Assembly (NCBI RefSeq): GCF_000317555.1
Contig: NC_019745.1
Span: forward strand, 4,030,001-4,094,000
Source: Gloeocapsa sp. PCC 7428
GTDB taxonomy: Bacteria; Cyanobacteriota; Cyanobacteriia; Cyanobacteriales; Chroococcidiopsidaceae
DNA length: 64,000 bases
Direction: 5' to 3'
In this document: positions 1 through 64,000 of the stretch, one piece after another
How the letters are laid out: the number at the start of each line of letters is the position of its first letter
How positions within the stretch are numbered: position 1 is the stretch's first letter
The notes under the pieces: generated by a model
Told to the model about the DNA's origin: nothing
The model's database searches: none
The model's input: the letters and a program-made list of their open reading frames with translations, nothing else
Translations under genes and position numbers: made by a program

Positions 1-943
1 AATAAATATTATTTCCAGCAACCGCAATACCTGCATGACTAATTGCTGTTGGCAAATCTGCTATTCGTTGCCATGCGTTTGTTGCTGGATTATAAACGTG
101 CGATTGCTTGGTTGGAGTGAAAGTATTATCAATATATCCACCAAATACATATAGCTTGTTATTGGCTACAATCCCTGAAGCCTCTGTACGACCAAGCGGT
201 GATGATTTAGCAGAACTCCAGTTAATTTGATTAAAGTCGGGGTTAGGACTGCCAAGCGAGTTCACGCCAAAATAGTCAAACGTGACATCGACTTTCTTTG
301 ACTGACCCGTAAACGCCAAAATGCCAGCGCGGGCGGTGGCACTATTTGCAAACAACGATGCGGCTGCGGCATTGTTTAATTGGACTTGTTGTAGAGTGGT
401 TGGTAAGGCACTATTCGAGTTCACGCGATACGCTGCTGTGAGCGTTTTGGTTTGCGGGTTGCCTGTCAGGTACAAGTCGAGCGTCTGCACGCCTGCCCAG
501 TTTAAACCTTTGATTTCACCAATGCTCGTCCCACTGCCATTTTGTTCGTTGTAGAACTGCAACTTCAAGTCTTTGCCGTCGTTGACAACAACAAGTTTGG
601 CGTAGTTGTCTTGGTCTGAACCGAGAAAGATGCCGCCTTGCTTGTACGCCGCGTTGAGGTTGGTGACGGGTCCTTTGAGCCGCGTACTGATTCTAAATGG
701 CTGCGTGATTGTATCTACCGCTACTTGCAGTGCATTTTTCAGGTTGTTCGCTGCCGCATTGCTGCCTTGCGTTGCGGTTAGCACTAAGCTGCTACTGGCG
801 GTATCGAGATTGATCAAACTCAAGTCATACGCATCGCCGCTGCTGTTCGCTTGCACGGATGTGAACCCTGTTCCGAGTCCATTTTTGTCTGCGACGCTTC
901 CTGGTACTCCTGTCGAAAAATCTAAGCTTAAATATGTGGGCAC
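1..943 (-). CDS. Partial lectin-like/Kelch-repeat surface protein (3' end outside window)
   Basis: The gene starts at a GTG (943-941) preceded 7 nt upstream by a strong GGAGGAG ribosome site (951-957), and it runs off the left edge. The first 230 residues are a jelly-roll (LamG/concanavalin-like) domain almost identical to that of the next gene. Kelch motifs follow (LYVFGGY, then HVYNPATNAW). There is no Sec signal peptide: the domain begins about four residues after the start. From about base 218 to 932 the DNA nearly matches 2477-3191, then the Kelch part diverges. The role is unknown; carbohydrate binding or an extracellular matrix role is inferred from the domain types. Confidence 0.85.
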   Translation of the reverse strand, partial: MPTYLSLDFSTGVPGSVADKNGLGTGFTSVQANSSGDAYDLSLINLDTASSSLVLTATQGSNAAANNLKNALQVAVDTITQPFRISTRLKGPVTNLNAAYKQGGIFLGSDQDNYAKLVVVNDGKDLKLQFYNEQNGSGTSIGEIKGLNWAGVQTLDLYLTGNPQTKTLTAAYRVNSNSALPTTLQQVQLNNAAAASLFANSATARAGILAFTGQSKKVDVTFDYFGVNSLGSPNPDFNQINWSSAKSSPLGRTEASGIVANNKLYVFGGYIDNTFTPTKQSHVYNPATNAWQRIADLPTAISHAGIAVAGNNIY

Positions 944-1036
944 AAATATACTCCTCCGGTCACTTGTACTGCCAGATAGCTGCAACGATGAAAGCTCAAC
1001 TATCAAGCAGCAAACAAAATCGTATCGTAAATGCTG

Positions 1037-3202
1037 CTAACTAGACGCACTTAAGACCTCAATAGCGGCAATAGAGGCAAAGTCTTGTTGTGCAGCAAAT
1101 TGTAAATTGAGTGTTCCATCATTGACTTGAATGCCATTAATCGGCACGACAACCGCATTGAGCGCGCTACCACTCGCGGCAAAGATGTCAAAATTCTTGA
1201 GTACGGTTTGTCCCTCCGCTATCACATCAAATACGCGTTTACCTGCACCACCTGCGGCACGTCCTGGAGCGCCATAGTACAATTCGGCAAAGTGCAAGCG
1301 CACATCAACACTTTGCGGTGCGCCGATGGGTAAGTTCAACGATAATACCCGCGATGCTAAAGGAGTGTTACTCGCGCCGACTTTGCCACGAAAGCTTTGA
1401 TAGAGTGTGTCATCGAGTGTGTTAGCGATCGCTGGGGTGGGATTGAATGGACCGCCGTTGAGCGCGGGTGCCAACTGCGGGTTGAATAGACCAGTATCCG
1501 GCGACCAGGTATTGCCATTACTATCGGTGTATGCTGTGCTGCTGCCTACATTTATCCGATACAGTGTTTGTGCTTTTTGATTTTGCTGATTGTTGATGAC
1601 AGGTGAGCCTTGGAATGACGTTGCACTAAATGCTGGATGTCCACCTGTAAAGAGAATCTTGTTTCCAAAACTTGCGGCAACACCTGCAAGTCGCGCTTGT
1701 GGTAGTGGTGTCAGCGCTTGCCATGTGTTCGATAGTGGGTCGTAGGCTGTGACATCCGCTGAGAACTTTTCATGGGCAAATTCACCACCTGCAACGATGA
1801 TTTTGCCGTCCATCACAAATGTGGAACTCGAAATATGCGATCGCGCTTTAGGTAAACTCGCAACTTCTCGCCACTCGTTAGGATTCGCAGGGTCCCATAC
1901 ATGGACGGAACTTTGGGTGACTAAGTTTTCATCGACACCATGCTGACCACCAATCGCATAAATCTTGCCTCCTAGAACAACATCACCCATGTGCGTACGG
2001 GGATTTGGCAAAGGAGCCGCCGCACTCCAGCTTGTTCCTCCATTTAAATCTAAAGTCCAATGATTGCCTTTGTCTTGACGATTAATATCCGCTCCGCCAA
2101 AGAAATGAAGCTTGCCATTAACGACAGCTAAACCCCCCGATGCCCGCGCTTCGGGTAATGCTGGCATAGGCGACCAAGAATTTGTATCGATGTTGTATTT
2201 CCAAACATCTTGAGTCGCAAAAATCTGTCCTACAGGATCTTTGGCAAGGTAACCACCGGCGATATAGATATTTTTGCCGTCTACCGCTGTTCCAATATGA
2301 TTAACTGGCTTGGGTAAATCTGCGATTTGCGACCATGTATTTGTTTGTGGGTCGTAGACGTCTGATCGAGAGCTAGGTCGCCAACTGCCACTATAGCCTC
2401 CAAATACAAATAACTTGCCATCAGCGATCGCACTTCCTGCCTCAGTTCTGCCTACCGGCATCGCAGCGCCACTACTCCAGTTAATCTGATTAAAGTCGGG
2501 GTTAGGACTGCCAAGCGAGTTCACGCCAAAATAGTCAAACGTGACATCGACTTTCTTTGACTGACCCGTAAACGCCAAAATGCCAGCGCGGGCGGTGGCA
2601 CTGTTCGCAAACAACGATGCGGCTGCGGCATTGTTTAATTGGACTTGTTGTAGAGTGGTTGGTAAGGCACTATTCGAGTTCACGCGATACGCTGCTGTGA
2701 GCGTTTTGGTTTGCGGGTTGCCTGTCAGGTACAAGTCGAGCGTCTGCACGCCTGCCCAGTTTAAACCTTTGATTTCACCAATGCTCGTCCCACTGCCATT
2801 TTGTTCGTTGTAGAACTGCAACTTCAAGTCTTTGCCGTCGTTGACAACAACAAGTTTGGCGTAGTTGTCTTGGTCTGAACCGAGAAAGATGCCGCCTTGC
2901 TTGTACGCCGCGTTGAGGTTGGTGACGGGTCCTTTGAGCCGCGTACTGATTCTAAATGGCTGCGTGATTGTATCTACCGCTACTTGCAGTGCATTTTTCA
3001 GGTTGTTCGCTGCCGCATTGCTGCCTTGCGTTGCGGTTAGCACTAAGCTGCTGCTGGCGGTATCGAGATTAATCAAACTCAGGTCGTACGCATCGCCGCT
3101 GCTGTTCGCTTGCACGGATGTGAACCCTGTTCCGAGTCCATTTTTGTCTGCTACGCTTCCTGGTACTCCTGTCGAAAAATCTAAGCTTAAATCCGCAGCC
3201 AT
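1037..3202 (-). CDS. Lectin-like, Kelch-repeat and malectin-domain protein (721 aa)
   Basis: Three modules are visible. Residues 1-230 are a LamG/jelly-roll type domain (motif GIFLGSDQDNYAKL). Residues about 240-545 are five or more Kelch repeats (KLFVFGGY, SDVYDPQTNTW, KIYAIGGQ). Residues about 570-718 are a malectin-like sugar-binding domain (VDVRLHFAELYYG, KRVFDV). The ATG at 3202 has only a moderate upstream AGGAGTA. No N-terminal signal peptide is seen, although all the modules are typical of exported proteins, so export by a non-Sec route is possible. It is the middle gene of a co-oriented trio. The Kelch part resembles the secreted Kelch protein at 32031. Function is unknown; a cell-surface or sheath glycan-binding role is inferred. 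Confidence 0.9.
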   Translation of the reverse strand: MAADLSLDFSTGVPGSVADKNGLGTGFTSVQANSSGDAYDLSLINLDTASSSLVLTATQGSNAAANNLKNALQVAVDTITQPFRISTRLKGPVTNLNAAYKQGGIFLGSDQDNYAKLVVVNDGKDLKLQFYNEQNGSGTSIGEIKGLNWAGVQTLDLYLTGNPQTKTLTAAYRVNSNSALPTTLQQVQLNNAAAASLFANSATARAGILAFTGQSKKVDVTFDYFGVNSLGSPNPDFNQINWSSGAAMPVGRTEAGSAIADGKLFVFGGYSGSWRPSSRSDVYDPQTNTWSQIADLPKPVNHIGTAVDGKNIYIAGGYLAKDPVGQIFATQDVWKYNIDTNSWSPMPALPEARASGGLAVVNGKLHFFGGADINRQDKGNHWTLDLNGGTSWSAAAPLPNPRTHMGDVVLGGKIYAIGGQHGVDENLVTQSSVHVWDPANPNEWREVASLPKARSHISSSTFVMDGKIIVAGGEFAHEKFSADVTAYDPLSNTWQALTPLPQARLAGVAASFGNKILFTGGHPAFSATSFQGSPVINNQQNQKAQTLYRINVGSSTAYTDSNGNTWSPDTGLFNPQLAPALNGGPFNPTPAIANTLDDTLYQSFRGKVGASNTPLASRVLSLNLPIGAPQSVDVRLHFAELYYGAPGRAAGGAGKRVFDVIAEGQTVLKNFDIFAASGSALNAVVVPINGIQVNDGTLNLQFAAQQDFASIAAIEVLSASS

Positions 3203-3233
3203 GTAGATACTCCTTTGACGCTCGCTTGTGTGA

Positions 3234-6044
3234 TCAACTCACTTTGAGTAGAGAAATCTGCCCTGCAACACCGTCTTTAATGAGTTCTGCAACGTATAAG
3301 TTACCAGCGTTCTTTTTCGTGTCTTCTACAAGATCGAGTGGATCGTTCAATCCTGATATGACTTGCGTGACATTACCTCTAGGAATATTCCCGCTTTCAT
3401 TTGGGTCGAGTGCCAGAATATCGTTACCGCCGCTGTACTGCACAACAAGTAACTTATTTTTCAATGCACCGCCAAAAGTATTGCTTTGGTATTCAATGAC
3501 ACCATTAGGCGATTTGTTCCGTCCGAAATCATAAGCAAAGCCTCGATAGTTGGAATCTGGCTTGATGCCTACAGGATAGCCAGCGTATGCCACCTTAGTA
3601 ACAGGGTCTACGATTCTGACGACCTCAGCGGGGTCAACTCCATTTGTTGGATTGCCACCATTCAGAATGTATTCTCCGCGTTTGGGGTTTGGATGACCGT
3701 AGTAACCACCCTGCACAACTTTAAACAAATAATCGTTTTGGGTACCAACTTTCTGCAAAGCCTCATTTACCGATGTTTTGGGATTATCTGGTGTATTGCC
3801 GTTAGCGCCACTACCATTCGTCGGAACGTATAAGAAACCGTTGCTATGCCAAACTAAGTCATAAGCGTTGCGGATACCTGTTGCATAGATTTTGACGGGC
3901 GCATTGCTTGCAAAGGGATTGTAGTTACCTTGCTTTCCGCCGTAGCTTTCGGTTTGGATGTTAAAGCCACCAGTAGGGGCGTTTCTGTTGGGGTCAATCT
4001 GTAAAATTGCCGCTGTTAAAAGTCGTTCAGGTCGATTTGCCCAGGCGGTATCTGGCGCACCCAAAGCACTATTACTACCTTGCGACAAGTAAAGTTTGCC
4101 GTCTGGACCAAATGCTAGGCTGTTGCTAAGGTGATCTTTTGCCGATCGCGGTAAACCAGTAACGTAGTCTTGGACATTAGCACTAAAAGAATTAGTATTC
4201 TGGTTGAGAACGAGTTTAGAAATTTTGCCAGTAAAGTCTTTTGCTGGCTGCGGGAACAATGGATCGTTATGCGAAATCCACAAGTTATTGGGATTTTTGG
4301 GGTCGAATGTTAAACCAATGATGGCTCTACCATTTAGCTTTGCTGGCGCAAATGTCTGTAAATTAGATAACCTACCCGAACCAGCGTCAATGTTCCAACG
4401 ACGAATCTTACCGTCAAGCCCCGCCGCGTATAATTTACCGTCTGGACCTACGGTTAAGCTTGCTATCGGGGCACCTTGGTAGACCGATTCCTTTGTAAAG
4501 TTAACTCGGAAATCTCTAGGTACAGTAGAAGAATTTCCGGTATTAAAGGTAAAACTTTCTGTATTGAAGCTTGTCCCTGACTCGTCTTTGACTTTGTTTG
4601 TAACGATCAAGGTGTAGTTGGTGTTCGCGTCTAAGTTTTGACTCGGTTGATAGACAATCACGTCATTACCACCGCTTGTTCCAACAAGCCCAGGAACTTG
4701 TTTACCGTCTTTGGTGCGATACAGCTTGACTGTTGAGGAGTTTAAACTACTAGGATCGACCCCTATACCCGATCGCGCCAGCGCCACATCAACATTAATT
4801 GATGTGTTCAGAAAAGCTTTCCCTTGAGGATCGCGATCAACCGCAAATCCTGTAACGTTCGGATGTTTTCCTGGCGTGATATTGAAGATCTCGATAAAGT
4901 TAATTTTGGTGTTGGTTCCGCCGATCGCATCAATCGTTAGCCGACCATCATTGACATTAACTTTGACGGTTTCTAGTTTGTATTCTTGCTGCGGAGTACT
5001 TTGAAATTGATTAATCGCGGTAACGCCTTCGACACGAATCGTGTGTTTGCTGTCATAAACCCCGTTGGGGTTTGGTCCGTCACCGACGCTGACACTCACG
5101 CTGTACATTCCATTCGGAACAGCCATTTCCCACGCCGCCGCTGGACTATTGAAGTACTGCATATGCAGTAAAGTATCAATGCGTTGGTCAACACCAGCGC
5201 GATCGCGATCGCGGGCGAATTGTGCAATATTGAAAGGCGTATTTGTGCCACTTCTTACCCAACCGTAACCACGCGTATTATTAAACGCTGCACCCGTATC
5301 TTTGACATAACCTGATGGCAAATTAGCTGCATCCGGCTGGAAGTTGACTTTTATTTCTTGCGCAATTCCAAACTGATCAAATGCAACCGCAACGTTTGGT
5401 GCATTGCTTGTTGAAGCTAAAATTCCCGCAGTTGTGTTACCCGAATTAGCTAGGAAAAACGGCGTATTTGCCTGAATTTGGGCGGATTGATTGACGACTT
5501 GTGCAGGTGCGGTGTTTGAGTTAACGCGGTAAGCGGCTTTAAAAGTTTTTGTGTCAGGATCTCCGGTTAGATAAAGATCCAGTGTATTAATATTGCTCCA
5601 ATTGAGGTTAGTAATTTCGGCGATGCTTGACCCGACTCCGTTTTCTTCTTTGAAAAACTGAAGCCGCAAGCCGTTAGAACCACCAGTATTAATTAAGACA
5701 AGCTTGACATAGTTATCTTGATCCGAGCCAAAGAAAATACCACCCTGTTGGAAAGCACTCGTAAACTTAGTCGGCGAACCTTTTAACCGCGTATTGATTG
5801 TAAACGGTTTCGTGTCATCAATTCCGCGCTGTAGTGCGTTTTTGAGTGAATTGTTTGCCCAAGCGCTACTACCCTTGGTCGCAGTGAGGGTCAGCGTTTT
5901 CGTAGCAGTGTTAAGGTCAATGTTACTTGGTTGATATTGGTCGCCACTGCTATTAGGCTCTACTGAAGTAAATCCGGTGCCTTGACCATCTTTATCTAAA
6001 ATTGTGTCAGGAAGCGCAAAAGAAAAATCAAGGTTTAGCATCAC
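3234..6044 (-). CDS. Lectin-like, malectin-like, Ig-like and glucose/sorbosone dehydrogenase-type propeller protein (936 aa)
   Basis: The N-terminal 215 residues are a diverged copy of the jelly-roll domain of the two downstream genes (shared GIFFGSDQDNYVKL and LDLYLTGDPDTKT). Residues about 220-385 look like a carbohydrate-binding malectin-like domain (GMYSVSVSVGDGPN). Residues about 390-500 are a Big_5-type Ig-like domain. Residues about 510-930 are a six-bladed propeller of the glucose/sorbosone dehydrogenase (GSDH) type (LTVGPDGKLYAAG, LAFGPDGKLYLSQG, ATGIRNAYDLVW). No signal peptide is present. The gap to the next gene is only 31 nt, so cotranscription is likely. Substrate and enzymatic activity cannot be told from the sequence. 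Confidence 0.88.
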   Translation of the reverse strand: MMLNLDFSFALPDTILDKDGQGTGFTSVEPNSSGDQYQPSNIDLNTATKTLTLTATKGSSAWANNSLKNALQRGIDDTKPFTINTRLKGSPTKFTSAFQQGGIFFGSDQDNYVKLVLINTGGSNGLRLQFFKEENGVGSSIAEITNLNWSNINTLDLYLTGDPDTKTFKAAYRVNSNTAPAQVVNQSAQIQANTPFFLANSGNTTAGILASTSNAPNVAVAFDQFGIAQEIKVNFQPDAANLPSGYVKDTGAAFNNTRGYGWVRSGTNTPFNIAQFARDRDRAGVDQRIDTLLHMQYFNSPAAAWEMAVPNGMYSVSVSVGDGPNPNGVYDSKHTIRVEGVTAINQFQSTPQQEYKLETVKVNVNDGRLTIDAIGGTNTKINFIEIFNITPGKHPNVTGFAVDRDPQGKAFLNTSINVDVALARSGIGVDPSSLNSSTVKLYRTKDGKQVPGLVGTSGGNDVIVYQPSQNLDANTNYTLIVTNKVKDESGTSFNTESFTFNTGNSSTVPRDFRVNFTKESVYQGAPIASLTVGPDGKLYAAGLDGKIRRWNIDAGSGRLSNLQTFAPAKLNGRAIIGLTFDPKNPNNLWISHNDPLFPQPAKDFTGKISKLVLNQNTNSFSANVQDYVTGLPRSAKDHLSNSLAFGPDGKLYLSQGSNSALGAPDTAWANRPERLLTAAILQIDPNRNAPTGGFNIQTESYGGKQGNYNPFASNAPVKIYATGIRNAYDLVWHSNGFLYVPTNGSGANGNTPDNPKTSVNEALQKVGTQNDYLFKVVQGGYYGHPNPKRGEYILNGGNPTNGVDPAEVVRIVDPVTKVAYAGYPVGIKPDSNYRGFAYDFGRNKSPNGVIEYQSNTFGGALKNKLLVVQYSGGNDILALDPNESGNIPRGNVTQVISGLNDPLDLVEDTKKNAGNLYVAELIKDGVAGQISLLKVS

Positions 6045-6690
6045 AAATCCTTAATTACTTGACATAGCTGATACCGCCAGTAGCGAACAGAGTAGCTGTG
6101 TTTTATGAAGGCAGTACACAGACATAAGTAAGCCATGCTTACCGTTTAAAAAAAAGTAAGAATAATTCAGGTTTTAGAAACTGATGTTTCATTTTGAATC
6201 CATTTGTGGTCAGCAAAGCCAAAGCTATTCCTAATTTCACATAACCCGATAGGGCATACGTAGTATTTTTACGCGGATACTCCTCTGCGCAAAGCGTAAA
6301 GCACGTACAATTACGGAAATCTTCACCAAATCTTCACAATTTCGGCGAAATATTCTGTTTTATTTGGCAAATCTTTATCGAATCTTCATGCTCTGGTGGC
6401 TTAATACTTAGTATCATCACGTTTTCTTTACATTGTCTCAGTAGAATTACTTACTTTAGTGAGTTTTCTTGTAATAAATATATCGCAAAGATGAGATGTT
6501 TTTACAAAATATTTATATTTTCTGAGAGTTAAATCAGATCAAATCGATGGGCAATCTCTACATCCAGATGACAGATTCTAAGCTGATTATCTGCGCAAGA
6601 AATTCCTCGGCTGATACACGCTGAAATTGAGAGAATCGCTAAAATTCAACTCCTTAACCCTTAGTCTGATCAAGCACTATGAAGGCACAA
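6045..6690. other. Intergenic region upstream of the surface-protein trio
   Basis: This 646-bp AT-rich stretch lies between the surface-protein trio, whose promoter must be here, and the 3' end of dnaE. I found no coding frame with protein-like composition, no RNA gene and no convincing hairpin. Its low GC content contrasts with the flanking genes. Confidence 0.6.
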
Positions 6691-9600
6691 TTACGAATGT
6701 TGTTGACTGGCAATTGGTTGAGTATAAGCAGAAAAGCTGGCTGTTTTGAGCATTTCTACAGTTGCTTGGCTATTTTGTACCCAAAACTGTCGCCCAAAGC
6801 GTACTAATTGACTGCGATCGCCCAATTTCACCGACGCTAGAACCGGAATTTTTGCTTTGTCTTTTTCACCTAGCTGTTCTTGTAAGATACTTTTTAAGCG
6901 GTGTTGATAATCAAGCGTTGCAGCTTGCTGAGGATCGAGTTCTACCATAACTAACTGCACTGTCTCAATCGGTTCAGCATCTTCTACAATCAGCTGGATT
7001 TGGTCATCGCGGCGGTCTACTTTACCCCAGACAACCATTCTGGCATCTGCAACAAGTGATGCGCCGATTCGTTCATAAGCTTTGGGGAAGACAACGGCTT
7101 CGGTTTGTCCGGTTAAATCTTCAATTTGTAAAATTGCCATGCGATCGCCTTTTTTCGTGACCACTGGTTTGATATTAGTCAACATCACGACCGCACAGAG
7201 TAAAGTATTATCGCGTTGATCGGCGAGTTGCGATAAATTGATGGGTGACAACAGTCGCGTACGCGATCGCAGCGACTTTAACGGATGATCCGAGACATAA
7301 AAACCAAGAAGTTCTTTTTCCCATCGCAGTTTTTCCATGGGCGGGTAGTCTGCTACAGGCGGGGCTTTGGGTGCTAATTCATAGTTAGTGCGATCGTCAT
7401 TATTCGCTATCCCACTCCAATCGAATAAATTGACTTGACCACTAGCACGATCTTTAGCCCGCGATTGCGCCCAGTCAATGACCAACTCAAGATCTTCAAT
7501 CAGTTGCTTGCGATTCGCTTCGAGTTTGTCAAACGCACCACAATGAATCAAAGCTTCTAAAGTACGACGGTTAACAGCGCGTAAATCGACGCGATCGCAC
7601 AAATCAGCTAGCGATTGAAATTCGCCTTTCTTGTCGCGGGCTTCTAAAATGGATGCGATCGCATTTTGTCCGACATTTCGCACGGCTGATAAGCCAAATA
7701 AAATTTTGCCGGCTACTGGTGTAAAATCGACTCCAGAGCGATTAATATCTGGCGGTTCGATCTGAATATTCATATTCAGACACGTAGAAAGATATTTTTG
7801 GATTTTATCGGTATCACCACTGTTCGCCGTCAGTAGTGCTGCCATATACTCTACAGGATAATTCGCTTTTAAATATGCGGTTTGATAGGTGACATAACCA
7901 TAAGCCGTTGAATGCGACTTATTAAAACAGTATTCAGCGAACTTAACCATTTGGTCAAATAAGTCTTCGGCAACTTGTTTTCTGACACCATTTTTAGCTG
8001 CACCATCAACAAAAGCTTCCCGATGTTTTTGCATCTCAGAAACTTTCTTTTTACCCATAGCGCGGCGTAACAAATCTGCTTGTCCTAACGAATATCCTGC
8101 CAAATCTTGAGCCATTTTCATGATTTGTTCTTGATACACCAAAACCGCATAAGTTTCGTTTAAAATTGGCTCTAACAGCGGATGAATGTATTCTATTTCT
8201 TCGCGACCGTGCTTGCGGTTAATAAATTTGGGAATCAGTCCAGCATCAAGGGGACCAGGGCGATACAATGCCAAGATTGAAGAAATATCTTCGATACAAG
8301 AAGGCTTCAAATCGCGAACAATTTGCCGCATTCCTGAAGATTCAAGCTGAAAAATTCCTTCTAGTTCGCCTTCTTCGAGAACTTTATAAGTTTTTTCTAC
8401 TTCTTGCGGCATTTTTTTGACTTCGCCCTTGGCTAAGATTTTTTGAACTTTCCTTTCTTCCAAGGGTAGGTAGTCGGGGTCAATCTCAATATTTTGATTT
8501 TGTTTAATTAATTCGACAGTTTTTTGAATAAGCGTTAAATTCTTCAATCCCAAAAAGTCCATTTTCAGTAATCCCAGCGATTCCAAATCCTCCATGAAAT
8601 ACTGGGTAATCACTGAACCATCGTTGTTTCTTTGTAACGGGACAATCTCATCTAAAGGTTCAGAAGAAATGACAACTCCCGCAGCGTGAACGCCAAAGGT
8701 TTTATTAGTTCCTTCAATCCGAATCGCCATATCAACCCAGTGGCGGACTTTAGGATCGTTTTCATATTTCTCTTTGAATTCTGGTGCTGGAGTTGCATCA
8801 GAAATCATCACAGAAAGTTTAGTTGGTTTACCGCGTACAACAGGAATAAGCTTCGCCATGCGATCGGCTTCACCATAGGGAATATCTAATACCCGCGCCA
8901 CGTCTTTTAAAACGGCTTTGGAAGTCAGACGGTTGAAAGTAATAATTTGGGCAACTCGCTCTGTTCCGTATTTTTGTGTTACATATTCGATAACTTCATC
9001 GCGTCTTTCGATACAGAAATCTGTATCAATATCAGGCATTGATTTGCGTTCAGGATTCAAAAATCGCTCAAATAACAATCCATGATGCACGGGGTCAATG
9101 TTTGTAATTCTTAAAGCATAAGCAACTAAAGAACCAGCAGCCGAACCCCGCCCAGGACCAACCGGAATTTGATGATCTCTGGCGTATTTAATGTAGTCCC
9201 AAACAACTAAAAAATAAGTAGAAAAACCCATTTGTTGGATCATTTTGAGTTCATAATCCAACCTTTCTTTATATATTGGCTCAATTTCACTACGCGATCG
9301 CTTTCTTAAACGATCTAGCATTCCCTCCCAGACAACTTCTTCTAGAAAAGTATCGGCGGTATGTCCTGCGGGAACCGGATAGTTAGGAATGCGCGGTTCG
9401 CCCATAATATGATAAGGTTCAACCTTGTCGGCAATTTCTACCGTAGTTGCGATCGCTTCTTGAATGACATCATCGGATAAATGATCGCGAAACAGTTGAC
9501 TCATCTCCTCTGCTGATTTGAGATATTCTGTCCCGCTGTAGCGCATTCGGTTATCTTCTGCAATCAGTTTCCCTGTTTGAATGCACAACAAGGCGTCATG

Positions 9601-10251
9601 CGCTTCTACATCAAAACAGGAAATATAGTGCGAATCGTTTGTCGCAATAAATTTAATACCTAATTCTCGCGCAATTTTAACAATTTCAACATTAACAATT
9701 CGGTCTTCTTGCGAACCGTGATCTTGAATTTCTAAATAATAATCATCACCGAATATATCTTTATATTCTTGTGCGACTTTCCGCGCAATATCTAATCGAC
9801 CTTGAAGAATTGCTTGCGGAACTTCTCCACCTAAACAAGCACTCGTAACAATTAATCCTTCATGGTATTCTTTTAAGAGTTCTTTGTTTACACAAGGACG
9901 CGAAAAAATACCTTTTCCCTGAACACCTTTCAAGTGCGAAATTGTTGTTAATTTAACAAGATTTTTGTAACCTTTTGTATTTTTTGCTAAAACAACTTGG
10001 TGATAGCGAGGACGACGCTTCTTCTCCTCAATATCTCCATTAATGACATACATTTCGTTGCCGATAATTGGCTTAACATTCTTGTTCCGGCAAATTTTAA
10101 TCAGTTCGATCGCACCATACATGACACCGTGATCGGTAAGTGCGATCGCTTTCATTCCTAACTCATTGGCTCGTTCAATAAGTGCAGGTATTTGACTTGC
10201 ACCATCGAGTAAGCTGTAATCACTATGAATATGTAAACCAACAAAAGACAT
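6691..10251 (-). CDS. dnaE: DNA polymerase III subunit alpha, intein-free
   Basis: This is the replicative DNA polymerase catalytic subunit. Visible domains are an N-terminal PHP domain ([15 protein letters not shown]), the C-family polymerase core with the catalytic aspartates in PDIDTDF (about 406-412), the fingers region ([12 protein letters not shown]), the HhH region and a C-terminal OB fold ([21 protein letters not shown]). At 1186 residues it matches the spliced cyanobacterial product. The cyanobacterial split-intein junction lies between Tyr774 and Cys775 (KFAEY then CFNKSHST) and is read through without interruption, so one gene encodes the whole protein. The neighbours are unrelated. 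Confidence 0.98.
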
Positions 10252-10433
10252 AAACTTTATAAATAGTAGTTTTGAATTAATTTCTGTTAATTCTGGTGAT
10301 AGGTAATGGGTAATTGGTAAATAATTTCGCTGCCAATTTTTTATAGCTTATATTTATTTTAGGGTATTTCTTACTTGCATAAACTACACAACTTCCTACT
10401 ACCAATTTGCTCCTGCCTACTCTTACAAGTAAT

Positions 10434-10655
10434 TCAAGCCACCTGAAACAATTTTCCTACAGTTAAAGGTTCTGGCAAAATTTCACCATCTTCTACTGCT
10501 GATTCTACTAAAAGATCTAAAACTTATTGAGCATTTTTTAGCACTTCTTCATAGGCGTCTCTGTGAGTGACTGGCTGCATAACATCTTTAAATTCAGGTA
10601 GGATGACAACAAAACATTGATCCTCGTCGGATCACTAAATAATAGTGTATTTCAT
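10434..10655 (-). pseudogene. Decayed hicB-type antitoxin gene (three in-frame stops)
   Basis: The reading frame from the ATG at 10655 (AGGAGAT ribosome site just upstream) to a TGA at 10434-10436 is 74 codons with no frameshift. It reads MKYTII, two stops (TAG TGA, where HicB proteins commonly have Gln-Trp), SDEDQCFVVILPEF, then VTHRDAYEEVLKNAQ, a TAA (probably a former Glu), and DGEILPEPLTVGKLF. This is the partial RNase H-like fold of HicB antitoxins. All three stops can be explained by single base changes. It lies 32 nt downstream of a matching hicA remnant. Confidence 0.8.
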
Positions 10656-10687
10656 TCTTCTATCTCCTTTTCGCTTATTTGTTTTGA

Positions 10688-10868
10688 TTAATTAATAGCT
10701 TGCTCAACTTGTATTTCTAAATATCTTTTTGGATCATCGCTATCTTTACCTGCTTTATTGACTGAGATAATTGTGAATGTATCCACTTAATATGGCTACT
10801 TTTGTAGGTTTGTATATAAACCCTGCTTTTAACAATATTGTTTTTATTTCTCTAACTTTCTTGGGCAT
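10688..10868 (-). pseudogene. Decayed hicA-type mRNA interferase gene (frameshifted)
   Basis: From the ATG at 10868 the frame reads MPKKVREIKTILLKAGF and IYKPTK, typical of the start of HicA (dsRBD-like fold). Continuity then needs a shift to SHIKWIHSQLSQSI, which holds the region around the catalytic His, and a second shift to KAGKDSDDPKRYLEIQVEQAI before a TAA. The total length of 181 nt is not a multiple of three. Two frameshifts make a functional toxin implausible. Order and spacing fit a hicA-hicB operon in which both genes have died. Confidence 0.78.
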
Positions 10869-10871
10869 ATA

Positions 10872-11333
10872 TCATGTAGCCTTCTGATTTTTGGCTGATT
10901 CAGCACCCAAGTATACTGTTTCTAAAGGAGTTTCTTGAATTCCGTCTTCTATCCTTTGCAATCGATAAGCTTTTGCATAGGGACGAGAACTAACAATCTG
11001 CTCTAGTCTATTTTCAATAAAATGCAGCACCACGCCATCATCTGCGGCGTATCCATCACTAATTTTTCCTAGTGATAGTAAACGATGGTAAGCAGGTCTT
11101 CTTTCTAATTCTCCATCATAATGCGGGCAATTGCTACCCCAAGCCAGCCAAGGCAAGGTAACACCGTTAATTCTCCAGGAAGCGAATCAGTAACCCCTTG
11201 CTCAAACCAGCAAATCGAACCTGCACTTAAGCCAGCAAGGATGACACCACTTTCCCATGCTTCTTTGAGGATTTTGTCGAGTTCCCATCGAGAAACCACC
11301 ACCGCCCATTGCTATAATTTGTCGGCGTGACAT
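10872..11333 (-). pseudogene. Peptidase E (family S51) remnant with internal deletion and frameshift
   Basis: An ATG at 11333 opens MSRRQIIAMGGGGFSMG, the usual start of cyanobacterial peptidase E/cyanophycinase-like proteins. After about 16 codons the sequence jumps, out of frame, to ELDKILKEAWESGVILAGLSAGS, which contains the nucleophile elbow GLSAGS, then FEQGVTDSLPGELTVLPCLGWL. A further frameshift leads to GSNCPHYDGELERRPAYHRLL and the normal C-terminal part ending at 10872. About 80 codons appear to be missing after the N-terminus. The gene cannot make a normal enzyme. It adjoins the hicAB remnants. Confidence 0.82.
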
Positions 11334-11356
11334 GATGCGCGATCGCCTCACATAAA

Positions 11357-11998
11357 TCACAACTGTTGCACCCAAGCGCGAAAAGCCTTAACGGCGGCGT
11401 TTCTTCCCTGAATTTGACTTTCGGCAACGTATTGGGGAATGACTTCTATAATTGGTAAGTTAGGAAAAATCTGACTTTGGTTCGTTGCAACATACTGATG
11501 ATTTTGCAGTAGGTATATTTGTAGCGATCGCCCGTCATAAATCCATAATTCAGGAACGCCTAAAGCTTCATAGCTACTTTTCTTGATTTCGGAAGCACTT
11601 GTAATATCAATTTCAATGGCTAAGTCAGGCGGTGGATCGAAGTTAGCATCAATTTTACTTTTACCTCTAATTGCTGCTTCATGTTGAATATAAAAGCAAG
11701 CATCAGGTTCTACACCACTCGCCATATCCCGACGTTTAAAGGTAGTAGAACCGAGATTTCTAAATTCAACATCGAGTTCTTCTAGTAAAATCTCAACTAG
11801 GTTACTGATAAGAATTTTGCTATCTTCATGTTCAGCCAGTGGTACCATAATTTCTAGTATTCCTTTGTAGTAGGCAAGTCGGGAGGCACGCGCGTTGCCT
11901 AACTCATCCAAAATTTGCTCAAACTCACTCCAGCTAATATTTCGTAGTAGGACTCTTTGCCCTGGCTTCACATCTAGCTGATTCAGTTGTAGTTGCAT
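11357..11998 (-). CDS. Uma2 family endonuclease (DUF820, PD-(D/E)XK fold)
   Basis: The 213 residues match the cyanobacterial Uma2/DUF820 family, which has a restriction-endonuclease-like fold. Candidate catalytic residues are Asp99 in EPDACFY, Asp125 and Glu129 in PDLAIEI, and the lysines at 139-140 before the YEALGVPELWIYD strand. Cyanobacterial genomes carry many paralogues and their biological role is unsettled. It is the last gene of a co-oriented run with a hydrolase gene (18 nt upstream) and gatA. Confidence 0.9.
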   Translation of the reverse strand: MQLQLNQLDVKPGQRVLLRNISWSEFEQILDELGNARASRLAYYKGILEIMVPLAEHEDSKILISNLVEILLEELDVEFRNLGSTTFKRRDMASGVEPDACFYIQHEAAIRGKSKIDANFDPPPDLAIEIDITSASEIKKSSYEALGVPELWIYDGRSLQIYLLQNHQYVATNQSQIFPNLPIIEVIPQYVAESQIQGRNAAVKAFRAWVQQL

Positions 11999-12016
11999 TG
12001 TTTACCTCCATATGTT

Positions 12017-12898
12017 TCAGCGTTCCGCCATCTGTTGAATTGAAACTTGTCGAACAAAGTTTTGCACGACTTGAAAATATTTAGAACCTGCAACTTCTGC
12101 GACATTATTGTGTCCCGCACCAGGAATTAAAATTAATTGCTTCGGTTCGGGTGCAGCAGCGTAGAGTTGTTCGCTCATTTGCGCGGGAACTTGCCAATCC
12201 GCAGTTCCATGAATGAATAGAACAGGGATTTGTAATGCGTTTACTTTACTCATCGAGTCGAAGCGCTGGCGTAAAATCAGATCGACGGGAAATATGCGGT
12301 AGGCACGTTGGAAATCGATCATGGCACGGATCGAAGTAAACGAACTTTCGACAATCAATCCGGCGGCGTTGGGCTGTTGTAGTGCTAAGTGAATGGCGAT
12401 CGCACCCCCTAAAGAATGCCCATAAATAAAAATCTGACTCGGATCAATTTGTCGTTGATTAACGAGATAATCCCACGCCACCGCAGCATCTTGGTAAACA
12501 CTCATTTCAGAAGGAAAAGCCCCTTCACTACGACCATAGCCGCGATAATCGATGAGGAGTACTGAAAAACCCATCTGGTGAAACCGATGGGCGTGAGCAA
12601 CATTTGCACCAATATTGATACCGTTGCCGTGTAAATACAGTAGAACTCTTCCGTTAGATTGTGTCGCAGGAATCCACCAACTATGAATGCGTTCAGTTTG
12701 CCCTGTGGTTGTAGTGACAGGTAGCCACACTTCCTGATAGCGGAGATTAAAAAACTCTGGTGTCGTTTGAATAACGGGTGAAGGAAAAAAAATGAAGCGA
12801 GTTTGCTGGAAAAAGAGATATATGCTGATCCCGATATAAAAAAGTGCCACAATTAGCCCAGCACTCAGCAGCCACCTCAATGATAATTTGTTGAGCAT
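12017..12898 (-). CDS. Membrane-anchored alpha/beta hydrolase (BEM46/ABHD13-like)
   Basis: I choose the ATG at 12898 rather than the one 30 nt upstream because AGAAGGAT lies 5 nt before it. The first 30 residues hold one hydrophobic anchor (LLSAGLIVALFYIGISIYLFF). The catalytic core follows: oxyanion motif LHGNG, nucleophile in GHSLGG (Ser162 from this start), acid in HGTADWQVP, and His in GAGHNNV. The family acts on esters or acyl groups; the substrate is unknown. It lies 80 nt downstream of gatA and 18 nt upstream of the Uma2 gene. Confidence 0.9.
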   Translation of the reverse strand: MLNKLSLRWLLSAGLIVALFYIGISIYLFFQQTRFIFFPSPVIQTTPEFFNLRYQEVWLPVTTTTGQTERIHSWWIPATQSNGRVLLYLHGNGINIGANVAHAHRFHQMGFSVLLIDYRGYGRSEGAFPSEMSVYQDAAVAWDYLVNQRQIDPSQIFIYGHSLGGAIAIHLALQQPNAAGLIVESSFTSIRAMIDFQRAYRIFPVDLILRQRFDSMSKVNALQIPVLFIHGTADWQVPAQMSEQLYAAAPEPKQLILIPGAGHNNVAEVAGSKYFQVVQNFVRQVSIQQMAER

Positions 12899-12978
12899 GG
12901 ATATCCTTCTACACGTGTACGGATGCACAACTTTATGATAAAAACTCCAAGCTGCGCATCACTATACTGACGTTCTCG

Positions 12979-14430
12979 CTATGTCAACTTCGGAGTCTTT
13001 TTATGCCATTCTGTCGCCTGTTCATAAGCATACGCGACTTGAAATAGCAAATCTTCGCGCAATACGTTGCCAATCAACTGCAATCCGATCGGTAAACCTT
13101 TGTCATCAAATCCACAGGGAATACTCATTCCTGGTAAGCCAGCCAGATTGACGGTGATTGTCATCAAGTCAGTTAAATACATACTCAGGGGATCGTCCGT
13201 CTTTTCTCCCGCCTTAAATGCGGTTGTTGGTACAGTCGGACATACCAAAACATCAACATTGGCAAACGCGTTTTCAAAGTCTTGCTTAATCAGCGTGCGA
13301 ACTTTTTGCGCCTTTAAATAATACGCATCATAATAACCCGCCGACAGCGTGTAAGTTCCTACCATAATCCGCCGTTTGACTTCGGTTCCAAAGCCAGCAG
13401 CACGAGTCCGGTTATACATCGACAGGAGATTTTCAGCATCTGGCGTGCGGAAGCCGTATTTCACACCGTCGTAACGCGCTAAGTTTGCCGAAGCTTCCGA
13501 AGGCGCAATGATGTAATAAGTTGGTAGCCCGTAGCGAAAACGAGGACAGGAAATTTCTTGAACTTCTGCGCCTAAATCTTTAAGTTGTTCGATCGCTTTA
13601 GTGACTGCTTGTTCAACAGCAGGATCTAAGCCCTCACCAAAAGTTTCTTTGATAATACCGATGCGGAGGTTTTTAACGTCGGGTTTGAGCGATCGCGTAT
13701 AGTCTGGGACTTCGACTTTAAGACTTGTCGAATCTTTGGGATCGTATCCGGCGATCGCACCCAGTAAAATTGCGGCATCTTCTACAGTACGCCCAAATGG
13801 TCCAATTTGATCCAACGATGAAGCAAACGCGACTAAACCGTAACGCGAAACTAACCCGTAAGTCGGTTTCATGCCAACAACGCCACAAAACGACGCAGGT
13901 TGACGAATCGAACCGCCGGTATCAGAACCTAAGGCAACAACACACTCTTGCGCTGCTACTGCCGCCGCCGAACCACCAGAAGAACCACCAGGAACGCGTT
14001 CTAAATCCCAAGGATTGGCAGTGACTTGAAATGCTGAATTTTCCGTAGAACTGCCCATTGCGAATTCATCTAAATTCGTTTTGCCCACCATGACAGTACC
14101 TGCATCGGCTAGCTTTTGCGTCACGGTTGATTCGTACGGTGGTACAAAGTTCTCCAAAATTTTAGAAGCACACGTTGTCCGAATTCCCTTGGTACACATA
14201 TTGTCTTTGATGCCAATCGGAATTCCTGCGAGTAGCCCTATTTCCTCTCCCGCAGCGATTTTGGCATCCACTGCTTGCGCCTGTGCTAGCGCTGTATCTG
14301 CGGTCACAGATAAGAAGCTATGTAATTTCGGCTCTAATGCTGCGATGCGCTGCAAGGCTTCTTGAGTAATTTCAACCGCAGAGCGTTCTTTGCTCACCAG
14401 TTGTTGGTGCAACTCGCGGATGGATGCCAT
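12979..14430 (-). CDS. gatA: Glutamyl-tRNA(Gln) amidotransferase subunit A
   Basis: This is the amidase subunit of GatCAB, which releases ammonia from glutamine to convert Glu-tRNA(Gln) to Gln-tRNA(Gln). The amidase-signature catalytic triad is present: Lys75 (GIPIGIKDN), Ser150 in GGSSGGSAA and Ser174 in [12 protein letters not shown]. At 483 residues it is standard length. A GAGCAAA stretch lies just before the ATG at 14430. gatB and gatC are not in the window, as is usual in cyanobacteria, where the subunits are scattered. Confidence 0.97.
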
Positions 14431-14527
14431 TGTTTGCTCCTTTGACTTGTAATCCAGATTATTTAGTTTAATTCAGGACTTATGTAAAAGTGACTCAAAT
14501 TATTGTTTTGCTTGGTAATGATTTCTT

Positions 14528-14561
14528 TTACCAATTACCAATTACCATTTCCCACTAGCAA
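14528..14561. repeat. Heptamer-like ATTACCA phrase repeat
   Basis: Direct repetition of ACCAATT/ACCATTT units is followed by CCCACTAGCAAC. It lies in the spacer between gatA and the divergent hydrolase. Similar phrases in either orientation occur at about 10300, 28690 and 36960. It resembles the short tandemly repeated repetitive (STRR) heptamers known in filamentous cyanobacteria. Confidence 0.5.
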
Positions 14562-14605
14562 CATAAGTCTTATAGTAAAAATATACTACGGCTTATTTTT
14601 ATCGA

Positions 14606-15454
14606 GTGTCTCTACCTCAAACTGTTCAACCTGTCAACCTCAACGTTCATATTCAAGGACACGGCTTTCCCATCCTTTGCTTACACGGTCATCCAGGATC
14701 TGGGCGTAGTCTGTCGGTGTTTACGAACCATTTATCGCAGCGCTTCTGGACGATCGCCCCCGATTTACGCGGCTATGGTAGCAGTCGCACACAACAAAAT
14801 TTTACAATGAACGATCACTTGCTCGACTTAGAAGCACTGATAGATAGCTTGAAAATTCAGCGCTGCTTAGTCCTCGGCTGGTCGTTGGGCGGAATTTTGG
14901 CGATGGAACTCGCGCTTAAATTGCCCGATCGCGTGAGCGGGTTAATCCTCGTCGCCACCGCAGCGCGTCCCACAGGTAATCATCCGCCGATTAGCTGGCA
15001 AGATAATGTGTATACTGGTGTAGCGTCTGTTTTGAATTGGTTACAACCAAGTTGGCAGTGGAATATTGAGACTTTTGGCAAGCGATCGCTCTATCGCTAC
15101 CTCATTCAACAACATTCGCCGACTGCCTATCGCTATCTTGCTACTGATGCGATTGCTGCGTACCTGCAAACTTCTGCGGCTGCACAGCGTGCGTTGAATA
15201 CAGCGCTGCGATCGGGTTACAACCGCCTCACCGATTTACACAAGATTACGTGTCCGAGCTTGATGCTAGCCGGAGAGCGCGATCGCCATATCACCGCCCA
15301 ATCAAGTCACGAAACTGCTCGGTACTTGAAAAACTGTCAATGGCAATGCTATCCCAATACCGCGCATCTTTTCCCGTGGGAGATTCCCCAGCAGGTACTA
15401 AGCGATATTGACGCGTGGATTGCTCAGTATCCAGCGATCGTCAAGCATGAGTAA
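14606..15454 (+). CDS. Alpha/beta fold hydrolase
   Basis: This soluble 282-residue protein is read from a GTG start. It shows the oxyanion-hole motif LHGHPGSG, a DLRGYGSS strand, the nucleophile in GWSLGG, the acid in AGERDRH and the catalytic His in NTAHLFPWE. It belongs to the large family of haloperoxidase/esterase-like hydrolases and the substrate cannot be deduced. It is divergent from gatA and stands alone: the downstream gene is on the opposite strand. Confidence 0.9.
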   Translation: MSLPQTVQPVNLNVHIQGHGFPILCLHGHPGSGRSLSVFTNHLSQRFWTIAPDLRGYGSSRTQQNFTMNDHLLDLEALIDSLKIQRCLVLGWSLGGILAMELALKLPDRVSGLILVATAARPTGNHPPISWQDNVYTGVASVLNWLQPSWQWNIETFGKRSLYRYLIQQHSPTAYRYLATDAIAAYLQTSAAAQRALNTALRSGYNRLTDLHKITCPSLMLAGERDRHITAQSSHETARYLKNCQWQCYPNTAHLFPWEIPQQVLSDIDAWIAQYPAIVKHE

Positions 15455-15527
15455 GTTGCTGGTTGCGAGCGATGAGTGCTTAGAGGAGATTTTACTGATT
15501 TTTCCTCTTTGGCACCAAACGCCCCTA

Positions 15528-15615
15528 ATACCGTTTCACTTTAAAGTTGCTACAAATAGGCAGCTTCAGGAGCAGAGGAGAAATTAATTGTAGTTCTCAT
15601 TTAGTGAAACAGTAT
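15528..15615 (+). repeat. MITE-like element, family A, uninserted copy
   Basis: This 88-bp element is bounded by 13-bp imperfect inverted repeats, ATACCGTTTCACT and AGTGAAACAGTAT (12 of 13 match). The same element, in opposite orientation and with 86 extra bases, is at 62972-63145. No coding capacity. It lies between convergent genes. Mobilisation by a transposase elsewhere in the genome is inferred. Confidence 0.7.
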
Positions 15616-15629
15616 AACTTTGCTTGCTT

Positions 15630-15947
15630 TTACATCTGACCGCTAAATATGGGTGTGGCCTTAGGTTGAACCATTCCCAAGTCGTCAGCAACTGTCAAAT
15701 TTTTAGGTTTGCAACGCTTGACTTTTACAATGATTCCTTGTGCACCTTCTTGCTCTAAATCCTCAATATATCCCGCCTTGGCAGCGTTTGCTTCTTTAAC
15801 GCTCAAGAAAGGACCGAAGTAGTACGTGCAGCGCGGATTTTGTGTAACAATTTCTACCCACCAAGCCCAGCCAAAGCTGTGAAAGAGATTAGTTAAAACT
15901 TCTTTAAAACTATCCCAAAATGTTTTCATATTTGCTGTTTTGTCCAT
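15630..15947 (-). CDS. DUF1816 domain-containing protein
   Basis: This 105-residue protein, possibly 99 residues if it starts at the second Met (15929), matches DUF1816, a cyanobacterial family. Visible features are WWVEIVTQNPRCTYYFGPF, a VKEANAAKAGYIEDLEQEGA helix, and a basic strand. Function is unknown; some family members are linked to phycobilisome or stress loci. It is the last gene of the mrnC-rlmB run. No clear ribosome site decides the start. Confidence 0.85.
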   Translation of the reverse strand: MDKTANMKTFWDSFKEVLTNLFHSFGWAWWVEIVTQNPRCTYYFGPFLSVKEANAAKAGYIEDLEQEGAQGIIVKVKRCKPKNLTVADDLGMVQPKATPIFSGQM

Positions 15948-16033
15948 TGGTTACAGATGTGACGCGGTCTGCTACTGCTTCTAAATACTTCACACTTTGT
16001 TATACTCTGTTACGCTTCTTTTTTCAAATTATC

Positions 16034-16975
16034 TTATTTTAATTTTTCTAAATGAAGCATATTTAACCAACGTTGGCGAAAAATTTCATACAAAGCCATT
16101 CCGGCTGCGACTGAGGCATTTAAGCTAGGAGTATCACCCAAAAGTGGAATTGACACTAACACGTCACAGCAACGTTGTGTTAACAAGCTTAACCCTTCAC
16201 CCTCAGCACCAATCACTAACACAACTGGTCCTGTAAATTGGACTGTATGCAGCGGTTGGCTTGCGGTTGCGGCTGTACCATAAATCCAAAATCCTGCCTC
16301 CTTGAGTTCTTCTAAAGCACGGCTGAAGTTAACTACTCTGGCGACAGGAAATTTTTCCAAAGCACCAGCGGCGGCTTTCATAACACTCGATGTGATTCCG
16401 GCTGCTCGTCTTTGCGGGATGACAAGCCCCTGCGCTCCAATCGCTTCAGCTGTGCGAATAATCGCTCCCAAATTGTGGGGATCGGTAATACCTTCAGCTG
16501 CCACAATAACAGGTGATTCAGCGATCGCTTTTGCTTGCTCAATTAATTCACCAAGATCGCTATACGCATAAGGTGCAATTTGTGCAGCGATCCCTTGGTG
16601 ATTTGCATGATGCGTGATTTGATCTAAACGCTTAGGTTCAACTTCATCGATAACTGTTCCTTTTTCTTTTGCTTGTGAAATCAAAGAATGAAAGCGGGGA
16701 TCGTAGCGCAACCGCGAAGTAATCCAAATTCGATTCAGATGTCTTTGACTCTCCAAAGCAGCTAGAACAGGGTGACGACCGTAAATGAGATCGTTGTCTT
16801 CTGTTAAATTTTGTAAATTTGTGTTACCAACAGCATGATTCACTGTAGGTCTTGCTCGTGCAGTGCGACCCTGATTGGGAGATTTGAGCAAAGGTTTAGA
16901 GCTTTCTCTAATTTTGACTGGCTTGTCGCGCTTTGCCCCGCCCGTAGATCTAAATTTTTGTGGTTTGTTAGCCAT
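16034..16975 (-). CDS. rlmB: 23S rRNA (guanosine-2'-O-)-methyltransferase, TrmH/SpoU family
   Basis: This SPOUT-fold methyltransferase is expected to modify a guanosine of 23S rRNA (Gm2251 in E. coli). A basic N-terminal extension of about 60 residues precedes the substrate-binding domain ([14 protein letters not shown]). The catalytic domain carries the three SpoU motifs: [23 protein letters not shown] and [17 protein letters not shown]. The Mini-III gene lies 93 nt upstream on the same strand. This pairing is common in bacteria and both products act on 23S rRNA. Confidence 0.95.
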
Positions 16976-17068
16976 TTAATAGTTGAAGTGTTAAATTCTT
17001 TTGGGCATCCCTACTACTCGAATCTAACTGAGAATTCCAGCTATTTCGGTATAGAAAGACAATTTCCA

Positions 17069-17545
17069 TCACTCATTTTGATTTTGCTCAAAGTCTAGCT
17101 TGTGTAATAACTGAGCCAAACGCTGACAGTCAGTGAGAAATAGGTAGCCGACTAAGGTTTCTAAACTCGATGCTTGTTGATAAATTTCAGGTTCGATACG
17201 CTTTGGCGGCTTCGTTGTCGCATTCCGACCACGACGGACTATATCTAATTCAGTACTGGTAAGGTAAGGAGTGAGCGATCGCAAATGTGATGCTTGTGCT
17301 TCTGCTCTTACCTGTGCCACTACTAATCGATGATAAACCTGCGATCGCTTGGGTGGCAGTAAGTAATAACGCCTAATGTAAAGCTCATAAACTGCATCTC
17401 CTAAATATGCCAAAGCGCTTGGAGAAGCTTGCTGTAGCTGTAATAAATCTTCAGCCAAGGTTGGTAGCAGTTGCTCTAACTTAAGAGTTAGTTCGTCTTC
17501 TATTATAAATGAGCGATCAAGTAGCTCTTCCTCCTTTGGGTTCAC
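17069..17545 (-). CDS. mrnC: Mini-ribonuclease 3
   Basis: This 158-residue protein has a single RNase III domain and no dsRNA-binding domain, as in Mini-III, which matures 23S rRNA ends. The catalytic signature is ALAYLGDAVYELYIR, with an acidic residue in SLETLVGYL. The motif GRNATTKPPKR matches the RNA-binding loop of the family. It precedes rlmB on the same strand. Confidence 0.93.
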   Translation of the reverse strand: MNPKEEELLDRSFIIEDELTLKLEQLLPTLAEDLLQLQQASPSALAYLGDAVYELYIRRYYLLPPKRSQVYHRLVVAQVRAEAQASHLRSLTPYLTSTELDIVRRGRNATTKPPKRIEPEIYQQASSLETLVGYLFLTDCQRLAQLLHKLDFEQNQNE

Positions 17546-17989
17546 AATTGAGATGATCCTTCTATCTAGATTGATGGTGAGAAAATAAATTTCGCCGTTA
17601 TGAATTTGGCAAAACTACCCATTTCAGTTTTGGTAGCTTCTTATTATCCTCGATCCCCACATCCAAATAAATGAAGGTAATAGTAATTAGCTGTTAGTTA
17701 GCGAGCATTCTTAAAGATATATCTAGATCCTTTCAACCGACTTGTACGAATGCTGGAATAGCTTCGCACACCTTAATAACAGCCCTCCGACTAAAGTCGG
17801 GGCTGCCTAAACCTGCGCACGGCGGCACACTAAAAGTAGGATTTTTCTAATCGCCTCCACAGAGGTAGACACGGTTTAGTTAGCAGCGAATTCATTCGTC
17901 CAGCTTTAATAAACATTTCTATAAACAAAAATCAAGCTACCCAGATGATACAACCGGATAGCTATATTAGCCTTGTTTCTGTTGCCAGA
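17546..17989. other. Intergenic region with a family B repeat
   Basis: The 444 bp between mrnC and the STAS gene hold the hairpin-rich repeat described at 17781. The remainder shows no coding frame or RNA gene that I can support. Confidence 0.6.
17781..17900 (+). repeat. Multi-hairpin intergenic repeat, family B, diverged copy
   Basis: The hairpin CCGACTAAAGTCGG (within AGCCCT...GGGGCT) begins the element, followed by short dyads and the GCGAATTCATTCG dyad at its right. The order matches copies at 37067-37214 and 38516-38682. The outer GCATGAA ends are not recognisable here. Confidence 0.6.
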
Positions 17990-18358
17990 TCATGACTGTT
18001 TAACGTTTTCTAGCGCGACTTCGACTGAAGGACGCAGCGAGAGAAACTGCTCTAACCGAACTAGCTTAACTGTTTGAGTCACGCGGGCGTTAGTCACGAT
18101 TTGTGAAGTGCCACCAGCATTTTGTGCTTGTTTTGCAAGTTGCACTAGTGCCCCTAGACCTGAGCTATCAACAAAGTCGATTTGAGAAAGATCCAAAATA
18201 ACATTTTTGGGTCCCTCATCGATACATTTGCCAATTACCTTACGAAAGGTTGGTTCAGAAAAAGCATCTAACAACCCTGTAAATCGAAACAACTGATAAT
18301 TGTCCCGTACTTCACGAGTTCCTCTCAAACTAACCGTGATATTTAGTGGCTCAGCAAT
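17990..18358 (-). CDS. STAS-domain protein (anti-sigma factor antagonist-like), start uncertain
   Basis: The single STAS domain shows the conserved phosphorylatable Ser in IDFVDSSGLGALV, as in SpoIIAA-type anti-sigma antagonists. The first standard start in frame is TTG at 18328, which lacks a ribosome site. A strong GAGGAGGG (18363-18370) sits 4 nt before an in-frame ATT at 18358, and the extension reads AEPLNITVSLRGTREV, which looks like genuine family sequence. I therefore give 18358 as the probable start. It lies downstream of carA on the same strand. The partner kinase or phosphatase is not in the window. Confidence 0.88.
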   Translation of the reverse strand: MAEPLNITVSLRGTREVRDNYQLFRFTGLLDAFSEPTFRKVIGKCIDEGPKNVILDLSQIDFVDSSGLGALVQLAKQAQNAGGTSQIVTNARVTQTVKLVRLEQFLSLRPSVEVALENVKQS

Positions 18359-18471
18359 AATACCCTCCTCTTGCTACGCTAACTAAGATGTTTAAAGTCG
18401 AGGCTCAAGTATAGAGTGTTTTTTGAGGTCTTGTCTACTATCATGAGACAGAAATTGAGGATTCAAAAAGA

Positions 18472-19635
18472 CTAACGCTTTGTCGCTGATCCCTGTTTGG
18501 CTTCGCGCATCAATTGTACAAACTGCTCAAATAAATAATCCGCGTCATGAGGACCAGGGCTAGCTTCTGGGTGATACTGCACTGAAAATAGCGGTAGTGA
18601 TTTATGTCGCAGCCCTGCAACCGTCGAATCGTTGAGGTTGAGGTGAGTAATCTCAATATCCGCATCTGGTAAAGAATTGGCATCGATCGCAAAACTGTGG
18701 TTTTGACTCGTGATTTCGACTCGCTGCTTTAAACCAGCGGGTTGGTTAAGACCGCGATGCCCAAACTTAAGCTTAAACGTTTCTGCGCCAAGCGCGTGAC
18801 CTAAAATTTGATGTCCCATACAAATGCCAAACATTGGCTTTTGACTCGCTAGGAGTGCTTTGGTTGTTTCGATTCCTTCGGTAACGGGTGCGGGGTCGCC
18901 AGGACCATTAGAGAGAAAAATTCCATCAGGGTTGTATTTGAGAATTTCTTCTGGAGGAGTGTTGACAGGCACAACAATGATCCGGCATCCATAACTTGCT
19001 AAGCGGCGAAGAATGTTACGCTTCACCCCAAAATCAATCGCAACAACCGTCAAAGGTTCTGCGACATTGTCTTGATTAACTGGTTTAAATTCCCAGATCG
19101 CCGTTGTGGGGTCTGACCATTCGTAAACATTAGCAGTTGTCACCTCACGCACTAGATTCAAGCCTTTCATACTAGGCGCTGCGGTGACTTGCTCTAGTAA
19201 CTCAGCTTCATCAAGAATTTCGGTGGAAATTCCGCCATTCATGGCACCTAAAGCCCGAATTTTACGAGTGAGCGCGCGAGTATCAATTCCATAAATGCCT
19301 GGAATGTTGTGCTGTGTGAGGTAATCTGGCAAGCTAGCTGTAGAACGCCAATTGCTCGGTTTGTAGCAGATGTTGCGCGTTACTGCACCTCGGATTTGCG
19401 GTTTATGCGATTCTTCATCGTCGGGATTTACGCCTGTGTTACCGAGTTCAGGATAGGTAAAGACAACGATTTGTCCGTAATAACTGGGGTCTGTTAAGAC
19501 TTCTTGATAGCCTGTCATGCCAGTATTGAAAACAACTTCCCCAATAGTGGTTCCGGTAGCGCCGAACGAAAAACCACGATAAGCAGTTCCATCTGCAAGG
19601 ACAAGCAGCGCTGGTTTAGCGTTAAATAGGGACAT
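18472..19635 (-). CDS. carA: Carbamoyl-phosphate synthase small subunit
   Basis: This is the glutaminase subunit supplying ammonia for carbamoyl phosphate (arginine and pyrimidine synthesis). The N-terminal CPSase_sm domain ([15 protein letters not shown]) is followed by a class I glutamine amidotransferase with nucleophile Cys near residue 272 in [15 protein letters not shown] and the His-Glu pair in [11 protein letters not shown] choose the ATG at 19635 (MSLFNAKP) over a TTG two codons earlier. carB is not in the window. Confidence 0.96.
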
Positions 19636-19744
19636 AAGCAATTAATCTCAAGGCTTTGACTGGCATCAGGGTCATTATGCCACGAGTCAATTGTGTCTTG
19701 GTATGACTATGTAAGAATGCGATCGCATTTCCACACTTCTCTTA

Positions 19745-20041
19745 CTACTGCGCACCGTAATAAAACGCAATTTCTTTGTCTTTGAGCGGTGCAAAGTCAG
19801 CATCAATGAGCATTTGATTCAGTTTTTCCTGCGGAATGTGTTTCGCGCCAATCCGCACGATTCGCGATCGCATTGTATTGGAAACACCGCTACGTTGTCT
19901 GCCTGCTTCTAGTTCCATTACTTGGCGATACAGTTCTAGTTTGGCAGGCGGAATCGGAGTCCCATCGAAATCTTTTCCTGCGGCGATCGCTACATCGACA
20001 GCATCTGCGCCTGTTGTTTGCGGAGAATTTTGTGAATTCAT
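19745..20041 (-). CDS. DUF4090 family protein
   Basis: This small 98-residue soluble protein matches a cyanobacterial family of unknown function (DUF4090, named from memory). Conserved blocks are FDGTPIPPAKLELY, RQRSGVSNTMRSRIVRIG and KDKEIAFYYG. It lies 109 nt upstream of carA on the same strand, so cotranscription is possible. No catalytic motif is evident. Confidence 0.8.
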   Translation of the reverse strand: MNSQNSPQTTGADAVDVAIAAGKDFDGTPIPPAKLELYRQVMELEAGRQRSGVSNTMRSRIVRIGAKHIPQEKLNQMLIDADFAPLKDKEIAFYYGAQ

Positions 20042-20187
20042 CGTTTGTGGTCATAACAGCTACGGTTGCATTTTACCAAGTGCGATTGCTTATGCAACAA
20101 AACATATAAATAGTCGTATTTTTTCGCAAAATTGGGTATTCAAACACTTGCAACTACTAAAGCTTTTGATCTAACCTCTAGCCAACT

Positions 20188-20598
20188 ATGTACCCTCACA
20201 ACACTTTTTCTATGTCTGAGTTTCCTGTTCCCGATTCCCAAGACCGATCGCTACAAAAAGCGTTTACTGGGAAACTAATAGATGAATATTTTGATTACTC
20301 TGAAAGTTGGCTGCGGGCAATTTTGAGAATGTGCATTTTTTCACTCACTCGAATCGGCGGAAAAACTGCTTTGCTCATCGAATGTCCCAATCAAGCAGTT
20401 GCTAAACGCCTTAGCCGCAAAACGTATCCTCTACAGCAGTTTAGCGAGTGCTTTTCTTCAAGTTATCCTGCAAGTAGGCGAGTTCTGATTTGCTACCAAG
20501 ATAGTGCGCTTGCTACTTGGCGATGTTTTGATACAGAAAGTAATAGTTGGAAAACGTGGGAGAATTTACAAATTCCCACGGCTTCGACCGATGGATAA
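20188..20598 (+). CDS. Hypothetical protein
   Basis: I do not recognise this 136-residue protein. The start may instead be the ATG at 20212 (MSEFPVPD). The sequence shows an amphipathic SWLRAILRMCIFSLTRIGGKTALLIECP segment and a tail rich in Trp and Ser. Its composition is protein-like and the frame is fully open between genes on the other strand, so it is probably real. No membrane helix or enzyme motif is clear. Confidence 0.6.
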   Translation: MYPHNTFSMSEFPVPDSQDRSLQKAFTGKLIDEYFDYSESWLRAILRMCIFSLTRIGGKTALLIECPNQAVAKRLSRKTYPLQQFSECFSSSYPASRRVLICYQDSALATWRCFDTESNSWKTWENLQIPTASTDG

Positions 20599-20741
20599 TG
20601 TATTTAAGTATATTGCTAAAAACTCTACTCTAGCAGTTTTCATGCCAATGCCCATACTTCACATTGCTCTACGCTGTGGCTTGTTATATAAACAAAATTC
20701 TGTAGAGTTGCTATCTAAAAATGCCGAATGTACTGTTTTAA

Positions 20742-21353
20742 CTAGTTGTCTTGAGTTTGACCAGGGATATGCGTAGCAATCCTAAAAGGAGATTCTCTGC
20801 GTGTATCTGAGCAAATGCCGATTTCTTTTAATAACTGAGCAATTTGCTCTGAAGTCAAACTGCGTTCTAGTAGTTGCTTGTGCTTTGCGATCGCCAGCAG
20901 TTGTTGCAACTCTTCTACTGACAATGTTGTATCTTCCTGAGAAGTTGTTTGGCTAGATGCTGCTAATTTTAATGTGACTAATATTAAAAAACGCTGTAGT
21001 ACGACTCTTTGAGTAGGTGTTAATTCTAATTCATCAGCAAATAATGCCAAATTGTCAGCTATTTTTTCTTGACTATCTGCTTCTTTTGTGGTAAACCCTT
21101 TAATCGTTCCCAAAATGCTAACAATGCCACCGAGCAGCGTTCCTAAATAAAGTCCTGTCGTACCACCTTGCCAAACTGCTCCTGGAGCTACCCAAGCCTG
21201 ACACGCAGTTTCTAAGCCCCAAGGTTGATTTTGGCATTTTTGACTTTGAACTTTCAGGCTGATTTGACTGCCAATATAAGCACTGACAATTCCAGATGTC
21301 AGCGCGATTAAAGTACAAGCTAGAACTCGTTTTGGTTGCCAAAATTTGCTCAT
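20742..21353 (-). CDS. Membrane protein of unknown function, coupled to ppc
   Basis: This 203-residue protein has two hydrophobic segments (VLACTLIALTSGIVSAYIG and TTGLYLGTLLGGIVSILGTI) separated by a loop with two Cys, followed by a cytoplasmic helical region with a Q/E-rich SVEELQQLLAIAKHK segment. Its ATG overlaps the ppc stop codon by one base (TAATG), which suggests translational coupling. No family is recognised. Confidence 0.75.
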   Translation of the reverse strand: MSKFWQPKRVLACTLIALTSGIVSAYIGSQISLKVQSQKCQNQPWGLETACQAWVAPGAVWQGGTTGLYLGTLLGGIVSILGTIKGFTTKEADSQEKIADNLALFADELELTPTQRVVLQRFLILVTLKLAASSQTTSQEDTTLSVEELQQLLAIAKHKQLLERSLTSEQIAQLLKEIGICSDTRRESPFRIATHIPGQTQDN

Positions 21354-24300
21354 TAACCAGTATTCCGCATACCAGCAGCAATACCATTAATTGTAAGCAA
21401 CGCGCCACGGAGTAATTCCCCCTTGCTATAGCGCGAGTGGATAACGCCTGACGTTGTGTTGTTGCATTGACGTAGCCGCTTGAGCAAAGAAACTTGTAAA
21501 AAGCCCAAGGGGACAATTGTTCCATTGCGTAATTGAACGGACTTTTGCAGAACCGGATCGCCATCTAGAAGGCGTTTATGACCGGTGATGGTTAATACTA
21601 AATCTCGCGTGAGGTAGAATTCATTAGCAATTTGCTCAAATAGTTTTTCAAAGCGAGCCAAGTCTTCAGGTTGTGATAATTCCTGTACGTAGTGCTTTGC
21701 CATTTGCAAATCTACTTTTGCTAAAGTCATTTCGACTTTAGAAATTGCCATTTTAAAGAAAGGCCATTTGAGGTAGAAATAGCGCAGCAGCTTAAGATGT
21801 TCTTCGGGTTCTTCGTTGACAAATTCTTGCAACGCAGTTCCTACGCCGTACCATGCAGGTAGAAGAAAACGGCTTTGTGTCCAGCTAAACACCCAGGGAA
21901 TTGCGCGTAACGAACTTAGGTCTTTTTTACCACCTTGGCGGCGCGCGGGTCGAGAGCTAATTTGCAACTGGCTGATCTCGTCGATGGGTGTAACTTGATG
22001 GAAAAAGTCGATAAAGTCTGGTTGCTCGTAAATTAAAGCGCGATAATGACTACGCGATCGCGCGGCGATTTCTTCAATAATTTCGTTCCAAGGTTGAATA
22101 TTGTCAAATCCAGTCCGCAATAAACTTGCTTGGACAACGGCAGTTGTAATCGTTTCCAAATTGTAAACCGCAAGTTCAGGTAAAGAATACTTGGAAGCGA
22201 GAACTTCTCCTTGTTCTGTAATCTTGATTCTACCGTTAATGCTGTGACCAGGCTGCGCTAAAATAGCTTCATAAGCTGGACCACCACCACGACCAACCGA
22301 GCCACCGCGTCCGTGAAAGATGCGTAACTGTAAACCAAATTGTTCGGCAATTTGCTGAAGTGCTTTTTGCGCTTTGTGAATTTCCCAGTTACTGCTTAAA
22401 AAGCCTGAATCTTTATTACTGTCAGAATACCCTAGCATCACCTCTTGAAGATTCGGCGTCAGTGTTGAAGGAGGCGGGGGTGGTGTCGTGTTAGTTGACG
22501 AGTTTTCTGCTGAGTGCGCATGATAGCCGCCTGCAAGTAAGGCGCGATACAAGGGTAGTTCAAACAGTTGTTGCATTACCCTTGGCGCTCGAAGTAAATC
22601 TTCGACAGTTTCAAACAATGGCACAACTTGTAAGGTGCTTGTCCCCGTTGCGGGATCGTATAAGCCTGCTTCCTTAGCAAGGAGCAATACTTCAAGCAGG
22701 TCACTGACTTCGTGACTCATGCTGATAATGTAAGTTTGGCAAATGCTAGAACCAAATTCTTGCTGTAGCGATCGCACAACCCGAAATGTTTCGATAACCT
22801 CGGTTGTCTGCGGACTAAAAGGTAATTCTGCGGGAATAAGCGGGCGACGTGTTTGAAGTTCTGATACTAACCAGGCGACGCGCTCAGCTTCCGATAATTC
22901 TTTGTAGGAACGCGGTACAATTTGCAAATACTGTAGAATCTCTTCTAACACGTCAGCATGGCGCGATGACTCTTGGCGAATATCGAGATGCGCCAAGTTG
23001 AAGTCATAAATTTCGACCTGACAAATCAAATTTTCTAATTCGCGGCAACTTAAACCCGTCGCTTCTAAATTACGCTGAATTAACCGCAATTCTGCTAAAA
23101 AATCGGCACTAGAGCGGTAAATTTCACGGAAATCGCTTTCGGTTTCGATGATTTCGCGTTGTCGTAAATCGCGATTAGATAAACGACTGTTGCGATCGCG
23201 TGTATTCTCTAAGCGTTTGAGTAGATAAGATAATTTTAGGCGATATGGTTCTTGTCGATATCGTAGTGCGAGTGCGTCATAAACATCATTCATTTGCGAT
23301 TGATCTTGCTCCAGCGATTCGAGTAATTCTGGCAAGACATCGCTCCAGTGTAGCGACAAGCTTAATAAAGTAATCAAGTGCTTCACTGACTGAATATACT
23401 TCTCCAGCACCATTTGACGTTGATAGCAAGCTGTTTGCCAGGTTACTTGAGAAGTTACTGAAGGATTTCCGTCACGATCTGCTCCTACCCACGAACCAAA
23501 TTTGCAGAAATCATGCTTTGGTGCATTTAGTCGGGGAAAAGAACTAGAAAGTGCGTGTTTAAATCGTTGATGTAGTTGGGGAATCTCATTGAATAAAACT
23601 TCTTGGAAGTAGTGCAATGCATACTCTACCTCATCTAACACTGTAGGTTTGAACTGATGCAACTCATCTGTTCGCCACCATAGGCGGATTTCTTCGGTAA
23701 GCTGTTCGCGTAGTTGTGCGGCTTCCCAAGAAGTTGTCTTGTTAAGAAATCCTTGCTTTTCCTCTAGCTGATCCAACCTCTGGAGTAACTTTGCCATGCG
23801 CCGCTGTTTTTCGCGAATCGTCGGGCGCACGATTTCGGTTGGGTGTGCGGTAAAGACCATGCGCACATCCAACTGATCAATTAGGCGCTGGATTTGCTGA
23901 GGCGGGACATTCTGCTCTTTCAAATGAGGAAATAAGGCGTGAAAGGTACTATATTTCTGATTGTCAGATTGAATTGCTTGCCAGCTTTTCTCTAGCATTT
24001 CCGCCCCAGGTTGCCCATTGAGCGCTGTCTCGGAGTCAAGCAACTGACCGTTTGCTGATGTTACTTGTTTACTAAGTGCCGTATGCTGCGATGAACGCGC
24101 GAGTTGCAGTCGCTGTTCGTAATGTTGCTCAACAATATTAATCAGCTGAAAATACAAAGCAAAGGCGCGCGCGGCTCGAATTGCTTCGTTGAGATCGAGT
24201 TGCGCAATCAACTTAGTCACTTCTGCTGCTTGGTCGTTTGTCGCTTGTCCTTCTGGAGAACACAGATCGCGCAGCTGACCCAGAAGATTGACTAATTCTT

Positions 24301-24430
24301 GACCACAATCTTGTTTAAGCACAGACTCCCATAAGTCCTCTACCAACTCAAGGCGTTGCCGGAGAAATAAATCTAGTGGTGAAGGCACAGTCAGTGCCTC
24401 ATCAGAGGATAGGTTGATGAGCGAACTCAT
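21353..24430 (-). CDS. ppc: Phosphoenolpyruvate carboxylase
   Basis: The enzyme makes oxaloacetate from phosphoenolpyruvate and bicarbonate, the main anaplerotic reaction in cyanobacteria. Motifs include the catalytic His in [13 protein letters not shown], the DRDGNPSVT loop, [12 protein letters not shown], the mobile loop [14 protein letters not shown] and the C-terminal RNTG. The frame opens upstream, but [13 protein letters not shown] at 24430 is the likely start, giving 1025 residues, close to family size. The membrane protein downstream overlaps it by one base. Confidence 0.97.
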
Positions 24431-24531
24431 AGTGTCTGTTCTAAATAAAGCCAGGAATATAAATAATTCTATGAGGTAAATTCCCCTCAAGTGGTTGCAC
24501 AAACAACAAACTTTGGGATTAACTTATGCGC

Positions 24532-24780
24532 TTACTCAATTTGCTCTATCTTCTGCGGCTCTGGAAAGGGTAGTACTGGTAAGCGATCGCCGCGTAAAAT
24601 TTCTTCGGCTGATTGTCCGATCGACTGAATCAATTCTGAGTAAGCTCTAGCACCTAACATCGCCAATAACATTGGTCCAGTGCTAATTTGTAACAAAACT
24701 TTAGGTCTAAGACTGATAAAGAATAAATCAATTTCCTGCTCTTTTTTACCCTGACGCTGAAGTGTCATATTTGCTCGCAT
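24532..24780 (-). CDS. Small hypothetical protein
   Basis: This 82-residue protein, or 78 if it starts at the second Met (24768), is not a family I can name. It has a basic N-terminus, a central apolar stretch (LLQISTGPMLLAMLGARAYSELIQ) and a proline-rich acidic tail. It is divergent from psbA and lies 101 nt upstream of ppc on the same strand. Confidence 0.6.
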   Translation of the reverse strand: MRANMTLQRQGKKEQEIDLFFISLRPKVLLQISTGPMLLAMLGARAYSELIQSIGQSAEEILRGDRLPVLPFPEPQKIEQIE

Positions 24781-25040
24781 CCCTAATTAATTTTTCTCGT
24801 TATGCTCTCATGGAGCTTTCATTCTGTAGAACTCAAAATCGCTGCGAATAATGAAACTGCACACCCGTACAAAATTTCATCAGTTTATAAAGTAAGCTTA
24901 TAACCTTTATTTAACAATTTAATCCTTTTGATATAGATTAAATTAAGTAAAGTAATGTAAAGTGTAAACACAGGCAAAATAAGTTTGTCTGATTATCTTC
25001 CCATAACTCACTTGTAGTTACAAAAAGCAATCATAAAAGT

Positions 25041-26123
25041 ATGACAACAACGCTACAAAGACGCGAAAGCGCCGGATTGTGGGAGCGGTTTTGCAACTGG
25101 GTAACATCAACCGATAACCGTCTATACGTAGGCTGGTTCGGCGTATTGATGATCCCGACATTACTAGCAGCAACAACCTGCTTCATCATTGCATTTATCG
25201 CCGCCCCCCCCGTAGACATCGACGGCATTAGAGAACCAGTAGCAGGGTCATTAATCTACGGCAACAACATCATCACCGGAGCAGTCGTTCCGTCGTCAAA
25301 CGCAATTGGGTTACACTTCTACCCAATCTGGGAAGCAGCATCATTAGATGAGTGGCTATACAACGGTGGACCATACCAATTAGTCATCTTCCACTTCTTG
25401 ATCGGCGTATTCTGCTACATGGGACGCGAGTGGGAATTATCCTACCGTTTAGGAATGCGGCCATGGATTGCCGTAGCCTACTCAGCACCAGTAGCAGCAG
25501 CAACCGCAGTCTTCTTGATCTACCCAATCGGACAAGGTTCATTCAGCGATGGCATGCCCCTCGGCATCAGCGGCACATTCAACTTCATGTTAGTGTTCCA
25601 AGCCGAGCACAACATCCTGATGCACCCATTCCACCAGTTAGGAGTAGCAGGCGTATTCGGTGGTGCACTCTTCAGTGCGATGCACGGTTCACTCGTGACC
25701 AGTTCGTTAGTGCGTGAAACAACCGAAAGCGAAAGCCAAAACTACGGCTACAAATTCGGACAAGAAGAAGAGACATACAACATCGTAGCGGCACACGGAT
25801 ACTTTGGACGCTTAATCTTCCAATACGCTTCGTTCAACAACAGCCGTTCGTTGCACTTCTTCTTAGCCGCATGGCCAGTGATTGGCATCTGGTTCACCTC
25901 GTTGGGCATCAGCACAATGGCGTTCAACCTCAACGGGTTCAACTTCAACCAGTCGGTGATTGACTCGCAAGGTCGCGTCATCGGTACCTGGGCAGACGTC
26001 CTCAACCGTGCGAACTTGGGTATGGAAGTCATGCACGAGCGTAATGCTCATAACTTCCCTCTCGACTTGGCTGCTGGTGAAGCGACTCCTGTTGCTTTAA
26101 CTGCTCCGAGCATCAATGGCTAA
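25041..26123 (+). CDS. psbA: Photosystem II D1 protein, E130 form
   Basis: This 360-residue reaction-centre protein binds the primary donor, pheophytin, QB and the Mn4CaO5 cluster. Redox Tyr161, manganese ligands Asp170, Glu189, His332, Glu333, Asp342 and Ala344, His190, and Ser264 in the QB pocket are all present. Residue 130 is Glu (CYMGREWEL), the form linked in several cyanobacteria to high-light D1 isoforms. The 16-residue tail after Ala344 would be removed by CtpA. Codon choice is strongly C-ending, unlike the neighbours, and I saw no GCGATCGC octamer inside. A terminator follows. Confidence 0.99.
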
Positions 26124-26144
26124 ACTTTAGCTCTCAATTAATTG

Positions 26145-26174
26145 AAAAGCGCCTCCCTCGCGGGGGCGCTTTTT
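26145..26174 (+). terminator. Rho-independent terminator of psbA
   Basis: The stem GCGCC (26149-26153) and GGCGC (26165-26169), extended by C-G pairs across TCCCTCGCGGG, is followed by five T residues (26170-26174). It begins 25 nt after the psbA stop. Confidence 0.92.
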
Positions 26175-26254
26175 AGTTGATTAGAAGAGCCAAGTAGATT
26201 AGCTTACCTTGCATTCAGAATAACTCTGACCCCTGAACTCTAACTTCTGCTGTA

Positions 26255-26905
26255 CTATCCAACAGCTTTTAGTTCTTCTTGCAGCATTTTTTGATACACC
26301 TGAGGTAAATGTTGCGTCATTACATTGTCTTCAATTCCGTAGCCCAGGCTTGTCCAAGTATTAGAGAGAAGCTTAAGTACGCGGTCTAGGTTTCCTTGAC
26401 GTAGTAATGTGGCAATATCTGTTCCCCAAGCTTGGCGATCGCTTAACCAAGCATAAACCACAGCATCTTGAAATTCTGGCTCAAAGCTGTATGACCGCCA
26501 AAACATCAAGCCTGGTGGTTGTGGATGATACCGTTGGGCTTTTTCTTTCCATGTTGTGTTGAGCATTTGGTATCGACCTGCTGCGGTAGAACAGTTACCC
26601 CGATTTGGACCTACGACAATTGTGATACATTTTTCTGGATGACCGCTCAGGTCTTTAACGTGTTGCCCTCCATAAAGAATCGTGTAGGGTTGAGGGTGAT
26701 TAGATTCGCTTGCCGATATTGTACGCATTAAAGCACGAATGTAGGGATCGCCACCGTCCATGACTAATGGTGGAAGATAACCTACTGTGGAATCAAAATG
26801 AGGCGATCGCCTCGCTCCTGGCTGTCGATGATGTACTAAATAAGCTAGCGCTAAAACCGCCGTACCGCTGGCAATCAAACGTTTCCAAGACTTACGCATT
26901 TGCAC
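26255..26905 (-). CDS. Glycoside hydrolase family 104-like lysozyme/transglycosylase
   Basis: An N-terminal hydrophobic segment (LIASGTAVLALAYLV) anchors or exports a lambda-lysozyme-like domain expected to cleave peptidoglycan. The probable catalytic Glu is Glu67 in RTISASESNHP. Further family blocks are YTILYGGQHVKDLSGHP, STAAGRYQMLNTTW and DAVVYAWLSDRQAW. The length of 216 is usual for cyanobacterial members, which serve in cell-wall turnover rather than phage lysis. No phage genes are nearby. Confidence 0.88.
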   Translation of the reverse strand: MQMRKSWKRLIASGTAVLALAYLVHHRQPGARRSPHFDSTVGYLPPLVMDGGDPYIRALMRTISASESNHPQPYTILYGGQHVKDLSGHPEKCITIVVGPNRGNCSTAAGRYQMLNTTWKEKAQRYHPQPPGLMFWRSYSFEPEFQDAVVYAWLSDRQAWGTDIATLLRQGNLDRVLKLLSNTWTSLGYGIEDNVMTQHLPQVYQKMLQEELKAVG

Positions 26906-26929
26906 GAAAAATCAACACAAAGAAATTGT

Positions 26930-26949
26930 AGGGCAGCTTTTACTGCCCT
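26930..26949 (-). terminator. Candidate terminator after the SDR gene
   Basis: On the minus strand a 7-bp stem AGGGCAG/CTGCCCT with a 6-nt loop is followed by a moderately T-rich stretch (ACAATTTCTTTG). It lies between the SDR gene and the GH104 gene. Confidence 0.45.
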
Positions 26950-27008
26950 TACATTACATTCAGAGAAAGCTTGCTGGCTCAATGTTCCTCAAATTTCACG
27001 CGATCGCT

Positions 27009-27668
27009 TCAGCCTACACTCGCAAACAGTTCTTGAAAACTTTTTGCTGATGCTTCTGGCTTAGCGACAATTTCCACAATTTTATTTTTTGATTCAGGAT
27101 TAAATAGCGCCTCAACGCATACCTGTGCGACTTTGGTGCGTGGAATACTACCATCAAATAGCGTATCCGCAGCCGACATAACTATAGGATTAGAGTTGTC
27201 GTCATTTTTCAAACCGCCTGGTCGGACGATAGTATAGGTAAGACCACTTTTTTGTAGATACTCCTCCGCCTGCTTTTTCCACACTAAGATCAACCAAAAC
27301 AAATTCAGCGGATGAAACAGTTGAGAAGTACATAAGGAAGAAACAAAAACAAAATGCTCTATGCCTTTAGTCTTAGCAATATCAACTAAATTTTTTGTTC
27401 CTTCGTAGTCTACTTTGTAAGGTCCTGTGGGGTCAAAACTTGGTTTAGCTCCCGTTGCACAGAGTAATACAGTGCTGTCTCCTATCGCAGCACGGAGAGT
27501 ATCTGGCTGCAATACATCGCCAACAACCAACTCAGCTTCGGCGGGTAAGATAGCTTTGGCTGAATCGATATTCCGAACCAAAGCGCGTACAGGAATGTTT
27601 TTTTTGACTAACTCTTGGACAATTCTGCGACCTGTCTCGCCTGTTGCCCCTGCTACAAATGCTTTCAT
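27009..27668 (-). CDS. NAD(P)-binding atypical SDR family oxidoreductase
   Basis: A Rossmann fold with the nucleotide-binding motif GATGETGRR near the N-terminus, GDVLQPDTL, and VDYEGTKNLVDIAKTKGIEHFVFVSSL places this 219-residue protein with the SDR_a5/Tic62-like NAD(P)H-binding proteins common in cyanobacteria. The Tyr-x3-Lys motif of classical SDRs is absent, which is usual for the group. The substrate is unknown. It is divergent from the DUF1997 gene. Confidence 0.88.
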   Translation of the reverse strand: MKAFVAGATGETGRRIVQELVKKNIPVRALVRNIDSAKAILPAEAELVVGDVLQPDTLRAAIGDSTVLLCATGAKPSFDPTGPYKVDYEGTKNLVDIAKTKGIEHFVFVSSLCTSQLFHPLNLFWLILVWKKQAEEYLQKSGLTYTIVRPGGLKNDDNSNPIVMSAADTLFDGSIPRTKVAQVCVEALFNPESKNKIVEIVAKPEASAKSFQELFASVG

Positions 27669-27836
27669 TTTAAAGCTTATGCTGAATAAACGAACAAATT
27701 CTCAAGTAAGTTTAACTAACTCTCAATCTCAATTGTAGATTTGATGAACCTTGATATAAGCTGCACAATGGCAGAGAAACTCTAAGACTGACTTGGGAAT
27801 CCTAAATAGATAAGTCAAATTACAAAGGATGCGTTT

Positions 27837-28505
27837 ATGCTGTCGAGCAATGGTGAATATAAATCTACTAGAAATGGACAAGTGCATTGGGATGCACCCG
27901 CAACGCTAGCAGAAAGTGACTATTCACATACTGATTCACCGACACGCTTCCATGGAAAGTTTACAGACTGCATGGAAATGTATGCCCCTGCCGATGCCGT
28001 TGCCAATTACCTTGATGCTCATCAGGGCTGGTTTTGTCGCTGCGCTCAGCCAATGAAAGTAGAATCGGTTAAGGAAAACGCCTACGCCTTGACAATTGGT
28101 CGGATCGGCTCGTTTGGTTATGAAGTAGAACCTAAAGTCGGCTTGGAACTTTTGCCACCAGACGAAGGAATTTATCGAATTAAGACAATTCCAGTCCCAA
28201 ACTACATTGCTCCTGGCTATGATGTAGACTTCCATGCCGTGATGGAACTTGTCGAAACAGCCGCTACTCCCGAAGTCGTTGCAGGGAAAATTACACGCGT
28301 AGAATGGGAGTTGGATCTAGCAGTTGCGGTTCACTTTCCAAAGTTTATTCAACGTTTACCAAAATCACTTGTTCAAAATACAGGCGATCGCCTACTCAAT
28401 AGTATTGTCAAACAAGTCTCGCGTCGTTTGACACACAAGGTGCAAGAAGATTTTCACAAGTCATTAGGTTTACCTATCCCCACCAAGTCAAAGCGGACAA
28501 GTTGA
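27837..28505 (+). CDS. DUF1997 domain-containing protein
   Basis: This 222-residue soluble protein matches DUF1997, found in cyanobacteria and plastids with unknown role. Conserved features are TRFHGKFTDCMEMYAPADAV, the Cys-bearing WFCRCAQPM, and a beta-rich GRIGSFGYEVEPKVGLELLPP segment. A possible AAGGAT ribosome site lies 9 nt before the ATG. It is divergent from the SDR gene by 168 bp. Confidence 0.85.
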   Translation: MLSSNGEYKSTRNGQVHWDAPATLAESDYSHTDSPTRFHGKFTDCMEMYAPADAVANYLDAHQGWFCRCAQPMKVESVKENAYALTIGRIGSFGYEVEPKVGLELLPPDEGIYRIKTIPVPNYIAPGYDVDFHAVMELVETAATPEVVAGKITRVEWELDLAVAVHFPKFIQRLPKSLVQNTGDRLLNSIVKQVSRRLTHKVQEDFHKSLGLPIPTKSKRTS

Positions 28506-28679
28506 AGTGAGCTATTAATTGTTTTGGTGGCAATCAGCAAATGCTCAATCTTACCCTCTCCACAAAATGATGTTTATGTCAACCCTACTCATTCATCTTG
28601 TGGATACAAGTCTTAAAGATAATCAGCTTCCACTTATCTCAAATCTCGTTATTTACTGATAATTCAAATGGAGAGTGAA

Positions 28680-28722
28680 TGCGACTAGCGGCTAGCAACT
28701 AACCACTAACCACTAGCAACGA
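28680..28722. repeat. ACTAACCACTAGCAAC phrase repeat
   Basis: A short run of CTAGCGGCTAGCAACTAACC-type units is repeated with small variations in the spacer between convergent genes. Similar phrases occur at 14551 and 62749. No function is evident. Confidence 0.5.
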
Positions 28723-28756
28723 TACCGATAGTCAAGTTATTTAACCAAAGATGATA

Positions 28757-29221
28757 TTATCGCTTGCTAAGGATATTTTGGATAATTTGTACGCCGCTTA
28801 CTGCTTGCCAACTGAATAAAGCGAGTAGAGCAGAATTTAAGACAATGTGGGTGTAACGCGCCCAGTTCTGACCTTTTTGCATGAACGGTGAGAGACTCGC
28901 GGAGACTGCAATCATACCTGTCATGCCTAATCCGACTAATAGGTGAGGTCCAAGAAACAGCTTTTGATTGTTGATATAGGTAACACCCATCGCAGCAAGT
29001 GTCCCTAATACCATCAGCGCTAAGATGACCGAGCCAATTTGATAATGTTTAACGTTGTATCTGCCTTTAATTAACTCTTTTTTGACGTCACCCTCGGCGT
29101 AGCGCGTGCGTCTGACTTGTACGCCCAAATACAGCGCATAAAATGAAGCTGCGAGTAAACCCCACATCAAAACAGGGTGAATGAAATTTAGCCAAAATTT
29201 TACGTCTTGTGAAAGTTCCAT
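28757..29221 (-). CDS. DUF4079 domain-containing membrane protein
   Basis: This 154-residue protein has four membrane helices (FWLNFIHPVLMWGLLAASFYAL, IGSVILALMVLGTLAAMGVTY, LVGLGMTGMIAVSASL, YTHIVLNSALLALFSW). Conserved His residues near the helix ends (IHPVLMW, KHYQIG, PHLLVG, THIVLN) resemble the cytochrome b561-like layout of this cyanobacterial and plant family. Haem binding is inferred, not shown. It is divergent from the ankyrin gene. Confidence 0.85.
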   Translation of the reverse strand: MELSQDVKFWLNFIHPVLMWGLLAASFYALYLGVQVRRTRYAEGDVKKELIKGRYNVKHYQIGSVILALMVLGTLAAMGVTYINNQKLFLGPHLLVGLGMTGMIAVSASLSPFMQKGQNWARYTHIVLNSALLALFSWQAVSGVQIIQNILSKR

Positions 29222-29388
29222 CGTGTTCTCTTCTGTTAATAAACTTGATAAAACTTAGCATAAGTTGTTTTATAAATTTGACCAATGAGTAATTTATCCC
29301 AATGATGTAGTAGTATCGTAAGTTCATCTACTCAAAAGTGGCATTTAGCGATAAACTAGCTATGCTTTCGATGAGATGATGCTTGAAT

Positions 29389-30690
29389 ATGGGTGTGACG
29401 AAAGACATCTCATTACTCAAGGCAGTTAAATGTGGTGACATTCGACAAATCCACGCACTGCTGAGCGCGGGTGCAAGTGTGAACGCTAGTGATGGCGACG
29501 GTACAACCGCCTTGATGTTTGCTGCTCAACGCGGCTATACCGAAATTGTCCGATTGTTACTTGCAAACGGGGCTGACGTTAATCGCCAAAGAAAGCTTTA
29601 TAGTTTGACGCCACTGATGTTAGCCGCAGCAGCAAATCACCTTGATATCGTAGAAACGCTACTAGCCCACGGCGCAAATGTAAATGCGATTAATGAGGAT
29701 GGTAGCACCGCCCTGATGATCGCTGCGCTCAAAGGTCATGCGAATATAGTCCGCGTGTTTCTTAACGCAGGTGCCAAAGCTGATATTCGCGATCGCGATG
29801 ATGATACTGCGCTCAAGTTGGCTGTGCAGCAACAGCACGTTGATGTTATTCAAGTGCTAATAGCATCTGGAACACTCGATGTCAATCTCCAAGATGAACA
29901 AGGCGAAACAATACTCATGCAAGCTGTCGATATTGGTGCAACGGAGGTTGTAGAAGCACTATTACACGCAGGAGCAGATGCAAATTTTAAAAATATTGAT
30001 GGTGGTAGTCCGTTAGCCGCCGCCGCCGCAGGGGGATACACGGCGATCGCAACTGCATTACTCGCTGCTGGCGCTGAAATTAATGCCAAAGACCAAGACG
30101 GCGAAACACCGCTACATCTAGCCGTTGTTGAAGGACATACTGAAGTCGTCCAACTCTTGCTAAGTCGTGGTGCTGATGTTGAAGCGAGAAATTCTTTAGG
30201 CGATACACCTTTAATGGTTGCAGCATTACATGGACATCGCGCTATTGTTACTGCGTTGTTAGCGCAAGCACGCAACATAGATAAAGATATATTGAATATT
30301 AAAAACTTAGGTGAAACGCCGCTAACACTTGCCGCGACTCAAGGACACGCTGACACAGTGCAGTTGTTACTCGATTATGGCGCTGATCCAAACTTACCCG
30401 CCGATGACGGCAAAACGGCATTGATGAAAGCTGGCGATCGCAATTGTGTTGAGGTCATCGAGTGCTTACTCAAATCAGGAGCAAAGGTGAATCTGCAAGA
30501 CAAATATCATGCTACCGCTTTGATGTGGGCAGCACACCGAGGTTTTACCGATGCTGTAGAAATACTACTTCAAGCAGGGGCAGATGTCACGTTGAAAAAT
30601 ACCGCAGGTTACACAGCTTTGATGCTTGCAGAATTCAATGGGTATAAGAATGTTGTGCGATCGCTCAAAGCCGCTGGTGCGGAAGAATAA
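29389..30690 (+). CDS. Ankyrin-repeat protein
   Basis: About thirteen 33-residue ankyrin repeats fill the whole protein (consensus GxTALMxAAxxGHxxIVxxLLxxGAxVN). There is no signal peptide, membrane segment or other domain, so a cytoplasmic protein-binding scaffold is likely. The ATG at 29389 is chosen; a TTG two codons upstream is possible. Partners are unknown. Adjacent repeats differ in sequence, which argues against very recent expansion. Confidence 0.93.
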   Translation: MGVTKDISLLKAVKCGDIRQIHALLSAGASVNASDGDGTTALMFAAQRGYTEIVRLLLANGADVNRQRKLYSLTPLMLAAAANHLDIVETLLAHGANVNAINEDGSTALMIAALKGHANIVRVFLNAGAKADIRDRDDDTALKLAVQQQHVDVIQVLIASGTLDVNLQDEQGETILMQAVDIGATEVVEALLHAGADANFKNIDGGSPLAAAAAGGYTAIATALLAAGAEINAKDQDGETPLHLAVVEGHTEVVQLLLSRGADVEARNSLGDTPLMVAALHGHRAIVTALLAQARNIDKDILNIKNLGETPLTLAATQGHADTVQLLLDYGADPNLPADDGKTALMKAGDRNCVEVIECLLKSGAKVNLQDKYHATALMWAAHRGFTDAVEILLQAGADVTLKNTAGYTALMLAEFNGYKNVVRSLKAAGAEE

Positions 30691-30998
30691 TCCTATCGTA
30701 GGATGATTAATGATTCTCTTATAAAAAGCATCTCTTCGTCATACTTTGTGTGCGTGGCGAAAAGAGATACAATACACCACTTCTTAGCCTGATTTGCTTT
30801 TCAGGTGCATAAATCTCCTATTTATTGCAACAATCTAGTAAATATCCAGTATTTTCCACCTGCTGCATCGACTGTAAGCTGCATTAAGATAACTCATAAT
30901 TACCTAGCATACTTGCATAGCTGCATTTTTCCGCAAGCTAACTGTTTTCTGCCAATATGAAAAGCTAGCATCAAACACGATAAAATTGACAAATTTAT
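30691..30998. other. Intergenic region
   Basis: The 308 bp between the ankyrin and lipoprotein genes contain a weak dyad ATCTCTT...AAGAGAT (about 30739-30770) without a T tract. I see nothing else. Confidence 0.5.
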
Positions 30999-31685
30999 AT
31001 GTTAAAAAGACAGCTACAAAGTCTAGTATTTATTACATTAGTAACATTATTTGTTTCCTGTCAGAAATCTCAATCATTAAAATCTTCCCCAATCTCTATA
31101 GGAGCTACTGCACCGACAGCAGTTGCTGTTGATAGTTCTATTAACTTACAATCAATGACTACAAAAGCGGGAACAGTTATCGGTCACGCTATTGATTGTG
31201 ATAATGATGGGCGTCATAATGACTATCGAATTGACTATGATGCAGATGGTATTCCTGATGATTGCATTATCGGTGATGACGAGTCTTTAACCGCAAATAT
31301 TGATACAACAACTCCCCAAAATTTATTTGATTCACGACTCAAGTTATTAGATGCACTTACCGCAGAGTGTGTAGAAAATATCAAAGTAGAAGGCGATATT
31401 ACTTATAGCATTTGCACAACTGACGGTCAGCCGGTAAAAGCAGCAGAATTTCTAACTGACCTTGGAGATGGTTTAAATATTTGGTTTGAGCGTAGGAAAG
31501 TTAAAGCTATACTACGAACTCATAGTGGCGAAATGTTTTTCTTTGATAACGGAAAGCTGGAGCTAATGTTTGAAGATCGTGGAATGCAGGTTATTACAAG
31601 CTTTAGCCCTGAAGAACGGCAGGAATATGAAGAACTTGCACAAACTGCCTACCAACGTATTTTTCAGGTATTTAATATTGACTAG
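30999..31685 (+). CDS. Predicted lipoprotein with calcium-binding-like repeats
   Basis: The N-terminus is basic, then hydrophobic (LVFITLVTLFVSC), and Cys21 can serve as a lipobox. An Asp-rich block, DCDNDGRHNDYRIDYDADG then IPDDC, resembles the thrombospondin type 3 or EF-like calcium loops of surface proteins. The remaining 130 residues are not recognised. The region is AT-rich compared with its neighbours. It is followed after 345 bp by a secreted Kelch protein on the same strand. Confidence 0.7.
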   Translation: MLKRQLQSLVFITLVTLFVSCQKSQSLKSSPISIGATAPTAVAVDSSINLQSMTTKAGTVIGHAIDCDNDGRHNDYRIDYDADGIPDDCIIGDDESLTANIDTTTPQNLFDSRLKLLDALTAECVENIKVEGDITYSICTTDGQPVKAAEFLTDLGDGLNIWFERRKVKAILRTHSGEMFFFDNGKLELMFEDRGMQVITSFSPEERQEYEELAQTAYQRIFQVFNID

Positions 31686-32030
31686 ATTCATAATATAAAG
31701 ATTTTAAGTTAAGTTTTACATCTATATCTAGAAAAACTTGCAAATTGTGCTTGGGATTATTTTATAGGCTATGCAAATCTTCTTGATGTTTTTGGTACCT
31801 TTTCTATCTTAATTTATTTTGCTTTAGTCAACGTGTTTTTTATGTGGCGATTCACGTGAATACTGTAATCAACAAAATCGGCTTATATTCTTTATATAAA
31901 TAATACTAAAGAATATTTTACAGCAAAAGTTTTAGTCCTAACTTAGTAAATTAAAGTTGTGTGGTTGAACTGCTAAATTAAATGTAATTAAATTAAACTG
32001 AGAATTGTTTGTCCTCTACATAAAAACACA
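31686..32030. other. AT-rich intergenic region
   Basis: The 345 bp upstream of the secreted Kelch gene are very AT-rich and hold no coding frame. They probably contain its promoter, but I cannot assign boxes reliably. Confidence 0.5.
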
Positions 32031-33023
32031 ATGCGCTACTTAAAAAAACAGAGGGTTATGATAGCGTTTATTGTAATTATTTCTGTAGTATTAACTACAG
32101 TTAAATCTTTAGCTGCAACCGAAATTAAATGGACGACAGTTGCACCTTCTCCAGTCGGTACGGGAGAGGCAATGAGTGCGGTAGTTAGTGGTAAATTGTA
32201 TCAGTTAGGCGGATATACTTCTAAGTGGAGACCAACAAATCGTGCTGATGTGTACGATCCAGCAACGAACACGTGGAAACGTCTTGCAGATATACCAATT
32301 AGAATTACTCATGCAGGAGTTGCGGCTGACGCCGGAAATATTTATTTAGCAGGCGGGTATGTTGGTAAACCAGAAGGCGGACAACTATTTGCAACAAGAA
32401 AAGTTTTACGCTACAACATTGCAACGAATACTTGGTCAGAAATGCCACCATTACCACAAACTAGAGGTAGCGGTGGCTTTAGTAATTTGAAACGAGAATT
32501 GCATTTCTTTGGTGGAGCAGATCTTAATAGAATTGACCGTGGCGATCATTGGATACTCAAGCTTGATAATATTGCTGCTGGTTGGCAAACAGCGGCTGTG
32601 TTACCCAATCCACGATCGCACTTAGGAGATGCAATTGTCAACGGCAAGATTTATGCGATCGGCGGGCAGCATAGTTATGATGACTACTTAACGACACAAA
32701 ATAGTGTCCACGTTTGGAATCCTGCAACAAAGCAATGGGCTAAAGTCGCTAATTTACCGCAACCACGCAGTCATATTGGGGCTGCTACTTTTGTTATTAA
32801 TGGAGAAATATATTTAGTGGGTGGCGAGGTTAAACACAAGTCAGCAGTTAATAAGGTAACGGTATATAATCCTAAAACTAATTCATGGCGTGAGTTAACG
32901 CCACTACCGACTAAACGTCACTCTGGTGTTGGAGGTTTTATCAATGGTAGTATCTACTACTCTTCCGGCGCTCCAGCTTTTGATAAAACAGTTTACCGAG
33001 GTAGATTTCAGTTTGTAAGTTAA
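32031..33023 (+). CDS. Secreted Kelch-repeat beta-propeller protein
   Basis: A Sec signal peptide (RVMIAFIVIISVVLTTVKS, cleavage likely after SLAA) precedes about six Kelch repeats (KLYQLGGYTSKWRPTNRADV, NIYLAGGYVG, KIYAIGGQHSYDD, EIYLVGGEV). The protein is a single 330-residue propeller without extra domains. The sequence closely resembles the Kelch part of the 721-residue protein at 1037-3202, including HFFGGADLNR against HFFGGADINR. The role is unknown. It converges on the thioesterase gene with a 9-nt gap. Confidence 0.9.
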   Translation: MRYLKKQRVMIAFIVIISVVLTTVKSLAATEIKWTTVAPSPVGTGEAMSAVVSGKLYQLGGYTSKWRPTNRADVYDPATNTWKRLADIPIRITHAGVAADAGNIYLAGGYVGKPEGGQLFATRKVLRYNIATNTWSEMPPLPQTRGSGGFSNLKRELHFFGGADLNRIDRGDHWILKLDNIAAGWQTAAVLPNPRSHLGDAIVNGKIYAIGGQHSYDDYLTTQNSVHVWNPATKQWAKVANLPQPRSHIGAATFVINGEIYLVGGEVKHKSAVNKVTVYNPKTNSWRELTPLPTKRHSGVGGFINGSIYYSSGAPAFDKTVYRGRFQFVS

Positions 33024-33032
33024 AAAATCTTC

Positions 33033-33446
33033 TCAAGAATGCTGCATTTGTACAAAAGCATCGAGTAACACATCAGGAATGGGTCTAGGGCGCATCGACA
33101 CTGCATCCACCCATACCCACAAGGCTTCAGCAGTTACTAATAAGTGATCGTTGCCATATTTGCGAATTTCATAACGTCGAATCGCCCGCGTACCGCGCAT
33201 TTCTTGCAACCAAGTACGCACTTCTAGCGTGTCACCTGCGATCGCCGGACGCAGATAGTCGATCTCAATCCGGCGCATGACAAAAACACCGCCAAGTTCG
33301 CGATAGACATCCAAAGAAAAGCCCAAATGTTCTAAGTGTTCGATCGCGGCTTGTTCGAGGTAATGTTGATAAACTGAGTTGTTGACGTGACCCAAGGCAT
33401 CCATTTCATAATGGCGTACCCGTAGTTGTGTTGTAAATGGTTGCAT
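33033..33446 (-). CDS. Acyl-CoA thioesterase, hot-dog fold (4HBT/YbgC-like)
   Basis: The 137-residue single hot-dog domain carries the active-site block RHYEMDALGHVNNSVYQHYLE, where Asp is the expected catalytic residue, and EIDYLRPAIAGDTLEV. Such enzymes hydrolyse acyl-CoA or acyl-ACP. The motif differs from what I recall of the cyanobacterial DHNA-CoA thioesterase, so I do not call it menI. It starts 13 nt downstream of gcvP, in the same transcription direction. Confidence 0.88.
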   Translation of the reverse strand: MQPFTTQLRVRHYEMDALGHVNNSVYQHYLEQAAIEHLEHLGFSLDVYRELGGVFVMRRIEIDYLRPAIAGDTLEVRTWLQEMRGTRAIRRYEIRKYGNDHLLVTAEALWVWVDAVSMRPRPIPDVLLDAFVQMQHS

Positions 33447-33459
33447 ATATAACGACTAC

Positions 33460-36417
33460 TCACTCACTATACGCTTCCATTGGCAAACACGAGCAAACAA
33501 AATTGCGATCGCCATAAGCGTTATCAATTCGTCCAACGGTCGTCCAGAATTTGTGTTCGCGAGTCCACGATGTAGGATACGCAGCTTGTTCGCGGGAATA
33601 AGGATGTTGCCAATCTGAGGAAATTAAAGCATCAGCAGTATGCGGAGCATTCTTCAAAACATTATCATGCATATCGACTTTACCCGCCTCAATTTCTGCG
33701 ATTTCTTGGCGAATTTGAATCATCGCCTCACAGAAACGATCCAACTCGGCTTTTGATTCGCTTTCAGTTGGTTCTACCATCATTGTGCCAGCAACAGGCC
33801 AAGAAACCGTAGGCGCGTGAAAGCCATAATCCATTAACCGCTTGGCGATGTCGTCTACTTCAATTCCGGCAGATTTTTTGAGGAATCGCAAATCTAGAAT
33901 GCACTCATGTGCAACTAACCCTGATTTACCTCTGTACAATACTGGGTAGTAAGGTGCTAAACGATGGGCAATGTAGTTTGCATTGAGAATCGCGACTTTG
34001 GTTGCTTGCGTCAACCCTGCTGCGCCCATGAGCGTAATATACATCCAGGATATCGGTAAAATACTCGCACTTCCCCACGGGGCAGCAGCGATCTGCCAAC
34101 GGCAGGGGCGTTTCGCCATCGCGCCTACGCTTTGTTCGCCACCAATTTCTACTACTGTATGACCTGGTAAAAACTGTACAAGATGCGTCGCTACGCCAAT
34201 TGGTCCCATTCCTGGACCGCCACCACCATGCGGAATACAGAAAGTTTTGTGTAAGTTTAGGTGACACACATCTGCACCATAATCGCCAGGACGACAAATT
34301 CCCACTTGGGCATTCATATTTGCCCCATCCATGTAAACTTGTCCGCCGTGGGCGTGAACAATCGCGCAAATATCTTTGATTTGTTCTTCAAAGACACCAT
34401 GCGTTGAAGGATACGTCACCATTAAAGCCGCAAGTTCGTGACTGTGTTTTTCGGCTTTTGCTTGAAGATCGTCTAAGTCGATATTGCCTTGTTTGTCGCA
34501 GGCGATCGCCACGACTTTCATTCCCGCCATCACTGCGCTTGCGGGGTTTGTTCCGTGGGCTGACTCTGGAATCAGACAAACTTGACGATGCGCTTCGCCG
34601 CGACTTGCGTGATATTGCCGAATCACGAGTAAGCCTGCGTACTCGCCTTGCGCACCTGCGTTGGGTTGGAGTGAAATTCCTGCAAAACCTGTAATTTCGG
34701 CTAAAGCTTGTTCGAGTTGCGCGAACAAGATTTGATACCCTCTAGTTTGGGACAAAGGTGCAAATGGGTGAATTTTACCAAACGCCTGCCACGAGATAGG
34801 TAACATTTCCGTCGTCGCATTTAACTTCATCGTGCATGAACCCAAAGGAATCATCGATGTTGTTAGCGACAGATCTTTAGCTTGCAGTCGGTAAATATAC
34901 CGCAGCATTTCAGTTTCAGCATGGTAGCTGTTAAAGACAGGATGCGTTAGATAACCACTACTGCGGGCAAAAGGTTGGATTTTTTCAAGTGCTGATTGGG
35001 GAGTTGCTAACTCCTCTAGCGCGAAAGATACTTCACTTCCTGCAACAATTTGCCATAAATCGTACAAATCGGCTTCGGTTGTTGTTTCGTCCAAGCTAAT
35101 GGCGATCGCCCTTTCGTTAATCGTCCGTAGATTGATTTGCCGTGCTAAGGCTGCTTCAATGATTTCTGTAACCTGTTCGGGTTCAAGGTCAATCCGTAGC
35201 GTATCAAAGTAGTGTTCTGAAGTAATGGTGTAGCCTAAATGCTTGAGACCTTCAGCTAAAAGAACAGTTAGCTGATGAACGCGTTGAGCAATATTCTTCA
35301 AGCCTTGCGGTCCGTGATAAACCGCGTACATTGATGCCATTACAGCTAATAACACTTGGGCGGTACAGATGTTGCTTGTTGCTTTTTCCCGCCGAATATG
35401 CTGTTCTCTGGTTTGGAGTGCAAGACGTAGCGCCGGCTTACCATGAACGTCTTTTGAGACGCCAACGATACGCCCTGGAACTTGTCGCTTGTATTGTTCT
35501 TTTGTTGCAAAATAAGCTGCATGAGGACCGCCGTAGCCGAGGGGAACGCCAAAACGTTGCGTACTTCCAACGGCAATATCCGCCCCAAATTCTCCAGGTG
35601 GCGTTAGTAAACACAAGCTTAAGGGATCGGCAGCAACTGTGACTAAAGCCCCTACTGTATGCGCTTGTTCAACAAAGTGACGATAATCGTAAATTGTGCC
35701 GTCAGTCGCCGGATACTGTAACAACGCCCCAAAGACCGATTCATCAAAGGTAAACGTTTGATGGTCGCCGACAATAATTTTAATTCCTAGCGGTATTGCG
35801 CGAGTTTGCACAACGGCGATCGTCTGCGGATGGCAATCTTGCGAAACAAAGAAGGTGTTTGCTTTGTGCTTACACACTCCATAACTCATTGCCATTGCTT
35901 CGGCGGCTGCGGTAGCCTCATCAAGAAGTGAAGCATTCGCAATTTCTAAACCAGTTAAATCAATGATCGCGGTCTGGAAGTTTAGTAACGCTTCGAGTCG
36001 TCCTTGTGAAATCTCTGGCTGATAGGGAGTATAAGCTGTGTACCAGCCAGGATTTTCTAAAATATTACGCTGAATGACAGGCGGGGTGACGCAGTCATGA
36101 TACCCCATGCCAATAAACGAGCGAAAGACTTGGTTTTTTGAGGCAATTTCTTTGAGTTTGGCTAAAGCTGCGTATTCACTTTGCGCAGGTTCTAGCTGAA
36201 GCGGTCTATTAAGTCGAATCGCCTGCGGTACGGTTTGGTCGATTAAAGCATCAAGCGTTGCCAAACCCAATTCATCAAGCATTTGCTGAATTTCTTCTGG
36301 CTTAGAACCAATATGCCTTTGTGCGAAAGAAAAAGATTCTTGGGCTGCTTCTACCAGTTGCTGACGAATTGAACCAGTACCAGAGCGATAAGCTACCACA
36401 GACTGCTCTCCAGACAC
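33460..36417 (-). CDS. gcvP: Glycine dehydrogenase (decarboxylating), P protein
   Basis: This is the PLP-dependent P protein of the glycine cleavage system, acting in photorespiratory glycine breakdown and one-carbon supply. At 985 residues it is the fused homodimer-type P protein. The N-terminal half has [19 protein letters not shown]. The C-terminal half carries the PLP lysine, Lys724, in [20 protein letters not shown]. The start is a GTG at 36417; a TAA lies in frame upstream. It is 114 nt downstream of gcvH with a hairpin between them. Confidence 0.97.
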
Positions 36418-36513
36418 GACTTCTTCTTCATATTCTGCAACATTATTTTAAATATGGAGAACTAGGGAAAAGATAATTATGCCATTTCATAACTTTTCCC
36501 TCTCTAGCCACCT

Positions 36514-36529
36514 GTAGGCTTAAGCCTAC
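36514..36529 (-). other. Perfect palindrome at the 3' end of gcvH
   Basis: GTAGGCTTAAGCCTAC is a 16-bp perfect dyad, two bases beyond the gcvH stop on the minus strand. It has almost no loop and no T run, so it is a weak terminator candidate. An RNA-stability or attenuation role in the gcvH-gcvP gap, or a repeat remnant, is possible. Confidence 0.5.
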
Positions 36530-36531
36530 GG

Positions 36532-36921
36532 CTACTCGCCTTCTACTTGTGCCTGATACTCATCCGCAGACATTGCATCGTCGAGTTCGCTAGAGTCGGT
36601 AATCCGCACTTTTAACAACCAACCTTCACCGTATGGGTCATCAGCTAACTGTTCAGGTGCTTCTACTATGTCATCGTTACGCTCAACTACAGTACCACTA
36701 ACGGCGGCGTACAAGTTTTCCACTGCTTTTACTGACTCAATTGTACCAAAGCTTTCTCCTTTGGTTAGCGCGTCACCAACTTCGGGCAATTCGAGAAACA
36801 CGATGTCACCTAATTGATCTACGGCGAAGGCGCTAATCCCAATTGTGGCGATATCGCCGTCTAACCGTACGTACTCGTGAGAATCTTGATATTTTAAATC
36901 GCTGGGATATTCCAGTGCCAT
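36532..36921 (-). CDS. gcvH: Glycine cleavage system H protein
   Basis: This lipoyl carrier shuttles the aminomethyl group from P to T protein. Starting at [12 protein letters not shown] (36921) it has 129 residues, the usual size; the upstream in-frame ATG would add an eight-residue hydrophobic extension not seen in the family. The lipoylated lysine is Lys65 in [14 protein letters not shown]. It lies between gcvT and gcvP in the T-H-P order. Confidence 0.96.
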
Positions 36922-37276
36922 GTGTAACCTCAACAATAAAAGCATTGATACTTACTTTATTGGTAATGAGTAATTGGTAATAGGTATTCTTGACAATGAC
37001 CAACGATCAGTTACCAGTTACCGACCCTAGCGCCCATTATTTCATAAAAATCCAAAACGATTTTCAGCATGAATCACAAATGCCCTGCGACTGAAGTCGA
37101 GGGCTACTCCAGTAAAGTGTACCTTTGTACACTTAAATAAGACTTTGATCAATACGTTCACAGTGGTAGATTTTCTTTTGTTTAGCTGCGAATTTATTCG
37201 TCAAACATTCATGCAGGAGAGCTATTGCATAGAGCTTCAGAACCACTGCTATACTCATTATTTGCTAACATCTCGG
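36922..37276. other. Spacer between gcvT and gcvH holding repeats
   Basis: This 355-bp spacer contains TTGGTAAT phrase repeats (about 36958-37030) and a full family B repeat (37067-37214). No gene is seen. The repeats separate two genes that are otherwise adjacent, so gcvH may need its own promoter. Confidence 0.6.
37067..37214 (+). repeat. Multi-hairpin intergenic repeat, family B
   Basis: This 148-bp element begins GCATGAATCACAAA and ends TTCATGC, giving 7-bp terminal inverted repeats. Inside are the dyads GCGACTGAAGTCG, AAGTGTAC-CTTT-GTACACTT and GCGAATTTATTCG. It matches 38516-38682 in order and ends. No coding capacity. Confidence 0.75.
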
Positions 37277-38422
37277 CTATAACCGCGTTTTTGACCGATA
37301 GAATGGTCGTTTAACAACGATCGCCGGATACAATTTTCCGCGAATCTCAACATCTAGCTGCTGTCCTATTTGACTTAAGGAAGTAGGAACATAGGCTAAA
37401 GCAACAGGATAACCTAGTGTAGGCGAGAGTGTACCGCTCGTGATTTCGCCAACAACTTTCGAGTGCGATCGCACTTGATAGCCATGACGCGCGATGTTTC
37501 TTCCTTCAAGACGCAATCCGACAAGTTTGCGTTGAACTCCATGGGCTTTTTGTTGAGCCAGCACTTCACGTCCGATAAAATCTTCTTTAGAATCTAAATG
37601 AACTAGCCAACCCATACCAGCTTCGAGGGGTGTGGTCGTTTCATCAATATCTTGTCCGTAAAGCGCCATTGCAGCTTCGAGTCGTAGCGTGTCACGCGCG
37701 CCAAGTCCGCAGGGAATGACACCAGCATCATAAAGCGATCGCCATAGTTCTATCCCGATAGATGTATCAACCATCACTTCAAAGCCATCTTCTCCGGTGT
37801 AACCGGTTCGCGCAATAAACCCAGGTTGACCAAGAACAGTTGCTTCAAGATGTCCAAATGCTTTGAGCAAAGATAAATCTTCTTGGACAAAACGCTGTAA
37901 AACTGTCGCTGCTTGCGGTCCTTGCACAGCAATTAAAACTTTTTCTGAAGAAACATCGTGCAGATGTACGTATTCTGAATCAATATTTTGCAAAATCCAT
38001 GCTTTGTCTTTACTAGTGGTTGCCGCATTCACAATCATAACGCCGCGTTGTTCCCCACCATCTTCCCCTTGGTAGTAGAAAATAATATCATCAATAATTC
38101 CAGCCTGCGAGTTTAACAACACAGTGTATTGCGCTTGACCTGGTTGCAGGCGATTTAAATCGGAGGGAACTAAACGCTGTAACTGAGAAATCAACTGCTT
38201 TCCGCGTAAATGGAATTTACCCATATGGGAAATATCAAACATCCCCACCGCAGTGCGTACCGCTTGATGTTCTTTACTAATACCAACAAACTGCACGGGC
38301 ATTTCCCAGCCACCAAAGCTAGTGAGTCGGGCTTTGAGTTCGAGTGCGAGTTGATATAAAGGTGTTTGAGCTAACGGTAGCGCTATTTCCGGAACTAATT
38401 CTTCTTGATTAGCCACAGACAA
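37277..38422 (-). CDS. gcvT: Aminomethyltransferase (glycine cleavage T protein)
   Basis: This tetrahydrofolate-dependent T protein releases ammonia and forms methylene-THF from the H-protein-bound intermediate. Family blocks are VGMFDISHMGKFHL, GYTGEDGFEVMV, GLGARDTLRLEAAMALYG and the C-terminal barrel EITSGTLSPTLGYPVALAYV. The length of 381 is normal for cyanobacteria. The start is a TTG at 38422 or a GTG two codons on; there is no in-frame ATG near by. It is the first gene of the gcvT-H-P group and lies between two family B repeats. Confidence 0.96.
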   Translation of the reverse strand: MSVANQEELVPEIALPLAQTPLYQLALELKARLTSFGGWEMPVQFVGISKEHQAVRTAVGMFDISHMGKFHLRGKQLISQLQRLVPSDLNRLQPGQAQYTVLLNSQAGIIDDIIFYYQGEDGGEQRGVMIVNAATTSKDKAWILQNIDSEYVHLHDVSSEKVLIAVQGPQAATVLQRFVQEDLSLLKAFGHLEATVLGQPGFIARTGYTGEDGFEVMVDTSIGIELWRSLYDAGVIPCGLGARDTLRLEAAMALYGQDIDETTTPLEAGMGWLVHLDSKEDFIGREVLAQQKAHGVQRKLVGLRLEGRNIARHGYQVRSHSKVVGEITSGTLSPTLGYPVALAYVPTSLSQIGQQLDVEIRGKLYPAIVVKRPFYRSKTRL

Positions 38423-38747
38423 CCCATTGAGTTACTAAACATCTTATATATCGTAAGCCCAGTCTTTATGTGAATTGGTAAGGGGTAATATGGGTATTAA
38501 TTCAATAGACTTCTTGCATGAATCACAAGTACCCTCCGACTGAAGTCGCGGCTATTTGAACAAAGTGTGCCTCCGCACACTATAAGCAATAGATTTGAGG
38601 AGGTAAGGCATCTCTTACCCGTAGTCCATCTCCATGGACTTTGTTTGTTGAGTAGCGAATTTATTTGCAATTCTTTTCATGCAGAAGGTCTAATAAAGCC
38701 CTCCACTCCCTACACTCATTGTGTCTATCTAAAAAACCTCTGACCTC
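38423..38747. other. Region upstream of gcvT with a family B repeat
   Basis: The 325 bp between the EamA gene and gcvT are mostly occupied by the repeat at 38516-38682. The remaining 90 bp before gcvT must hold its promoter. I looked for the conserved cores of a glycine riboswitch and did not find them. Confidence 0.6.
38516..38682 (+). repeat. Multi-hairpin intergenic repeat, family B, longest copy
   Basis: It begins GCATGAATCACAA and ends TTCATGC. Dyads in order are CCGACTGAAGTCG, GTGTGCCTCCGCACAC, GGTAAG-GCATCT-CTTACC, AGTCCAT-CTCC-ATGGACT and GCGAATTTATTTGC. The two central hairpins are extra relative to the copy at 37067. Confidence 0.75.
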
Positions 38748-39554
38748 TCATGTAGTATTCAGCCAAACGCCACATAAAATCATTGCCCCACCGAATACGG
38801 CTAACGGTGAAATAAGTTGCCCAACTAAGAAAACAGCAAAAATTGCTCCACATACTGGTTCAATCATCGCTACTAATGTTGCTATGCGTGCCGGAATCTG
38901 ACGCACTCCCCACAAAAATAAACCAAAGGGAACAACAGTTCCCAGCAGAACAATATATGCAACTGCGGCTAAATCAACAGCACTCAAGCTCAGCACTTTG
39001 TCCCAAGGAGTAAAAGGTAAACTTAGAATACTACCAACTCCCATCCCGATCGCTAACACAGTTAACGGGTGGGCGCGCATTCCCATGCCTAAATAAGAAA
39101 AAGTAGCAAACAAGAAAGCCGAAGCAATACCATAAGCGATTCCCCATCCGCCTGCGAGTCCTTGCGGACCTACAACTAAAAAATATGCGCCGACGACTGC
39201 AAATCCTAAGCCGAATAATTTGGGTCGAGATAAACTTTCTCCACGCACTAAGGCATATAAAGTAAGTAACACTGGAGCCATGTACTGCAAAAATAGCCCC
39301 GTTGCCACACTAGATAGATGAATTGCTAGATAGTAGCTAACTTGAGTGAGTGTCAGTGCTAATCCGATCGCAAAAAGGCGGGGAAACTCTTTATTCTGTG
39401 GCGGAAAGCGCCAGATAAAAGGCAAAAGCACTAAAAAACTACCAAAAAAGCGTAACGGTACAAGTATTGCAGGTTCTAACGTTCCTCCCATTAAGCGCCC
39501 AGCTAACGCCCCAGCAAACCCCCATAAAAGTGCAGCACACAAGATTTGAATCAT
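38748..39554 (-). CDS. DMT-superfamily EamA transporter
   Basis: This 268-residue protein has about ten membrane helices arranged as two EamA halves, starting with ILCAALLWGFAGALAGRLMG and repeating at AYGIASAFLFATFSYLGMG. The family exports amino acids or other metabolites; the substrate is unknown. It is divergent from the DCC-family gene. Confidence 0.9.
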   Translation of the reverse strand: MIQILCAALLWGFAGALAGRLMGGTLEPAILVPLRFFGSFLVLLPFIWRFPPQNKEFPRLFAIGLALTLTQVSYYLAIHLSSVATGLFLQYMAPVLLTLYALVRGESLSRPKLFGLGFAVVGAYFLVVGPQGLAGGWGIAYGIASAFLFATFSYLGMGMRAHPLTVLAIGMGVGSILSLPFTPWDKVLSLSAVDLAAVAYIVLLGTVVPFGLFLWGVRQIPARIATLVAMIEPVCGAIFAVFLVGQLISPLAVFGGAMILCGVWLNTT

Positions 39555-39726
39555 TTAACCGTAGACACCCTCGCAAAGCGATTCCTACTGTAGCGCATCA
39601 CTCCTGCGGTTTTACTTTAAGGTTAATGGCGAATAGGAAGCAGAGGAAGCAGAGTTAGTTACGTTAATTTTTCTTCATCTTTCTTAAAATAGAGATATCA
39701 GCTTTAAAATACTTGAGATTGATTTC

Positions 39727-40215
39727 ATGTCTGCATCAAATATCCAATCACGCGAATCTACAGCACAACAAGTCTCAAATTCAACATCCTGGAAAATTAA
39801 GCTACTGTACGATGGTGAATGTCCGTTGTGTTTGCGTGAAGTCAACTTCTTGCAGAAACGCGATGCTGGTCGCGGGCTTGTAGCATTTGTCGATATTGCA
39901 GATGAAGATTATAGCCCCCAAGCGCATGGCGGCGTAGACTTTGAAACTGCGATGGGGCGAATTCATGCGGTACTTCCTGATGGCACAATCGTCAAAAATG
40001 TAGAAGTTTTTCGCCGAGTTTACGAAACTTTAGGAATGGGATGGGTTTATGCAATGACTAAGTTACCCATCATTGGTGCTATTGCCGATAGACTGTATGG
40101 TATATGGGCTGACTGGCGGCTACGGTTGACTGGGCGACCAGATTTAGCAACTATTGTTGCCGATCGCCAAAAGCAGTTAGAATGCAAAACACAAGGGCGC
40201 TGCCAGATGCAATGA
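39727..40215 (+). CDS. Thiol-disulfide oxidoreductase DCC family protein (DUF393)
   Basis: A thioredoxin-like protein of 162 residues with the family hallmark YDGECPLCLREV (Cys32 and Cys35), followed by LPDGTIVKNVEVFRRVYETLG and a C-terminal apolar segment. A redox role is inferred from the CxxC. Its stop codon overlaps the start of the DUF938 gene (ATGA), implying translational coupling. Confidence 0.9.
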   Translation: MSASNIQSRESTAQQVSNSTSWKIKLLYDGECPLCLREVNFLQKRDAGRGLVAFVDIADEDYSPQAHGGVDFETAMGRIHAVLPDGTIVKNVEVFRRVYETLGMGWVYAMTKLPIIGAIADRLYGIWADWRLRLTGRPDLATIVADRQKQLECKTQGRCQMQ

Positions 40216-40838
40216 ATGATTTTGATGCCCGACAATACGCGCCTGCCACTCTTCGCAATCGCGAACCGATTTTAGAAGTTCTTCTTGAAGTGTTGCCGCC
40301 AACAGGTACAGTATTAGAAGTTTCTAGCGGCACCGGAGAACACGCTGTGTTTTTTGCACCGCGCATTTATCCGCGTCGGTGGCTACCGTCTGACCCGAAC
40401 CCTGTAGCACGTGCCAGTATTATGGCATGGCGCGAATCTGCTCCTGAGGTGGAAAATCTTTATCCGACGATCGCTCTCGACGCATGCGATCCTATCTGGA
40501 CGGTCGAACAACAATCATTAGACATTGTGGCGATCGTTAATATTAATATGATTCATATTGCTCCTTGGGCGGCTTGCTTGGGATTACTTGCAGGGGCGAA
40601 GCGCATTCTTCCCCCTAGTGGAATTTTGTATCTTTATGGACCTTTTAAACAACGCGGTCAACATACAGCAGCGAGTAACGCCGCATTTGATGCGAGTTTA
40701 CGCGCGCAAAATCCTGCGTGGGGCGTGCGCAATTTAGAGGATGTCGTCGAAGTTGCGAAAACGGAAGGTCTCGCACTTGTTGAAACTGTGGCGATGCCGG
40801 CAAATAATCTTTCGGTAATTTTTAAAAAGCTGAGTTAG
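40212..40838 (+). CDS. DUF938 family SAM-dependent methyltransferase-like protein
   Basis: Starting at the ATG overlapping the DCC stop, the 208 residues begin with DARQYAPATLRNREPILEVL, the DUF938 hallmark. They carry the SAM-binding motif VLEVSSGTGEHAVFFA, an acidic motif II region (SDPNPVARASI) and INMIHIAPWAACLGLLAGA. The substrate is unknown. Confidence 0.9.
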   Translation: MNDFDARQYAPATLRNREPILEVLLEVLPPTGTVLEVSSGTGEHAVFFAPRIYPRRWLPSDPNPVARASIMAWRESAPEVENLYPTIALDACDPIWTVEQQSLDIVAIVNINMIHIAPWAACLGLLAGAKRILPPSGILYLYGPFKQRGQHTAASNAAFDASLRAQNPAWGVRNLEDVVEVAKTEGLALVETVAMPANNLSVIFKKLS

Positions 40839-41305
40839 AATTGCGCTTTAGCTGACGAGGAATTCTATCATAACTATATCAGAATTCTATGGCATGAGGA
40901 CTCGTCAGAAGCGCCGGAATCAAGTATTATCAGATTACTTTCAATTTTATATTTAATTAATCATTGCGATTAATTGATGCACGCCATAATGTGGTGAGCA
41001 GGAAGGGCAATTACCAGATTAACAAGCGAGTGCAGTTTGAGCTAGAAACGCGATCGCGTTTTAATTTGCTGCATTTCTAGATCGGGGATTGATGACGCGC
41101 TGTTAAAGGGAGCAAGGTTTATGCTGCAATCATTAAAGAGATTTTGCGGAATCGCCTGCTTTGGTCAAATAAATATTTACACTAACAAAAAATGGTGTTG
41201 GGCTTTAAGCATGAGGCAGGGCATAAATACAGGAAATAAACTGCCGATCGCGAAGCATCATTTCACTCTTGATTACGACCAACCTTTACCCAACCAGCAA
41301 ATCCC
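40839..41305. other. Intergenic region upstream of the mrp operon
   Basis: The 467 bp contain the long inverted repeat described at 40843-40914. The remainder has no supported gene; a 63-codon frame at 41121 has no family resemblance and no ribosome site. The mrp promoter should lie here. Confidence 0.55.
40843..40914 (+). other. Long imperfect hairpin after the DUF938 gene
   Basis: GCGCTT-TAG-CTGACGAG on the left pairs with CTCGTCAG-AAGCGC on the right (14 bp, interrupted by a 3-nt bulge). An inner AATTCT/AGAATT pairing is also possible, with a 14-nt bulge. It starts 4 nt after a stop codon and has no T tract. It could be a 3' stabiliser, a repeat remnant or a structured RNA. Confidence 0.55.
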
Positions 41306-41641
41306 GTGTTAGAAGCGTGTATCCTTGCAACAATATTGTGCGGCTTTTTCGGCATAATTTTTAAAAAGAATCTTGTGATGAAAATCATCTCAATGGATGT
41401 GATGAGCACAGGAGTTATTGCTTATTACGTGCTGATTGCCTCAAGAGATGGTTTATATACACCAATTTTTTCAAACGTCAAAAAAGGTATCTACGCCGAT
41501 CCAGTTCCCCAGGCAGTGATATTAACGGCAATTGTCATCGGCTTTTCGATTCAAGCTTTGATGCTAGTCGGTGTGATGAAACTGGCACGGGATAACCCGA
41601 CGTTGGAAAGCAACGAGATCGAAAAGAACAATATGCCATGA
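41306..41641 (+). CDS. mrpC: Mrp antiporter subunit C (NuoK-like)
   Basis: This 111-residue protein has three membrane helices and begins at a GTG. The block DPVPQAVILTAIVIGFSIQALML is the NuoK/MnhC signature. It opens the seven-gene cluster C-D-E-F-G-A(short)-B of the multisubunit cation/proton antiporter, which in cyanobacteria supports tolerance of alkaline and sodium stress. Its stop overlaps the mrpD start (ATGA). Confidence 0.92.
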   Translation: MLEACILATILCGFFGIIFKKNLVMKIISMDVMSTGVIAYYVLIASRDGLYTPIFSNVKKGIYADPVPQAVILTAIVIGFSIQALMLVGVMKLARDNPTLESNEIEKNNMP

Positions 41642-43065
41642 ATACTTTGACGATCGCTTGGATCGCCCTACCACTGTTTACAGGATTTCTCATTTATCTT
41701 GTCCCCAAACTTGACCGCTACCTCGCACTGGGTGTAACGCTGGTTTCGATGGGATATGCGTTGCAAGTCTTGCTAGCGCAATCACCGCTGACACTGCAAT
41801 TACTCGATAACTTCGGTGTCACGTTGCAAGTCGATCAGCTAAGTGGCTACTTTATCTTAACTAATGCACTGGTCGCGACAGCAGTTATTCTCTACTGTTG
41901 GCACACTGATAGAACAGCTTTTTTTTATATGCAGATTGCTATTCTGCATGGCAGCCTGAATGCTGTGTTTGTCTGTGCCGATTTTATCAGTTTGTATGTA
42001 GCACTAGAGGTGATCGGGATTGCGGCGTTTCTGTTGATTGCCTATCCTCGAACTGAACGATCGCTATGGGTAGCATTGCGCTATTTGTTTGTCAGCAACA
42101 CAGCAATGCTGTTTTATCTCGTAGGTGCGGTACTCGTCTATCAGACGCATCATTCGTTTGCGTTTGGGGGTTTGCGCGGCGCACCAACCGAGGCACTCGC
42201 GCTAATCTTTTTGGGACTCTTGACAAAAGGCGGAGTTTTTGTATCTGGGTTGTGGCTACCGCTAACGCATTCTGAATCCGAATCGCCCGTTTCCGCGATG
42301 CTATCAGGAGTTGTCGTTAAAGCGGGTGTGTTTCCGCTGGTACGGTGTGCGCTGATTGTGGATGAAGTGGATGCGATTGTTCGGCTATTCGGCGTAGGGG
42401 CTGCGCTACTGGGCGTATTCTATGCAATTTTGGAAAAAGACACGAAGCGGACGTTAGCATTAAGTACAGTTTCCCAGTTGGGTTGGATACTCGCTGAACC
42501 GAGTGCAGGAGGCTTGTATGCACTGGCGCACGGGGTCGCTAAATCGACGTTATTTTTAATTGCAGGGACTTTACCTAGCCGCAACTTTAAGGAACTCCAA
42601 CAAAGGTCGATTAATACGGCGTTGTGGGTTGCTTTGGTGATGGCGAGTCTTTCGATTTCAGGCTGTCCCTTGTTTGTTGGTTTTGCGGCGAAGATTCTCA
42701 CGCTAAAAGATTTGCCACCCGCGTACGCGATCGCGATGAATATTGGTGCCACAGGAACGGCAATCGTGTATGCCAAATTCATCTTTCTGCCGCGTGGAGG
42801 TAGCGATAAAATTCGCTTTGGTTTGTGGTTAGCAGTCGTACCGTTGATCGCGGTGCTGGCGATCGCCAATATTGCCTACTACCAGGCGTATACCGTTGCG
42901 AATATCACGAAAGTTCTCGCGATTATTGGTGCTGGCTGGGTAGCATATCTTGTCGTTTTTCGACGCTTAGAACTCAGGCTACCGCGCGTACTAGAGCAAT
43001 TTGAGCATCTGATTGGTGGGATGAGCCTGATGTTGATTTTGCTGTTTTGGATGGTATTTACATGA
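41638..43065 (+). CDS. mrpD: Mrp antiporter subunit D (NuoN/NuoM-like)
   Basis: This 475-residue antiporter-like subunit has about fourteen membrane helices. The conserved charged residues are present: Glu in YVALEVIGIAAF, Lys in LTKGGVFVSGLWLP and GVVVKAGVFPLVR, and the His-Lys region LAHGVAKSTLFLIAG. It is expected to carry proton translocation. It overlaps mrpC and mrpE by 4 nt each. Confidence 0.95.
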   Translation: MNTLTIAWIALPLFTGFLIYLVPKLDRYLALGVTLVSMGYALQVLLAQSPLTLQLLDNFGVTLQVDQLSGYFILTNALVATAVILYCWHTDRTAFFYMQIAILHGSLNAVFVCADFISLYVALEVIGIAAFLLIAYPRTERSLWVALRYLFVSNTAMLFYLVGAVLVYQTHHSFAFGGLRGAPTEALALIFLGLLTKGGVFVSGLWLPLTHSESESPVSAMLSGVVVKAGVFPLVRCALIVDEVDAIVRLFGVGAALLGVFYAILEKDTKRTLALSTVSQLGWILAEPSAGGLYALAHGVAKSTLFLIAGTLPSRNFKELQQRSINTALWVALVMASLSISGCPLFVGFAAKILTLKDLPPAYAIAMNIGATGTAIVYAKFIFLPRGGSDKIRFGLWLAVVPLIAVLAIANIAYYQAYTVANITKVLAIIGAGWVAYLVVFRRLELRLPRVLEQFEHLIGGMSLMLILLFWMVFT

Positions 43066-43451
43066 CTGGATATCTCAATCTGATTTTACGACTCGCTATC
43101 TGGTTTTTACTCACTGCTAATTTCAGCGCGGTCAATATCATCATCGGTGTCAGCGTCGCGCTGCTGTTGCCGCACAGCCACAAATCTCGCGCCGCCTTAA
43201 AAGATTGGTTGCGGGCGCTTTGGGAAATTGTGATAGCGATTCCACAAGCTTATATTGAGGCGGTTGAAATTATGTTTCGCCCGCATACCCAAGAAGTTGT
43301 AACGATGGAACGAGTTCCACCACGCCGCACACCAGGACTGATATTTCTCGATATCTTTCTGATCACCTTTACACCCAAAACGATTGTCTTGAAATACCAC
43401 GAAGATGGCTGGTACGAAGTTCACCGCGTGCAACGGAGGAAAAAAGCATGA
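43062..43451 (+). CDS. mrpE: Mrp antiporter subunit E
   Basis: The ATG at 43062, overlapping the mrpD stop, gives 129 residues. Two or three hydrophobic segments (AIWFLLTANFSAVNIIIGVSVALLL and an amphipathic IVIAIPQAYIEAVEIMF) precede the MnhE signature TPGLIFLDIFLITFTPKTIVL. A structural subunit of the complex. It overlaps mrpF by 4 nt. Confidence 0.92.
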   Translation: MTGYLNLILRLAIWFLLTANFSAVNIIIGVSVALLLPHSHKSRAALKDWLRALWEIVIAIPQAYIEAVEIMFRPHTQEVVTMERVPPRRTPGLIFLDIFLITFTPKTIVLKYHEDGWYEVHRVQRRKKA

Positions 43452-43708
43452 ACTTGGTACTTGTAGCGATGATTTTGGCGTTACTCATACCGACTTACGC
43501 GGCGTGGCGAGATGATGAAGTTTGGCAGCGAATGTTGGCATTTGCGAGTATTGCAACCAAGACAGCAATTATGGCACTCGTTGTCTCTGTCTTTCGTGAT
43601 GATTGGATGATTGGGATTGTCGCCGTCATTATTTTAAGTGTGGGCAACGCTGCGTTAATGCTACTAGCACACGTCATTAAACGCATGAATGATGTTTCAA
43701 ATTCGTAA
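43448..43708 (+). CDS. mrpF: Mrp antiporter subunit F
   Basis: This 86-residue protein has three membrane helices in the MrpF pattern (LVLVAMILALLIPTYAAW, IATKTAIMALVVSVFRDDW, IGIVAVIILSVGNAALMLLAHV). It starts in the ATGA overlap with mrpE, and its position in the operon supports the call. Confidence 0.88.
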   Translation: MNLVLVAMILALLIPTYAAWRDDEVWQRMLAFASIATKTAIMALVVSVFRDDWMIGIVAVIILSVGNAALMLLAHVIKRMNDVSNS

Positions 43709-43711
43709 ATT

Positions 43712-43990
43712 ATGGTTGACTTATTAGGTTATATATGCATTGGCGTAGGACTGGTTTTTTGGTTTTGGGGAACCTTGCACCTATTGGGCAAGCGATCTAT
43801 CTTATTCAAACTGCATAGCCTTTCGGTGGCGGATACGCTGGGTTCAATGAGTATCATCTTTGGGCTACTTTTGAAAATCCCTAGTGAATGGCCGTTGTTG
43901 ATCCTGGCGATTATCTCCTTGGCAATTTGGAACACGGTGCTGGGATACGTGCTGGCATACTGTTCGAGTAGCGGAGATAGCTATGAATGA
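43712..43990 (+). CDS. mrpG: Mrp antiporter subunit G
   Basis: This 92-residue MnhG-type protein has three helices and the block FKLHSLSVADTLGSMSIIFGLL. It begins 3 nt after mrpF and overlaps the short mrpA by 8 nt. Confidence 0.9.
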   Translation: MVDLLGYICIGVGLVFWFWGTLHLLGKRSILFKLHSLSVADTLGSMSIIFGLLLKIPSEWPLLILAIISLAIWNTVLGYVLAYCSSSGDSYE

Positions 43991-44546
43991 GAATGATTTC
44001 TATATCTATGCGATCGCGGCTTTACTGCCATTGAGTGCGTGTATTTTGGTGTTTCAAGTCAATCCATACCATGCCTTAGTGATTCGCGGCATTCTCGGAG
44101 CGATCGCCGCTTTGGTGTATGCGGTTTTGGGCGCAGCGGATGTGGCTTTGACCGAAGCGCTAGTCGGTACTATGCTGGCGATTACGCTATATGCGGTGGC
44201 GGTACGTTCATCACTCGTTATGCGTCTTGGTGTTCTCAAGGATGAGTGGAGTGCCGCCGAGGGCAACCAGTTTGGGCAACTCCTCGATCAGTTACGCACA
44301 ATTTTGCGCAAACGTCATATGCGGCTTGAAGTGTTCCCGTATACCGATATGCAGGCTTTAGAGCAAGCACTAGTTGACAAAGACGTTCATACAACGTGTG
44401 TTTTGCGATCGCCTTCTGATGCGCAACCTTATCATACTGTCACTAGAGTTCAACGCCTCTATGAAATTATGCAAGCCGAACTCGCGTCGCCAGAAACCAG
44501 TCTCACTTATATCAATCCATTAGACGCAAAGGAGAATCATTCATGA
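43983..44546 (+). CDS. mrpA: Short Mrp antiporter subunit A (DUF4040/MbhD-like domain only)
   Basis: The first 80 residues hold three helices of the DUF4040 type (HALVIRGILGAIAALVYAVLGAADVALTEALVG), equal to the C-terminal part of long MrpA proteins. The next 100 residues are soluble and do not resemble MrpA. The large NuoL-like part of MrpA is missing, which matches the short MrpA of other cyanobacterial mrp operons. The frame is open and translationally coupled, so this is not decay. Confidence 0.85.
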   Translation: MNENDFYIYAIAALLPLSACILVFQVNPYHALVIRGILGAIAALVYAVLGAADVALTEALVGTMLAITLYAVAVRSSLVMRLGVLKDEWSAAEGNQFGQLLDQLRTILRKRHMRLEVFPYTDMQALEQALVDKDVHTTCVLRSPSDAQPYHTVTRVQRLYEIMQAELASPETSLTYINPLDAKENHS

Positions 44547-45205
44547 AGTGGGTCTACATTGCAGCGGGAATTGCAATGTTTGTCAAAATGCTGCTCATAC
44601 CTAATCCAGCACTCGACTTAACGGATGTCTCTATTGTTGAATTAGTCGTGCAAGATAGTGGAGTACCCAATGCCGTATCGGGTATCATTTTCCGAAATCG
44701 TTTGTATGACACGATTTTCGAGGTGGTGGTATTTACAATCGCGATCTTGGGCGCTTATTATCTCTTAGCTAACGAAAAGCCAACAACCACGATTTATCAA
44801 TTTACCGATGAACCATCGATCGTGCTAGCGCGTCTGGGTGCAACAATTACAGCATTGGTAGGCATCGAACTCGCAATTCGCGGGCATTTAAGTCCTGGTG
44901 GTGGTTTTGCCGCTGGCGTGGCGGGCGGAACGGCGATCGGTCTTGTGGCAATTACTGCACCGTCGGTGTGGATGCAAGCACTCTATAAACGCTGGCACGC
45001 TGCTACATGGGAAAAAATTTCCGTTTTGATTTTTATTGTGCTGGCAGCGGTCACACTTAGCGGCATCGAATTACCACACGGACAATTAGGCGCACTTGTC
45101 AGTGGCGGGGCAATTCCTTTGCTCAATATTCTCGTCGCCGTCAAAGTCGCGTTGGGTTCTTGGGCGGCTATTTTACTGTTTATTCGTTATCGTGGTTTAT
45201 TATAA
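44543..45205 (+). CDS. mrpB: Mrp antiporter subunit B
   Basis: This 220-residue protein combines an N-terminal two-helix section with the MnhB domain (LARLGATITALVGIELAIRGHLSPGGGFAAGVAGG). The GHLSPGGGF signature is diagnostic. It ends the mrp cluster and begins in the ATGA overlap with mrpA. Confidence 0.93.
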   Translation: MKWVYIAAGIAMFVKMLLIPNPALDLTDVSIVELVVQDSGVPNAVSGIIFRNRLYDTIFEVVVFTIAILGAYYLLANEKPTTTIYQFTDEPSIVLARLGATITALVGIELAIRGHLSPGGGFAAGVAGGTAIGLVAITAPSVWMQALYKRWHAATWEKISVLIFIVLAAVTLSGIELPHGQLGALVSGGAIPLLNILVAVKVALGSWAAILLFIRYRGLL

Positions 45206-45361
45206 ATCGATAGTGAGAAGCACAAGTCGAGCGATCGCTTTTTACGCGCGAGGTTCTGATCTCAACACTATCAATCTGACGCAAGCCGCATAAAAAGCAA
45301 TCAATTAGCAAGCCTAGGCAATGTCTATGATCCAACGATTTGAGCAGCGAGTTTAATTCAA

Positions 45362-46540
45362 TTAGTTTAACGGCAATGTATACATTCCTAGCTGACCTGG
45401 AACACTTTGCCAGCGTCCTTGTTTAGCGCCATTCCACAAGGTTTTGCCAACTTTGCCTTTTGCTTGTGTCAAAGCTTTTCCTGCTATGTCGCCGTACAAC
45501 TCTTTTGCGACTATCTCTGGAGTCAAAACCTCGCCAGCGTTTTCTTGTATGACAGTGGTCACTGCGCCAGTAAAGCTCATCTCACGATAACGTGGCAATA
45601 GTGGCGGTTCTGACTCGTTGTTGGATATGGGCTTAGGAAGTTGGTTGTTTCGATTTTGGTGGTAATTTGTTTGTGTGCCCTTACTTGTTTGTTCAACTAA
45701 CGTCAAGTCAATCGTGTAACAACCAGGCGAATCAGGTACTTTGTCCCATAATCCTTTTTCTACTCCTTTACGTAGAGTGTCGTTCATTCGTAACTTTTCT
45801 GCTTTGAGGTCTTCAGCATCAAGTTCACCATGCAAAGCACGAATGATGTAATCAATGTGTAGAATACTTCCTTCATTTTTTTGCAGTAGCTGTTCAACGG
45901 CTTCTGATTTAGTTAGGTGTTGATATTGTGGGACGAGTGGTGTTTTTAAGAAGCGCGATTGTGGGGGAGGCGCTGATGTTGTTTGATGTTCAAGATCTGG
46001 TGACTTGATAGCGATGTCAGATTCCAAATGCTGTGCTTCTGGAGTAAAGACGGAGGTTTGGATCTGTGGATGTGGCAGTTCTTGTACGTCTTGCGGCGCT
46101 TGAGTAGAGTCTGAAAGTATTGGTGACTTCAACTTTTCCAATTCTTGCTGTTGCGGTGATGAGCGATCGTCCTCATCCGTAATGAGTGTTAATCCTTCGT
46201 TAAGCTGTTTTTGGGCTATGGTCGTTGATTGAACAGCAATCTGTTGTTCGTTGTGCTGTAATACTAATTGGTCTGCGAGTAATGCATTGATGTGCGCGAT
46301 CTGTTCTTTAGCATTTTGGGCTTGTTGTTGCTGTTGCGCGTATAGCGTTTGATAGTGTGCTCTCAGTTGCAGTAAGCTTTCTATGTGCTGGTTTTCAACT
46401 AAGCGATCCGCTAACAAAGCGTTGAGGGAATTAAGTTGAGCGCCAGCATGAGAACTCGCGCGATCGCACTTTTGGACAACCGCCTGGTAGTGTTCGCGCA
46501 TTTCAATTAAGTTGTGAATGAAGTGATGATTTTGAGGCAT
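45362..46540 (-). CDS. Coiled-coil protein with two C-terminal winged-helix-like (HARE-HTH-like) domains
   Basis: The N-terminal 105 residues contain two tandem coiled-coil units of the same design (REHYQAVVQ...LNALLADRLVENQH, then RAHYQTLYA...INALLADQLVLQHN). A low-complexity Pro/Gln/Ser linker follows. Two related domains close the protein: SEAVEQLLQKNEGSILHIDY and GLWDKVPDSPGCYTI, then TGAVTTVIQENAGEVLTPEI and GRWQSVPGQLGMYTL. Their layout resembles HARE-HTH/winged-helix modules of DNA-associated proteins. Function is unknown; DNA or chromatin binding is inferred. It is divergent, by 65 bp, from a zinc-ribbon protein. Confidence 0.8.
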   Translation of the reverse strand: MPQNHHFIHNLIEMREHYQAVVQKCDRASSHAGAQLNSLNALLADRLVENQHIESLLQLRAHYQTLYAQQQQQAQNAKEQIAHINALLADQLVLQHNEQQIAVQSTTIAQKQLNEGLTLITDEDDRSSPQQQELEKLKSPILSDSTQAPQDVQELPHPQIQTSVFTPEAQHLESDIAIKSPDLEHQTTSAPPPQSRFLKTPLVPQYQHLTKSEAVEQLLQKNEGSILHIDYIIRALHGELDAEDLKAEKLRMNDTLRKGVEKGLWDKVPDSPGCYTIDLTLVEQTSKGTQTNYHQNRNNQLPKPISNNESEPPLLPRYREMSFTGAVTTVIQENAGEVLTPEIVAKELYGDIAGKALTQAKGKVGKTLWNGAKQGRWQSVPGQLGMYTLPLN

Positions 46541-46605
46541 TGTTAGCGATTAAACTCCTGCTTCCAGCTAGCATATTGTTTACAGCAGTATATTATTCCT
46601 AGCCT

Positions 46606-46851
46606 ATGCCATCTAAAAAAGTTCACGTAAGAGAATACACCGTTAGAGCACACGAGCGGGTGATTCATACGCGCCTGTACAAGTTTATCTGTAAGCAATG
46701 TAACAAAGATGCTGAACGCGAAACTTATGGTCCGCGTCCTTTATACTGCGAGCAATGTCGCCCAAGTATGACTCACAGCACTAAAGTAGCTAAAAAGAAG
46801 AAACCTAGACCTGTATTAGTCAAGCAGCAGAAACGTCGTCGTGCAGGTTAG
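46606..46851 (+). CDS. Small basic zinc-ribbon protein
   Basis: This 81-residue, strongly basic protein has two Cys pairs (ICKQCNK and YCEQCRP) that can bind one zinc ion, and a Lys/Arg-rich tail ([17 protein letters not shown]). It starts with [17 protein letters not shown]. Nucleic-acid binding is inferred. It shares a short divergent promoter region with the winged-helix-like protein. Confidence 0.78.
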
Positions 46852-47428
46852 TCAAGTTGATTCAATTGAAGCCACACTGACACAGAGAGCTTAACGCTCT
46901 ATTAGTAGCATTTTTCCCGAATATCATGATGTATAAATTCCAACAAAAACAGTAATGTAAATAAACTTTCTGATTTATTGGAATTATTGCAAATTTACCG
47001 ACTAAAGCGTGGAATGCGTAGTGGGCATTCAAACATTTACTACAGTAGTAAACTTGCTAATCATGCTATTTGTGTTGCGATCGTGATCGCAACATAATCG
47101 GATAGCAATCATCAAACTATTTAAAACCAGTGTTAGTGACAAAGGACAATCAGTCTACATATAGTCTAATACTGCATAAAAATAAACCGTAACGTTGAAT
47201 TTATTTCTGTTAATAGTATCGCTAAATACTTGCCGACTTAATATTTAAATCTATCTTAAGGAAGCTGTTATTTAAAGCAAGATAAGCTTATTAATTAACT
47301 ATTAATTGGATGACAAGCTTATGTTATTATGTTGCCCATTAATTCCCATTTAGCCAAGGTAGATGGAGACTTTGAATCACAGACTGATAGATATTTAGAT
47401 CGCTAGTTGGAGAAGACTTACAATAAAA
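46852..47428. other. AT-rich intergenic region
   Basis: 577 bp without a convincing coding frame or RNA gene. Only scattered short AT-rich dyads are seen. Confidence 0.55.
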
Positions 47429-47821
47429 TTGCAAGATTCAGTTGGCAAAATTCTTAGTCATTCTAATTTTATGAATTCTGAATTTGAATTTGTTAAATCT
47501 CCACATTTTGTAATTTCAGGCGATGCTATTACTTTCCTCAACCGTGCAACAGAGACAGCTTGGCAACTATATTTGGATGAAGGAAAGCTAATGATAGATG
47601 TACCCAATCATAGTTTTCAAATTTTTCCCAATAACCTAACTAGATTTCGACCTGTAAATTCATTAATTGATCTGGAATTTGAGTTTGAACAATCTGCCTC
47701 AAATTATCCTTGTTTCATGCATATCTATGCTAAGGGCATAAAACGGGCTACGTTTGAAGCTGTTAATTCCAATCAATTGGATATTCCAAGCTTAGCAACC
47801 CACTTATTAGCTAATAAATAG
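47429..47821 (+). CDS. Hypothetical protein, start uncertain
   Basis: The frame begins at a TTG (47429) or, more conservatively, the ATG at 47471 (MNSEFEFVKS). The sequence is low in GC. It has alternating hydrophobic strands (HFVISGDAITFLNRATE, LMIDVPNHSFQIFP, LIDLEFEFEQSA) and no membrane helix. I recognise no family; a small beta-rich fold is suggested. Confidence 0.55.
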   Translation: MQDSVGKILSHSNFMNSEFEFVKSPHFVISGDAITFLNRATETAWQLYLDEGKLMIDVPNHSFQIFPNNLTRFRPVNSLIDLEFEFEQSASNYPCFMHIYAKGIKRATFEAVNSNQLDIPSLATHLLANK

Positions 47822-48211
47822 AGGATGTTACTGCTAGAGGCGATCGCTTTTACCACTTATCCATGAAGAGTGGAACTATCGAGTGCAAAGCGCCAAAGAC
47901 CATTCAAGCGATCGCAAAATAAATTTGTAGCATGACGAGTGTATCCGTCTGCTGCTTTCAAGGCTGTGCTACGCGCGATCGGCTTGAGCGTGAGGTTTGA
48001 TTTATCTATGCACGTCTAAGGTCTATTTCATCACAAAATATCTTTACAATAAATCTACTCTTCTTGATAGCCACTGCAAGCGCGAACTATCTCCAGGGGA
48101 AGGGGTACGCGACAAACTGGTTTCCAACAATGGTAAGGAATGTATTTGCTCAGAGCACAAGGCATTTACGTCGCCGCATTGCCAACGCATACGTTATCAA
48201 GATTGCGTTTT
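47822..48211. other. Intergenic region with a start-less protein-like frame on the minus strand
   Basis: From the stop at 47857-47859 the minus strand is open for about 50 codons up to near 48010. It reads SNLTLKPIARSTALKAADG, then HATNLFCDRLNGLW and RFALDSSTLHG. There is no start codon and no ribosome site. It may be the tail of a deleted gene. Two GCGATCGC sites lie inside or beside it. Confidence 0.35.
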
Positions 48212-48748
48212 ATGGAACCAAAACAACTAAGTCAAGAACTGCGTCAAGGAAAGAACCCTAATATGAGTCGTCGGCGAGCAATTATTGGCTTGTCTATGCT
48301 CGGCGGTTCAATGGGACAACTCGTTACACTTTATCAAACTGGAATTATTAGTCACTTACCTGATCCTCCAGGACAAGAACTTTTCGATGCCGATCGCGTG
48401 GATGCATCTAACTACGCTTACAGCCGATTCAATTCACCTGATGGACCAATTATGGTGCTGAATTACGCGCTCACTGGATGGCTTGCTGCGGCTGGAGGTT
48501 TGGAACGCGCGCGGGTAAACCCGCTGCTACCGATTGCAATGGGTATTAAAATTGTGTTGGATAGCGCTGTTTCACTGGAGTTAGCGCGCGAGGAGTGGAG
48601 CGAAAACAAAGCACTGTGCGAGTATTGTCAGGTAGCGACGGTTTGCTCTCTCGCATCGTTAGTGCTTGCAGTTCCCGAAGTGCTTACCGCTGTTCGTACC
48701 TTGCTGGGACGCCGCAGTCAAAATAATAAAGCAGGTAGCACGCAATAA
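48212..48748 (+). CDS. Vitamin K epoxide reductase (VKOR)-like membrane protein
   Basis: From MEPKQLSQ (48212) the protein has 178 residues with three or four hydrophobic segments (RAIIGLSMLGGSMGQLVTLYQTGII, IMVLNYALTGWLAAAGG, ATVCSLASLVLAVPEVLTAV). The blocks LYQTGIISHLPDPP and the CxxC in ALCEYCQVATVCSL match small VKOR-superfamily proteins. It lacks the fused thioredoxin domain of canonical cyanobacterial VKOR. A disulfide-related role is inferred. Confidence 0.78.
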   Translation: MEPKQLSQELRQGKNPNMSRRRAIIGLSMLGGSMGQLVTLYQTGIISHLPDPPGQELFDADRVDASNYAYSRFNSPDGPIMVLNYALTGWLAAAGGLERARVNPLLPIAMGIKIVLDSAVSLELAREEWSENKALCEYCQVATVCSLASLVLAVPEVLTAVRTLLGRRSQNNKAGSTQ

Positions 48749-49073
48749 TTCATTTTAGGTGCGCGTGAAGTCAGTTGTTTAACTGGTCATTACTCTGCTT
48801 CACGCTCAGCTTGTGGTATGACGCACTTGAATATATCGAGAGAGATAGAGCATTTTGTGAACCCTGAATCATAGTTGATGAATTTAGCGATCGCATCTTC
48901 TTTGAACTCGAATCGCCTTGTAACGATATCAAGTGACACAAAGCATTCATTAATCAGCGAGGCGCAAACAACGCTACCTAAAATTTCGTGCGGAATTGGG
49001 GCAATTATGTTGAGCTACATCACCCCTGCGGTGATTTAGGTGTTATTTAGATTATTTTCATAGAGGAGTCAAG
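48749..49073. other. Intergenic region with a start-less open frame on the minus strand
   Basis: On the minus strand about 75 codons are open from near 49013 to a TAA at 48790. They read APIPHEILGSVVCASLINEC, then RRFEFKEDAIAKFINYDS. No start codon is present, so this may be a gene remnant or chance. A strong GAGGAG ribosome site for the next plus-strand gene ends the region. Confidence 0.35.
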
Positions 49074-50117
49074 ATGGTTACAAGCATAGATGATACAAAG
49101 CGCTTGGCGATTGGTGAAAGATTAGCGGACTTGAAGGCATTTCAGAATTTAATTATTTCCAATGCGCAAAAACTTATAGATACCTGCCCTTATGACGATA
49201 TTCGCGAACGTCTTCAAAATATGCTGAATGATGACCAGAAAAACATCGGCATTATAGATACTGTTATCGTGCAATACGGTATTCAAGTTGAACCAAGTGC
49301 AGCAACGCAGATATTTATTCCGCAATTTGAGCAAATGATGTCGGGGGATGAGTTTACGTTTTATCAAAAGCTCATTCACCACGAATTGATGAAGCATGGT
49401 CAAGCGATGAGCGGAATCATGATTCACAAAGCGGCTCAAGTAGTAGGGGCTGATATTGAAGTAGCAATCGCTCCGCTGAACACCGTTAACTTTGAGGGTC
49501 GCGCTCATCAGGAACAACTTAAAGGGATGCTCGAACAGGCGGGTGTCCGTGAAATGACGGGTCAAGACGCAAAGCAAGGAATATGGGCGCGGGTGCAAGA
49601 TGCGATCGCTGCCTTGTCAGGTGTTGCTGGTAGTGTCGTTACCCAAAACACGGATAAACAGGATATGAATATCCAGACGCTCATCCGGCTGGATCATAAC
49701 AAGGTGAATACCATTTTCACTGAAATTGGAGCCACGAAAGATCCGCAAAAGCTCCAAGAGTATTTTGGGCAACTCTACAAAGATTTGCTAGCACACGCTC
49801 AAGCTGAAGAAGAAGTTGTTTATCCAAAAGTGCGATCGTTCTACGGCGATGACAACACACAGGAACTATACGATGAACAAGCTCAAATGAAGCAAATGCT
49901 TGATGAGATTAAGTCGATTGACCCCGCTTCAGCCGACGAGTTTAGATCAAAAGTTAAAGATTTAATGGATACTGTTGGCGATCACATTCGTCAAGAAGAA
50001 AGCACCCTGTTTGCAGCGATTGACAACAATTGCAGCACCGAACAAAAAGAGCAAATGGCGACGGAATTCAAAGCTGCCAAGAGTAAGATCCAACAAGAAT
50101 TTACAGCCGCTATGTAG
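49074..50117 (+). CDS. Ferritin-like/hemerythrin-domain protein
   Basis: This 347-residue protein has an N-terminal helical domain (about 1-175) with His/Glu positions (KLIHHELMKHGQAM) like a ferritin-like bundle, and a C-terminal hemerythrin HHE domain (about 200-320). Candidate di-iron ligands in the latter are His208, His241, Glu245, His304 and Glu308. GAGGAG lies 7 nt before the ATG. Oxygen, nitric oxide or iron sensing or storage is inferred from the domains. Confidence 0.88.
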   Translation: MVTSIDDTKRLAIGERLADLKAFQNLIISNAQKLIDTCPYDDIRERLQNMLNDDQKNIGIIDTVIVQYGIQVEPSAATQIFIPQFEQMMSGDEFTFYQKLIHHELMKHGQAMSGIMIHKAAQVVGADIEVAIAPLNTVNFEGRAHQEQLKGMLEQAGVREMTGQDAKQGIWARVQDAIAALSGVAGSVVTQNTDKQDMNIQTLIRLDHNKVNTIFTEIGATKDPQKLQEYFGQLYKDLLAHAQAEEEVVYPKVRSFYGDDNTQELYDEQAQMKQMLDEIKSIDPASADEFRSKVKDLMDTVGDHIRQEESTLFAAIDNNCSTEQKEQMATEFKAAKSKIQQEFTAAM

Positions 50118-50503
50118 AGCGATAGCCATGTCTTTGGTTGTAGTAACACCATTGAAGGCATGGCTAATTTTAAGTGATTCAATAGTTTTTGAGTGTGAAA
50201 GAGTCTTTATCGTGGAATAAGTTAATTTTGAGAGAAGATTTTAATAAATTTTTATTTTAAATAGCTAGCAACCCGCCTAAATATTCAATTGAGCTACTTT
50301 TTTGTATAAAAAGTACATATTTTGCTAAGTTTGATGCCTGACTTTTGATAGAGGTTTATAGCTCAAATTTTAGTTGAATAAAGAGTAGTGAGCTTGATAT
50401 TTAGCTAGATGTACAAAAGTGCATTTTTAGGCAAATCTTAGTGACATCAAGGCTTCTCTAGTAAATCAAACTAAAGTTTCGAGAACAAGAAAAAATCAAG
50501 ATA
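50118..50503. other. Intergenic region
   Basis: 386 AT-rich bases with no gene, RNA or strong hairpin that I can support. Confidence 0.55.
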
Positions 50504-50983
50504 ATGGAAAATACAAACGCGGCAAATCTTACCGAGCGTTATTGCGCGCTCGTTGTTGGTATTCTCTTTTTAATTATTGGCGTAGCTGGCTTTATTCCTG
50601 GACTTACTACTCTACAAGGAACCAATGTTCCTAATATTCCAGCAGATGAAATTCATCGCGCCTATAATCTAGGATATGGTTACGTTTTTGGGCTGTTTCC
50701 TACCAATTTTTTACATAATATTGTCCGTTCGGCTGTTGGGTTGTTAGGAATTGCGTCATACTCAAGTTTAAGTAGTGCGCGCGCATTTAATCGAGGTTTT
50801 GCGATCGCCTATGCGTTGCTTGCGATTATGGGATTGTTGCCCTTTGCGCGGACAACGTTTGGCTTAATGCCGATTTCTGGTAATAATGTTTGGTTTAATG
50901 CTTTAGTTGCGATCGCTACAGCTTACTACGGAATTGTTATTCCAGCAAAGGTAAAAGGCACTAGCTTACGCGAGCAGTCATAA
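50504..50983 (+). CDS. DUF4383 domain-containing membrane protein
   Basis: This 159-residue protein has four membrane helices (YCALVVGILFLIIGVAGF, FLHNIVRSAVGLLGIASYSS, GFAIAYALLAIMGLLPF, WFNALVAIATAYYGIVI). The motif LFPTNFLHNIVRSAVGLLG matches DUF4383. Function is unknown. Confidence 0.88.
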   Translation: MENTNAANLTERYCALVVGILFLIIGVAGFIPGLTTLQGTNVPNIPADEIHRAYNLGYGYVFGLFPTNFLHNIVRSAVGLLGIASYSSLSSARAFNRGFAIAYALLAIMGLLPFARTTFGLMPISGNNVWFNALVAIATAYYGIVIPAKVKGTSLREQS

Positions 50984-51471
50984 ACATTATCTTCTCTTCC
51001 CATTCTGGAGGCTACCGTGTACACACAAATAGTCGGTATCTAGCAAAGTCCCTGGCGAAGTGCCCCCAACCCCCAAGCTTGGGGAACTTCCGAGCCTGTT
51101 CTGCTTCAAAGTCCCCCACAGGTGGGGAATGCAAGGGGGCGAAAAAGCTTGGAGCGACGCCAGTCTAGACTTATATGTACACCGTAGCTTCTGGAGGAGA
51201 GCAAGAGGGGATGGAGAGAATCAAAACCAAAATCTCCCACGTGTGGTGAGTTACACGCAAGTGCATAAGTTTCAAGTTAATTTGTGTACGCCATTGTGCC
51301 TCGCTTACTGAGAGTCTACGGACTTTTGGCAAGCGAGGCAAGCTGATTTGCGTATTCTTAAAACGATGCTAATGTAGCTTAAAGAACAATTAATCGATAG
51401 ATTAAAATCTTCCCCAGGTGGGGTACATCACTACTTTATTTGTCTTAATTTAAGGGGAAACGAGAAGGGTG
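50984..51471. other. Intergenic region with G/C palindromes
   Basis: The 488 bp contain the palindromes CCCCAAGCTTGGGG (51071-51084) and TCCCCCACAGGTGGGGA (51112-51128) inside a repeat-like stretch, then an AT-rich lead into the XRE remnant. No gene is supported. Confidence 0.6.
51071..51128. repeat. CCCC-GGGG palindromic repeat pair
   Basis: Two C-run/G-run dyads are separated by about 30 nt. Related sequences lie at 57414-57485 and within the 86-bp insert at 63015-63100. Such stretches are widely dispersed in cyanobacterial intergenic DNA. Confidence 0.55.
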
Positions 51472-51654
51472 ATGCCGACAATAAAGCCGTTGAAAACTTT
51501 AGATTTAATTGGCGAACTACGACAGCAACTGAAACTTTCTCAAGGAAGCTTGGCTGCTAAATTAGGCGTTTTGCTCAAAACCGTCAGCTGTTGGGAGAAT
51601 GAACAGACAGCGTCTTCATCGATGGTGAAACAAGCTAACTGCACAATTGATTAG
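51472..51654 (+). pseudogene. Truncated XRE-type helix-turn-helix gene
   Basis: The frame gives an HTH region, LDLIGELRQQLKLSQGSLAAKLGVLLKTVSCWENEQT, like the DNA-binding domain of cyanobacterial XRE proteins. The sequence then degenerates and stops after about 60 residues, where intact homologues continue. Trailing bases to about 51720 can be read as more decayed sequence. It sits directly upstream of the hybrid kinase gene. Confidence 0.6.
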
Positions 51655-51801
51655 GCAAACCGCTACACTCAACATAACGCTGCTAAATCAGCATTGCGCC
51701 AAAGAATAGGAGCGTTAATTTAGCAGAACTCAGCGAAACTGAGATAGCCTTTAATGAAATAGAGAGGGCTGAGCCAGTTGATTTGAGAAAAAGTAGGAAT
51801 T

Positions 51802-54800
51802 ATGACACGCGAGATGGGACAAATTAGCTTAAATGATGTTCTGATTACCCAAGAATTGTCCCGTCGAGAATCCAGAAATCCTGATTTGAAAGCTGAGAAT
51901 GATGCTTTTCGCAAGCTAGCACGGCATCTCGCTGAGCAACCGCCAACGATGCTCAAAACTCTAGTGGCGATCGCAAAAGACCTCTGCCAAGCAGGAACAG
52001 CGGGGGTAAGCTTGCTAGAAACAACGCAAAAAGGTGAAGAATTCCGCTGGGTGGTACTCGCGGGAGATCTAGCAGAATACGAGCAGGGAACAACGCCACG
52101 CCAGTTTAGTCCCTGTGGTGTTTGTTTAGAGCGCCAAGCTCCGCAACTATATTCTTATCCGGCACGATATTTTACCTATCTTCAGTCAATTGAACCGACG
52201 GTCGTTGAAAGTTTAGTGATTCCGTTAGTAGCGACGGATCGCCTGCTAGGGACAATTTGGATCGTTTCCCACAACCCACAAAGGCAGTTTGATAGCGAAG
52301 ATGTGCGGGTCATGACTAGCCTGGCAGACTTTACCGCCGCTGCTTTGTACAATCACCAGACCCACGAGGCTGCCGAATCTGCGCAACGTTTGCTGCATAT
52401 GTTGCTAGAACACGTACCGGAGGGCATTACAATCGCTGGTGGTCCACCAGACTTTCCGATTGTTGCCAATAGCCGAGTCGCGCAAGAGTTATTAGGTAAA
52501 CCAAGCGAAACCGTCATTGGTTCCTCGTCAGGCGATCGCATCGAGTCGCATCGTCTATTTTTAGCAGATGGCATAACTCATCCCACGCACGAGCAAATGC
52601 CCTTGTATCGTGCTACACGCTACGGTGAAACGGTGAATAATGAAGAATGGGTAATTGAGCGCGCTGATGGTAGCCGGATTGCGGCACTCGTTCAAGCAGT
52701 ACCCGTTCGCGACGCACAAGGACAAATTATTGGTGCCATCAACTGCTGGCAAGACATTACTGAACGCAAACAAGCTGAGAAAGCGCTACGCGAAAGCGAA
52801 GAACGGCTAAGAGTCGCTCAACTCGCTGCCAAAGCCGGAACGTGGGATTGGAATGTGGCAACGGGCAGTGTATTTTGGTCAGAAGAATACTACATTTTGT
52901 ATGGACTCGATCCAGCAACGCCATCCACCTACGAAAACTGGTTAGCAACAGTTTTAGAAAGCGATCGCGAATCAGCCGATCGCACGGTACGCCAAGCGCT
53001 GGAGCAGCGACAATCTACGCTTTACTTTGAGTTTCGCATTCGTCACCCTGTAGAGGGGATCAAATGGTTGGCTTCATGCAGTCAAATCTTCTATAGCTCA
53101 AACGGGGAAGCACAGCGCGCAATCGGCATCTCGATTGATATTACTGAGCGCAAGCAAGCCGAAGCCGCACTCGCCGCAAACGAAGCACGACTGCGCGGAT
53201 TTGTCAATGCGAATGTTGTTGGCATTCTCTACGGAGATATCTATGGCAACATTCATCAAGCCAACGATGAGTTATTGCGCATTGTGGGTTACACGCGAGA
53301 AGACTTGAATGCCGGTAAGCTGCGCTGGCTCGACATCACGCCAGCAGAGTACCTGCCAATCGATGCACAGGCGATCGCAGACGCACGGGTAAGCGGTGCC
53401 TGTACTCCTTACGAAAAGGAATACATTCGCAAAGATGGCGCGCGGGTTCCGGTACTAGTCGGCTATAGTCTAGTTGGCGAAGCCAGAGAAGAGTCGGTGG
53501 CGTTTGTTCTCGATTTAAGCGATCGCAAACAGGTGCTTGAGGCATTGCACCAGAGCGAAATCAGTCTTCGTACGGTTGCTGCCAACTTGCCAAATGGGGC
53601 AGTCTTTATTGTGAATCGCGAACTGCGCTATCTGCTCGCAGAAGGTAAAGCGCTGGCGATCGCCGGCATGAACCCTGAGAACTTTGTCGGCAAAACGCTT
53701 TGGGAAGCCCTTGATCCAACCCTCGTGGCACGCTACGAACCTTACTTCCGCCAAGCGCTCGGTGGCGAACCCTTTAGCTTCGAGCATTACAGCCACAATC
53801 GTTACTACATATCGCACGGCACGCCGCTGTACAACGATCAGGGGACAGTTGATGCAGTGCTAGCCATGTCCTACGACATTAGCGATCGCAAACGCACAGA
53901 ATTAAATGCAGAATTTCTCGCGCAGATTAGTCAAGACCTTGTTGCGGCAACGTGTGTAGACGAAATTGTGCAAACAATTGGCGCACACCTCAACCGTTAC
54001 TTGAATATATCAAGCTGTGCCTTTGTTGAAGTCAATACAAAGATCAACGAAGTTACGATCAATTACACTTGGCAGCAAGATGATACGCCGAGCATTGTAG
54101 GAGTTTATCCTCTACGCGAGTTTGTGAAGGATGAGTTTGTGCAAGCAGCCAAAGCGGGAGAATTGATCGTCCTTCGGGATGTCAACACTGACCCGCGTGT
54201 TGCCGATCCACAGCGATATGCCGCGCTGAACATCGGTGCGGAACTAAGCGTCCCGATCGTCAAAGACGGTGAATGGAAATTCTCGCTGTGTGTGTTTCAT
54301 CAAGCGCCGTACGATTGGCGCACCGACGAACTCGAATTGCTGCGCGGACTATCAGAACGCATCTGGAGCCAGATCGAACGCACCCGTACTGAGGAAGCAC
54401 TGCGCAAAAGCGAAGAAGAATTTCGCACAATCTCGAACGCCGCACCTGCATTCATGTGGGTTTGTTCCCCAAATGGAGAAAATACGTATTTTAACGATCG
54501 CTGGTATGAGTTCACTGGACAAACTCCCGCAACGGCAACAAGTCTTGCGTGGGTAGAAACATTACACCCAGACGACGTACAGTGGATTCTGCCGTATTGG
54601 CAACGCTGCCAGGAAACAGGTGAGGTTTATGAAGGAGAAGTGCGTTATCGGCGGCGCGATGGTAAATATCGCTGGCACGTGTTTCGCGCGCTCCCGCGAC
54701 GTGGTACAAACGGTAAAATCGAAGCTTGGTACGGTTGCAGTGTTGATATTGACGATGCCAAACGTGCCGAAGCCAAATTACGCGCTTCGGAAGAACGTCT

Positions 54801-57189
54801 GCGGCGCTCAATTGCGATCGAGACAGTCGGCGTGATTTTTTTCCGCAGCGATGGACAGATCGTCGATGCCAATGATGCCTTTTTGCGCATGAGTCGCTAC
54901 AGCCGCGAAGATTTGCAGCAAGGCGTGCTGCGTTGGGATACAATGACCCCGCCGGAATGGTTGGTGGCTTCGCAGCAGGCGATCGCGCAGTTGCTTTCCA
55001 CTGGGCGCACGACACCTTATGAAAAAGAATTTCTCCGCAAAGACGGCTCGCGCTGGTGGGGATTATTCGCAGCGCAGCGACTCAACGAAACTGAAAACGT
55101 CGAATTTGTGATTGATATTAGCGATCGCAAGCAAAGCGAAGCAGCCCTAAGTCAAAGCGAAGCGCGCTTTCGGTTAATGGTGGAAAGCGCGAAAGAATAT
55201 GCGATTTTCACGCTCGACTTCAATGGCGCGATCGCGAGTTGGAATTCTGGTGCTGAACGATTGTTAGGGTACCAAGAAGCTGAAATTCTCGGTTGCAACG
55301 GTCGCATTATTTTTACGCCGGAAGACAACGAACAAGGAAAAGCCGAACAGGAAAGACAAATCGCCCTAGCGCAAGGACAAGCAGAAAATGAACGCTGGCA
55401 CGTGCGCAAAGATGGTAGCCGCTTTTGGGGTAGTGGCTTAGTGATGCCGTTACAAACCCAAGCAGGGATCGCGCAAGGATTCGTGAAGATTTTGCAGGAT
55501 AGAACCAAGCAGCGGCAAGCCGATGAGCGGTTTCGGTTGCTTTATGACACCACAAGCGATTTACTCGCGACCGAACAACAACCTCAATCGCTGATGCATA
55601 ACTTGTTTAGCAAACTTGCAGCCCAGCTTGAGTTGGATTATTACTATAACTACATCGTCGAGGAAAAAGACAATCGCCAAATGCTGCATCTAAGCAGCTA
55701 TGCGGGGATCTCTGAAGAAGTAGCTCAAACAATTGAATGGATGGAATTTGGTCAATCTCTGTGTGGAATGGTGGCACAGGCGCGGCAGCAAATTGTCCTC
55801 GACCAAGCGCAAATCGCTATGCATCCTAACGCCAAGCTGATTTGCTCGATTGGGGTTACTGCTTATGCAGGGCAACCGCTGATTGTTCAAGGACGGTTGC
55901 TCGGAACGCTTTCGTTTGCGAGCCGTACCCGCAATCACTTTACTCCCGAAGAAATTGACTTGCTGCAATCTACCTGCGAGCAGATGGCGATCGCGCTAGA
56001 ACGAGCCAATTTGACGGCTTCGCTGCAACAGCAAGCCGAACAGTTAAGACAAGCAAACCGGATCAAAGATGAATTTTTAGCTGTGCTATCGCACGAGTTG
56101 CGATCGCCGCTGAACCCGATTCTTGGATGGACGAAGTTGTTGCAATCGGGTAAACTCGACGCGAGCAAAACTGCACAAGCACTCGCCACAATCGAACGCA
56201 ATGCCAAGCTGCAAACGGAACTTATCGAAGACTTACTTGATGTGTCGCGGATTCTCCAAGGTAAACTTACGCTCAACATTCGTCCAGTCGATTTAGTGCA
56301 GGTAGTGGAAGCTGCGATCGAAACTGTGAATTTAGCTGCGACTGCCAAAGCAATCGATATCCAAACGACATTCGATCCGCAAGTAAAAGAGGTGTTAGGA
56401 GACTCTAGCCGCTTGCAGCAAGTTGTGTGGAATCTCGTTTCTAATGCGGTAAAATTCACTCCCGCTGGTGGACGCGTTGCAGTGCGCTTAACCCGCGTTG
56501 ACGAGCAAGCTGAAATTAGCGTCAGCGATACCGGAAAAGGAATTAAGCCGCAGTTTTTACCACACGTGTTTGACTACTTTCGCCAAGAAGACGGTGCGAC
56601 AACGCGGCAGTTTGGCGGATTGGGTTTGGGGCTTGCGATCGTGCGTCACTTGGTCGAACTGCACGGCGGTACAGTGACAGCAGATAGCCCAGGGGAAGGA
56701 CACGGTGCCACTTTTACCGTGCGATTACCGTTATCAGAAACGAAAAGTGGACTAAATCCGGCGCAGCAACCGCCGTTAGCCACAAATGACGAGCAGCCAT
56801 TGGTGGGAATTCGAGTGCTAGTTGTCGATGACGAAGCAGATATGCGCGAGGTGATTGCCGTTGCGATCGCGCAAGCTGGTGCCGAAGTCAGGAGTGTGGC
56901 AACTGCGACGGAAGCTTTAGCAGCGTTAACATCGTTTCAGCCAGATGTTCTCCTCAGCGATATTGGGATGCCAGAAACCGATGGCTATATGCTGCTGCGG
57001 CAGGTTCGCGCCATGTCACGCGAACAGCGGGGGGATGTTTTGGCGATCGCACTGACGGCGTATGCCGCAGAGATTGACCAGCAACAAGCAAGAAAAGCTG
57101 GTTTTCAACGACATCTAGCCAAGCCAATAGAACCTGATACTTTGGTGAAGGAGATTTGCCAACTCTTGCGTCACCGTCAGTTGCTTTAA
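51802..57189 (+). CDS. Multi-sensor hybrid histidine kinase (3 GAF, 7 PAS, HisKA, HATPase, REC)
   Basis: This 1795-residue cytoplasmic protein has no membrane segment. Approximate order: GAF 50-190; PAS 197-315, 335-445, 460-570, 585-690; GAF 705-855; PAS 870-980, 1000-1105, 1120-1230; GAF 1245-1400; HisKA with phospho-His1431 in LSHELRSPLNP; HATPase with NLVSNAVKF, DTGKGI and GLGLGLAIV; and REC with Asp1676-Asp1677 and phospho-acceptor Asp1720 in LLSDIGMPETDG. The GAFs lack an obvious chromophore Cys. The signal is unknown. The likely output is phosphorelay to its own REC and an unlinked partner. Confidence 0.95.
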   Translation: MTREMGQISLNDVLITQELSRRESRNPDLKAENDAFRKLARHLAEQPPTMLKTLVAIAKDLCQAGTAGVSLLETTQKGEEFRWVVLAGDLAEYEQGTTPRQFSPCGVCLERQAPQLYSYPARYFTYLQSIEPTVVESLVIPLVATDRLLGTIWIVSHNPQRQFDSEDVRVMTSLADFTAAALYNHQTHEAAESAQRLLHMLLEHVPEGITIAGGPPDFPIVANSRVAQELLGKPSETVIGSSSGDRIESHRLFLADGITHPTHEQMPLYRATRYGETVNNEEWVIERADGSRIAALVQAVPVRDAQGQIIGAINCWQDITERKQAEKALRESEERLRVAQLAAKAGTWDWNVATGSVFWSEEYYILYGLDPATPSTYENWLATVLESDRESADRTVRQALEQRQSTLYFEFRIRHPVEGIKWLASCSQIFYSSNGEAQRAIGISIDITERKQAEAALAANEARLRGFVNANVVGILYGDIYGNIHQANDELLRIVGYTREDLNAGKLRWLDITPAEYLPIDAQAIADARVSGACTPYEKEYIRKDGARVPVLVGYSLVGEAREESVAFVLDLSDRKQVLEALHQSEISLRTVAANLPNGAVFIVNRELRYLLAEGKALAIAGMNPENFVGKTLWEALDPTLVARYEPYFRQALGGEPFSFEHYSHNRYYISHGTPLYNDQGTVDAVLAMSYDISDRKRTELNAEFLAQISQDLVAATCVDEIVQTIGAHLNRYLNISSCAFVEVNTKINEVTINYTWQQDDTPSIVGVYPLREFVKDEFVQAAKAGELIVLRDVNTDPRVADPQRYAALNIGAELSVPIVKDGEWKFSLCVFHQAPYDWRTDELELLRGLSERIWSQIERTRTEEALRKSEEEFRTISNAAPAFMWVCSPNGENTYFNDRWYEFTGQTPATATSLAWVETLHPDDVQWILPYWQRCQETGEVYEGEVRYRRRDGKYRWHVFRALPRRGTNGKIEAWYGCSVDIDDAKRAEAKLRASEERLRRSIAIETVGVIFFRSDGQIVDANDAFLRMSRYSREDLQQGVLRWDTMTPPEWLVASQQAIAQLLSTGRTTPYEKEFLRKDGSRWWGLFAAQRLNETENVEFVIDISDRKQSEAALSQSEARFRLMVESAKEYAIFTLDFNGAIASWNSGAERLLGYQEAEILGCNGRIIFTPEDNEQGKAEQERQIALAQGQAENERWHVRKDGSRFWGSGLVMPLQTQAGIAQGFVKILQDRTKQRQADERFRLLYDTTSDLLATEQQPQSLMHNLFSKLAAQLELDYYYNYIVEEKDNRQMLHLSSYAGISEEVAQTIEWMEFGQSLCGMVAQARQQIVLDQAQIAMHPNAKLICSIGVTAYAGQPLIVQGRLLGTLSFASRTRNHFTPEEIDLLQSTCEQMAIALERANLTASLQQQAEQLRQANRIKDEFLAVLSHELRSPLNPILGWTKLLQSGKLDASKTAQALATIERNAKLQTELIEDLLDVSRILQGKLTLNIRPVDLVQVVEAAIETVNLAATAKAIDIQTTFDPQVKEVLGDSSRLQQVVWNLVSNAVKFTPAGGRVAVRLTRVDEQAEISVSDTGKGIKPQFLPHVFDYFRQEDGATTRQFGGLGLGLAIVRHLVELHGGTVTADSPGEGHGATFTVRLPLSETKSGLNPAQQPPLATNDEQPLVGIRVLVVDDEADMREVIAVAIAQAGAEVRSVATATEALAALTSFQPDVLLSDIGMPETDGYMLLRQVRAMSREQRGDVLAIALTAYAAEIDQQQARKAGFQRHLAKPIEPDTLVKEICQLLRHRQLL

Positions 57190-57340
57190 AGCAAGCTTGG
57201 CTAAAATCTGTTTTCCCAAACCGTGCTTGACGTAGATCCGCATGGCTGAAATCAACTCCCTGAAGACTGATATTCGTTAAGTCCGCTTCCCGCAAATCGA
57301 CTTTATGAAAGCTTCTTTCTCCTGCTGCATATCGTTGCAA
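57188..57340 (-). pseudogene. Truncated pentapeptide-repeat gene (N-terminal fragment)
   Basis: From the ATG at 57340 the minus strand encodes RYAAGERSFHKVDLREADL, ISLQGVDFSHADLRQARF and GKTDFSQACFK, a normal start and first repeats of a pentapeptide-repeat protein (A(D/N)LxX). Homology ends at about 57188, just where the hybrid kinase stop codon (57187-57189) lies. The same frame continues through the kinase gene in antisense with no repeat pattern. The rest of the gene seems to have been lost at that junction. Confidence 0.65.
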
Positions 57341-57413
57341 AATTTTCAGGACTTACGCAGTTGAATCTATTTTGCTCCCCTAGCCCCAAACACAAAAGTT
57401 TCATCCTTATCTT

Positions 57414-57485
57414 CTCCCCCATGCATTGGGGGAGAGTGAGAGGGGGCGGGGGGAATCTGAGTTGAAGTCCCCCATGAGTGGGGGA
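57414..57485. repeat. CCCCC-GGGGG palindromic repeat pair
   Basis: The first dyad is CTCCCCCATGCATTGGGGGAG and the second TCCCCCATGAGTGGGGGA, with a G-rich spacer. They resemble the pairs at 51071 and in the insert at 63015. Confidence 0.55.
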
Positions 57486-57597
57486 TTTAGGAGGCAAGTG
57501 CGTAACTCCTAATTTTATCAACGTCCACATCGTCTGCCCTTTCGCTTATGACTAAGCTGTCATTGCTTGTTGAAGATAGGTTATCACTAGACTGCTT

Positions 57598-57611
57598 GCA
57601 TGAATCACAAA
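57598..57611 (+). repeat. Family B repeat, left end only
   Basis: GCATGAATCACAAA is identical to the left end of the copy at 37067, but the hairpins that normally follow are missing. It is probably a truncated copy. Confidence 0.45.
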
Positions 57612-57790
57612 CGCTCACGAGGATGCAGTAGGTTTTCTTCACATCTAGGCGATCGCATTAGCTCAATGTGCAGCACGCGAAATCTGGCGCTGCGACAATC
57701 AATATTGACACAATGACTGCATGAGGGCTAATGAAGTTTTTTAAAGCGAGTTGATTAGCCGCAAGTCATTTGCTGAAGATTGATTTGGTT

Positions 57791-58165
57791 CTAATCTACT
57801 GTGCTAAAAAATGTTGTTTTTCCCCGCAAAGCTTTGAGACTTGCCGCTTGCTGTAGTACTCGTTCGCTCACGCGATCGCACGCTAATTCACAAAATTCAA
57901 AAATCATCGGGTCAGCAATTTCGTAATAAGCACTTGTCCCTTTAGCTTGACGCGATAAAATACCTGCTTGAGTTAACACTTTCAGATGTTTGGAAAGGTT
58001 CGCCTGTCCTAAATCAGTTGCTTCAGCTAGTTCCATAACATTCATTGAACCTGATTTTAGACAAGTTAAAATCTGCAAGCGACTGACTTCTGAAAGCACC
58101 TTGAAATAGTCTGCTACAGCAGTAAGAATTGTGGGATCGGTCTTTTGTTGCTTGATTTTAACCAT
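57791..58165 (-). CDS. ArsR/SmtB-family transcriptional regulator
   Basis: This 124-residue winged-helix protein has the recognition helix in ATDLGQANLSKHLKVLTQAGIL and the wing SRQAKGTSAYYEI. The CVC metal motif of ArsR is absent. Cys35 (ILTCLKSG) and Cys92/Cys96 (FEFCELACDRV) are placed roughly like the reactive pair of sulfide-sensing BigR/SqrR proteins, but this is only a resemblance. An inverted repeat upstream is the likely operator. Confidence 0.92.
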   Translation of the reverse strand: MVKIKQQKTDPTILTAVADYFKVLSEVSRLQILTCLKSGSMNVMELAEATDLGQANLSKHLKVLTQAGILSRQAKGTSAYYEIADPMIFEFCELACDRVSERVLQQAASLKALRGKTTFFSTVD

Positions 58166-58193
58166 AGATATACTGTGGTAGTTAGTATGATAA

Positions 58194-58217
58194 TAGTTAA
58201 ATAACTAATTGGTTATT
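58194..58217. promoter_or_regulatory. Probable ArsR-family operator upstream of the regulator gene
   Basis: AATAAC-TAATTG-GTTATT (58200-58217) is a perfect 6+6 inverted repeat, overlapped on its left by TAGTT-AAAT-AACTA. It lies 35-52 bp upstream of the arsR start, where autoregulatory sites of this family usually lie. It could also control transcription to the right. Confidence 0.6.
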
Positions 58218-58404
58218 ATAGCCGAGTCGCCAGTAGTTCTTATACTGAGTGAAGTTCTGTCAACGAATGTCACGTGCAGGTTGTTTTGTATACCAACCAA
58301 AGCGTTGCAACATTACCATCTCGTTGTCATAGCACTGCCATACCAAGTTAGTATGCTTGTTTTTAGTAGCCACAAATCTACTGCTTCTTTTTGTTCTGAC
58401 TAAC

Positions 58405-58439
58405 AATGCCTTCTTGCATAGACAGTAGAAGGCATTTTT
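58405..58439 (+). terminator. Rho-independent terminator without a recognised upstream gene
   Basis: A perfect 10-bp stem, AATGCCTTCT (58405-58414) and AGAAGGCATT (58427-58436), encloses a 12-nt loop and runs into a T tract (58435-58439). The only plus-strand source within reach is the arsR operator region, about 200 nt upstream. Confidence 0.75.
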
Positions 58440-58690
58440 ATTGCAAAAATCCTCTTTATAGTAGGGGTGATATCTTCTCCAGTTCAATAACCAGATAGTG
58501 ACTAATCACCCGTCACCATTTTTATCATCACTAATCAACCGAATTTAATAGTGACTAAAGCTATATATTAAGAATCGTAAAGGTAATGGCTCGAACGCTG
58601 GAAACCTAATATTCTCGTGGATAGACTAGGCAACAGTGCAAATGTACTGTTATTTCTTAGATATATTTCAAGTGTGGCGCTATAGCCTAG

Positions 58691-61600
58691 ATGATTCCAG
58701 TTCAACTTACGCTGAAAAATTTCTTAAGCTACCGCGATGCAACCCTTGACTTTTCGGGGCTGCACATTGCTTGCATTTGTGGATCGAATGGTGCGGGCAA
58801 GTCTTCATTACTCGAAGCCATGACTTGGGTAATTTGGGGGCAAAGCCGCGCGGCTTCTGAAGACGATATTATCCACACCGGCGCGCAAGAAGTTCAGGTA
58901 GACTTTATCTTTATCAGTAACCAGCATCAATACCGCGTGATTCGGACGCGCCATCGCGGACAAAGCAGTTCGTTAGAGTTTCAAATTGCGACACCGAATG
59001 GCTTTCGAGCTTTGACAGAACGCGGTGTAAGAGCAACGCAGCAGTTAATTTTAGAACACATCAAACTTGACTACGATACCTTTATTAATTCGGCGTATCT
59101 CCGCCAAGGACGCGCTGACGAATTTATGCTCAAGCGTCCGACTGAGCGCAAAGAAATTTTAGCAGAATTGCTTAAACTCAATCAATACGACGATTTAGAG
59201 GAAAGAGCAAAAGACTTATCGCGCTCGTTTAAAGCGCAAGCTGAGCAACTAGAGCGCACTTTAGAAGGAATGCAAAGCTCGTTGCAGCACAAAGAAGCGA
59301 TCGCACAAGAACGCGCTGCTTTAGAAGCACAACACAACCAGCTACAACAACAGCAAGCATTTGACACAATTCAACTGCAAAGCCTACAAGTTATTCAACA
59401 CCAGCGACAAACTTGGGAACAACAGCTAGGGTTTTTACAACAGCAGTACCAAAACTTGACGCAAGATAGCGATCGCCTAGCCGAAGAACGTCGCGCCATC
59501 AACGAACAGCTATCAGCGATTGAAGAAACGCTGAGTCATACCGACGAAATTCACGCAGGCTATGCTAAGTACGAAAGCTTGCAAACTGAGGAAGAAACCC
59601 TTTCTGCCAAATTTCAAGAATATTCCCGCGCTACGGTGCAACTTCAGCACCTACAGCAGCAACTTGCCCAGCAAATCAACGAAATTCGCTCCTCACTTCA
59701 ACACGCCGAAGGACAACTCGCCGCTTTACAGCAGCAAGAACAAGAAATTCAGCAAACGTTGCAAAAATCGAGCGAAGTTGAAGCAGGGTTAGCACAACTC
59801 GCCGCCGCGCGTCATCGGCTAGCGCAGTTAGATCAACTGCAATTGCAAGTGACACCGCTACTGCAATATCGTACATCGCTGCAAACGCAACTCGAACGCG
59901 TTCAAGCACGAATGCAAGCGCGACTCGAAGAATTGCAAGCTTCCCAAAATCAACTTACTCATCAACAGCAACGCCAACCGCAACTTCAGCAAGCGGTAAT
60001 GGATGTTGCGGTTCAACTAGAGCAACTCGAGAAAAAGCGCGTTTACCTCGAACGAGTTCGCGAAAAAGGACAAGAACGGCGTCATTTTATGGAACGCCTA
60101 CAAGCACATCAACGCGACTACGAAAAACAGATGGGGGAATTAGAGCAAAAGCTGCAAATGCTGCAAAACCCCGACGCAACCTGTCCGTTGTGCGATCGCC
60201 CGTTAACGGAACATCATTGGCAACGTGTTGTTGAAAAAACTCAAACCGAACAACAAGAAATTCAACAGCAGTTTTGGGTGATCCGCGAACAAATGGCAGT
60301 ATCCGAACGTGAAATTCAAGTATTGCGTCAAGAATATCGCGAAATTTCGCAACAAATTGCCGGTTACGATGCGTTAAGAGAACAACGCGGACAACTCGCT
60401 GCGCAACTCGAAGCAACCGACGACGTACAACGCCATTTGCAGCAGATTATTGCAGAAAAACAGCAACTAGAGCGATCGCTCGCTGAAAGTGATTATGCGC
60501 TCGATAAACAAGAAGAACTGCGACAAATCGAGCAACAGTTGCAACAGTTAAACTATAACGAGCAAGATCATGCTTTAGCCCGCAGTGAAATCGAGCGGTG
60601 GCGGTGGGCAGAAATTCGTCAAGGACAATTGAAAGATGCGCAAAAGCGCTTGTCACAAATTTTACAACGGCAACCACAGATTGAAGCCCAAATTGCCGAG
60701 TTAAATCAAAAAATTGTTGAGCAGCAAACGCATTCTGAATGCGCGCAACAAATAGCGGCTTTAGAAGCAAAAATCAAGACAATTAATTATGCACCTGAAC
60801 AGCATAACGCGCTCCGCGTCGCCTTGCGGAAGGCGCAAACGTGGCAAATTCGCTATCAACAGCTAAAAAATGCGCAAGAGCAGTATCCGCAATTTCAAGC
60901 GCGATCGCAAGACCTTAAAGAAGCGATTCAAGCAAGAAGCGCGGAACGTCAAGTTCTGGTTGCGCAAATCGAATCAATCACGCAGCAACTCGAACAAACA
61001 CCTTTACCTACCGCAGAAATTCAAACCTTAGAACAGCAACTTGCGTTTCGTCGGCGACAGCTTGATGAACAACTCAGTCATTTAGGGCAACTTCAGCAAC
61101 AATTTAACCAACTCGAAGCCCTACAAGCACAATACGAACAAGGACAACAACAACTACAAGCAACAAGAAAACAACACCGCGTTTATCAAGAATTAGCGCA
61201 AGCCTTCGGAAAAAATGGCATTCAAGCATTAATGATTGAGAATGTCCTACCGCAACTCGAAGCTGAAACAAATCAACTCTTGGCGCGGTTGAGTGCGAAT
61301 CAATTGCACGTTCAATTTGTCACGCAAAAAGCTGGGCGGAGTGGAACGCGCAAAAAAGCGACTAAAATGATCGATACGCTCGATATTCTCATTGCCGATG
61401 CGCGTGGGACAAGACCTTATGAAACTTACTCAGGAGGAGAAGCGTTTCGGATTAACTTTGCGATTCGTTTGGCGCTGGCTAAACTGCTTGCGCAACGCGC
61501 CGGAGCCGCACTACAGTTACTGATTATTGATGAAGGATTTGGGACTCAAGATCAAGAAGGATGCGATCGCTTGATTGCAGCGATTAATGCGATCGCGGGC

Positions 61601-61714
61601 GATTTTGCTTGTATTCTCACCGTGACGCATATGCCATATTTCAAAGAAGCGTTTCAAGCCCGCATTGAAGTTGCTAAAACCCAAAACGGTTCGCGCCTAA
61701 GTTTAGCAAGTTAA
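58691..61714 (+). CDS. sbcC: SbcC/Rad50-type nuclease subunit (SMC-like ATPase)
   Basis: This 1007-residue ATPase partners SbcD in processing DNA ends and hairpins. Walker A is GSNGAGKSS (31-39). Two long Gln-rich coiled coils flank a zinc hook, CPLC (Cys498 and Cys501). The ABC signature is YSGGEAFRINFAIRLALAK (Ser914), and Walker B is LLIIDEGFGTQD. sbcD is not adjacent. The Gln-rich arms are built from CAGCAA-type codons. An AT-rich spacer precedes the ATG and no clear ribosome site is seen. Confidence 0.95.
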   Translation: MIPVQLTLKNFLSYRDATLDFSGLHIACICGSNGAGKSSLLEAMTWVIWGQSRAASEDDIIHTGAQEVQVDFIFISNQHQYRVIRTRHRGQSSSLEFQIATPNGFRALTERGVRATQQLILEHIKLDYDTFINSAYLRQGRADEFMLKRPTERKEILAELLKLNQYDDLEERAKDLSRSFKAQAEQLERTLEGMQSSLQHKEAIAQERAALEAQHNQLQQQQAFDTIQLQSLQVIQHQRQTWEQQLGFLQQQYQNLTQDSDRLAEERRAINEQLSAIEETLSHTDEIHAGYAKYESLQTEEETLSAKFQEYSRATVQLQHLQQQLAQQINEIRSSLQHAEGQLAALQQQEQEIQQTLQKSSEVEAGLAQLAAARHRLAQLDQLQLQVTPLLQYRTSLQTQLERVQARMQARLEELQASQNQLTHQQQRQPQLQQAVMDVAVQLEQLEKKRVYLERVREKGQERRHFMERLQAHQRDYEKQMGELEQKLQMLQNPDATCPLCDRPLTEHHWQRVVEKTQTEQQEIQQQFWVIREQMAVSEREIQVLRQEYREISQQIAGYDALREQRGQLAAQLEATDDVQRHLQQIIAEKQQLERSLAESDYALDKQEELRQIEQQLQQLNYNEQDHALARSEIERWRWAEIRQGQLKDAQKRLSQILQRQPQIEAQIAELNQKIVEQQTHSECAQQIAALEAKIKTINYAPEQHNALRVALRKAQTWQIRYQQLKNAQEQYPQFQARSQDLKEAIQARSAERQVLVAQIESITQQLEQTPLPTAEIQTLEQQLAFRRRQLDEQLSHLGQLQQQFNQLEALQAQYEQGQQQLQATRKQHRVYQELAQAFGKNGIQALMIENVLPQLEAETNQLLARLSANQLHVQFVTQKAGRSGTRKKATKMIDTLDILIADARGTRPYETYSGGEAFRINFAIRLALAKLLAQRAGAALQLLIIDEGFGTQDQEGCDRLIAAINAIAGDFACILTVTHMPYFKEAFQARIEVAKTQNGSRLSLAS

Positions 61715-61771
61715 AATCTCGCACTCGACTGAGATAATAAACAAATATTTTGAATTTGAGGAGTATTGATC

Positions 61772-61975
61772 GTGCGTTCTAGAGCAATTGAAATGTTTCT
61801 TGCACTCGGACTTGCCACAACTGTTGCGGCTTGTGGTACAACAACTCCCGAAGGTGAAGCAGGGGAAGCAGGCGAAGTTGAAGAACCTCAGCCAACACAA
61901 GTTCAACCAATTCCTGGTGGCGAAGCAGGTGAAGATGGTGAAGGTGGTGAAGATGGTGAAGGTGGTGAAAGCTAA
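61772..61975 (+). CDS. Small Gly/Glu/Asp-rich lipoprotein
   Basis: The GTG at 61772 is chosen because GAGGAG (61758-61763) lies 8 nt before it. The first 21 residues (RSRAIEMFLALGLATTVAAC) form a lipoprotein signal with lipobox VAAC. The mature 47 residues are low-complexity and acidic (EGEAGEAGEVEEP and GGEAGEDGEGGEDGEGGES), an anionic tail that could bind cations. A strong hairpin follows. Gene order suggests a link with the Fe(II)-dependent dioxygenase downstream. Confidence 0.8.
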   Translation: MRSRAIEMFLALGLATTVAACGTTTPEGEAGEAGEVEEPQPTQVQPIPGGEAGEDGEGGEDGEGGES

Positions 61976-61990
61976 CTAAAACAACTTGCT

Positions 61991-62038
61991 GATGCAGGAC
62001 AGTGGTACTTGATTCTTCGTTGTACGTTGTCCTGCATC
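61991..62038 (+). other. Strong hairpin between the lipoprotein and dioxygenase genes
   Basis: An 11-bp perfect stem, GATGCAGGACA (61991-62001) with TGTCCTGCATC (62028-62038), is extended inward by a GTAC/GTAC pairing. It lies 15 nt after the lipoprotein stop. There is no T tract, so it may limit read-through or stabilise the upstream mRNA. Confidence 0.65.
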
Positions 62039-62077
62039 TGGAATGAGTCAAACACGCGATCGCACGTCGAATCAATC

Positions 62078-62743
62078 ATGATTTTATGTATCGATGTTCT
62101 TACTGCTGATGAACTTGCACAAATCACGGCAAAACTCAAAGATGCGGAGTTTGTTGATGGTAAACTCACGGCAGGATGGCACGCTAAGCAAGTAAAAAAT
62201 AATACGCAAATTTCAGTAAATTCCGTAATAACACAAGAGTTGCGCCCGATTGTCCATCAAGCACTACAGCGCAATCAGTTGTTTCAAGCTGCGGTACACC
62301 CAAAAGTCATACGTCCAGTCTTATTTAGTTGCTACGAACCAGGGATGTACTACGGTTATCACGTCGATAATGCATTAATGGGAACGCCTTCAATGCGTTC
62401 AGATGTATCGTTAACGTTATTTTTAAGCTCTCCAGATACTTATGAGGGGGGTGAACTTGTCATTGAAACTTCGCTAGGCGAACAGGCTTTTAAACTTGCT
62501 GCGGGTTCGGCGATCGCGTATCCTTCTTCAACGCTACATCGCGTCGAACCTGTGAAAAGTGGAATTAGACTGGCTGCGATAAGTTGGATACAAAGCTTCA
62601 TCCGCGATCCTGGCGATCGCGAAATTCTATTTGACTTGAATACTATAAAACAAGTTATGTTTGAGAAATATGGTAAAACACCAGAATTTGACCTCATTTG
62701 TAAATCTCATGCGAACTTGCTTCGTAAGTGGGTCGAGGTTTAA
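62078..62743 (+). CDS. PKHD-type Fe(II)/2-oxoglutarate-dependent dioxygenase (PiuC/YbiX-like)
   Basis: This 221-residue protein is read from the ATG at 62078. The double-stranded beta-helix carries the iron triad His95-x-Asp97 (YGYHVDNAL) and His154 (STLHRVEPV), and the 2-oxoglutarate Arg164 (SGIRLAAISW). The family is associated with iron uptake loci in other bacteria; the substrate is unknown. It follows the lipoprotein gene on the same strand by 102 nt with a hairpin between. Confidence 0.92.
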   Translation: MILCIDVLTADELAQITAKLKDAEFVDGKLTAGWHAKQVKNNTQISVNSVITQELRPIVHQALQRNQLFQAAVHPKVIRPVLFSCYEPGMYYGYHVDNALMGTPSMRSDVSLTLFLSSPDTYEGGELVIETSLGEQAFKLAAGSAIAYPSSTLHRVEPVKSGIRLAAISWIQSFIRDPGDREILFDLNTIKQVMFEKYGKTPEFDLICKSHANLLRKWVEV

Positions 62744-62971
62744 TGTTATAGCGGCTAGCAATGAGCTATTAGCTCTTAGCTTTTTTAAAAGCTTTATCGA
62801 GTAATACATTTACTCAATATACTTGTCCTAAGCTGAATGCGTTTTGCTACATAGCAGGGATCAGAGATCAGTAGAGAACTTGCTTAGCGTTGAATCAAAA
62901 TGAATATTGCCACAGCTAGGACAAAGTAACCAAATCCTTGTTCTAGGTTTTTCGCTTGAATGAATCGACTG

Positions 62972-63145
62972 ATACCATTTCACCAAATAAAAACTACAAA
63001 TCATTTCTCCTCTGCTCCTCTGCCCACGCCAGTCGCCTCAACGGGGGACTCGGGGACCCCACGTAGTGGGGATTGGGGGTAAACCCCCGCACGGCGCAGG
63101 CTCCTGAAGCTGCCTATTTGTAGTAAATTCAAAGTGACATGGTAT
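62972..63145 (-). repeat. MITE-like element, family A, copy with an 86-bp insert
   Basis: Ends are ATACCATTTCACC and AGTGACATGGTAT (11 of 13 inverted match). Read on the minus strand it aligns end to end with the 88-bp copy at 15528-15615, sharing CTACAAATAGGCAGCTTCAG and CAGAGGAG. The exception is an extra 86 bp (63015-63100) between CTCCTCTG and CTCCTGAAG. Confidence 0.72.
63015..63100. mobile_element. 86-bp G/C-palindrome insert nested in MITE-like element A
   Basis: The insert contains ACCCCACGTAGTGGGGAT (63056-63073) and GGGGGTAAACCCCC (63075-63088), two stable hairpins. Its first bases repeat the preceding CTCCTCTG, as if a short target sequence had been duplicated. It resembles the C-run/G-run repeats at 51071 and 57414. 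It is too short to encode a transposase. Confidence 0.55.
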
Positions 63146-63311
63146 GAGGTAGGCTCCGATGAGAATTCCGATACTAGCAGCGATTGTGAATGAAAATAGT
63201 AAACTCTAGTCAATAGTCACTTGATCCAAATATCCAACACCATCAATTAAACCTAAACTCAGCCCAATGCACACAGCAAGAAGGTGTCCGATTATCCAGA
63301 GCATATTAACC

Positions 63312-63854
63312 CTAGTTACGGTTGTAGGGAAGTTTATTAAGGAGCATTGCTAGCGTGCAGTTTCCTGTGATTCCCGCAAATGTTAATCCTGCACCAACAA
63401 AGCCACTAAGAATCAAAAACCAGGGAGAAACAAATGCACCGAGTAAAGTTCCAAGTAGTACGAGCGATCCTGCAACAATTTGAACTTGTCGCAACAGGCT
63501 GATTGGTGCGTTTTTGTTGACCTTTGTGGGAAAACCAGCTTGTTTCCAAGCTGTAAGTCCGCCTTGAAGATGAGTCACTTGCTCAATTCCGTTTGCAAAT
63601 AACTTTTGTGCAGCTTGCGCTGAACGATTGCCCGACTGACACTGTAAAATCAGTTTCTTGTGAGTGTCGGTTGGTATTTGGCTAAGGTCAAATTGGGATA
63701 AAGGAACGAGGATAGCACCAGGAATATGTTCGCCTACATATTCTGCTGGTTCGCGGACATCAATGAGAGCAACACTATCAGTGTCGAGCCAATGCTTTAA
63801 AGTTTGAGCATCAACGGTTTGTAGGCGATCGCTCAATTTTTTAGTCGTAGTCAT
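63312..63854 (-). CDS. Rhodanese-like protein with C-terminal membrane hairpin (YgaP-like)
   Basis: This 180-residue protein has a rhodanese domain (IDVREPAEYVGEHIPGA) with active-site Cys72 in QCQSGNRS, then a DUF2892-type pair of helices (VQIVAGSLVLLGTLLGAF and FLILSGFVGAGLTFAGITG). This layout is that of the E. coli membrane sulfurtransferase YgaP. The gene upstream, 41 nt away on the same strand, is an MBL-fold protein, so a sulfur-relay operon is likely. Confidence 0.92.
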   Translation of the reverse strand: MTTTKKLSDRLQTVDAQTLKHWLDTDSVALIDVREPAEYVGEHIPGAILVPLSQFDLSQIPTDTHKKLILQCQSGNRSAQAAQKLFANGIEQVTHLQGGLTAWKQAGFPTKVNKNAPISLLRQVQIVAGSLVLLGTLLGAFVSPWFLILSGFVGAGLTFAGITGNCTLAMLLNKLPYNRN

Positions 63855-63895
63855 GATTTTGTCTACCGTATATTTACTTAGATTGTCTGTATTTT

Positions 63896-64000
63896 TTATG
63901 CAGAAGCAAGATTGCCACAGTGTTCGTTTGCGGGAACTGCTTCCATAATCTTTTGAGGATTGGGCAAGTTGAGGTTGTTCATAAACTCGATGAAACTATC
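63896..64000 (-). CDS. MBL-fold metallohydrolase, C-terminal end (rest outside window)
   Basis: Only the last 34 codons are present, with a stop at 63896-63898. They read FMNNLNLPNPQKIMEAVPAN then EHCGNLASA, the usual tail of persulfide-dioxygenase-like (Blh/ETHE1-related) MBL-fold proteins that accompany YgaP-type rhodaneses. The metal-binding motifs lie outside the window. Confidence 0.7.
   Translation of the reverse strand, partial: DSFIEFMNNLNLPNPQKIMEAVPANEHCGNLASA

Follow-up and report, generated by a model that had tools for sequence, protein, structure and literature searches.

The transport of large proteins without Sec signals to the cyanobacterial envelope is poorly known. In Anabaena sp. 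PCC 7120, according to one report (PMC4390845), HesF has no identifiable signal peptide, needs the TolC-like protein HgdD, accumulates outside the cell, and plays a role in adhesion and aggregation. Another (PMC11594277) describes Sll1180, Sll1181, and Slr1270 of Synechocystis as an ABC exporter, a membrane-fusion protein, and a TolC homologue, and an S-layer protein that is made in the cytosol and exported through Sll1180/Sll1181. The tolC genes are stated, in a third, to occur in all cyanobacterial genomes analysed by its authors (PMC4894872). Here we analysed a 64-kb stretch of the Gloeocapsa sp. PCC 7428 genome (the window), at whose left edge an adjoining type I exporter probably explains how four proteins, P1 to P4, leave the cell.

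Results

Four proteins with a common jelly-roll head

The initial annotation of the window described one N-terminal domain heading three adjacent proteins. This domain, of 227-229 aa, was confirmed in P2, P3, and P4, which are encoded side by side on the minus strand. The count was incomplete, however, as P1, encoded just left of the window, is a fourth head-bearing protein of the locus (Table 1). The three heads scored 396.7, 396.7, and 398.2 bits, and the P1 copy 354.7 bits; as judged by sequence comparison, the likeness among the four exceeds chance. The jelly-roll identity proposed earlier agrees with an AlphaFold2 model (pLDDT 90.5), which predicted at high confidence an all-beta, ConA-like fold matching 5z5d (E 7e-9) and 3o12 (TM 0.75 by target length). 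Matches of the head to DUF1349 (E 4e-4 to 2e-3) stayed under the Pfam cut-off. A search of the phylum for further genomes returned 2 of 386, both known beforehand.

Most partner domains exceeded their Pfam cut-offs: malectin in P1-P3 (62-66 bits; cut-off 23), Kelch_1 in P2 (116 bits) and P3 (126 bits), and Big_5 (30.4 bits; cut-off 23.6) and GSDH (28.2 bits; cut-off 25) in P4. The C-terminal modules had been read as swapped among the three proteins. This does not hold for P2 against P3, because P2, which is truncated by the window edge, has the full set of Kelch plus malectin as in P3. The middle of P4 had been called malectin-like; this name was dropped, since the only match found there was to the galactose-binding-like PF21254, at 19.7 bits under the cut-off of 27. 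A structure model of the whole of P4 was poor (pLDDT 58.4) and was set aside. In a stand-alone Kelch paralogue 30 kb away, the propeller shares 52% identity with the P3 propeller and 47% with the P2 propeller.

Table 1. Features of the head-bearing protein locus and related genes. Positions are those of the window unless prefixed with a contig or locus name.
Feature	Position (strand)	Modules and remarks
P1, 837 aa	L009:10171-12684	left of window; head-type domain at residues 421-660
P2, N-terminal part	1..943 (-)	runs past window edge to L009:12785; about 719 aa from GTG 943
P2 modules		ConA-like head 251-931, then Kelch type A, then malectin (beyond window)
P3, 721 aa	1037..3202 (-)	head 2510-3190; Kelch type B about 1607-2509; malectin about 1091-1564
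P3 ConA-like jelly-roll head	2510..3190 (-)	protein sequence identical to P2 head; modelled with AlphaFold2
P4, 935 aa	3234..6041 (-)	head 5352-6038; galactose-binding-like region 4827-5348 (sub-threshold)
P4 C-terminal modules		Big_5 about 4539-4760; GSDH propeller about 3681-4460
Stand-alone Kelch paralogue, 330 aa	32031..33023 (+)	Sec-type N-terminus
Orphan HlyD	C1:4278800-4280335	about 250 kb away

The likely start of P2 is the GTG at 943, with a GGAGGAG-type site, rather than a TTG upstream, and that of P4 is most likely the ATG at 6041. Scans for promoters and terminators found no more than in shuffled sequence, and Rfam and tRNA scans of the 64-kb window found nothing.

Absence of recognisable Sec signals and of cysteine

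Signal peptides were called with a home-made hydropathy scan and by eye, covering the starts and the in-frame upstream DNA; the scan also gave a high value (1.96) for one RTX-like protein of the same genome. By this approach no Sec signal peptide was seen on P2-P4, either at their starts or upstream in frame, as had been claimed for these three proteins, and P1 was likewise without an N-terminal signal peptide. Mis-set starts with true Sec signals upstream, which had been named beforehand as a possible refutation, are hardly credible. A short hydrophobic stretch does lie in frame upstream of P4, in Gloeocapsa sp. PCC 7428 and in genome G085, but it closes with a stop codon overlapping the ribosome site. 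This stop is present in all six genomes of the two genera, and in three of these genomes a further stop interrupts the stretch itself. In P1 and P3, in-frame stops occur 2 to 13 codons ahead of the starts, and the TTG extension of P2 has a hydropathy of 1.10, which is too low. On the basis of these stops and low hydropathy, upstream Sec signals were rejected.

The absence of a recognisable Sec signal would also agree with cytoplasmic proteins that act on internal glycans such as glycogen. We consider this quite improbable, because the proteins have no cysteine and because homologues and a paralogue carry Sec-type N-termini. At a background frequency of 0.97%, about 31 cysteines were expected in the 3,234 residues of P1-P4, and there were none; none occurred in 15 head-bearing proteins of relatives (12,473 residues) or in five of a third genus (3,954 residues) either, so that all 24 proteins, with 19,661 residues, are free of cysteine. 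Four homologues, drawn from MAGs of Gloeobacterales and Aphanocapsa and representing both domain lineages, all have Sec-type N-termini, as does the stand-alone Kelch paralogue. Neither PPIase nor HlyB-type genes were matched in the 12.8-16.5 kb around each of these four homologues. The C-terminus of P4 coincides with the end of one of them (L062), with no extra tail.

Three planctomycete N-termini gave hydropathy values of 1.85 (L063), 1.17 (L067), and 0.05 (L066), which do not settle their export route. Those of L063 and L067 we take to resemble the LEPR-XLL motif; an NCBIfam scan gave no match to it in either. PEP-CTERM sorting requires a Sec signal, and it was set aside for this reason and because the C-termini are without a hydrophobic-basic tail.

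A HlyB-type exporter and a PPIase adjoin the locus

A search for type I secretion genes to the left of the window, as had been suggested, found a HlyB-type ABC exporter (TIGR01846, 801 bits; cut-off 726) and, just before it, a gene for a PpiC-type PPIase, about 4-7.6 kb from the window and convergent to P1. Of the two possibilities raised initially, an unusual export route thus gained support from this nearby exporter; action on internal glycans is disfavoured by the lack of cysteine and the Sec-type N-termini described above. The genome encodes four HlyB-type exporters that contain a C39-like part, this one included, and a PpiC-like PPIase is present at each of the four loci. The catalytic residues of C39 domains are Cys-His-Asp; the exporter beside P1 has T, W, and N at the aligned positions, while the L123 exporter of the same genome has C, H, and D. 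Leader-cleaving export (C39, PCAT) was therefore rejected.

The order P4-Kelch-P1, facing ABC-PPIase, was kept in 5/5 genomes of the same and the sister genus. The orphan HlyD of Table 1 scored above the TIGR01843 cut-off; HlyD does not lie near the PPIase in Gloeocapsa sp. PCC 7428 or in the five close relatives. Among 388 genomes, close orthologues of both HlyD and the PPIase occurred in 92, of the PPIase only in 6, of HlyD only in 5, and of neither in 285. The two were within 20 kb of each other in 22 of the 92, where about 0.8 would be expected, and these 22 span 11 genera and 5 families, including the window's own family (G197). On this co-occurrence and proximity, the orphan HlyD is a likely partner of the exporter. 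Elsewhere, proteins of the PPC, subtilase, calpain, and RTX phytase types, all without signals, are encoded about 2 kb or less from PPIase-ABC pairs; no HlyB-type exporter was found in 7 of 20 PPIase neighbourhoods examined, those of more distant PPIases.

No HemolysinCabind match, and hence no RTX nonapeptide repeat, was found in any of P1-P4, and they were rejected as RTX cargo. No C-terminal motif common to them and other cargo was seen by eye. It is conceivable that P1-P4 become extracellular through another exporter, vesicles, or lysis, and that the type I locus serves other cargo. This would agree with the lack of a recognised signal, with the distant HlyD, with cargo genes that are convergent to the exporter and outside its operon, and with pI values of 5.8-8.6, compared with 4.05-4.27 for four RTX- or Calx-type neighbours of other exporters. 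Three more C39-type exporters are also at hand in the genome, and a second P1-type gene in G226 (L052) has no HlyB-type exporter next to it. However, the three additional exporters have neighbours of their own: RTX- or Calx-like proteins at 0.1 kb from one and 2 kb from another, and an RTX-like protein about 5-6 kb from the remaining one (types assigned by eye). Moreover, in both genomes of the third genus the exporter and PPIase still face a P1-type gene, although the GSDH and Kelch members are located elsewhere. We therefore regard another route as rather unlikely.

Discussion

Taken as a whole, the likely explanation is that P1-P4 form an operon-like set of envelope proteins that bind or modify glycans and are exported by the neighbouring type I system. 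We infer that they would leave the cell unfolded and in one step, directed by a putative export signal, through the HlyB-type ABC exporter, the PpiC-type PPIase, the distant orphan HlyD as its presumed partner here, and a presumed TolC-type channel. Once they are outside the cell, their ConA-like heads and malectin domains would anchor the Kelch and GSDH propellers to the polysaccharide of the envelope.

P1-P4 probably reached type I export after a switch from Sec, as suggested by the Sec-type N-termini kept in the Gloeobacterales and Aphanocapsa genomes and on the stand-alone Kelch paralogue. A more tentative proposal is that the whole family made this move, from two-step Sec export to a one-step type I route, in parallel in each of two paralogous lineages, with neither an RTX repeat nor an extra C-terminal tail acquired on the way. 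If true, a type I signal could lie within a normal beta-sandwich or propeller protein, perhaps in the shared jelly-roll head, and a PpiC-type PPIase would be a regular chaperone for type I export in cyanobacteria. The locus offers a testable exporter-cargo set and, in one genome, a natural pair of similar Kelch propellers with and without a Sec-type signal. As the homologues differ in the N-terminal signal and not in the fold, comparing them could help to locate a type I signal.

An undescribed surface or sheath system had been proposed for this locus. Half of this proposal is supported: the secretion machinery belongs to a known class, and the cargo family and the route switch look new in the literature searched. 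That search, which left most subscription journals outside, found no work joining cyanobacteria, malectin, and Kelch, and none on parvulin/PpiC with 'type I secretion'. The head shares its fold with the DUF1349 and GH43 C-terminal ConA-like domains (PF07081, PF17851), but, lying under the Pfam cut-off, forms a sequence group of its own with its own invariant residues. P1-P4 resemble HesF in having no identifiable signal peptide; here the proposed cargo is of ConA-like, Kelch, malectin, and GSDH modules, and an exporter gene adjoins it. Compared with the Synechocystis system, the cargo is four modular proteins of glycan-binding type instead of an S-layer protein, and the HlyD gene is far from the ABC gene. 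As in the HlyB/HlyD haemolysin type (TIGR01846), the ABC protein scores above the cut-off and its C39-like domain is without catalytic residues, whereas P1-P4 carry neither RTX repeats nor a recognised C-terminal signal, and a PpiC-type PPIase is encoded beside the ABC exporter.

Results

A whole-genome search with the N-terminal jelly-roll ("head") domain matched only four proteins, P1 to P4, which are encoded side by side with spacers of 31 (P4/P3), 93 (P3/P2) and 100 bases (P2/P1). The initial annotation had described three lectin-headed proteins; three heads do lie in the window (bases 4,030,001-4,094,000 of contig 1, 5,431,448 bases, in a five-contig genome of 5.88 Mb), and the fourth, in P1, lies outside it to the left. 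The Kelch, malectin, Big_5 (Ig-like) and GSDH modules were also named correctly, except that the middle of P4 is weakly galactose-binding-like. The term jelly-roll was right, because a head model built from 26 related sequences (pLDDT 90.5) was almost entirely beta and had as its top solved-structure matches GH43 xylosidases (E 7e-9), in what we take to be their ConA-like domain, and also small proteins such as 3o12 and 3mep, presumably DUF1349 proteins; DUF1349 itself matched the head sequence under the cut-off.

Features of the P1-P4 and exporter loci (L009, stretch left of the window)
Feature	Location	Strand or orientation	Description
P4	window 3234-6041	-	head, galactose-binding-like region (weak likeness), Big_5, GSDH
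P3	window 1037-3202	-	head-Kelch-malectin
P2	from window 943 leftwards	-	head-Kelch-malectin
P1	L009:10171-12684	-	choice-of-anchor-D-like part (below cut-off), unnamed domain, jelly-roll 421-660, malectin
ABC exporter	L009:7355-10012	convergent to P1, 158 bases apart	885 aa; TIGR01846, 801 bits (cut-off 726)
PPIase	L009:6440-7198	before ABC exporter	PpiC-type
Stand-alone Kelch protein	window 32031-33023	+	paralogue of P2/P3 propellers, 52% to P3 propeller; Sec-type N-terminus

The reported lack of Sec signals was borne out. When the best 12-residue hydropathy within the first 45 residues was scanned, P1-P4 gave maxima of -0.13 to 1.10, against 1.8 to 2.25 in three Sec-type controls from this genome, although the scan is crude and one RTX-like protein of this genome with no visible signal reached 1.96. 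Upstream starts with signal peptides, named as the refuting case, were not found, as stops precede any usable signal in the upstream in-frame DNA of P1-P4. In 15 proteins from five relatives (own and sister genus) the maxima ranged from -0.20 to 1.17, and in seven third-genus proteins that carry the head from 0.39 to 1.07. Values of 1.89 to 2.97 came from four homologues in two MAGs, one of Gloeobacterales (L061, L062) and one of Aphanocapsa (L064, L068), whose signal-peptide N-termini are visible; three planctomycete homologues gave 0.05 to 1.85.

P1-P4 (P2 read from TTG) contain no cysteine in 3,234 residues, where 31 were expected (p 2e-14) from the 0.97% background of 34 non-overlapping window ORFs of at least 150 aa. 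With broken copies excluded, cysteine was also absent from the 15 proteins of relatives (0/12,473) and from five third-genus proteins (0/3,954). Judged from sequence, this speaks for P1-P4 being extracellular. Because Sec-type (3/3,791) and planctomycete (2/6,486) homologues are almost as cysteine-poor, it favours that place and not one route.

The suggested check for type I secretion genes left of the window revealed an HlyB-type ABC exporter and a PpiC-type PPIase gene beside P1, with no HlyD gene adjoining the exporter. In its C39-like domain, T, W and N replace the C, H and D found in the one intact C39 exporter of this genome, so leader cleavage by it is not expected. The genome encodes four HlyB-type exporters with a C39-like part. 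Each of the other three loci (L121, L122, L123) has an adjacent HlyD and a PpiC-like PPIase, with RTX- or Calx-like proteins (typed by eye) at 0.1 kb, ~2 kb and ~5-6 kb from the exporters. That a PPIase is encoded in these loci too suggests that it regularly accompanies type I export. A 611-aa membrane-type protein (L009:3830-5665), which matches no Pfam family and by eye resembles a GT-C glycosyltransferase, is close to the PPIase-ABC pair in six relatives and was not found in the G119 stretch.

All five genomes from the own and sister genus share the order dnaE - P4 - Kelch protein(s) - P1 >< ABC - PPIase. Two third-genus genomes retain P1 >< ABC - PPIase, with P4-type genes at other places; a further P1-type gene in one of the two, G226, has no HlyB-type exporter alongside. 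Several head-bearing copies in the incomplete genome G232 (L055, L056, L058, L059) are broken, by decay or sequencing error. Among 20 PPIase neighbourhoods fetched from the rest of the order, an HlyB-type ABC (at least 1,175 bits to the exporter beside P1) adjoins the PPIase in 13 and is absent in seven, whose PPIases are all more distant (266 to 304 bits). Nine large neighbours, chosen by eye and thus non-random, were scanned with Pfam. Eight lie within ~2.1 kb of a PPIase-ABC pair. Five of these are PPC proteins (three also have a subtilase domain, one a calpain domain, and one has PPC alone), two are PPC-less subtilases and one is an RTX phytase-like protein. The remaining neighbour, a calpain that also has cadherin-like domains, adjoins a PPIase without exporter. 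Hydropathy, scanned for eight of the nine, did not exceed 0.94.

An orphan HlyD is encoded ~253 kb from the exporter. In the 388 genomes of the order, close orthologues of HlyD (E up to 1e-120) occur in 97 and of the PPIase (E up to 1e-85) in 98: both in 92, PPIase only in 6, HlyD only in 5, neither in 285 (Fisher p 6.5e-75, ignoring kinship and with the E limit set after the list was seen). Recounted by eye at a PPIase limit of 1e-80, the numbers were 95 (both), 15 (PPIase only) and 2 (HlyD only). Looser PPIase matches (E up to 1e-15) occur in 374/388 genomes, so the link to HlyD holds for the close PPIase group only. HlyD and PPIase share a contig in 50 of the 92 genomes and lie <20 kb apart in 22, where ~0.8 would be expected by chance. 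These 22 span 11 genera and 5 families, ten coming from one genus (g90), and include G197 of the window genome's own family (12 kb apart). Neither the window genome nor any of its five close relatives shows such proximity.

Searched across cyanobacteria as the initial annotation advised, the head proved rare, with the P1-type N-terminus, GSDH and Kelch as partners. It occurs in 8/388 genomes of the order (E up to 1e-10), and a pattern-limited search of a named genome collection gave 11 loci, in Gloeocapsopsis and relatives, the two MAGs and planctomycetes. The midpoint-rooted head tree has two main lineages, P1-type N-terminus versus GSDH/Kelch (supports 0.996 and 0.998; some inner nodes 0.60 to 0.79), both present within one chain at L061. 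Each lineage holds both Sec-type N-termini and signal-less members from the window genome's family. The stretches fetched around the four Sec-type homologues, 12.8 to 16.5 kb each, contained no PPIase or HlyB-type match.

The stand-alone Kelch protein is kept in 6/6 genomes of two genera (85-92% in the five relatives; at that limit in no other of 195 genomes, except via head-bearing proteins), with a Sec-type signal read in 5/6. In G232, a head-less Kelch protein of 399 aa (L057:12335-13534), 49.5% identical to it, lies beside a P1-type gene and exporter and has no clear signal at its called start. The head-bearing family has apparently changed its export route, and we infer the direction to be from Sec to type I; alternatively, signals may have been gained elsewhere.

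Kelch propellers are of two types, 53-58% identical: type A in P2 and proteins of G102, G017 and G119, type B in P3 and proteins of G085 and G067. In G119 a type B gene survives too, in truncated form. Over 227 codons the P2 and P3 heads (L009:14252-14932, L009:16511-17191) show 7 differences, all silent (99.0% DNA identity), and each is 74-87% identical to full-length relatives; for the malectin parts the identity is 93.7% between the two, versus 76-89% to relatives. The two G119 copies agree at 96.4% in the head (55 codons) and 97.3% in malectin, versus 86-89% to G102 and G017. In both pairs the Kelch alone stayed divergent. Since the flanks are alike within a genome and the propellers apart, head and malectin look, from these alignments, to have been homogenised by conversion around two old, distinct propellers, independently in two lineages.

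Discussion

Taken together, the modules of P1-P4 point to proteins that bind, and perhaps modify, envelope polysaccharide. A histidine of the GSDH propeller aligns, in a weak match (E 0.006), with one in the sugar-dehydrogenase-like 2ism, and it and a later arginine are invariant in 11/11 aligned sequences. We take both to be counterparts of the catalytic residues of soluble glucose dehydrogenase; a sugar-oxidising role for P4 is possible. Two carbohydrate-related clusters lie in the surroundings: one at ~27-34 kb to the left of the window that may serve beta-glucan or cellulose synthesis (L010:104-7436; a GT2-like synthase, a DUF3131 protein and a pair of similar glycoside-hydrolase-like proteins, with all roles except DUF3131 assigned by eye), and, by eye, an exopolysaccharide-type glycosyltransferase and acetyltransferase cluster to the right of the window (L011:8679-15913).

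Genes lying immediately left of the window go most of the way to explaining the signal-less P1-P4, whose export is predicted to run through their products. The secretion machine is of a known kind with clear cyanobacterial precedents; what look new are the family of cargo proteins, the separately encoded HlyD and the apparent switch in export route.
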